Origin: a virus
Length of the DNA: 25,579 nt
Strand: one strand, 5' to 3'
IMG/VR virus record: IMGVR_UViG_3300006844_000039
Span: 1 to 25,579 of that record
The notes under the pieces were generated by a model that ran no database searches, was not told where the DNA came from, and was given only the letters and a program-made list of their open reading frames with translations. A program made the position numbers and the translations under genes. How positions within the stretch are numbered: the stretch's first letter is position 1; every line of letters begins with the position of its first letter. This document shows positions 1 through 25,579 of this stretch, piece by piece.

Positions 1-275
1 GTTTGGATGCGCTCGGCGTTGACATAGGCGCTGTCATCCGTATCCAAGTTTTCCGGATCATCGAAATCGCCGGTAACATTGCCCACTTTCTTGACCCGCA
101 CCGTGCGCAGTTGCGTGGTCGAGTCATTATAAAACCGATAGGTAAAAAGCTGACCTAGGCTGCCTGTAATATCGATCTCGAAAATGACCGGAATGTCGAC
201 GTAGTTGTCCTCGTCAAACTCATCATCACCCGACAGGATCGGGACGCGCTTGCGCTTGAGAATCCGCCTTGCCAT
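1..275 (-). CDS. Small phage tail-region protein, partial (C-terminus outside window)
   Basis: The reading frame starts with ATG at 275 and stays open to the left edge, giving at least 91 residues with no stop, so the gene continues outside the window. The visible part starts MARRILKRKRVPILSGDDEF, a basic N-terminus followed by an acidic stretch and then alternating hydrophobic segments that look like beta strands (for example IPVIFEIDITG). It lies 3 bases after the stop of the 72-residue gene and belongs to the same late tail operon. I do not recognise the family. By position, after the hub-like protein, it may be a tail-tip or fibre component, but nothing in the sequence proves it. Confidence 0.7.
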   Translation of the reverse strand, partial: MARRILKRKRVPILSGDDEFDEDNYVDIPVIFEIDITGSLGQLFTYRFYNDSTTQLRTVRVKKVGNVTGDFDDPENLDTDDSAYVNAERIQ

Positions 276-278
276 TCA

Positions 279-497
279 TCAATTGCCCGTGCGTTTTTCC
301 TTCATCCATTTTTTCATGTAGTAAGTCACGTCGATGGTCTCGCTGCCGTTGAGCACCTTCACCGCTGGCGATTTGCCGATGACTATCACGACTGGCTGCG
401 CCGGAGTTGCGGCCTGCGCCGTGACCGGATTCATGACGAAACGTGGTGGCGTTGTTTCCCGCGTCTGAAACGGGCGGATGATTTTTTCCAGGCTCAT
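279..497 (-). CDS. Small hypothetical tail-region protein (72 aa)
   Basis: A 72-residue protein whose ATG overlaps the stop of the 685-residue gene as ATGA (494-497), the coupling used at many junctions here. The middle is rich in Ala, Pro and Val, and the C-terminus is basic (ending MKKWMKEKRTGN). There is a short hydrophobic run VVIVIG near residues 36-41, too short for a confident membrane segment. No family recognised. Its place between the hub-like protein and the next tail gene suggests a minor virion or assembly protein. Confidence 0.7.
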   Translation of the reverse strand: MSLEKIIRPFQTRETTPPRFVMNPVTAQAATPAQPVVIVIGKSPAVKVLNGSETIDVTYYMKKWMKEKRTGN

Positions 498-2551
498 ATG
501 TTCGACGGTGCCTCAAAGTCGACAGTCTTGGGCAGACGCAGCGGCGTGACACTGATCGGATAATTGCTTTCAAAGCCGGCCTCGCCGGCAATGGGAACGA
601 GCTGGATGGTCAATTGCGTTTTGACCCCATCAATAACTTCCCTGATGGCAAGGTTGGCCTCCTGCACCGCATCGACGTGCTGGCGGGGAAATTGGCGCTG
701 CGCAATCGGTGCAATGTAGAATCGCGCCATCGTGCTCGCCAGCAAATTGGCCTGATCTGTTGTGCTGCCGGTCACGGTGATGCCGAGCAAGACATCCTCC
801 AGCTTCAGCGGAAATTCGCCGGTCGATGTTTCCGCCACCGGCACGCTGTAGCCGAAATCGGCGATGCTGGCATCCGAAGGCACTACATCTGATGAACTAT
901 AAAAATGCCCGCTTTCGATATAGTCCGGCTCGATGTATTCGTTGGCCGAGCCTGTAACGCCTGTCGTCGTACCGCCATGTCCCGGCGTGGCGCCGATGGT
1001 AACCGTGCCGCTGCGCTGGCCGGTCTGCACATTATGCGAGATCTGATAGGCGGTGATCTTGCCCTCGATCTGTCCGCCGGGGAAATTCTTCCAGATCATT
1101 CGCGCCGACTTGCGACAACTGAGATTGATCGCCCGCTCGAATGGAATGGTCCATGATGCCTGCGCGATCCGTGCGCCCTGCCGCAACTGCGCCCGCGCCC
1201 ATAGCAGACGATTTTCCAGTGAAAGAATGCCGCGCGGAGTCGGATAATAATTCGCCAGCGTGGTGTCGCCAATCGGCGGCGCGGCTTCGGCAATGGTACC
1301 GCCCTCGCCGACAATCGGTGCGCCGACATCGGCACCGGGTGTCTCGATCGGGTTGGCTGGCGCGGTTGGCGCCGGATCAGGCAAGGTCAATATGGCCTGC
1401 AGATCGGCAGTCATTGTGAACGTCACGCTTTCCGTTCGCTTGATCACACCGGCCTCGGCGGTGATGGCCAGACGTGGAGCCACGCGCCAGAACACGATAT
1501 GCATCGACGTGTTGTCGTAGTGATAGGGCACATTAATGTCGGGATCGTCGTTCTCGCCTTCGCCGTCGAATACGGTATGCCAGTTGGTGGTGATGGTGCC
1601 GTAGCCGCCGCCCGGCCAGACCAATCCGGCCTGCGAATGCTCGACGATGATCTTGCTGACTCCGATTGGTCCTATTGGATAAGTCAGGCTGTGCGATGAC
1701 GACATGACATCGCCAAGGCTGTGCTGCTTTTCCTTGTTCTGGAACGTGACATTGATATTGGTCGTGTAGGCCTTGTCAGCTCCGGCAATATCGCTCGCCG
1801 AGGTATTGCCTGCCGCCGCCCAGCCACCACCGAGGCTGGCTCCCGGCTTGGGCCAATCGGAGAAGATCGATTCGTTGAAACCGTTCAACTGCGTCGGCAC
1901 CGGGAGTTGCAAGGCCGGGACATTCTCCAGCCCGGTCTGCGTCCATGTCACCGGCGCCTTGACACTGATCGATGACAATGGCGCGCCGGAAATCGTCAGG
2001 CTGACAGTATCCATCGGCACTTCATCTTCGGTGAAGACCTCGACGCCATCCTCACCCTGCAGAATATCGGATATGGATACCACCAGCGGCGCACCATCCT
2101 CGCCGCGTGTGCACTGATAACGCACGCTGCGTGTCTCCGCGATTGCGTCTGGATCATCCCATAAACGACTATCGACAAAGACCGGATCGAACCACGGCAA
2201 TTCCTTGAGGCTTGCGCCGACATCAAAGCGCTGCTGATCGAAGTCGAGTGGCTTTGCCAGAAACACAAGGCTGACCAGTTCACCGAATACATTTTCCGGT
2301 ATGCCAACCAGTCGACCGAAGAAAACCGGGAACGTGTTGGTGCCATCTGACCACGACAACCAGATCCACAATTTGCGTCCGGCATTAAGCAGGCCGATGC
2401 GCGGATTCTTCAGCACAAGCGTCAGGATGGCGACTTCTCCCTCGCGCCCGTCGATCTGGATCGAATACACATCCTCGGCCATGACCTGATGGCTTTGGGT
2501 AAAGCTTGTCTCAGTCGGATCGACCCAGGCCAGGAACCATTGCGCAGCCAT
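494..2551 (-). CDS. Large tail hub/baseplate-like protein (685 aa)
   Basis: A 685-residue protein downstream of the tape measure gene, where siphophages encode distal tail and hub proteins. The N-terminus (about residues 1-110) is beta-rich, with a segment like LKNPRIGLLNAGRKLWIWLS and then FFGRLVGIP, resembling the ring-forming domain of hub proteins. An Ala/Pro/Gly-rich linker lies around residues 390-430. A further domain around 450-540 contains GKITAYQISHNVQTGQRSG, which reads like a beta-structured baseplate module. The C-terminal 120 residues hold another folded segment ending LPKTVDFEAPSNI. The ATG lies 3 bases after the stop of the 251-residue repeat gene. Assignment rests on position and general fold impression, not on a catalytic motif; it could instead be a tail-fibre base. 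Confidence 0.65.
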   Translation of the reverse strand: MAAQWFLAWVDPTETSFTQSHQVMAEDVYSIQIDGREGEVAILTLVLKNPRIGLLNAGRKLWIWLSWSDGTNTFPVFFGRLVGIPENVFGELVSLVFLAKPLDFDQQRFDVGASLKELPWFDPVFVDSRLWDDPDAIAETRSVRYQCTRGEDGAPLVVSISDILQGEDGVEVFTEDEVPMDTVSLTISGAPLSSISVKAPVTWTQTGLENVPALQLPVPTQLNGFNESIFSDWPKPGASLGGGWAAAGNTSASDIAGADKAYTTNINVTFQNKEKQHSLGDVMSSSHSLTYPIGPIGVSKIIVEHSQAGLVWPGGGYGTITTNWHTVFDGEGENDDPDINVPYHYDNTSMHIVFWRVAPRLAITAEAGVIKRTESVTFTMTADLQAILTLPDPAPTAPANPIETPGADVGAPIVGEGGTIAEAAPPIGDTTLANYYPTPRGILSLENRLLWARAQLRQGARIAQASWTIPFERAINLSCRKSARMIWKNFPGGQIEGKITAYQISHNVQTGQRSGTVTIGATPGHGGTTTGVTGSANEYIEPDYIESGHFYSSSDVVPSDASIADFGYSVPVAETSTGEFPLKLEDVLLGITVTGSTTDQANLLASTMARFYIAPIAQRQFPRQHVDAVQEANLAIREVIDGVKTQLTIQLVPIAGEAGFESNYPISVTPLRLPKTVDFEAPSNI

Positions 2552-2554
2552 GCA

Positions 2555-3310
2555 TCAACTCGCTATCGCCGTGATGCGGCCGGAGCCGGTAAAGCGAACC
2601 GAGATCGCGTAATTATTATAATCCTTGCTTGGTCGACGCATGAAAGGATCGCTCGGATTGGGGAATGTCGGGAAGCTCATCCGGACTGTACTGGCTGTCG
2701 ACAACACCATTGCCGGCAAATCAGATCGCGGCACCAATTGTCCAGATCCGACAAAACGTGCCGATGCAGTAAGGCGCGGCGATCGCAAGACCGCGTTAAG
2801 ATGTCCCGAACCGATTAGCCGTGCCGAAATTGAAAACCTCAGCCGGCTCGAGACGACGACCGCTCCCGATCCGGCAAAATTGGCATGAGCAAATTTATAA
2901 AGGAATGCTGATAATGTTGTCGTGCCGGCAAACGTGACCGCCGCAATGCGGTTTGATCGCGGCACTGCCAGCAGCGAGCCACTGCCGGATAGCGTCGCCC
3001 GCGCGGTTGCGCCAATCAGACTGGCAAAAACCGAAAGAGATCCCGAGCCGCCTAGACTCGCAAACGCGAATGAAATTGCTAACGTACCAGAGCCGCCAAA
3101 CGTCGCGCGGGCGGCAATCTTGACTAGACTGGCAGTCGCTAAAAGCGATCCACTGCCGCCGAATGTTGCGCTTGCGCGTCTATAATTTGCAGTCGCGGTG
3201 AGATAGGCAAGTCCCGCAAATAATGCTTGCGCCTTTTCCCTTTGCCGGGCGGCAGCGTTGATCGATCCGGTACCGTTGAATCGTGCTGATCCAAACCATT
3301 TGGTGGTCAT
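2555..3310 (-). CDS. Repeat protein of F-x-G-x-G-x-L type (251 aa)
   Basis: Most of this protein is about ten imperfect copies of a 17-22 residue unit with core F-x-G-S-G-x-L, for example SATFGGSGSLLATASL and HANFAGSGAVVVSS. A last copy, RFTGSGRITAIAS, closes the C-terminus after a non-repeated stretch of about 40 residues rich in Pro and Ser (MSFPTFPNPSDPFMRRPSKD). The unit is the same as in the 779-residue protein at 9778-12117, so the two are related by duplication or exchange of repeats. The alternating small/hydrophobic pattern with Gly turns suggests stacked beta hairpins or a beta solenoid. It sits between a small tail protein and the hub-like gene, so a tail fibre or tail decoration role is likely. 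The family is not named with confidence. Confidence 0.75.
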   Translation of the reverse strand: MTTKWFGSARFNGTGSINAAARQREKAQALFAGLAYLTATANYRRASATFGGSGSLLATASLVKIAARATFGGSGTLAISFAFASLGGSGSLSVFASLIGATARATLSGSGSLLAVPRSNRIAAVTFAGTTTLSAFLYKFAHANFAGSGAVVVSSRLRFSISARLIGSGHLNAVLRSPRLTASARFVGSGQLVPRSDLPAMVLSTASTVRMSFPTFPNPSDPFMRRPSKDYNNYAISVRFTGSGRITAIAS

Positions 3311-3313
3311 GCA

Positions 3314-3757
3314 TTAAACTTCTTCCAACGAAAGCGTCCAGCTGGTTTCAGCCGCCCATTCCCTGAAGCTGATCTCATAGTCCATAATGCGAAATACGAT
3401 TTGCGGCCGGTAAAACGTGAAGTCTCCCAAGACATAACTGCTTCCACTCACTACAGGGCGCGATGGCGAGCCGCCGGTCATGTAGCAAAGCTCGGTCACG
3501 CAATCGACGGTCACGATCATGCCCGGCCAGAAGCCATCGAAGGCCGGCGAATTGAAATCGGTGCAGGATATTTCCGAACTGAATTTGCGGAACGTTGCCA
3601 GGTCGCTCAGATCGGTGAGTGTGCCATTGACGGTGCGTGCGATATCCGCCGAGGCCTGAATCGGCTTCAAGGTCTGGCTGGCATCGCGCGTCGAATAAAG
3701 CGGAATGCCGTTTTCGCTGAATACCAGAAATGTCTGGTCATCTGGCGGCAAAGCCAT
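3314..3757 (-). CDS. Minor tail protein (147 aa) downstream of tape measure
   Basis: A 147-residue protein whose ATG shares one base with the tape measure stop (TGATG at 3755-3759). The position immediately after the tape measure gene is where many siphophages carry a small distal-tail or tail-assembly protein. The sequence is mixed alpha/beta, with a segment DFNSPAFDGFWPGMIVTVDC followed by a region rich in Gly/Ser and a C-terminus ending WAAETSWTLSLEEV. Two close Cys (CVTELC) are present but no metal or catalytic motif. The role is inferred from order alone. Confidence 0.65.
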   Translation of the reverse strand: MALPPDDQTFLVFSENGIPLYSTRDASQTLKPIQASADIARTVNGTLTDLSDLATFRKFSSEISCTDFNSPAFDGFWPGMIVTVDCVTELCYMTGGSPSRPVVSGSSYVLGDFTFYRPQIVFRIMDYEISFREWAAETSWTLSLEEV

Positions 3758-6639
3758 CAGCGTCGCCCGACGAATGACTGCGCGATCCCGGTCGAAGCAA
3801 TCGAACGCAGCGCCGCCTCGCGCTCAAGCGAGTCGATCACCTTGGCCGAGCCGCTGACCGGGAATGTCTGCCCGCCGAGGATCAAATTCAACGTGCGCGA
3901 TCCGCCAGATGTAACCGCGCCACCTTCGGCGAAGCGGGGAAATGCCGATCCGCCGAACCTCAAGCCACGGAAGTCTCCCATCAGCGCCCGCACCGCATCG
4001 GTCGAGAGCAAACCGCGCCGGATGGCTTCCATGAAGTCCATACCGTATTGGTGCACGCGGAATGCCGGCTGCACGAATTCATCGCGCGACAGACGAGCGA
4101 GAATGCTGTCCGACGTCCACGATCCGGGACCACTCACGCGCCCGCCGCCTGCGAATCCACCAGCAAATTCACCACCGAAACCGCCGCCAGAACTGATCTG
4201 TTGCAACGCCGTCGCGGCTTGCTGCGCCGCCTGCCCGACCCGCTGCGCCATTTGTTCCGCTTCCTGCGCGATTGCATCGAACACCGCGATAATGCTTTCC
4301 TCTGCATCGAGGAATGGGCCGGTCAATTCGTCTGACAATCCTTCAAACAGACCGGAGAAATCGACAGCATCGATTGCATCGCGCAAACTGTTCCAAATCC
4401 GTATAATTTCATCCGATGCGGCTTGAAATGCTTGCACAGCAGATTGCGCTTGTGTCTGCGTCTGCTGTTGAATTTGTTCGCCACGCGTTTCAATCAATGC
4501 ACCGCGCTGATCAAGCGCTACTCGCTGCTCGCCGACCTTGGGCAACAGGTCGAAGCCCGACACACCCGGAGCCGGTGCTTTGAAAAACGTGGCATCAATT
4601 CCGGTCTTGGCTTTCACGGCTTCTTGCGTCGTCTTTTGCAGCGCTTGCTGCGCGACCGCTTGACCTGCAGCGATCTCGGTCCCGGACTTCTTACCCGACT
4701 CGCCTAGTTTACGCGCCTCTTCTTCAAGCTGCGCCATACTGATTTCAGTCTTGTCGGTTCCTTCCGCCGCCGACTTGCCGAAGTTATCAAAAACCTTCTT
4801 ACCCAGATCGACCAGATCCGCGCCAAGTTGTTTGACGCCCTCGAATGTAGCCTTATCAACAGCTGCCAAAATGATCAAAAATCCGGCGGCAATTGCCGCC
4901 GTCAAAGCCAGCAGAGGCGCAAGCGCAATGCCCGCTGCCGTGGCGAATACGGTAAATCCCGTCGTAATTAATTTTAGTGCTGCACCAAGTATTCTGAATC
5001 CACCGAGAATAGTGGTGAGCCATAAAATAAAAATTCCCGATGCAGCATCAAGATTGGTGCCGAAAATGCTGTTGATCTCTTTGGCCACCGCGCCGGCAAT
5101 GTCGATGATACTTTTGAAAGCGGGGACTACGATATCCCTGATCGTCGTGCCGAATTTTTTAAAGCTTTCGATGATATCTAAAAGCCACTTGTCTTCAGGT
5201 TTCGTCTCGCCCGACAAAACACGAATAATACTATCAAGTGTCGGCTTAACCGTATTGATCAGTGTTTCGGCCCAACTCAGAAACAGCAATCGGTTCTGGA
5301 TCAGTAAATTGCTCAGTGTCTCGAAGAACGGGCCAAACACTGGCGCGAACAAAGATCCGAGTTGGTTCTTGATCGTGGAGAAAGCATTCTGCAACGTGAA
5401 TAATTGACGGCGGAATTCCTGCAGTCGTTCTATCATCGGACCGGACATCTCCAGCCCGAGTTTTTTGACTTCTTCGATATAAGCTTTTACTGCCTCGCTG
5501 CCTTTCGATAGAAACGCAACCTCTTCCGCACCCACCTGACGGCCCAGAGTCTTGGATGCCAGCGCCGATTTCTCCGTTTCGCTGGTCATGTTTTTCAGCG
5601 CGTCGGATAGTTTCAGCAACACGGCAAAAACATCTGGCGACACAACTTTGCTTATATCGATCTCGCCGATTGATTTTCCCGCCAACCCGACTGAGGCAAC
5701 GATGCCCTTGAAAATATTGTCAACGGTCGCGTTGACCTGTCGTCCGGTGTTGGTCAGTCCTGCGCTAAGTTCGTTGACAAATCCAACCAGATTCTCGATG
5801 GAATTTTTCTGATCTTCCGCCGCTTGTTCTCGCGCCTTGGTTCGCGCCAATTGCGCAGACTCGGCGGCAAGCGCCGCTTCATTGGCCTTAATTTCGGCCT
5901 GTGCCGCTTCTTCCTTTTCCTTCTGCTCTTGCTGCTCCAGCGCCAGCCGCGCCTTGGCTATCTCCTGCCGTTCCCGCTCCCGCGCCCGTTCGTTTTCAAG
6001 CTCAATATCACGTTCACCACCTTCGCGAATGCGTCGCTGCTCCAGAAGATCATCAAGCCGTGTCCGTGCATCGGCAACACCCTGCGCGTTAGCTTGCCGT
6101 TGCAACGCGGCATTCTTTTCCTGATTGGCCAGCGCGATTTCGGCCTTGGCCACATTATTGATCGACTGTTGCACCGCGATGTTATTAGCAATGGTCTTGG
6201 TGCCGGCGTCGCTGATCGATTTCTGGATCGTCGCCCATTCGCTGCTGATATTGACCGCTGCCCGGCGTAATTGCTGGGCAAGACCCTGAACATCGGTGCC
6301 GGTGCGGGCAAAGGCAGACAACAGCGCTGAAGCATTCTCGACCGTGGTGCCGAGTTGTTTGCTAAGGTTCTCAAATTCCTCGCCGGCGTTCGACGCCGAG
6401 ACTGTTAGCCCGACTAATCCGGCAGTAATGCCGCCAAACACCGCCAAGGCTCCAGTAAGACTGGTCATCGCCTTGCCGATGTTCAATATATTGGCAGCAA
6501 AGGTTTCTAGTCCGCCGCTGCTGCCATGCACGGCAGCGCCGATACGGGCGAAAGTCGCCGTACCGACATCGGCCAGACTCTTAAGCTCGTTTTGGACGGT
6601 CTGCAGACCTTCCAATGATATGGTTTGCTTGATTGCCAT
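3757..6639 (-). CDS. Tail tape measure protein (960 aa)
   Basis: The longest gene in the window, with classic tape measure features. Near residues 55-85 there is a hydrophobic Gly/Ala segment (LAVFGGITAGLVGLTVSA). Residues about 150-285 form a long charged helix or coiled coil rich in Glu, Arg, Gln and Ala. A strongly hydrophobic region lies around 535-610 (ILWLTTILGGFRILGAALKL and following). A Gln/Ala-rich helical part follows, then a Gly-rich C-terminus with GGGRVSGPGSWTSDSILARL, a motif seen at the end of many tape measure proteins. It sets tail length and is threaded inside the tube during assembly. At about 0.15 nm per helical residue, 960 residues predict a tail of roughly 140 nm; this is an estimate. 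The start abuts the previous stop exactly. Confidence 0.93.
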   Translation of the reverse strand: MAIKQTISLEGLQTVQNELKSLADVGTATFARIGAAVHGSSGGLETFAANILNIGKAMTSLTGALAVFGGITAGLVGLTVSASNAGEEFENLSKQLGTTVENASALLSAFARTGTDVQGLAQQLRRAAVNISSEWATIQKSISDAGTKTIANNIAVQQSINNVAKAEIALANQEKNAALQRQANAQGVADARTRLDDLLEQRRIREGGERDIELENERARERERQEIAKARLALEQQEQKEKEEAAQAEIKANEAALAAESAQLARTKAREQAAEDQKNSIENLVGFVNELSAGLTNTGRQVNATVDNIFKGIVASVGLAGKSIGEIDISKVVSPDVFAVLLKLSDALKNMTSETEKSALASKTLGRQVGAEEVAFLSKGSEAVKAYIEEVKKLGLEMSGPMIERLQEFRRQLFTLQNAFSTIKNQLGSLFAPVFGPFFETLSNLLIQNRLLFLSWAETLINTVKPTLDSIIRVLSGETKPEDKWLLDIIESFKKFGTTIRDIVVPAFKSIIDIAGAVAKEINSIFGTNLDAASGIFILWLTTILGGFRILGAALKLITTGFTVFATAAGIALAPLLALTAAIAAGFLIILAAVDKATFEGVKQLGADLVDLGKKVFDNFGKSAAEGTDKTEISMAQLEEEARKLGESGKKSGTEIAAGQAVAQQALQKTTQEAVKAKTGIDATFFKAPAPGVSGFDLLPKVGEQRVALDQRGALIETRGEQIQQQTQTQAQSAVQAFQAASDEIIRIWNSLRDAIDAVDFSGLFEGLSDELTGPFLDAEESIIAVFDAIAQEAEQMAQRVGQAAQQAATALQQISSGGGFGGEFAGGFAGGGRVSGPGSWTSDSILARLSRDEFVQPAFRVHQYGMDFMEAIRRGLLSTDAVRALMGDFRGLRFGGSAFPRFAEGGAVTSGGSRTLNLILGGQTFPVSGSAKVIDSLEREAALRSIASTGIAQSFVGRR

Positions 6640-7347
6640 TTATTCGCCTGCGCCGCGCAGCAATTGTTCTGCGTCCATGCGTTTTAATTCCTCCTCGTAA
6701 TATTTCGGCATGTTGTTAGCTTCACGCTGCAACGCTGCGGTTATGTTCCATTTCTTACTGATGTGAACGCTTCGCACCCCGACAAAAAGCGGAATCATCT
6801 CTACTTGACCACGTCCTTTCGTTCCGCGCCGTAACTGTGCCTTGGTGGCGAACCTGCCGAATGGTTGCGCCTTGACCCCACGACGAATGGCTGCCGCGAG
6901 AATCGGTGCTTTACCCGGACGGCGCAGCGTGATCAACGGACCAACTTTCCTCACATATTGTCCCGGCGTCATGTGCTCGCGCTTAACCACGCCACCGAAT
7001 CTGATGCCAGAACCGGGATTCGGCGGCACGCTTGGTAACGGAAGCCAGATCAACGGATCACCTTGGATGTCGCCACCGGTCTCAAAAATATCGGCATAGT
7101 TGATTCTAGTGTGAATGTAGGCTTTTGGTTCAAGCGAATTCTTCGGCGTCATCATCTTGTAACGCAGCGAAGTCTGCCAAATCTTGGAAAAACCCGCTTG
7201 CGCAATATCGGCGCGCCCAGCACGAACGCCTGCCAGTGCCGATCGCTGCACGGCAATATTGGCGGCCTCGACGACGACATTGCTTCCGAGTAGAGCCGCC
7301 TTCTTGAATGTTTCCGTCTGCGGATTATAGCGCCAAGCAAACGCCAT
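6640..7347 (-). CDS. Tail-region protein between tail chaperone and tape measure (235 aa)
   Basis: A 235-residue basic protein whose ATG directly follows the TAA of the chaperone extension (TAAATG). It starts MAFAWRYNPQTETFKKAALL, has an Ala-rich helical N-terminal part, a Pro/Gly-rich middle (PLPSVPPNPGSGIRFGG) and a basic region KAQPFGRFATKAQLRRGTKG. The C-terminus is helical (PKYYEEELKRMDAEQLLRGAG). The layout suggests a phage minor tail protein; I recall similar proteins filed under DUF6441, but I cannot verify that here. There is no enzyme motif. Its place just before the tape measure gene points to tail initiation or assembly. Confidence 0.7.
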   Translation of the reverse strand: MAFAWRYNPQTETFKKAALLGSNVVVEAANIAVQRSALAGVRAGRADIAQAGFSKIWQTSLRYKMMTPKNSLEPKAYIHTRINYADIFETGGDIQGDPLIWLPLPSVPPNPGSGIRFGGVVKREHMTPGQYVRKVGPLITLRRPGKAPILAAAIRRGVKAQPFGRFATKAQLRRGTKGRGQVEMIPLFVGVRSVHISKKWNITAALQREANNMPKYYEEELKRMDAEQLLRGAGE

Positions 7348-7565
7348 TTAACGTTCCTTCAATAGCGATCGCGTGGCTTCTTTGATGATTTTATCTTCCG
7401 CTCGCGCGGCCATGGCATTCAGATTCAGATCGCTCGCCTTTTCAATGCTGATGCGCCGCTCAGCCAACATCGAATAAGCGAACAACTGCCGTGGCGTCAT
7501 GCGCCAGACATCGGCGGCTGCATGGCCTGCCCGTCCAATGAGGGATTCGATGATTTGGACGAGTT
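7348..7565 (-). CDS. Tail assembly chaperone, -1 frame extension (T-like part; probable programmed frameshift)
   Basis: Overlapping the end of the upstream chaperone gene, the -1 frame is open from the slippery run at 7566-7572 to a TAA at 7348-7350, directly before the next gene. It would add 72 residues beginning ELVQIIESLI and ending RSLLKER, making a fused product of about 213 residues. The segment VWRMTPRQL resembles the W-x-MTP-x-E/Q-L signature of alphaproteobacterial tail chaperones (TAC), and its Trp lies before the only ATG in this frame (7500). No ATG, GTG or TTG occurs upstream of that in the frame near the junction, which favours frameshifting over independent initiation. The alternative is a separate 50-residue protein from ATG 7500, which overlaps the zero-frame TGA as ATGA. 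Confidence 0.75.
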
Positions 7566-7988
7566 CTTTTTCCTGACCTCCTTTAGCTTGTCGGCCAATG
7601 TCACGGGCGGACTGAGAGTGGCCCGAATGCTCTCCAGTCGCGCGACGAAAGGGTCAAGACCTTTCGTCAATGTCTTGCGCAACACCGCATCAAGCAGATC
7701 CGCCTGTGCCTGCAGATCAAGATTCAAGGCGCGTTTGATCGCATCATCGTTGCCGGGATAGCCGCACCCGGCAGCGATAATCGCCGCGATGACCTGCGGC
7801 CCGAGACTAAACAGAACGGCAGCAAGATCCTTCTCGCCACCGCCCATGAGGTTTTGCAATTGCGCGAATTGCGGGAAACGCTGCAACAGATGTGCGATCC
7901 CTTCGACGCTGACGCCGGTCACATCAATTGCATTGCCGCCGATGTCCACGCGCTCAGGGATCGGCGCAATATCAAGCAGACCGACCAT
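7497..7988 (-). CDS. Tail assembly chaperone, zero-frame product (G-like, 163 aa)
   Basis: The gene between the tail tube and the tape measure gene, where siphophages encode the tail assembly chaperone that binds the tape measure protein and tube subunits. The protein begins MVGLLDIAPIPERVDIGG and is helical through the middle (LQRFPQFAQLQNLMGGGEKD; VIAAIIAAGCGYPGNDDAIK). It ends in a low-complexity tail of Lys, Ser, Asn and Pro after residue 141, where the sequence G AAA AAG occurs. That poor tail is what is expected when the important continuation lies in another frame. The start overlaps the tail tube stop by one base (TAATG). In related phages most ribosomes make this short form and a minority make the fused form. 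Confidence 0.85.
   Translation of the reverse strand: MVGLLDIAPIPERVDIGGNAIDVTGVSVEGIAHLLQRFPQFAQLQNLMGGGEKDLAAVLFSLGPQVIAAIIAAGCGYPGNDDAIKRALNLDLQAQADLLDAVLRKTLTKGLDPFVARLESIRATLSPPVTLADKLKEVRKKNSSKSSNPSLDGQAMQPPMSGA
7566..7584 (-). promoter_or_regulatory. Probable -1 frameshift site with internal Shine-Dalgarno-like stimulator
   Basis: On the minus strand, AAAGGAGG (7584-7577) is followed by TCAG and then GAAAAAG (7572-7566), read in the zero frame as G AAA AAG. Slipping back one base re-pairs the A-site Lys tRNA perfectly (AAG to AAA) and the P-site Lys tRNA with one mismatch (AAA to GAA). It therefore lacks the ideal A at the first position of A AAA AAG. An internal Shine-Dalgarno sequence upstream of a slippery run stimulates -1 shifting in E. 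coli dnaX. Here the spacing is shorter than is typical for -1 shifts, so its role is a suggestion. Confidence 0.6.
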
Positions 7989-8485
7989 TATGCCGTGACT
8001 CCCGGGGTGATGGTGATGACGCCATAGGAACCGGCATCGAGCAGCACGTCTGCATTCAACAGGATCTCGGTCCAGTCTTCCTTGAGGAAATCGAAATCTC
8101 CGGCAGGGTTGAAGCTCACCTTGCCGGTGAAGTTAAGTTGATTGCCGACCGAGTTGGTGCCGTCCAGAACAAGAACGCCTTCCTGATTCATATCGGTCAT
8201 GGCATTAATCGATGACGTGTTGGCGTCGGCCTGGAAGAATAGAGCCAAATTTTCTTCCGTCACTTCTTCCAGCGTCAATGCAATCGTTGCGCTGATCTGT
8301 CTGATGACCGTCTTGTCCTTGATGCGCACCGGAGCCATACGGGAAAAATGCTCCAGCTTGTCGACCGTTGGCGTATAGACAAAGCGCGTACAGTTGCCCA
8401 TGTGAAACTGCGAGCCGCCGGTCGGCGTGAAGCGAACATTGGCCTGCGAGAGCACATAGTTGATGGTGTCGGGTGATGTCGCCAT
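7988..8485 (-). CDS. Major tail tube protein (165 aa)
   Basis: A 165-residue protein in the tube position: after the terminator candidate and before the tail assembly chaperone. It is beta-rich, starting MATSPDTINYVLSQANVRFT, with patterned strands such as QISATIALTLEEVTEENLAL and a C-terminus GSYGVITITPGVTA. The segment TEENLALFF and the later NPAGDFDFLKEDWTEI fit tube proteins of lambda-like and HK97-like tails. It is one of few genes here with a strong independent ribosome binding site, as expected for an abundant virion protein. It is preceded by an 18-base gap instead of an overlap. Confidence 0.82.
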   Translation of the reverse strand: MATSPDTINYVLSQANVRFTPTGGSQFHMGNCTRFVYTPTVDKLEHFSRMAPVRIKDKTVIRQISATIALTLEEVTEENLALFFQADANTSSINAMTDMNQEGVLVLDGTNSVGNQLNFTGKVSFNPAGDFDFLKEDWTEILLNADVLLDAGSYGVITITPGVTA

Positions 8486-8491
8486 TGCTGG

Positions 8492-8500
8492 ATCTCCTTT
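8492..8500 (-). promoter_or_regulatory. Strong ribosome binding site of the tail tube gene
   Basis: On the minus strand AAAGGAGAT lies in the 18-base gap between the terminator candidate and the tail tube ATG, with GGAG about 8 bases before the start. Most neighbouring genes have overlapping starts and weak or no Shine-Dalgarno, so this site probably provides the high output needed for the tube subunit. Confidence 0.8.
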
Positions 8501-8503
8501 GGT

Positions 8504-8953
8504 TTATGGTGCGACGGGTAGAAGCGTGTAACGAATTCCGAAACGCATTTGCATATCGCAGTCCATTGCTAGACTGTGGTTCAGACGATAGTCGGTGGCG
8601 AGATAATAAACGCCGCACTGCGAATTGGCGACGACGATAGTTGTCAACTCCACGTCGCTCATCACGGCAGTCACGATCCGCGCCATCAATTCATTGATGT
8701 CAGTCCCGACATCTTCCGGTCTGCCGCCCATGGACACCACGATGATCGGATTCATTTGGATCACGGTATAAGCTTTGCCCTTGACCCATGGTCGCGCCAG
8801 TTCGGCAACCGCTTCTTCGTCGCCGTCAAGCAAGATCGCCATCGGGCGCACGGCTTCCGGAAACTCATCCAGATTGCGCGCCACCAGTTTCAGATCCTCC
8901 ACGGTATTGAGGATCACGAACAGCCGCGCGAGGATATCTTCCCGCTTGCTCAT
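8504..8953 (-). CDS. Probable tail terminator / tail completion protein (149 aa)
   Basis: A 149-residue protein starting MSKREDILARLFVILNTV, directly upstream of the tail tube gene, where siphophages encode the tail terminator that caps the tube and docks to the head. It has an N-terminal helix, a strand region RPMAILLDGDEEAV, the segment NPIIVVSMGGRPEDVGTDIN, a helix NELMARIVTAVM and C-terminal strands ending FGIRYTLLPVAP. This helix-plus-sheet order matches terminator proteins (lambda gpU type). ATG overlaps the previous stop as ATGA (8950-8953). Assignment is from order and secondary structure pattern. Confidence 0.65.
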   Translation of the reverse strand: MSKREDILARLFVILNTVEDLKLVARNLDEFPEAVRPMAILLDGDEEAVAELARPWVKGKAYTVIQMNPIIVVSMGGRPEDVGTDINELMARIVTAVMSDVELTTIVVANSQCGVYYLATDYRLNHSLAMDCDMQMRFGIRYTLLPVAP

Positions 8954-9303
8954 GGTGCCTGTTCATCAGCGAGCAACAACAGAATCTCGCCAGACCCTAC
9001 TGGCTGGCGCGCAAGTTGAAAGCTTTTGATGCGCCAGCGTTTGCCGTTGATGATGAATTCGCCTTTGTAAAAATATTCCTTCAGATCGGTAATGCCGAGC
9101 GATGTCACTTCACTTTCACGCACAAACGCCGACGGCCGTTGCGTCTGCATGTCGATAAAGGCGTGCGTCGGCTGGCTTGCGCCATCGGTATAATCCACCG
9201 CGCGCAGTGAATGACGTTCGCCGGTGGTGCGGATCAGCGTTGCATCGGTCGCGATCGGACTGGCATAGATCGGATCGAGCAGACTGTCCTGCCAGATGCT
9301 CAT
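8950..9303 (-). CDS. Probable head-closure / head-tail joining protein (117 aa)
   Basis: A small beta-rich protein of 117 residues, starting MSIWQDSLLDPIYASPIATD and containing TGERHSLRAVDY and the strand-rich GEFIINGKRWRIKSFQLARQ. The pattern of a long loop followed by a small barrel matches phage head-closure proteins (lambda gpFII or SPP1 gp16 type). It directly precedes the terminator candidate, the usual order. ATG overlaps the previous stop as ATGA. Unusually, its partner connector is 11 kb upstream at 20307-20927. Confidence 0.6.
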   Translation of the reverse strand: MSIWQDSLLDPIYASPIATDATLIRTTGERHSLRAVDYTDGASQPTHAFIDMQTQRPSAFVRESEVTSLGITDLKEYFYKGEFIINGKRWRIKSFQLARQPVGSGEILLLLADEQAP

Positions 9304-9464
9304 TTGCTCTTTTTTTTCTCCGCATTTTCAATAAATGCGAGATCCAGAAACGTCTTGATTGCTTCGTCCAGATCTTTTCGCAACCAAGGATACTTTTCAA
9401 ACATGTACGATTTCAGATCCTCAATTGCCTGTTTCTCATCGGCGTTCGGGCGGTATATGCTCAT
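9300..9464 (-). CDS. Small helical protein (54 aa)
   Basis: A 54-residue gene with ATG at 9464, overlapping the previous stop as ATGA. It begins MSIYRPNADEKQAIEDLKSY and is predominantly charged and helical, ending in a lysine-rich tail EKKKSK. A longer reading from 9605 exists, but its first 47 residues overlap the upstream gene out of frame and look non-coding, so I chose the coupled start. No family recognised. Confidence 0.6.
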   Translation of the reverse strand: MSIYRPNADEKQAIEDLKSYMFEKYPWLRKDLDEAIKTFLDLAFIENAEKKKSK

Positions 9465-9778
9465 GATGTTGTCGTGTCCGCAACGTTGGCGAGATTGCCC
9501 GCCAGTTCGAAATAACCATCCTCCGCTGAGTCCGGATTTTCCGAGCGCACCGTCCAGTAGGTCCGCGCCGGTTGCGCCTGCTGGCTGTCCCATAGGCCAT
9601 ACCAAGTGTCGTCGGTCTGCGGTGATAGCGTAACCACTTCGCTTTCCCGCACGTCACTCATGTTGAGAAAATTTACCGTCACCGTCGCCGACGATGGCGA
9701 CAACGGCAGGCTTTCCCGGTTGAGGAATTGCACCGTGAATTCCACTTCGTTGCCGCGATCGATTGTTTCCACCAGCAT
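9461..9778 (-). CDS. Small beta-rich structural-region protein (105 aa)
   Basis: Starting at the ATG at 9778, which shares a base with the stop of the 779-residue gene (TGATG), the product is 105 residues: MLVETIDRGNEVEFTVQFLN and on. A TTG at 9802 would add eight residues and increase the overlap to 25 bases; the coupled ATG is preferred. The alternating polar/hydrophobic pattern (ATVTVNFLNMSD; YWTVRSENPDSAEDGYFELA) suggests an immunoglobulin-like beta sandwich, common in virion decoration proteins. It directly follows the large repeat gene and may attach to or cap that protein. Function unproven. Confidence 0.65.
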   Translation of the reverse strand: MLVETIDRGNEVEFTVQFLNRESLPLSPSSATVTVNFLNMSDVRESEVVTLSPQTDDTWYGLWDSQQAQPARTYWTVRSENPDSAEDGYFELAGNLANVADTTTS

Positions 9779-12117
9779 CAGGCTACCCGTTTCTTCGGCC
9801 AATCAACCACAACTGATGGCCTCGCTTTCGCTGCTACACCGACCTGGTGCGCGGTTGCTTTGATTGTCACGACAGTACTTGGCGCATTGTGTGTGATACC
9901 GACGCGGACTGTCTTGATGATATTATCGGCACTGACTTGCAGATCACTCTGCGCCGAAAGCTGACCCTCTCCGGCAAATAGTGCCGTCGCCACCATGCGA
10001 TGGATGGTGCTAACACTGATGCTGCCGCTGCCATTGAACGTCGCAACAATGAAAGTGCGTTTGTCGGCGGCGGCGTTGAGATTGCCGGTGCCTACTAACA
10101 GCGCTGACGCGCCATGCAGCGGCAGAGCCGATGCCGCCAGCGACCCACTCCCGGCAAAGGTGGCGGCGTTATTGATGACGCGGATCGCCGATGCGACAAA
10201 GGCACCTGTCCCGGCAAATGTTGCAGAAATCGGCTTGCGCAGACCGGCGTCGACACTGAGATTGCCGGTCCCGGCAAATGCCGCTAGCGCCACCATACGC
10301 TGCCGTGCCGACACATTGAGATCGCCGGTGCCGGATAGCGATGAAACTGCCGTCATCCGCAGCAGCCGCGCCGCAACATTCATATTGCCGCTGCCTGCCA
10401 GCAATGCAGTCCCAGACAGACCAACTTGCGGAATAGTCAGATCGCCGGCCAGTGATCCTGTGCCAGCGAACGTCGCCAGCGCGGGAAACCGCAGACCTGC
10501 CGAAGCGATAAACGCACCAGTTCCAGCAAAGGTCGCGGCTGCACTGAAAACGAGGCTTGCCGACGATGTCAGCGATCCGCTGCCGTTGAATGTCGCGGCA
10601 GCGGAAATGTACTTGATTGAATCCGCCGAGAACGCGCCGAGCCCGTTGAACGATGCACTTGCGGCCAGCCGTTGCAGCGCCGTCGCCGAAAGCGCCCCGC
10701 TTCCGGCATAGGCCGTGCTTGCCGCAAGACGTTGCAGCGCCATCGCCGAAAGATTGCCTGCGCCTGTAAACAGCGCCGATCCGGCGTAGGTCGTAGTAGC
10801 GCCGGCAATAGTGGCGAAAGCATCGAGATTACCGGTGCCAGCGAATGTCGCCGCAGCCACCATGCGCAGCCGCGCTGCGACGGATAGATCGCCTACGCCG
10901 CTGAATGTGACGTTGACGGGCGAGCGCAATTGCGCCAGTGCCGCCAGACTGCCGGTGCCTGCGAAATTTGCGCTTGCGGCCAACCGGACTTGCGCGAGTG
11001 CTGCCAGATTGCCGGCACCGTTGAATGCCGCGCTGGCCGGAGTAACCCGGATGGCATCGCTATTGAGATTGCCGGTCCCGGCAAAACTTGCCGCCACCGT
11101 CAGCCGCAATAATGCGAGAGTAGATAGATCACCAGTCCCGGCAAAGCTCGCGCTGCTGATCAGTCGCAGTTGCGCAGTGGCGGATAGATTTCCCGTCCCG
11201 GCGAAACTCGCCAGCGCCGGAGTGATCCGCATGCCATCGGCTGAGAAATTGCCACTGCCAACGAATGCGGCCGATGCAACCAACCGCAACGAAGCAGTTG
11301 CCGATAGATCGCCAGCTCCATTGAACGTTGCCGATCCGCTGAGAACGCCGCCGCCGACAACAACAGTTGCCGCAGCCGTCAGAGAACCGGAGCCACCAAA
11401 CGTGGCTGCAGCATTCAATAATAATTGCGCTAATGCAGATTGATTGCCGGTCCCGCCAAACGTCGCCAACCCAGGTATAACGCGAATGGCATCGACCGAG
11501 AAATTTCCTGCACCGGCAAAGATAATCGAGGCACGCAATCGCAACGATGCTAAGGCAGAAAGATCGCCCGCGCCGACGAATACAACTGATGCTAATAGCC
11601 GTTGCGTCGCTAATGCGGAAAGATTTTCAGTGCCGGCGAAGGTCGCAAGAGCAGGCAGCAGCAACCTTGCCGACGCCGCCACATTGCCGGCGCCATTGAA
11701 TACGGCGTCGGCCGAAGCCGCGCTTTTCAATGCATTGACGGATAGATTGCCAGTACCGGCGAAAAGCGCTGATGCGGAATATGCATGCGCCGGAATTGTG
11801 ATAGTCGGCGTGATCGAGTAGACGTCGAGCGCAACGCCATTGACATAAACGCGGAATCTTAAAACATCGCCTTGCGCTAATGTGTCGAGATCAAGATCGA
11901 GCCCGTATTCCAGTTCCGTTAATGTATCAGCCGGAAAGGCAAGGCTGGCGACTTCACCCGTCTCGTCGTATTTGCCCGGTCGGAATCGATCATTAGCAAA
12001 TAGTCCACCAGCACCGGCAAAGGTCACGACGCCTTGATATGTCGTCGGAGGAAAAGCCGCATTTCCGCTTAAAGTGCTGGAAAGGGCAGTGCCGCCGTCG
12101 CCGGGCCGGAGTGTCAT
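9778..12117 (-). CDS. Giant tandem-repeat virion/fibre-like protein (779 aa, about 30 repeats)
   Basis: Residues about 1-110 form a non-repeated head, including ELEYGLDLDLDTLAQGDVLR and FRVYVNGVALDVYSITPTIT, which reads as a beta-sandwich domain seen in phage fibre proteins. Residues about 115-730 are about 30 consecutive copies of a 20-residue unit with core A-T-F-A-G-T-G-N-L-S-A-x-A-x-x-R-L. A 48-residue non-repeated tail ends VVVDWPKKRVA. Regular Gly turns and alternating small/hydrophobic residues suggest stacked beta hairpins or a solenoid rod. No enzyme motif, signal peptide or membrane segment is seen. The second gene with the same unit is at 2555-3310. It stands one base after the 125-residue paralogue. 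The likeliest role is a long fibre or surface decoration; that is inference. Confidence 0.8.
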   Translation of the reverse strand: MTLRPGDGGTALSSTLSGNAAFPPTTYQGVVTFAGAGGLFANDRFRPGKYDETGEVASLAFPADTLTELEYGLDLDLDTLAQGDVLRFRVYVNGVALDVYSITPTITIPAHAYSASALFAGTGNLSVNALKSAASADAVFNGAGNVAASARLLLPALATFAGTENLSALATQRLLASVVFVGAGDLSALASLRLRASIIFAGAGNFSVDAIRVIPGLATFGGTGNQSALAQLLLNAAATFGGSGSLTAAATVVVGGGVLSGSATFNGAGDLSATASLRLVASAAFVGSGNFSADGMRITPALASFAGTGNLSATAQLRLISSASFAGTGDLSTLALLRLTVAASFAGTGNLNSDAIRVTPASAAFNGAGNLAALAQVRLAASANFAGTGSLAALAQLRSPVNVTFSGVGDLSVAARLRMVAAATFAGTGNLDAFATIAGATTTYAGSALFTGAGNLSAMALQRLAASTAYAGSGALSATALQRLAASASFNGLGAFSADSIKYISAAATFNGSGSLTSSASLVFSAAATFAGTGAFIASAGLRFPALATFAGTGSLAGDLTIPQVGLSGTALLAGSGNMNVAARLLRMTAVSSLSGTGDLNVSARQRMVALAAFAGTGNLSVDAGLRKPISATFAGTGAFVASAIRVINNAATFAGSGSLAASALPLHGASALLVGTGNLNAAADKRTFIVATFNGSGSISVSTIHRMVATALFAGEGQLSAQSDLQVSADNIIKTVRVGITHNAPSTVVTIKATAHQVGVAAKARPSVVVDWPKKRVA
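9924..11775. repeat. Tandem 60-base degenerate repeat array (about 30 units)
   Basis: The DNA behind the 20-residue repeats has a near-exact 60-base period. For example, CCGGCAAA recurs at 10151, 10211 and 10271 on the plus strand. Units are diverged at third positions and elsewhere but keep a conserved core reading GCCGGtcCCGGCAAA or close variants on the plus strand. Some units are lengthened (for example around 11340-11360, where a Gly/Val insert occurs). It is a protein-coding array, not a CRISPR: there are no unique spacers. Confidence 0.85.
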
Positions 12118-12118
12118 G

Positions 12119-12496
12119 TCAGCTGATCGTTATTTTTAATGCTCCGGCGGAGAACACAGGAGCATCGCCTGATTTGCAGCCCACCGCCGCCGCGACCGTG
12201 CCGTATGCAATTCTGTTCCCGCTCACCGAACTATCGTAAAGATTCCATCCAACCGCCGTCGCAGCCACCGATACGGTTGCTCCGGTCACTGCAGCAAGAA
12301 GTGTCGCCGATCCCTGCGGGGAATTGGCGGCGGCAAAAGTCACCGTCCGTCGGCTGGAAAACGGACCATCAAATGCCGACTGCGATGTCGGGCTTGCCGT
12401 TGCCCATTGCAGCCAGCGACCAACCGGCCGTGTCCCCGTCGCCGCGCCCGTCATCCAATCCAGCGTTTGTTTGGACAGATACGGCGTGATCGGCAT
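12119..12496 (-). CDS. Small fibre-region protein, paralogue of 14856-15251 (125 aa)
   Basis: A 125-residue protein starting MPITPYLSKQTLDWMTGAAT and ending FSAGALKITIS. It aligns along its length with the 131-residue protein at 14856-15251: both have YLSKQTLDW near the start, a T/Q-x-P-x-x-RW motif, a following SPTS/APTS segment, a YGT in the last third and a closing AGAL(K/T)ITxS. The compact beta-rich pattern resembles small tail-fibre or decoration proteins of phages. Its ATG abuts the previous TGA. In both places the paralogue is followed at once by a long probable fibre gene, suggesting it is an adaptor or anchor for that product. Confidence 0.7.
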   Translation of the reverse strand: MPITPYLSKQTLDWMTGAATGTRPVGRWLQWATASPTSQSAFDGPFSSRRTVTFAAANSPQGSATLLAAVTGATVSVAATAVGWNLYDSSVSGNRIAYGTVAAAVGCKSGDAPVFSAGALKITIS

Positions 12497-12904
12497 TCAC
12501 AACGTCCAATCGAGCAGCAGCTTTTCCGGCATTGGCATATCCTGTCCGCAAACGAAATTGATCTTGCGCCGCCGATGCACGATGACGTGTCCTTTCATGC
12601 TGCCATGATGAATAACGGCGGCGGTAGGTCCCTCGGTCCAGTCCACACCGTCATCGATACAAGCTTTGAAACAGTCCCCTGTCCGCGCCAGATAAATACC
12701 GACGCGATCCGGTCGCATGGCATCGGACATGGTCATGTCATCGAGCCACAGACAACGGAAGTCACGGCAGACGGACGGTCGATCTGAATAGATCTTGCAT
12801 CCCTTGCCGATATTGCAATGCGCGCACCAGTCACCGGGCCGCTTGTCTAATTGCGGGATGCGTTCCAGCTTGCAGCAGAGCGTGCAGCCGCCGCAGGTTC
12901 TCAA
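12497..12904 (-). CDS. YkgJ/CxxCxxCC cysteine-cluster protein (135 aa)
   Basis: The N-terminus reads R-T-C-G-G-C-T-L-C-C, a clear C-x2-C-x2-CC signature of the YkgJ / zinc- or iron-chelating family (PF03692). Further cysteines lie in WCAHCNIGKGCKIYSDRPSV and at CRDFRC, so about nine of twelve Cys are in the first 51 residues, consistent with bound iron-sulphur or zinc. The start is TTG at 12904, overlapping the upstream TGA as TTGA; no better start is near. YkgJ-type domains occur alone and in some protein-modifying enzymes such as the flagellin methylase FliB, but the biochemical role of small stand-alone members is poorly known. Its position among fibre genes suggests protein modification, which is speculative. 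Confidence 0.82.
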   Translation of the reverse strand: MRTCGGCTLCCKLERIPQLDKRPGDWCAHCNIGKGCKIYSDRPSVCRDFRCLWLDDMTMSDAMRPDRVGIYLARTGDCFKACIDDGVDWTEGPTAAVIHHGSMKGHVIVHRRRKINFVCGQDMPMPEKLLLDWTL

Positions 12905-13290
12905 TTGATGCCGCCCAGCGGATAGTGCGAACCGGCAAAGATCGGCGATACCGCGAGATCCTGCAGCACTGCACCGATGTTGTTCTTAATCACGTAGGGT
13001 GGGCCATCGCGGTCAAGCGCGAAGCGCAGATTACCGTCATTGAGGATGACTTGCAGCACCTCATCCATGGCGAGAATGCACATCCAGCCCGGTATATACG
13101 TATGCGTCACGCTGCCATCAGGATTGGTCACATCCTGCGACGGCCGCCAGGCTTGCACATTGGGCAGCACACGAAACGTTGCCCAGGTAAATTCATTGGC
13201 GCCCACCGGAGTGCCGAGATAAGCGGCCAGCCGGCGCGCATCCAGTTTTGCCTCAGCCTCGGTATTCCAGCGCAGGAAATAATCAATCAT
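12901..13290 (-). CDS. Hypothetical phage protein (129 aa)
   Basis: A 129-residue protein starting MIDYFLRWNTEAEAKLDARR; ATG overlaps the stop of the 522-residue gene as ATGA (13287-13290). It contains TWATFRVLPNVQAWRPSQDV and a segment with ILAMDEVLQVILNDGNLRFA and ends HYPLGGIN. Mixed alpha/beta, soluble, without obvious motif. Similar proteins occur next to tail-fibre genes in phages, sometimes as assembly helpers, but I cannot name the family. It may be a chaperone or partner for the preceding fibre protein. Confidence 0.65.
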   Translation of the reverse strand: MIDYFLRWNTEAEAKLDARRLAAYLGTPVGANEFTWATFRVLPNVQAWRPSQDVTNPDGSVTHTYIPGWMCILAMDEVLQVILNDGNLRFALDRDGPPYVIKNNIGAVLQDLAVSPIFAGSHYPLGGIN

Positions 13291-14855
13291 GCCGTCAATG
13301 CCTTCAATGTGGCATCGGCGAGTTTGCTATTCCAGACGGTTAGGCGTTCAAAATAATTATATGGATATTGTGTGGTACCCCAACTCCCCAAAGAAACTGA
13401 GCCTGTTTGCGCTAACGTAAAAGCGTCGCTGACCACGGTGCCATTATTAGCAACGATTGCTTTACTTGGAGTAGAATCTTTTACGGCTATGCCAACTTTA
13501 GCTTCGGCAGTGGCCCAGGTCCCGCCTCCGCCCATAGCTGCCGTAATGGGATGACTGCTATCGGAATTATTCAAATCAAAATCATTCAAGGCGGATCCAT
13601 ATCTCAAGCGGGCGCTGTTTCCCTCCCATCCGATTAAAACCGGATTACCGGGACGAGTCCCTATTATTGGTGCGTTGACAATAGCGCTGAACTCTGTAGC
13701 CGCCAACAATGTATTGAGATTGCCAACACAGGTCACCGCATCCGCCGCGCGCGTCACCGCGACGGTCGTGGTGGGGATGTAGGAAGAGAGAAACGAGCCT
13801 ACCTCAAGCTGGGCGCCCCAAACATAGATTTGCTTGCTGGTTCCGGTATAGACCCATCCTCCTGTGTCTATTGCGTTGCCGGGTGTCCCGCTTGCCAAAG
13901 TGCTTATATTTATCAACGGATCAGTTTCAGCCGCATCGCCAGCCGCCGTAACCGAGATGCGATAGATGCCATTTGCAAATGTTTCTATTGAGGCACTTAC
14001 AAAGGTTCCGCCAGTCGACAGTGCTCCGCTTGCAGTTATCGTACCGGTCTGCAAATCAGCGACACAATATCCGCCCTTACGGGTGGAAAATGATTGATAA
14101 TAAATACCAACAAAACGACGATCTATATCCTTCACAAAAACAGAAAAAGTAACTGTTGCCCCCGCAGTTATAGCGCTCAGATATCCCGCAAATGTTCTTA
14201 GCAAATGTTGATCATTAAGTGTGTTTTCTTGCATCAGACACATTGTTGTCGTTCCGTCTGGAGCCACGGCTTGATTATTGGTAGCCGTACATTGAATGGT
14301 GCTCCAGTTGCCAGCCATATCTTGACTATGAATGGCGACATTGGTCCTCGCATCCTCGATCAGCAGTCCCGCCCCATTGCCTATTCGTAGAGTATTGGTG
14401 CCAAACGAGGTTAACGTGCCGTCGGCATTGGTGACATAACCTGTACTGGCGCGCGAGATGCTGAGAACATCCGTAAACGCTGTCGCGCCATAAATTCTGC
14501 TCCCGGCAAAATCCAGATCAATTGCAGCATCCGACAATTCCCAGTCCGGCGAAAACGGGTATAGCCGTGGAATAAGCACCGCCGTATCGTCAGCGCTCGA
14601 TCCGGCATCGACGGATTGCACTCCCTTGGCAATCGTCGTCGTGACCGGGGTATAGGCGTCACCGTTCCTCGACACATACAGTTCCCAAGGTGTCGCCGCG
14701 ACAACCGTCGAGGCATTGCGCAATCCGATCCGCAAACGGAAATTTGCCGTGCCGGGATAATAGTTGACGTCCTCGTCGGCTCCCCAGGTCGGGGAGGCAT
14801 CGGCGGTCCCGGCATCCGTGCGGAAACGGAAATGCAGTTGGCGGAGATCAGTCAT
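13287..14855 (-). CDS. Lectin-like tail fibre or capsid decoration protein (522 aa)
   Basis: A 522-residue Ser/Thr/Ala-rich beta protein. Residues about 1-100 form a beta sandwich (ANFRLRIGLRNASTVV; PWELYVSRNGDAYTPVTT). A middle part contains SRASTGYVTNADGTLTSFGT and LLIEDARTNVAIHSQD, then VWGAQLEVGSFLSSYIPTTT followed by TRAADAV. These motifs recur in phage fibre and head-spike proteins with concanavalin/LamG-like carbohydrate-binding jelly rolls. The C-terminal 120 residues look like a further lectin-type domain ending YNYFERLTVWNSKLADATLK. It likely binds host-surface sugars or decorates the virion. The start abuts the 131-residue gene's TAA. The central DNA is noticeably AT-richer than neighbours (22/60 G+C at 13441-13500 and 20/60 at 14101-14160), hinting at recent acquisition. 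Confidence 0.72.
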   Translation of the reverse strand: MTDLRQLHFRFRTDAGTADASPTWGADEDVNYYPGTANFRLRIGLRNASTVVAATPWELYVSRNGDAYTPVTTTIAKGVQSVDAGSSADDTAVLIPRLYPFSPDWELSDAAIDLDFAGSRIYGATAFTDVLSISRASTGYVTNADGTLTSFGTNTLRIGNGAGLLIEDARTNVAIHSQDMAGNWSTIQCTATNNQAVAPDGTTTMCLMQENTLNDQHLLRTFAGYLSAITAGATVTFSVFVKDIDRRFVGIYYQSFSTRKGGYCVADLQTGTITASGALSTGGTFVSASIETFANGIYRISVTAAGDAAETDPLINISTLASGTPGNAIDTGGWVYTGTSKQIYVWGAQLEVGSFLSSYIPTTTVAVTRAADAVTCVGNLNTLLAATEFSAIVNAPIIGTRPGNPVLIGWEGNSARLRYGSALNDFDLNNSDSSHPITAAMGGGGTWATAEAKVGIAVKDSTPSKAIVANNGTVVSDAFTLAQTGSVSLGSWGTTQYPYNYFERLTVWNSKLADATLKALTA

Positions 14856-15251
14856 TTACGACAACGTGATCGTGAGCGCCCCCGCTGCGATCTGCAAACT
14901 GTCACCAGCGAGAAATGATCTCGCGGTCTGAAGCGTTCCATACCACAACATATTTGACGAATTGATGGGCGAGCCATCAAACAACACAATGCCCGATGCC
15001 GCGCCCGGTGACGAGAACGGTCCGAACAACAGCGATGCCGTGTTCGATGCCGATTGCGTCGGTGACGCCGCCGCACCGAACAATGCCGTCACGCGGCTGA
15101 AGTTGGTCTGGCTTCCCATTTCAGATGCGGACACCGAAGTTGGCGCACCGATGGAAAGACCAACCCAACGGTTTGCAGGCTGGGTGGCTGCCGCTCCTCC
15201 TAAATGCCAATCGAGCGTTTGCTTACTGAGATATGCCGAAATATTCGCCAT
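14856..15251 (-). CDS. Small fibre-region protein, paralogue of 12119-12496 (131 aa)
   Basis: A 131-residue protein starting MANISAYLSKQTLDWHLGGA and ending QIAAGALTITLS. It is a paralogue of the 125-residue gene 2.4 kb downstream and shares its start, its RW motif and its closing strand. It is the first gene after the modification cassette and has its own ribosome binding site in a 27-base gap (15252-15278), so it probably opens a translational block with the 522-residue protein. The fold looks like a compact beta structure; a tail-fibre anchor or decoration role is inferred. Confidence 0.72.
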   Translation of the reverse strand: MANISAYLSKQTLDWHLGGAAATQPANRWVGLSIGAPTSVSASEMGSQTNFSRVTALFGAAASPTQSASNTASLLFGPFSSPGAASGIVLFDGSPINSSNMLWYGTLQTARSFLAGDSLQIAAGALTITLS

Positions 15252-15257
15252 TTTAGT

Positions 15258-15263
15258 CTCCTC
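15258..15263 (-). promoter_or_regulatory. Ribosome binding site of the 131-aa fibre-region gene
   Basis: On the minus strand GAGGAG lies 6 bases before the ATG at 15251. It is inside the longest intergenic gap of the window (27 bases), which separates the sugar-modification cassette from the appendage genes. No promoter or terminator hairpin is evident in so short a gap. Confidence 0.7.
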
Positions 15264-15278
15264 GTTGGTGTGAGAATT

Positions 15279-16046
15279 TCACTCAGCCGCTTGCAGTTTA
15301 TTCCGGTCGACAAAATCTCGAATGATGTCCGGACGTTTATCGCAAAATGTTTTCATCATATAGCTGTCACGGATGTACGGCGACGCCATCATAAATTCTA
15401 ATCGCTCATCAAGCTGATCCCGATCAAACACAAGCGGGAAGTTCATGCAGGCATGAAAGCCGAAATGTTTCTTTGGTGGTTTGCCGTCGCAGCCTTCATA
15501 GGCGAAATCATACGCGACGTTTTCCGACGCCCAGATAAAGCCTCTTTCCTCGAGCCGTGGACGGTAGGTACGGCAGAGCAAATCATCTTCCGTTTGCGAC
15601 ACGCAGGGAAAGTCGGCGCGGTGATCATAGACGTATCGCGCCAGCCGCGTTGACTTGAGCGAGAACCCGCTGTTGCCGACGTTCTTAGTTGGATGCCACC
15701 ACGGAGCGCCGATGTAATCGTAGCGTAGAAACTCGTCGCGCCACATACCGACATCCCAGACCCCGGCATCCCACTGGCAGAACAGAATATGCGATGTGTG
15801 CACATGCTTCGGCACGATGAACCAATTGGCCTTGCACCAGTCCAGCTTGCTCGGCCAATTCGGCACCGCGATGACGCGATGTTTGCACAGATGCGTCAGC
15901 GGCGAGAATTCCAGCGGACGATCAGTAAATACCAGGACATCAGCAAAATCGCACTTCTCAACACAGCTCTCGACCGCCATCCACCCAAGATCATGATCGA
16001 GCGTTTCGACCATGACCAGTGTCACATCGGGAAGGCTCAGTTTCAT
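15279..16046 (-). CDS. DUF5672-family glycosyltransferase (255 aa)
   Basis: From ATG 16046, which overlaps the upstream stop as ATGA, the protein is 255 residues: MKLSLPDVTLVMVETLDHDL and on. It carries the family's hallmark blocks: FCQWDAGVWD around residues 90-98, LRYDYIGAPWWHP around 107-119, VGNSGFSLKSTRLARYV around 123-139, then TEDDLLC and ENVAYDFAYE. The QWD block probably fills the role of the Asp-x-Asp nucleotide-sugar/metal site of GT-A enzymes; this is inference from the family. Such genes are found in phages and viruses within glycan-modification clusters. A longer start at 16073 would overlap the 74-residue gene by 31 bases and is less likely. Confidence 0.85.
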   Translation of the reverse strand: MKLSLPDVTLVMVETLDHDLGWMAVESCVEKCDFADVLVFTDRPLEFSPLTHLCKHRVIAVPNWPSKLDWCKANWFIVPKHVHTSHILFCQWDAGVWDVGMWRDEFLRYDYIGAPWWHPTKNVGNSGFSLKSTRLARYVYDHRADFPCVSQTEDDLLCRTYRPRLEERGFIWASENVAYDFAYEGCDGKPPKKHFGFHACMNFPLVFDRDQLDERLEFMMASPYIRDSYMMKTFCDKRPDIIRDFVDRNKLQAAE

Positions 16047-16267
16047 TTGTAGTGACTGCGTTGTGCGATCCATTGATCATAATCACGTTGGCGCCGGTCG
16101 CGTCGCTCGCCGAACAGCGTCAGCAGCCAACCGTTTTCTCGCCGGACAATGCGCTGCGCGAAAGCTATATCATCAAAGTCCATGGCGCAGATCACGCGCC
16201 CCCTGGCATCTACAATCTTGATCTGCGTTAGATTGTTGGCAGGCACAAGCCGTAGCGGAAGATTCAT
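16043..16267 (-). CDS. Small hypothetical protein in modification cassette (74 aa)
   Basis: A 74-residue gene starting MNLPLRLVPANNLTQIKIVD at ATG 16267, overlapping the methyltransferase stop as ATGA. The N-terminal half looks like a small beta sheet (IKIVDARGRVICAMDF) and the C-terminal half is basic and helical (GERRDRRQRDYDQWIAQRSH). No family recognised. It lies between the FkbM-like methyltransferase and DUF5672 glycosyltransferase, so it may be an accessory subunit of this pathway. Confidence 0.6.
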   Translation of the reverse strand: MNLPLRLVPANNLTQIKIVDARGRVICAMDFDDIAFAQRIVRRENGWLLTLFGERRDRRQRDYDQWIAQRSHYK

Positions 16268-16968
16268 CGCTGTTTCGCTTTCATCACCAACCAATCCATC
16301 ATGCAGGGTCGCCCTTCGCAAACCGCCATCCAGCGATGCAATGATTCACGTCCACGCAGGATCGCATATTTATTCGGATTGCGGGCACCTTCGAAAATGT
16401 GCTCGATCTCATGCGTAGCTGCAAATCTCTGCAGCAGAATATCTGCGATCGGATATTCTTCGGTGTTGTGACATTCAACGATGATGTCAGATCGCATCAA
16501 ATCAGGAAAAAAGTCGAGCTTGAGATAGTTGATCTCGTCGCCTTCCACATCGCAAATAACCAGATCCGGTCGCTTCATTACTTCGGCAATATCGCAGTCA
16601 ATCCTGATTTCAACGCCGTTGATCTCTGCCGCCCTTTGCAAGATGGCCAGCGATCCCTTCGAAATGTCGACGCCGTAGATAATGGCTGCTGGCAACCGTC
16701 GCGCCAGACCGATGGCATAATACCCTTCGGCGCAACCAAGATCGACGATCTTGGCTTCATCATATTTTGCCAACCGTTCGATCTGGTATTCGATGGCCGG
16801 ATGCAGTTCTTCCTCGTAACAGCCGAGGCACTTGGTACTCAGATTGCCGTCGTTCCATTCCTGTCTGTCGAGCAACAGCATTCCGGCGAATGGTCCGCTT
16901 TGCACGACGCCGTGCGTCTCGGAATAGATCCAGTGATCGACGGAGTCGTAAAGCTTCAGCTCCTTCAT
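16264..16968 (-). CDS. FkbM-like SAM-dependent methyltransferase (234 aa)
   Basis: A class I methyltransferase. Residues about 74-84 carry motif I, IVDLGCAEGYY, followed by an acidic strand end GVDIS and, near residue 140, DVEGDEINYLKLDF, close to the D-V/I-E-G motif of FkbM-type methyltransferases that often act on sugar hydroxyls. The N-terminal domain contains KCLGCYEEELHPAIEYQIER. Start chosen at ATG 16968, which overlaps the GT9 stop as ATGA and follows GGAAGCC; ATG 16977 is a possible alternative, and the frame is open up to 17064. Its place between glycosyltransferases suggests methylation of a sugar or glycan end. Substrate unknown. Confidence 0.82.
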   Translation of the reverse strand: MKELKLYDSVDHWIYSETHGVVQSGPFAGMLLLDRQEWNDGNLSTKCLGCYEEELHPAIEYQIERLAKYDEAKIVDLGCAEGYYAIGLARRLPAAIIYGVDISKGSLAILQRAAEINGVEIRIDCDIAEVMKRPDLVICDVEGDEINYLKLDFFPDLMRSDIIVECHNTEEYPIADILLQRFAATHEIEHIFEGARNPNKYAILRGRESLHRWMAVCEGRPCMMDWLVMKAKQR

Positions 16969-18014
16969 GGCTTCCATAACCGCTGAATATTGTCCATCAG
17001 CGTCTCGACCGAAATATCCGCCATGCAGGCCGCCACTTCGGTGCCCGGCTTGAATGGCACGCAAGTATCAATTGAATTATGTAAACGGTGACACGGCCAA
17101 CACGGCACGTTGTCGGGATCGGCATGCAGCGTCGTGGTGTTGATCCAGTGCCGCGTGATATTCTCCGCACTGGCATGCGACACCATGATGATCTTCGGCA
17201 TCGGCTCCATCGCTGCTGCCCATGCCAGCCCGGTATCAGGACTGATCACCATGCTGGCCGTGAGCACTTGCGTTAAGCTGCGGCGCGTTGACCAGTGCTG
17301 ATGCCCGCCGGGATCGGAGTTTTCCGGTGACAGCGCCAGATGCAACCCCTTGGCGGTGCTGTTGGTGCGCGTGACATCTTCCAACACCACTTGCGCCATC
17401 TCGAATTGCTTACCGCCAACGCCGAGCAGCACGACCGGAATATCCAATTCCTTTATGATCCGGCAGATCGCCTGCGTTGAATAAGGATAAACCTTGTCGA
17501 CGCGCGAACCACCAAGAATCCAAGCCAGATATTTTCCACCAATAGACTCGTCGCGCGTCTTGATGGCTCGCGCCCGTTCCTCGTCGGTTGGATAAAACAA
17601 TGGACAGCCAAATTCATAAGGCTGCGGCAGACCGACAATGTCCCATGCGGTTTCAAGATATGACCCACCACAGAGTTTTCGTCTGTAGTCTGATGGCCAC
17701 CAGAAGTCGGTATCAGTCTCGAACAGCGCATGCCGTTTCTCGACCGAGTGGCTCAAATTCCACAAGCCGCCCATATATTCATGGGATCGCGCGACAAACC
17801 ATTTGGTCCATTCGCCGGGACCGTGCGGAATATCCTTTTCGCCTTTGACCGAAAGCTTGTCGACATGCGGATTATTCAGATAGACGCAGGCGAAGGATTC
17901 AGATGTAATGACTTCAACCAGATAGCCCAAGCGCTTGAGCGGCGCGAGAACGGAGGCCGCAATTAAATTATCTCCGAGTCCGCCAAGCCGGCAGACCGCT
18001 GCCCAGCCTTGCAC
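16965..18014 (-). CDS. GT9 heptosyltransferase-like glycosyltransferase (349 aa)
   Basis: A two-domain GT-B protein of the GT9 family. The N-terminus has CRLGGLGDNLIAASVLAPLK (residues 8-27), matching the Gly-rich loop with Asp of heptosyltransferases. The C-terminal domain has AWILGGSRVDKVYPY (164-178) and VISPDTGLAWAAA (256-268), matching the donor-binding block of WaaC/WaaF-type enzymes that recognise ADP-heptose. A Cys/His cluster PCWPCHRLH follows. The start is GTG at 18014, sharing one base with the upstream stop (TAGTG). Family known: transfer of heptose or a related sugar from ADP-sugar. Here the acceptor is unknown; host lipopolysaccharide core or a virion protein are both possible. 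Confidence 0.85.
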   Translation of the reverse strand: MQGWAAVCRLGGLGDNLIAASVLAPLKRLGYLVEVITSESFACVYLNNPHVDKLSVKGEKDIPHGPGEWTKWFVARSHEYMGGLWNLSHSVEKRHALFETDTDFWWPSDYRRKLCGGSYLETAWDIVGLPQPYEFGCPLFYPTDEERARAIKTRDESIGGKYLAWILGGSRVDKVYPYSTQAICRIIKELDIPVVLLGVGGKQFEMAQVVLEDVTRTNSTAKGLHLALSPENSDPGGHQHWSTRRSLTQVLTASMVISPDTGLAWAAAMEPMPKIIMVSHASAENITRHWINTTTLHADPDNVPCWPCHRLHNSIDTCVPFKPGTEVAACMADISVETLMDNIQRLWKP

Positions 18015-18247
18015 TAGCCGACCACCTTGCCGCCACGAATGACGCTGATCTTGCTCTCGTCGATCTGCAATGTGCCGAAGCCGCCGACTGCCGCCGCCTG
18101 CGCGACCTTGATCCGCGCCAGATGATAGATCGCCACCGGCTTCGTTCCTGGGACAATTTCCCAGCGGTCGGCAACCAGCTTGTTCACTTCAGCCTGGAAA
18201 TGCTCATCAATCGGGATCGTCTTGGTTTCGTATTCGAGATCCATCAT
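18014..18247 (-). CDS. Small protein in modification cassette, DUF4177-like pattern (77 aa)
   Basis: Start ATG 18247, overlapping the methyltransferase stop as ATGA, with a good Shine-Dalgarno (AAGGGAGT) upstream. The product, starting MMDLEYETKTIPIDEHFQAE, has a helix then NKLVADRWEIVPGTKPVAIY, a strand arrangement like the DUF4177 pattern (short helix, then DGWELV-type strand), and a C-terminal strand region ISVIRGGKVVG. A longer frame to 18340 exists but its first 31 residues are the out-of-frame shadow of the methyltransferase. Function unknown; an accessory role in glycan modification is conceivable. Confidence 0.62.
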   Translation of the reverse strand: MMDLEYETKTIPIDEHFQAEVNKLVADRWEIVPGTKPVAIYHLARIKVAQAAAVGGFGTLQIDESKISVIRGGKVVG

Positions 18248-18864
18248 GTCGACTCCCTTAAAAAGGCAAAGCTGCCGATATCTTCGCGGCCCAATTTTGT
18301 TTCGCTGTCGTTTTCCTCGACCAGATGAAAGCCAAGACAACGCATCATCTGCACAAGGCCATCACGAGTAAAGTACCAGCAATGTTCGTCTGGCCGGAAA
18401 TGCTTCGACCGCAGCACATGCTTGGCATCGGCAAAGATAGGCAATGATACGAACATCCATTGCTCGACGTTGCGCAGCAAGCGCCAGAACTCCGGGATAT
18501 GCTCCAGTACATCCCACAATGACATCGCAGTGAATGATACACGGTAAGGATCGGCCCACAGCTGCCGTGCCTTGAGCCAGTCGATGGCCGCCGGGCAAAC
18601 ATCATAGCCACAGGCGTTCCCGCGCAATTCGATGAAGGCTCCGCTGCCAATTCCGACATCACATAGAAACCCATCATAGTGCCGCACCACGAAGTCGACG
18701 CGTGCTTGCATCAAGGCGCGGCCGATATCGCTGTCGGCCTGACGCTGGTAACGCTCAAAGTAGGCGCGGTCGTAGGGCTTAATCCCAGCACTGACAGGAA
18801 GCCAGCCAACTCCGAACTCATACCAGACCAAGGAGCCGTAGCGTTCATAATTTGTTGTTGACAA
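18244..18864 (-). CDS. SAM-dependent methyltransferase (about 206 aa; start uncertain)
   Basis: Class I methyltransferase with motif I LCDVGIGSGAFIE, then CGYDVCPAAIDWLKA, and the post-motif block SLWDVLEHIPEFW typical of the Methyltransf_23 group. The C-terminal part HFRPDEHCWYFTRDGLVQMM with CLGFHLVEE matches small-molecule or sugar methyltransferases. The recognisable family sequence starts at NYERYGSLVWYEF, well inside the end of the glycosyltransferase gene, so I chose the TTG at 18864. Alternatives are ATG 18930 and TTG 18972 upstream, and ATG 18711, which is coupled to the glycosyltransferase stop (TGATG) but would discard conserved-looking N-terminal sequence (KPYDRAYFERYQRQADSDIG). 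The overlap of at least 154 bases is unusual here. Confidence 0.75.
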   Translation of the reverse strand: MSTTNYERYGSLVWYEFGVGWLPVSAGIKPYDRAYFERYQRQADSDIGRALMQARVDFVVRHYDGFLCDVGIGSGAFIELRGNACGYDVCPAAIDWLKARQLWADPYRVSFTAMSLWDVLEHIPEFWRLLRNVEQWMFVSLPIFADAKHVLRSKHFRPDEHCWYFTRDGLVQMMRCLGFHLVEENDSETKLGREDIGSFAFLREST

Positions 18865-19715
18865 TAGCTGCGCCACTGATCCTGCAGATTGCTGATGGTC
18901 TTGTTGCAGTTGTGGCGCATACTGGTGCATCGGCAGAAATTCTCCGGCGTGGCAAATCCGATTCGCGAACAATCCAAGCGGCGATCAAGAATCTTGTCCG
19001 GCGCATTGTGGCCACCTTGACCACCGAGCACGACAAAGCAATGCCGCTTGAGCGCGATCGAAGCTGGCACAATCCAGCCGACACCGCCGATCACGATATC
19101 TGATGCGCCGAGCAGCGCCAGCATGTCCATGACTGGTAGCTGACCAGATGTGAAATCATGATTGGCGCGAAGCGGCGGGCCGACCAACCATTCCGCGCCC
19201 AGCTCGATATCGGCTACCGCGACGATGTAATGCGTCGACCGTAATGTCTCGACGATATTGGCGATATATTGCGGCTCCGGATTGCGCGCCGCGTTGTACC
19301 ATTCGCGCCGCAGCGTGACCGGGCGCACAAATGCCAACGGCTTGTCATTTTGAGCGACCAACGGTAACGGCGGCAAGTCAAAATCGGCGGCATTGAGTTT
19401 GATGCCGAATGATTCCTCCATGCCAGCAATGATCGAGCGCCCGCCACGAAATGCGTTGACATAGCTATTGCGCTTGACCTGCTTGCAACCAACCGGCCTT
19501 GACGCCCATTGGACTTTGCTGCGGACCGCGTTCTTGGCTTGCGTGCGCAGCCGGGTTTGTGGATTGACGAATTTCACCGGCAGATCGGCATACAGTTCGG
19601 GCCACGCCGTCTCTAAGTAAACATCCCACTCACGCGCCAGCGCTTTGATGAATGGGCGCTGGAAAATATTGTCCCCGAGACCCTGCATCCCGATCACATG
19701 AAGTTGCTGCGACAT
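18711..19715 (-). CDS. GT9-type glycosyltransferase (334 aa; C-terminus overlaps methyltransferase)
   Basis: The N-terminus has HVIGMQGLGDNIFQRPFIKA (residues 6-25), the Gly-rich loop with Asp of the GT9 family. A C-terminal Rossmann part contains DIVIGGVGWIVPASIALKRH and FVVLGGQGGHNAPD, followed by a Cys-rich block FCRCTSMRHNCNKTISNL. Compared with the second GT9 enzyme, the canonical D-T-G donor block is replaced by GGVGW, so donor use may differ or activity may be reduced. Start ATG 19715 has GGAGG 3 bases upstream, a good but close ribosome site, and overlaps the preceding gene by 86 bases. Residues about 290-334 are read from DNA that encodes the methyltransferase in another frame and look like unselected extension, perhaps after loss of an earlier stop. 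Confidence 0.8.
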   Translation of the reverse strand: MSQQLHVIGMQGLGDNIFQRPFIKALAREWDVYLETAWPELYADLPVKFVNPQTRLRTQAKNAVRSKVQWASRPVGCKQVKRNSYVNAFRGGRSIIAGMEESFGIKLNAADFDLPPLPLVAQNDKPLAFVRPVTLRREWYNAARNPEPQYIANIVETLRSTHYIVAVADIELGAEWLVGPPLRANHDFTSGQLPVMDMLALLGASDIVIGGVGWIVPASIALKRHCFVVLGGQGGHNAPDKILDRRLDCSRIGFATPENFCRCTSMRHNCNKTISNLQDQWRSYCQQQIMNATAPWSGMSSELAGFLSVLGLSPTTAPTLSVTSVRPTAISAAP

Positions 19716-20310
19716 GATCCTCCAGATTGACGATAGGCCACAAGGTTAAAGCACTGCCGGGCGAAGCATTGACGCATTCAATGTTGCGCGCCTTCAGTGC
19801 TTCGGCAATGGGTGGCAAGTCGCGCTGATGGCGCAGATAGCAATTAGCCTGTTGCTTCCAGCGGTGCGGTGCATGATGATGCGTGCGCCCGTCGGCGGCC
19901 ACTTTCTGATCAATGCCAAGCAGCACGATCTTGCCTGCCGCGTGATGGACGGCGAGATTGATGGCTCCGGTCAGGGTGGTGTTCTTCACCATCAATTGGC
20001 CCGGATCCTCGGCCAGTCCCGGCGTCGCCTTGCGTTGCATGTGATACAGATTGGCCAAACCGCTGGCCGCGCTATGCGTGCTGATGATCTTGCCCTTGAA
20101 GCTTTTCAATGCCTTCAGATGATCAATCCACCAACGCATATCAGCAAACAGTAGAAACTGCGCTGCCGGGAAAATCTGATAGGAACTATTGATCACAATG
20201 ACATTCTTGCCGTCGAGCAATGTCAGATCCTGCGTCAGCAACGATGGCCCGCCGCCGATGATGTAGGCGGTCTGATCTTTCCAGATCGGCAGCGCGCGAT
20301 AGGGATTCAC
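19630..20310 (-). CDS. MptE/DUF115-like Rossmann protein (226 aa)
   Basis: Begins MNPYRALPIWKDQTAYIIGG with the block YIIGGGPSLLTQDLTLLDG and then VIVINSSYQIFPAAQFLLFA, the arrangement of MptE-like / DUF115 proteins (PF01973), which include diphosphokinase-like and sialyltransferase-like enzymes. FADMRWW and a middle segment GAINLAVHHAAGKIVLLGID follow, then WKQQANCYLRHQRDLPPIAE and CVNASPGSAL. Such proteins recur in phage late operons beside glycosyltransferases. ATG overlaps the connector stop as ATGA (20307-20310). The last 28 residues lie over the next gene and are Ala/Ser/Gly-rich without clear structure. Substrate unknown; nucleotide-sugar or sugar transfer is inferred from company. Confidence 0.72.
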   Translation of the reverse strand: MNPYRALPIWKDQTAYIIGGGPSLLTQDLTLLDGKNVIVINSSYQIFPAAQFLLFADMRWWIDHLKALKSFKGKIISTHSAASGLANLYHMQRKATPGLAEDPGQLMVKNTTLTGAINLAVHHAAGKIVLLGIDQKVAADGRTHHHAPHRWKQQANCYLRHQRDLPPIAEALKARNIECVNASPGSALTLWPIVNLEDHVAATSCDRDAGSRGQYFPAPIHQSAGA

Positions 20311-20927
20311 CCGCCAAGCACTTTGCGCCGATAGGGATCGATCAGCGAGATCACTGCCGGTGATACGATGCCGCCGCTGCCGCTTGAACCATTGACCGCA
20401 TAAGTAACGTTGCGGTCGCCATGCGAGATCGAGCGAATGACACCGACTTGTCCGCTCGCCATCAAGCTTGCACCGCGAATCAATTCGGTAACCGCCAACG
20501 CCAGCGACGGCGGCGCCTCGTCAGGCAAATCATAACCGCTGATATATTCGATCACGGTCAAACCGCTACAGAAACCCCACCAGCCGAGACTCACTTTCCA
20601 CAGCAGGCCATTTTCCTTGTTGAATTCGTATTCAGCCGGATCGGTCACGCTGTCGTTCTCGGTGATGCTGATAATCTCCTGCACCGGCCAGCGATCAAGT
20701 TTCAATTCGCTGCGTGGATTTTCGACCATGGAGATGCGGAAACTTTCGGTAACGTTCTGCCGCACGAATGGACGATCACACAAATCAGCGATCATTTTGG
20801 AATAGGCGGTCACCCGTGCTTGCAATTCGGCATCGTTGTTGATGCCGAGTGCCGCCGACACGATCGCCGCTGTCGTCAAATCATAGCTGCTGCCGGTATC
20901 GACGGTGAAATCAATATACCGCTGCAT
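20307..20927 (-). CDS. Head-tail connector protein, gp6-like (206 aa)
   Basis: From ATG 20927 (preceded by AGGA and overlapping the collagen-like stop by 17 bases) the product is 206 residues: MQRYIDFTVDTGSSYDLTTA and on. The helical N-terminal domain with AELQARVTAYSKMIADLCDR and the beta insert KLDRWPVQEIISITENDSVT plus a segment GLTVIEYISGYDLPDEAPPS, then the helix LALAVTELIRGASLM, match gp6-like connectors of HK97-type phages (PF05135), which bind under the portal. A longer reading from 20981 is possible but adds 18 residues over the collagen-like gene. Confidence 0.8.
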   Translation of the reverse strand: MQRYIDFTVDTGSSYDLTTAAIVSAALGINNDAELQARVTAYSKMIADLCDRPFVRQNVTESFRISMVENPRSELKLDRWPVQEIISITENDSVTDPAEYEFNKENGLLWKVSLGWWGFCSGLTVIEYISGYDLPDEAPPSLALAVTELIRGASLMASGQVGVIRSISHGDRNVTYAVNGSSGSGGIVSPAVISLIDPYRRKVLGG

Positions 20928-21741
20928 TCTGTCCTGCCGGGCCGCGCTCGCCGCGTGCGCCGTCCATGCCGTCCTTACCATCCTTGCCGCGTTTCACCGC
21001 CAGCCGCCACGCTTTACTGATTCCCGGTCGCTGCTTGGTTTCTTCCTTGCAGATGAACAGCGAACCGTCTGACGACACTACGGCACCGCGCGGGTAGACA
21101 TTGCCCTCGCGAAAGATCTCATGATCGAAGTCAGCCAGCGTCGCTTTATTGAACCAGAATTCCTTGACCTGATCGCCGCGCCGGAAACGATGACCGAATT
21201 TCAGCCCGTCCTCGATCGCTTCCATGTCATCGAAGCCGAAGCCGTCACGACCGGGCGCGCCATCTTTACCGGCAATGCCTTGTGCCCCATCACGCCCGAC
21301 AACGATGCCAAGATTATGCGTGCCGCCATCAGTCTTGGTGATAATCAGATGGCCATCACGATTAATGACGGCGCCGGCAAGGCCTATTCCATCCTTACCG
21401 TCTTTCGGCCACGGCAATTGATTGATCGATTTGATAACCTGTGCCGCAACCTGATTGGGATCGGCATCCTTGCCGTCTTTGCCATCAGCCGGCTTGGGAT
21501 AGGTGGCAAAAATATTTTCAATTTTCCGCTGAAGCAGCGGCACGAGCGTCGCCACCATCACATCAGCATCAACGCTTGTGCCGTCGATGCCGTCGCGACC
21601 CGGTTCGCCTGGTTCGCCTTTTTCCGGTTTGCGCGCTTCGAGTTCAATGATGCGCTTTTCCAGTTGGCCGATGCGTTCCGCTACATGACCTTTAATAATG
21701 TCGGCGATCTCGCGGCCCAGCGTTTCCTCAAGCTGCTGCAT
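20911..21741 (-). CDS. Collagen-like virion protein (276 aa)
   Basis: A helical N-terminus (MQQLEETLGREIADIIKGHV; likely a short coiled coil for trimerisation) is followed by Gly-X-Y tracts at about residues 42-54 (GEPGEPGRDGIDG), 87-92, 115-119, 149-167 (GRDGAQGIAGKDGAPGRDG) and 252-270 (GKDGKDGMDGARGERGPAG). Between them are folded segments, including FRRGDQVKEFWFNKATLADF and YPRGAVVSSDGSLFICKEET with RPGISKAWRLA, which resembles a small carbohydrate-binding module attached to collagen-like phage proteins. Such proteins form trimeric fibres on virions. It overlaps the portal stop by 14 bases. Its place between portal and connector suggests a head- or neck-attached fibre; that location is inferred. 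Confidence 0.8.
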   Translation of the reverse strand: MQQLEETLGREIADIIKGHVAERIGQLEKRIIELEARKPEKGEPGEPGRDGIDGTSVDADVMVATLVPLLQRKIENIFATYPKPADGKDGKDADPNQVAAQVIKSINQLPWPKDGKDGIGLAGAVINRDGHLIITKTDGGTHNLGIVVGRDGAQGIAGKDGAPGRDGFGFDDMEAIEDGLKFGHRFRRGDQVKEFWFNKATLADFDHEIFREGNVYPRGAVVSSDGSLFICKEETKQRPGISKAWRLAVKRGKDGKDGMDGARGERGPAGQNAAVY

Positions 21742-23083
21742 GATCCATGTTCCTGCGGATGGCGGCTGCCAGCGCGCGCTGGTCGATCTGCGCCGGTGCC
21801 GAAGGCGTTGCTGCCGGGGCCGGTGCGGCTGGCAATGCGGGCGCGTTGGCGCGATTGACCAACGATTCCAGCGTGAACATTTGCTGTTGCGCCATCAGTT
21901 TATCGCCGCCCGCTTCGGGCGGCAGATTGAGAAACCGCCGCGCCTCGTTGTGCGTCATGATGCCTTTGTCGACCGCCAGCGCCAGCACGGTGATCTGCGT
22001 CTGACTGTCCATGCGAAACAGTCCGGTCAGATCGAACTCGGCGCGATAACCGGCGTCGATCAAACCGAGGCCTTCCGACAGTAGCAATTCAAGATTCTCA
22101 ATATGGCTTTGCAGACAAAGTTTGTAATACTGCAAATCAAGAAGTTCGGCGTTGTTCAGCGTTGGCGGATCCTTTGCGCCAACCATGAAGGCAGGAATAC
22201 CGAACGCGGTCGCGATGGTTTCCTCGTTGTGCTTGAGTTGCTCGATCAATTGACTATCGACCGCGTTTTGCTGCATAGCGTCGAACTTCAGTCCGGAACC
22301 GAGTACGGCAATGCGGCCCTGATTCGATTTGGCGAATTCTTCCTGCCAGTAGCTTTTCAATCGCTCGGCTGTGGCTTGCGGGATCTCGCCTGGGGCCGAC
22401 AGCACGCCTGATGGTCGTGCCGCATTGGAAAAGAATTGCGCCGAGAATTGTTCGATCGACAACCCGCGCGCTGCCGGTGCCGCCGTGCAATATAACGGTG
22501 ACACGCCGATCAAATCTTCGTCGAAAAGGCAATTCATCCGATCATGAATAATTTCATCGCTTGGCACGACGATTCGCTGGTCGGGAATGCCAGCCAGTTC
22601 ATTGGTATCAAGTTCATAAAAAACCGAGCCGTCGGAAACTTTAAGCGGCTTGACCCGATGCGGCGACAACACATACATCGCAACCACGACGTTGCGGTTG
22701 TCGCGCTCTTTCAGGACATAAGTATTGCCAGTACGCAGTTTGGAAATGAGCCACTTTTCATAAAACTGAATCCGCGTCTGATAGCGATTGGGCTTGTTCA
22801 TCACCGGAGAAAACGCCGCGATCGTTGTTTCCTGCCAAGTGGTATCGACTTGCTCCAGCAATTTCAGCCGCATCTTGGCGATATCGTTGGCGATCATGGT
22901 CACGCAACGATAGAGCGTCGCGTGCTGCAACGGATTCTCCATGATCAACGGCGTGTTTTTTTGCCATGCGCCGGCAAACGGTTCACGCACGACCGGCCAC
23001 CAGCCACGGTCATAGAACGCGGCTGATGGCGCGATCGCGTTGGTTGCCTTGCGTACGGAAACCTCGAGGCCGAGGATCTTCAT
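21728..23083 (-). CDS. Portal protein, HK97 family (451 aa)
   Basis: A typical portal (PF04860) of normal length. It has NPLQHATLYRCVTMIANDIA near residue 50, a region KPNRYQTRIQFYEKWLISKL with RTGNTYVL around 97-123, SPHRVKPL, DEIIHDRMNCLFDEDLIGVS around 175-195, then the long wing/stem part AARGLSIEQFSAQFFSNAAR with PSGVLSAPG, AFGIPAFMVGAK, and a C-terminus rich in Ala and Pro (APALPAAPAPAATPSAPAQI). It forms the dodecameric ring through which DNA is packaged. ATG overlaps the 70-residue gene's stop as ATGA (23080-23083). Confidence 0.95.
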   Translation of the reverse strand: MKILGLEVSVRKATNAIAPSAAFYDRGWWPVVREPFAGAWQKNTPLIMENPLQHATLYRCVTMIANDIAKMRLKLLEQVDTTWQETTIAAFSPVMNKPNRYQTRIQFYEKWLISKLRTGNTYVLKERDNRNVVVAMYVLSPHRVKPLKVSDGSVFYELDTNELAGIPDQRIVVPSDEIIHDRMNCLFDEDLIGVSPLYCTAAPAARGLSIEQFSAQFFSNAARPSGVLSAPGEIPQATAERLKSYWQEEFAKSNQGRIAVLGSGLKFDAMQQNAVDSQLIEQLKHNEETIATAFGIPAFMVGAKDPPTLNNAELLDLQYYKLCLQSHIENLELLLSEGLGLIDAGYRAEFDLTGLFRMDSQTQITVLALAVDKGIMTHNEARRFLNLPPEAGGDKLMAQQQMFTLESLVNRANAPALPAAPAPAATPSAPAQIDQRALAAAIRRNMDHAAA

Positions 23084-23292
23084 TCGTCGTCCTCGGCCTG
23101 CAGTCTTGTCGTTTGGTAACGCTTTTTGCTTTTTCTTGGCTCGTCTTCGATATCCTCGGCCATTTGCGCAATCAGGAACACCCTGCGATGCGCCTCAATG
23201 GTTTCCAGCGCGCCCGCCTGCAGCTCGAACACATCGCCCGGCCGCAGGCGGCGGCGGTTATAGTCGAAAACCTTGATCGCCCGCATCATCAT
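23080..23292 (-). CDS. Small head-module protein between capsid and portal (70 aa)
   Basis: A 70-residue gene overlapping both neighbours by 4 bases (ATGA at each end), which is strong evidence that it is translated. It begins MMMRAIKVFDYNRRRLRPGD, with RPGDVFELQAGALETIEAHR resembling a small beta-barrel, and a charged Lys/Arg/Glu-rich C-terminus ending LQAEDDE. Small genes of this kind in HK97-type head modules may encode decoration or assembly factors. Family not named. Confidence 0.7.
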   Translation of the reverse strand: MMMRAIKVFDYNRRRLRPGDVFELQAGALETIEAHRRVFLIAQMAEDIEDEPRKSKKRYQTTRLQAEDDE

Positions 23293-25244
23293 GTGGTGAT
23301 CGATCCGCCATAGGCTGCCGAAGTCAGATAGAACACGCCTTTTGACCGCAGCCGCGCCCAGGTGATGTAGCGTTCGGCGCGCACGAACACCAAGTTCGAT
23401 TGAAACGCCGAAATCAGGTGGTAGTTGCCCGAAGTCGGATCGCTTTCCATTTCGACCGAGGCTTCGCGCGAAGCATCGATCTGCAACCCACCTTCATCGG
23501 CGATCGCCACCGATGGCGGATGCATCGAGATGACATATCCGGAGGGCACATTGTTCGACGTGATGATTTGCAATCCCAACACGTTGCCGCCAGTCCCCGA
23601 CACGTTGGGGAATTGCGGCACTCCGAGCGTGGTGTAGAGCGAAGCGATGGACGAGGCCAACACCGGCTGCATGATGATCGCCAGCCCATCGGTCGGGATA
23701 TCGTTGACCTGATAATGCGCCAGAATCTGCCGGATGTCGTGGATCACCGCAGTGGAATCCGTTCCCGATGCGACGTCGGTATCGGCGCCGTTGAGAATGC
23801 CGGCCGGGCTAACGTTGGTCACCGCCGCATTGGCCGAGAGGAATTGCGTGTCGATGAACTTGGTAATGCCTTCCGCCAGCGTATCGCGCGCCGCAGTTTC
23901 CGCCGAAGGCGACGAGAAGCGAGTCAACTCATCGGTCAAGCCGATGATCAACGCGCATTTGGCAAAGGTCAGGCTGACCGTGTCGAACGCAAGTTGCCCA
24001 ACCGGCTTCGCGCGTCCTTCGCCGACCCACTCCGCCGTGATAACCGAAGTCTCGCGCGGGATGCGCGAGTTGAACGGCACCCGACGCATACCCTGGATCC
24101 GGCCCATCACGCTCATCGGCCACAGCAGATTGACGAATTCGCTGACCAGATTCTGCGCATAGACCAGCGGTGAGGCATAGGTCGCATGTGTGGTGGTGCC
24201 GACCAATTGCGCTGTTTTCTGCCGCAGTGACTGCTCGACTTGCGGCCACTGACTGCAATGCTCGCGTGCCACCTGAAACACGTCGCGATTGTATTTCTGC
24301 GCATGCAGCACACAAGACAGTTGTTTGACTAGCGCAATTCCAGGCTCCAACTTGGGTGCCGCGACCTGAAACACGTGCGCCGGCGTATGGATTTCGACCG
24401 CCTGACCACCGTCAGTCGACGTGATCACCGGCTTGGCCTTGATGATCAGTTCCTTTTCGATCATCCTGCAATCACTCAATTCGCGATCGATCGATTTAAT
24501 CGTCGCGGCATGCTCGTCGAATGCCGTTTGTTCCGCATCATCCTTGCTGCGGTTTTCTTCGGTGACTTTGTTCTGGATGGTTTCAATTGCCGCCATCTCG
24601 GCGGCGCGTTTTTCTTCGAGCCCTTTCATGCGCTCGGCGTTGGTCATACTAGGCATGGATCGCTCCAATTTGAGAGAACGGGATGCCAGACGCGGCAGGG
24701 GTTTTTCGATATGACCAGACGCGGTCGGTGGTGTCGGCGCTGCCTCATGGCCTGACGCGGCCAGCAACTGCTGATCGAGAGATCGAATAGTGTGGATGGA
24801 GGCTTCTTGATTTGCTGCCACGGTGACGCAGCTTAGTTCGAGCCAAAGCCATTCATCGTATTGAAAGCCGCCTTTGATGGCTTTGATCTTGTCGGCGACA
24901 GGCTGGAAGCCGATCGAGATGCCGCGCACCAGACCATGCTTGACGCTCTGCCAAGCCTCATCAAGTCTATCTTTAAGTTTGCCCGGCTCGGTCACCTTGG
25001 GAATGATGGCGCGGAACGGAATTCCATCCTCGCGCGGCTCGGCCCAGATCACGCGACCGATCGGTGATTTGCTGTCATGCTGCCATAGCAGTGGCATCGG
25101 CAGCGAGAATTTCGCTCCCATTGAGACCACCACATCGCCAACGCGATCTGCCGTTGGAGTCGAGGCAATGCCCTCGATGATGCGCTGATCGTTATCGATG
25201 CTCTTGATGTCGAGGGTCGAATAGGCGCGGTTCATGTCAGTCAT
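23289..25244 (-). CDS. Fused prohead protease and major capsid protein, HK97 type (651 aa)
   Basis: Residues about 1-160 are a prohead protease (PF04586): IIEGIASTPTADRVGDVVV, the catalytic His56 in LLWQHDSKSPIGRV, and the catalytic Ser110 in GLVRGISIGFQPV. An Ala/Pro/Gly linker (about 160-195) follows, then a coiled-coil scaffold or delta domain (about 200-268, MTNAERMKGLEEKRAAEMAA and on). Residues about 285-651 are HK97-fold capsid (PF05065): AEWVGEGRAKPVGQLAFDTV, LTDELTRFSSPSAETAARD, and a C-terminus ending RERSKG-like strand VRAERYITWARLRSKGVF. The fused form occurs in some phages; most have separate genes. The main start has AAGGAAA 7 bases upstream. A second in-frame start at 24656 could give the capsid precursor alone. 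The protease likely cleaves the delta domain, probably near 270-285. Confidence 0.94.
   Translation of the reverse strand: MTDMNRAYSTLDIKSIDNDQRIIEGIASTPTADRVGDVVVSMGAKFSLPMPLLWQHDSKSPIGRVIWAEPREDGIPFRAIIPKVTEPGKLKDRLDEAWQSVKHGLVRGISIGFQPVADKIKAIKGGFQYDEWLWLELSCVTVAANQEASIHTIRSLDQQLLAASGHEAAPTPPTASGHIEKPLPRLASRSLKLERSMPSMTNAERMKGLEEKRAAEMAAIETIQNKVTEENRSKDDAEQTAFDEHAATIKSIDRELSDCRMIEKELIIKAKPVITSTDGGQAVEIHTPAHVFQVAAPKLEPGIALVKQLSCVLHAQKYNRDVFQVAREHCSQWPQVEQSLRQKTAQLVGTTTHATYASPLVYAQNLVSEFVNLLWPMSVMGRIQGMRRVPFNSRIPRETSVITAEWVGEGRAKPVGQLAFDTVSLTFAKCALIIGLTDELTRFSSPSAETAARDTLAEGITKFIDTQFLSANAAVTNVSPAGILNGADTDVASGTDSTAVIHDIRQILAHYQVNDIPTDGLAIIMQPVLASSIASLYTTLGVPQFPNVSGTGGNVLGLQIITSNNVPSGYVISMHPPSVAIADEGGLQIDASREASVEMESDPTSGNYHLISAFQSNLVFVRAERYITWARLRSKGVFYLTSAAYGGSITT
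24654..24666 (-). promoter_or_regulatory. Possible internal ribosome binding site and start for capsid-only product
   Basis: On the minus strand GGAG (24666-24663) is followed after 6 bases by an in-frame ATG (24656) at Met197 of the fused gene, exactly at the junction between the protease linker and the delta domain. Initiation here would make a 455-residue capsid precursor in excess of the fusion, solving the need for many capsid subunits per protease. Translation from here is inferred. Confidence 0.5.
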
Positions 25245-25256
25245 GGAAAAATTTCC

Positions 25257-25579
25257 TTATGCGACCATGAACATCTGGTAGCTCGGCGGTTTTTCCTGCT
25301 CGACGCCTTCTGCCATCGCAGTCGCCATCGCCAGCGCCACCATGCCGTCGATACGGCCATGCGAACGCAGTTTGTCGAGTTTACGAATCTCCGCCGTGGG
25401 ACCCTGATGCACCACTGCGTTGCCGGCGCACATTTTCAACACCGGATGATTGCCGTGGACGATTTTCTTTTCCAGAATGAACCGCTCCAAAGCGTGTAAG
25501 GCTGGCGTCATGCTTTGATAGCCCTGTCCGAACTCGAAAAAGATCCTAGTGACAGCGTCTTCATGCAAACCCGCATCGA
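25257..25579 (-). CDS. Terminase large subunit, partial (C-terminal end only)
   Basis: The frame is open to the right edge, so only the last 107 or so residues are visible, beginning DAGLHEDAVTRIFFEFGQGY. It contains MTPALHALERFILEKKIVHG, NHPVLKMCAGNAVVHQGPTA and RSHGRIDGMVALAMATAMAE, the C-terminal end of the nuclease domain of HK97-type large terminases; the R-x-D-G-x-x-A-L block is a family hallmark, with Asp likely in the metal site. The TTG at 25568 is probably not the true start, because the frame continues upstream without stop. TerL packages and cuts the genome and normally precedes the portal and capsid genes, as here. A 12-base gap separates it from the capsid fusion. Confidence 0.92.
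   Translation of the reverse strand, partial: DAGLHEDAVTRIFFEFGQGYQSMTPALHALERFILEKKIVHGNHPVLKMCAGNAVVHQGPTAEIRKLDKLRSHGRIDGMVALAMATAMAEGVEQEKPPSYQMFMVA

Follow-up and report, generated by a model that had tools for sequence, protein, structure and literature searches.

What do sugar-transfer and methylation enzymes modify when their genes lie among those that build a phage virion? This question is raised by a block of eight genes (positions 15279-20310) in a stretch of viral DNA of 25,579 nucleotides, hereafter the window. Many phages encode glycosyltransferases, mostly with unknown targets; where such an enzyme accompanies one small virion protein from lineage to lineage, that protein is a candidate substrate open to direct testing.

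Layout of the eight-gene block

The window is contained at 100% identity in a 50,289-bp IMG/VR contig, and comparison of the two ends of that contig revealed no repeat. The block consists of eight minus-strand genes inside the virion operon, between head and tail genes, in the order DUF115-like, GT9a, MT23, small76, GT9b, MT25, small74 and DUF5672 (Table 1). In transcription order on the same strand, it is preceded by genes for the terminase, a fused protease-capsid protein, the portal, a collagen-like protein and the head-tail adaptor. It is followed by a Gp80-like fibre gene, tail/fibre-like genes, a second Gp80-like gene and the gene for a 779-aa protein, and lastly by those for head closure, the major tail protein and the tape measure.

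Table 1. Genes of the block, its borders and the fibre region downstream
Feature	Position	Strand	Basis or remark
Head-tail adaptor Ad1, upstream border	20307-20981	-	phrog_442 3.8e-27
DUF115/MptE-like, sialyltransferase-like protein	19630-20310	-	phrog_4603 1.6e-29
GT9a, GT-B-like glycosyltransferase	18711-19715	-	phrog_6804 3.8e-89; no Pfam match
MT23, SAM methyltransferase	18244-18972	-	phrog_6564 7.3e-68; Methyltransf_23 4e-11
small76, conserved 76-aa protein	18014-18244	-	adjoins GT9b in most of the 13 clusters having small76
GT9b, family 9 glycosyltransferase, core of module B	16965-18014	-	family matches PF01075
MT25, SAM methyltransferase	16264-16968	-	Methyltransf_25 6.9e-8; conserved GCAEGYYAIG motif
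small74, 74-aa protein	16043-16267	-	beside DUF5672 in several relatives
DUF5672, GT-A-fold glycosyltransferase	15279-16046	-	PF18922 1.3e-13
Gp80-like fibre protein (131 aa), proposed acceptor of module B	14856-15251	-	PF23140 5.6e-21; solved-structure match 8jou_a
Second Gp80-like fibre protein (125 aa)	12119-12496	-	PF23140 1.7e-11
Possible adhesin of 779 aa, frequently found downstream of Gp80	9778-12117	-	recurs near GT9b-Gp80; function from position alone
Head closure Hc1, downstream border	8950-9303	-	phrog_82 3.5e-4

The genes are tightly packed, with ATGA overlaps at the GT9b-MT25, MT25-small74 and small74-DUF5672 junctions, TAGTG between small76 and GT9b, ATGATG between MT23 and small76, and long overlaps between DUF115 and GT9a and between GT9a and MT23. 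An original prediction, made from the sequence of the window, had described three transferases, a DUF115-like protein, two methyltransferases and two tiny genes, coupled and running in the direction of the structural genes. All eight were recovered where it had placed them, and their overlapping or abutting codons on the minus strand of the virion operon confirmed the coupling. Those block genes that were compared with relatives showed purifying selection (pN 0.11-0.31, pS 0.60-0.78). Promoter- and terminator-like sites around the block were in no excess over chance; cassette and structural genes probably share a late transcription unit.

Transferase genes located in, or tied to, virion genes are what virion glycosylation predicts, and this is the arrangement found here. 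Examination for gtr-type serotype conversion gave the opposite outcome, the block containing neither a membrane flippase nor a membrane-bound transferase. The most hydrophobic 19-residue stretch in the block (1.91) is within GT9a, and the enzymes have no strongly hydrophobic segment. As the original prediction had also stated, no sugar-nucleotide synthesis gene is visible: outside the block, the 50,289-bp contig, itself without an end repeat, has none among its 24 further ORFs.

Two enzyme modules with different histories

The first three genes form what we call module A. Its DUF115 protein scored 17.9 bits against the MptE-like family (PF01973), below the curated cut-off of 34.6, and weakly matched CstII-type sialyltransferases (E=0.045). 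By these profile scores it is a distant MptE relative, for which phrog_4603 is the better placement; DUF115 proteins are presumably akin to the flagellin glycosyltransferases (Maf). In GT9a, a GLGD motif is invariant across 28 homologues, and its relatives are annotated GT9. Assignment to GT9 by homology was nevertheless rejected, since PF01075 was matched by 0/28 members and no PDB profile matched; an hhalign comparison of GT9a with GT9b gave a weak, partial match (73 columns only, probability 32%). Judging from the motif, the annotation of relatives and this partial match, we regard GT9a as GT9-like and do not file it as GT9. It also contains C-x-C-x4-H-x-C, which may bind metal. Homology of MT23 starts near 18834, and its annotated start is tentative.

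Examination of GT9a neighbours in 39 clusters found DUF115 directly upstream in 37, MT23 directly downstream in 36, and a head-tail adaptor just upstream of the module in 29. Module A is therefore a fixed trio that recurs among connector genes. Co-divergence of GT9a was strongest with MT23 (0.88), then DUF115 (0.76); with virion genes it ranged from 0.59 to 0.76, leaving no clear favourite as virion partner of the module.

The remaining five genes form module B, with GT9b at its core. PF01075 was matched by 24/37 GT9b homologues (best 8.2e-8), the window copy alone giving no match, and on this profile evidence the GT9b family belongs to GT9. In the alignment of the 37, G14, D15, D260, T261 and G262 are invariant, and D173 and K174 are present in 36; we take these GD, DTG and DK motifs to correspond to the WaaC active site. 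Because the histidine expected after DTG is replaced (Trp region), the donor may be other than ADP-heptose. Four invariant cysteines may bind metal. Searches with GT9b of 50,697 phage records and of PDB sequences returned no match. Its chromosomal matches, at ~23% identity, are Bacteroidetes GT9 genes and do not belong to prophages, so that this route led to no host for the phage.

DUF5672 scored 51.3 bits against a cut-off of 24.4, and its model (pLDDT 76.6) returned top fold matches that are nearly all GT-A (E ~1e-4, TM ~0.4). Structure prediction, proposed at the outset as a check, thus supported DUF5672 as a transferase; for GT9b it gave a poor model (pLDDT 46), built from only 4 sequences. 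Most of the gene families originally proposed were upheld, the exceptions being GT9a, which is not GT9 by Pfam, and the DUF115 protein, below the MptE-like cut-off.

Comparison with two related contigs revealed where the modules meet. Relative to G002, the window is close in the major capsid protein (MCP, 65%), portal (69%), DUF115 (62%), GT9a (62%) and MT23 (50%), and distant in the tail (major tail protein, MTP, 30%; head closure 39%). Relative to G003, the genes after MT23 are close (GT9b 83%, MT25 75%, DUF5672 56%, Gp80 96%), as are head closure (78%) and MTP (70%), but MCP (41%) and portal (53%) are not. Since identity to the two contigs reverses after MT23, the simplest reading is that the phage is a recombinant joining DUF115-GT9a-MT23 to small76-GT9b-MT25-small74-DUF5672. 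Among 49 GT9b clusters, GT9a and GT9b occur together only in the window lineage. The search for the same block in related phages, also suggested originally, accordingly recovered each module (39 and 49 clusters) but the two joined in this lineage only.

Enzyme content varies between relatives. In G003, the place of GT9a-MT23 is taken by four genes, with a GT2 and a GT-D fold protein among their products. A UDP-sugar dehydrogenase, an epimerase and a sugar C-methyltransferase lie between MT25 and DUF5672 in L059, and L123 has an additional GT9-like gene (weak match). GT2, GT-D, DUF115 and several methyltransferases occur in the islands of relatives; of 100 ORFs in these islands, methyltransferases make up the most frequent additional families. 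Such variation, as in a glycan locus, argues that the product is a glycan. It also argues that sugar donors would be host-derived in the window phage and phage-made in some relatives; the original proposal of host donors holds for the former, whereas L059 encodes sugar-nucleotide enzymes at the same place. The proteins encoded near GT9b in relatives include members of tail-fibre and baseplate families (Baseplate_J, Mu Gp48, Gp34 trimer, Gp53-like and GP4 Gp77 adaptor), and the phages carrying GT9b therefore differ in type.

Linkage of GT9b to a small fibre gene

The fibre gene linked to module B lies just outside the block as first delimited. The two Gp80-like copies scored 75.7 and 45.0 bits against PF23140 (Pfam 'Podophage GP4 fiber I'; curated cut-off 27 bits). 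An alternative assignment of the 131- and 125-aa proteins to head decoration, from the PHROG label 'head protein', was dropped, as Pfam gives fibre I.

GT9b loci were collected by scanning viral contigs with GT9b and DUF5672 queries, Gp80 not being used, and loci sharing DNA were merged to give 49 distinct clusters. A Gp80-like gene follows GT9b on the same strand in 42/49. In 5 of the remaining 7 the contig ends within 2.1 kb; only L127 and L143 are real exceptions. Gp80 was present within 2 kb of GT9b in 37 cases, whereas a gene drawn at random from these loci would be expected there in 8.0. Within 5 kb, assessed in the 35 loci that are 12 kb or longer, Gp80 was found 33 times, portal 5 times and MCP never.

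GT9b and Gp80 also co-diverge (rho 0.56, 0/500 permutations; 0.72 in the subset also having portal), as do GT9b and both DUF5672 (0.68) and MT25 (0.49), each with 0/500 permutations. Corresponding values with portal and MCP were 0.14 and 0.03. Co-divergence alone is no proof of an enzyme-substrate pair, because adjoining genes that move together co-diverge anyway. Gp80 homologues in isolates occur without an annotated transferase adjoining, and that of phiM5 is noted as detected in particles. Ser/Thr content showed no clear enrichment in GT9b-linked Gp80 proteins relative to those lacking the linkage.

Candidate targets and known systems

Our best reading, in which we place about as much belief as doubt, is that of a virion-glycosylation locus in which module B would act on the Gp80 fibre and module A on another virion protein. 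The locus would have formed by joining two separately inherited modules. Soluble GT9b (GT-B) and DUF5672 (GT-A) would use host nucleotide-sugars in the cytoplasm during fibre-subunit synthesis, building a sugar on the small Gp80-like protein encoded just downstream, and MT25 would methylate it; DUF115, GT9a and MT23 would likewise modify the other protein. We infer catalysis, donor, acceptor, timing and benefit of the cassette alike. An enzyme-substrate relationship would explain the strict GT9b-Gp80 linkage and co-divergence, together with the fact that Gp80 is found without GT9b but GT9b hardly ever without Gp80. The methylated virion glycan of the original prediction thus persists as the best reading, amended in that two modules of separate history make up the cassette. 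More tentatively, we suggest a transferable fibre with its own glycosylation module, in which a GT9-family transferase moves with a Gp80-type fibre and places a variable methylated glycan on it.

A serious though less probable alternative, also raised in the original prediction, is that the enzymes alter a host surface glycan (e.g., LPS core) at a late stage of infection, which would keep progeny from binding debris or infected cells, the transferase being matched to the fibre apparatus recognising that glycan. Transferase-fibre linkage is expected here too, LPS heptosyltransferases are the classical GT9 members, the weak GT9b model (pLDDT 46) has WaaC and the GT9 protein 3TOV among its fold matches, and cellular GT9b homologues are the Bacteroidetes genes mentioned above. 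However, the block has no lipid-linked or membrane transferase or flippase, and late expression is ill-timed for superinfection exclusion. Receptor modification also predicts co-divergence with the receptor binder, for which the large downstream protein is a better candidate than Gp80; this was not seen, GT9b following Gp80 (0.59) and not the large protein (0.25), a weak test given the noisy alignment of the latter with its repeated domains.

Module B could also glycosylate the capsid, the tail tube or the large downstream protein, its linkage to Gp80 reflecting shared transfer as one cargo block. Capsid and tail tube are the targets known from mycobacteriophages (PMC12363180), and joint movement can produce co-divergence of adjoining genes. 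We judge this quite improbable, since MCP and portal seldom lie close to GT9b and show no co-divergence with it, and the large downstream protein is near yet co-diverges weakly. Finally, elsewhere in its genome this phage has a gene for a TET-associated glycosyltransferase (PF20691, 8.4e-40), whose family is established in DNA hypermodification. That gene lies ~33 kb away in another gene block, however, and the links of the cassette are to fibre and connector genes rather than replication genes; glycosylation of phage DNA by the cassette was therefore rejected as very improbable.

Virion glycosylation as such is already known. In mycobacteriophages, transferases of the phage itself glycosylate capsid and tail tube (PMC12363180), and virion glycosylation is described for Che8, Corndog and Myrna (Freeman et al. 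2023, cited in PMC12363180 and PMC11256854). These resemble the window phage in encoding transferases that are believed, or have been demonstrated, to act on virion proteins, but their targets are capsid and tail tube; the likeness is one of description. The text read of the two papers describes no GT9-Gp80 fibre pairing. The proposed acceptor is of the same family as podophage GP4 fibre I (Gp80, PF23140, PDB 8jou), whereas the major tail protein and tape measure genes of the window phage are of siphovirus type.

Module A homologues lie among connector genes of Pseudomonas phages D3 (orf7, orf12, orf13) and PAJU2 (ORF010-012), with 44-45% identity for GT9a, 43-46% for MT23 and a DUF115-like homologue also present; unlike in the window, no module B or Gp80-like gene was matched in the stretches compared. 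We found no functional study of these homologues in the literature. DUF115 homologues also adjoin morphogenesis or tail genes in P1 (pmgO), P7 (hdmB) and Caulobacter/Brevundimonas jumbo phages, but at only 24-38% identity and in another arrangement; in CcrColossus, GT9, nucleotide-diphospho-sugar transferase and methyltransferase annotations lie near the homologue.

As a variant of virion glycosylation, a transferable GT9-fibre module seems not to have been described before; no earlier report was found in searchable papers, and one may still exist. If real, it would mean that phages encode dedicated fibre glycosylation pathways, with bearing on host recognition, the immune view of phages and protein-glycosylation tools. 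Such a module would move among phages with unrelated heads, often including DUF5672 and a methyltransferase and sometimes genes for sugar-nucleotide synthesis.

Constraint on the Gp80-like fibre protein

The small Gp80-like fibre protein is 96% identical to its counterpart in the relative contig G003 (L040:12926-13321). For the same phage pair, identity is about 45-52% for the neighbouring tail gene tail522 and 41% for the major capsid protein. Since synonymous sites are saturated between the two phages, we conclude that the protein is under strong protein-level constraint.

Genes in and beside the sugar-transfer block

The ORFs of the glycosyltransferase GT9a and the methyltransferase MT23 share 262 nt, read in different frames (18711-18972, with the MT23 start provisional); the overlap is 94-120 nt in many relatives. 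The 76-aa protein, without any family match, is conserved and adjoins the glycosyltransferase GT9b in most of 13 clusters of viral-contig loci, making a role as GT9b helper possible. The collagen-like gene, kept just upstream of module A (DUF115, GT9a, MT23) in 29/39 clusters, matched portal C-terminal PHROGs, and its product may form a fibre of the head or neck.

Feature positions
Feature	Position	Match or context
Gp80-like protein	window 14856-15251	
76-aa protein (small76)	window 18014-18244	adjoins GT9b
Collagen-like gene	window 20911-21741	between portal and head-tail adaptor
TET-associated glycosyltransferase	G001 44734-45669 (L037:4734-5669), outside window	PF20691, 8.4e-40
NusG/RfaH-like transcription factor, phage-encoded	G001 49359-49949 (L037:9359-9949), outside window	PF02357, 1.2e-20

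Phage genes outside the window

The NusG/RfaH-like factor may serve the long late operon as an antiterminator. The TET-associated glycosyltransferase gene has a ParB-like gene and a putative DNA adenine methylase nearby; this set of genes suggests that the phage hypermodifies its DNA.
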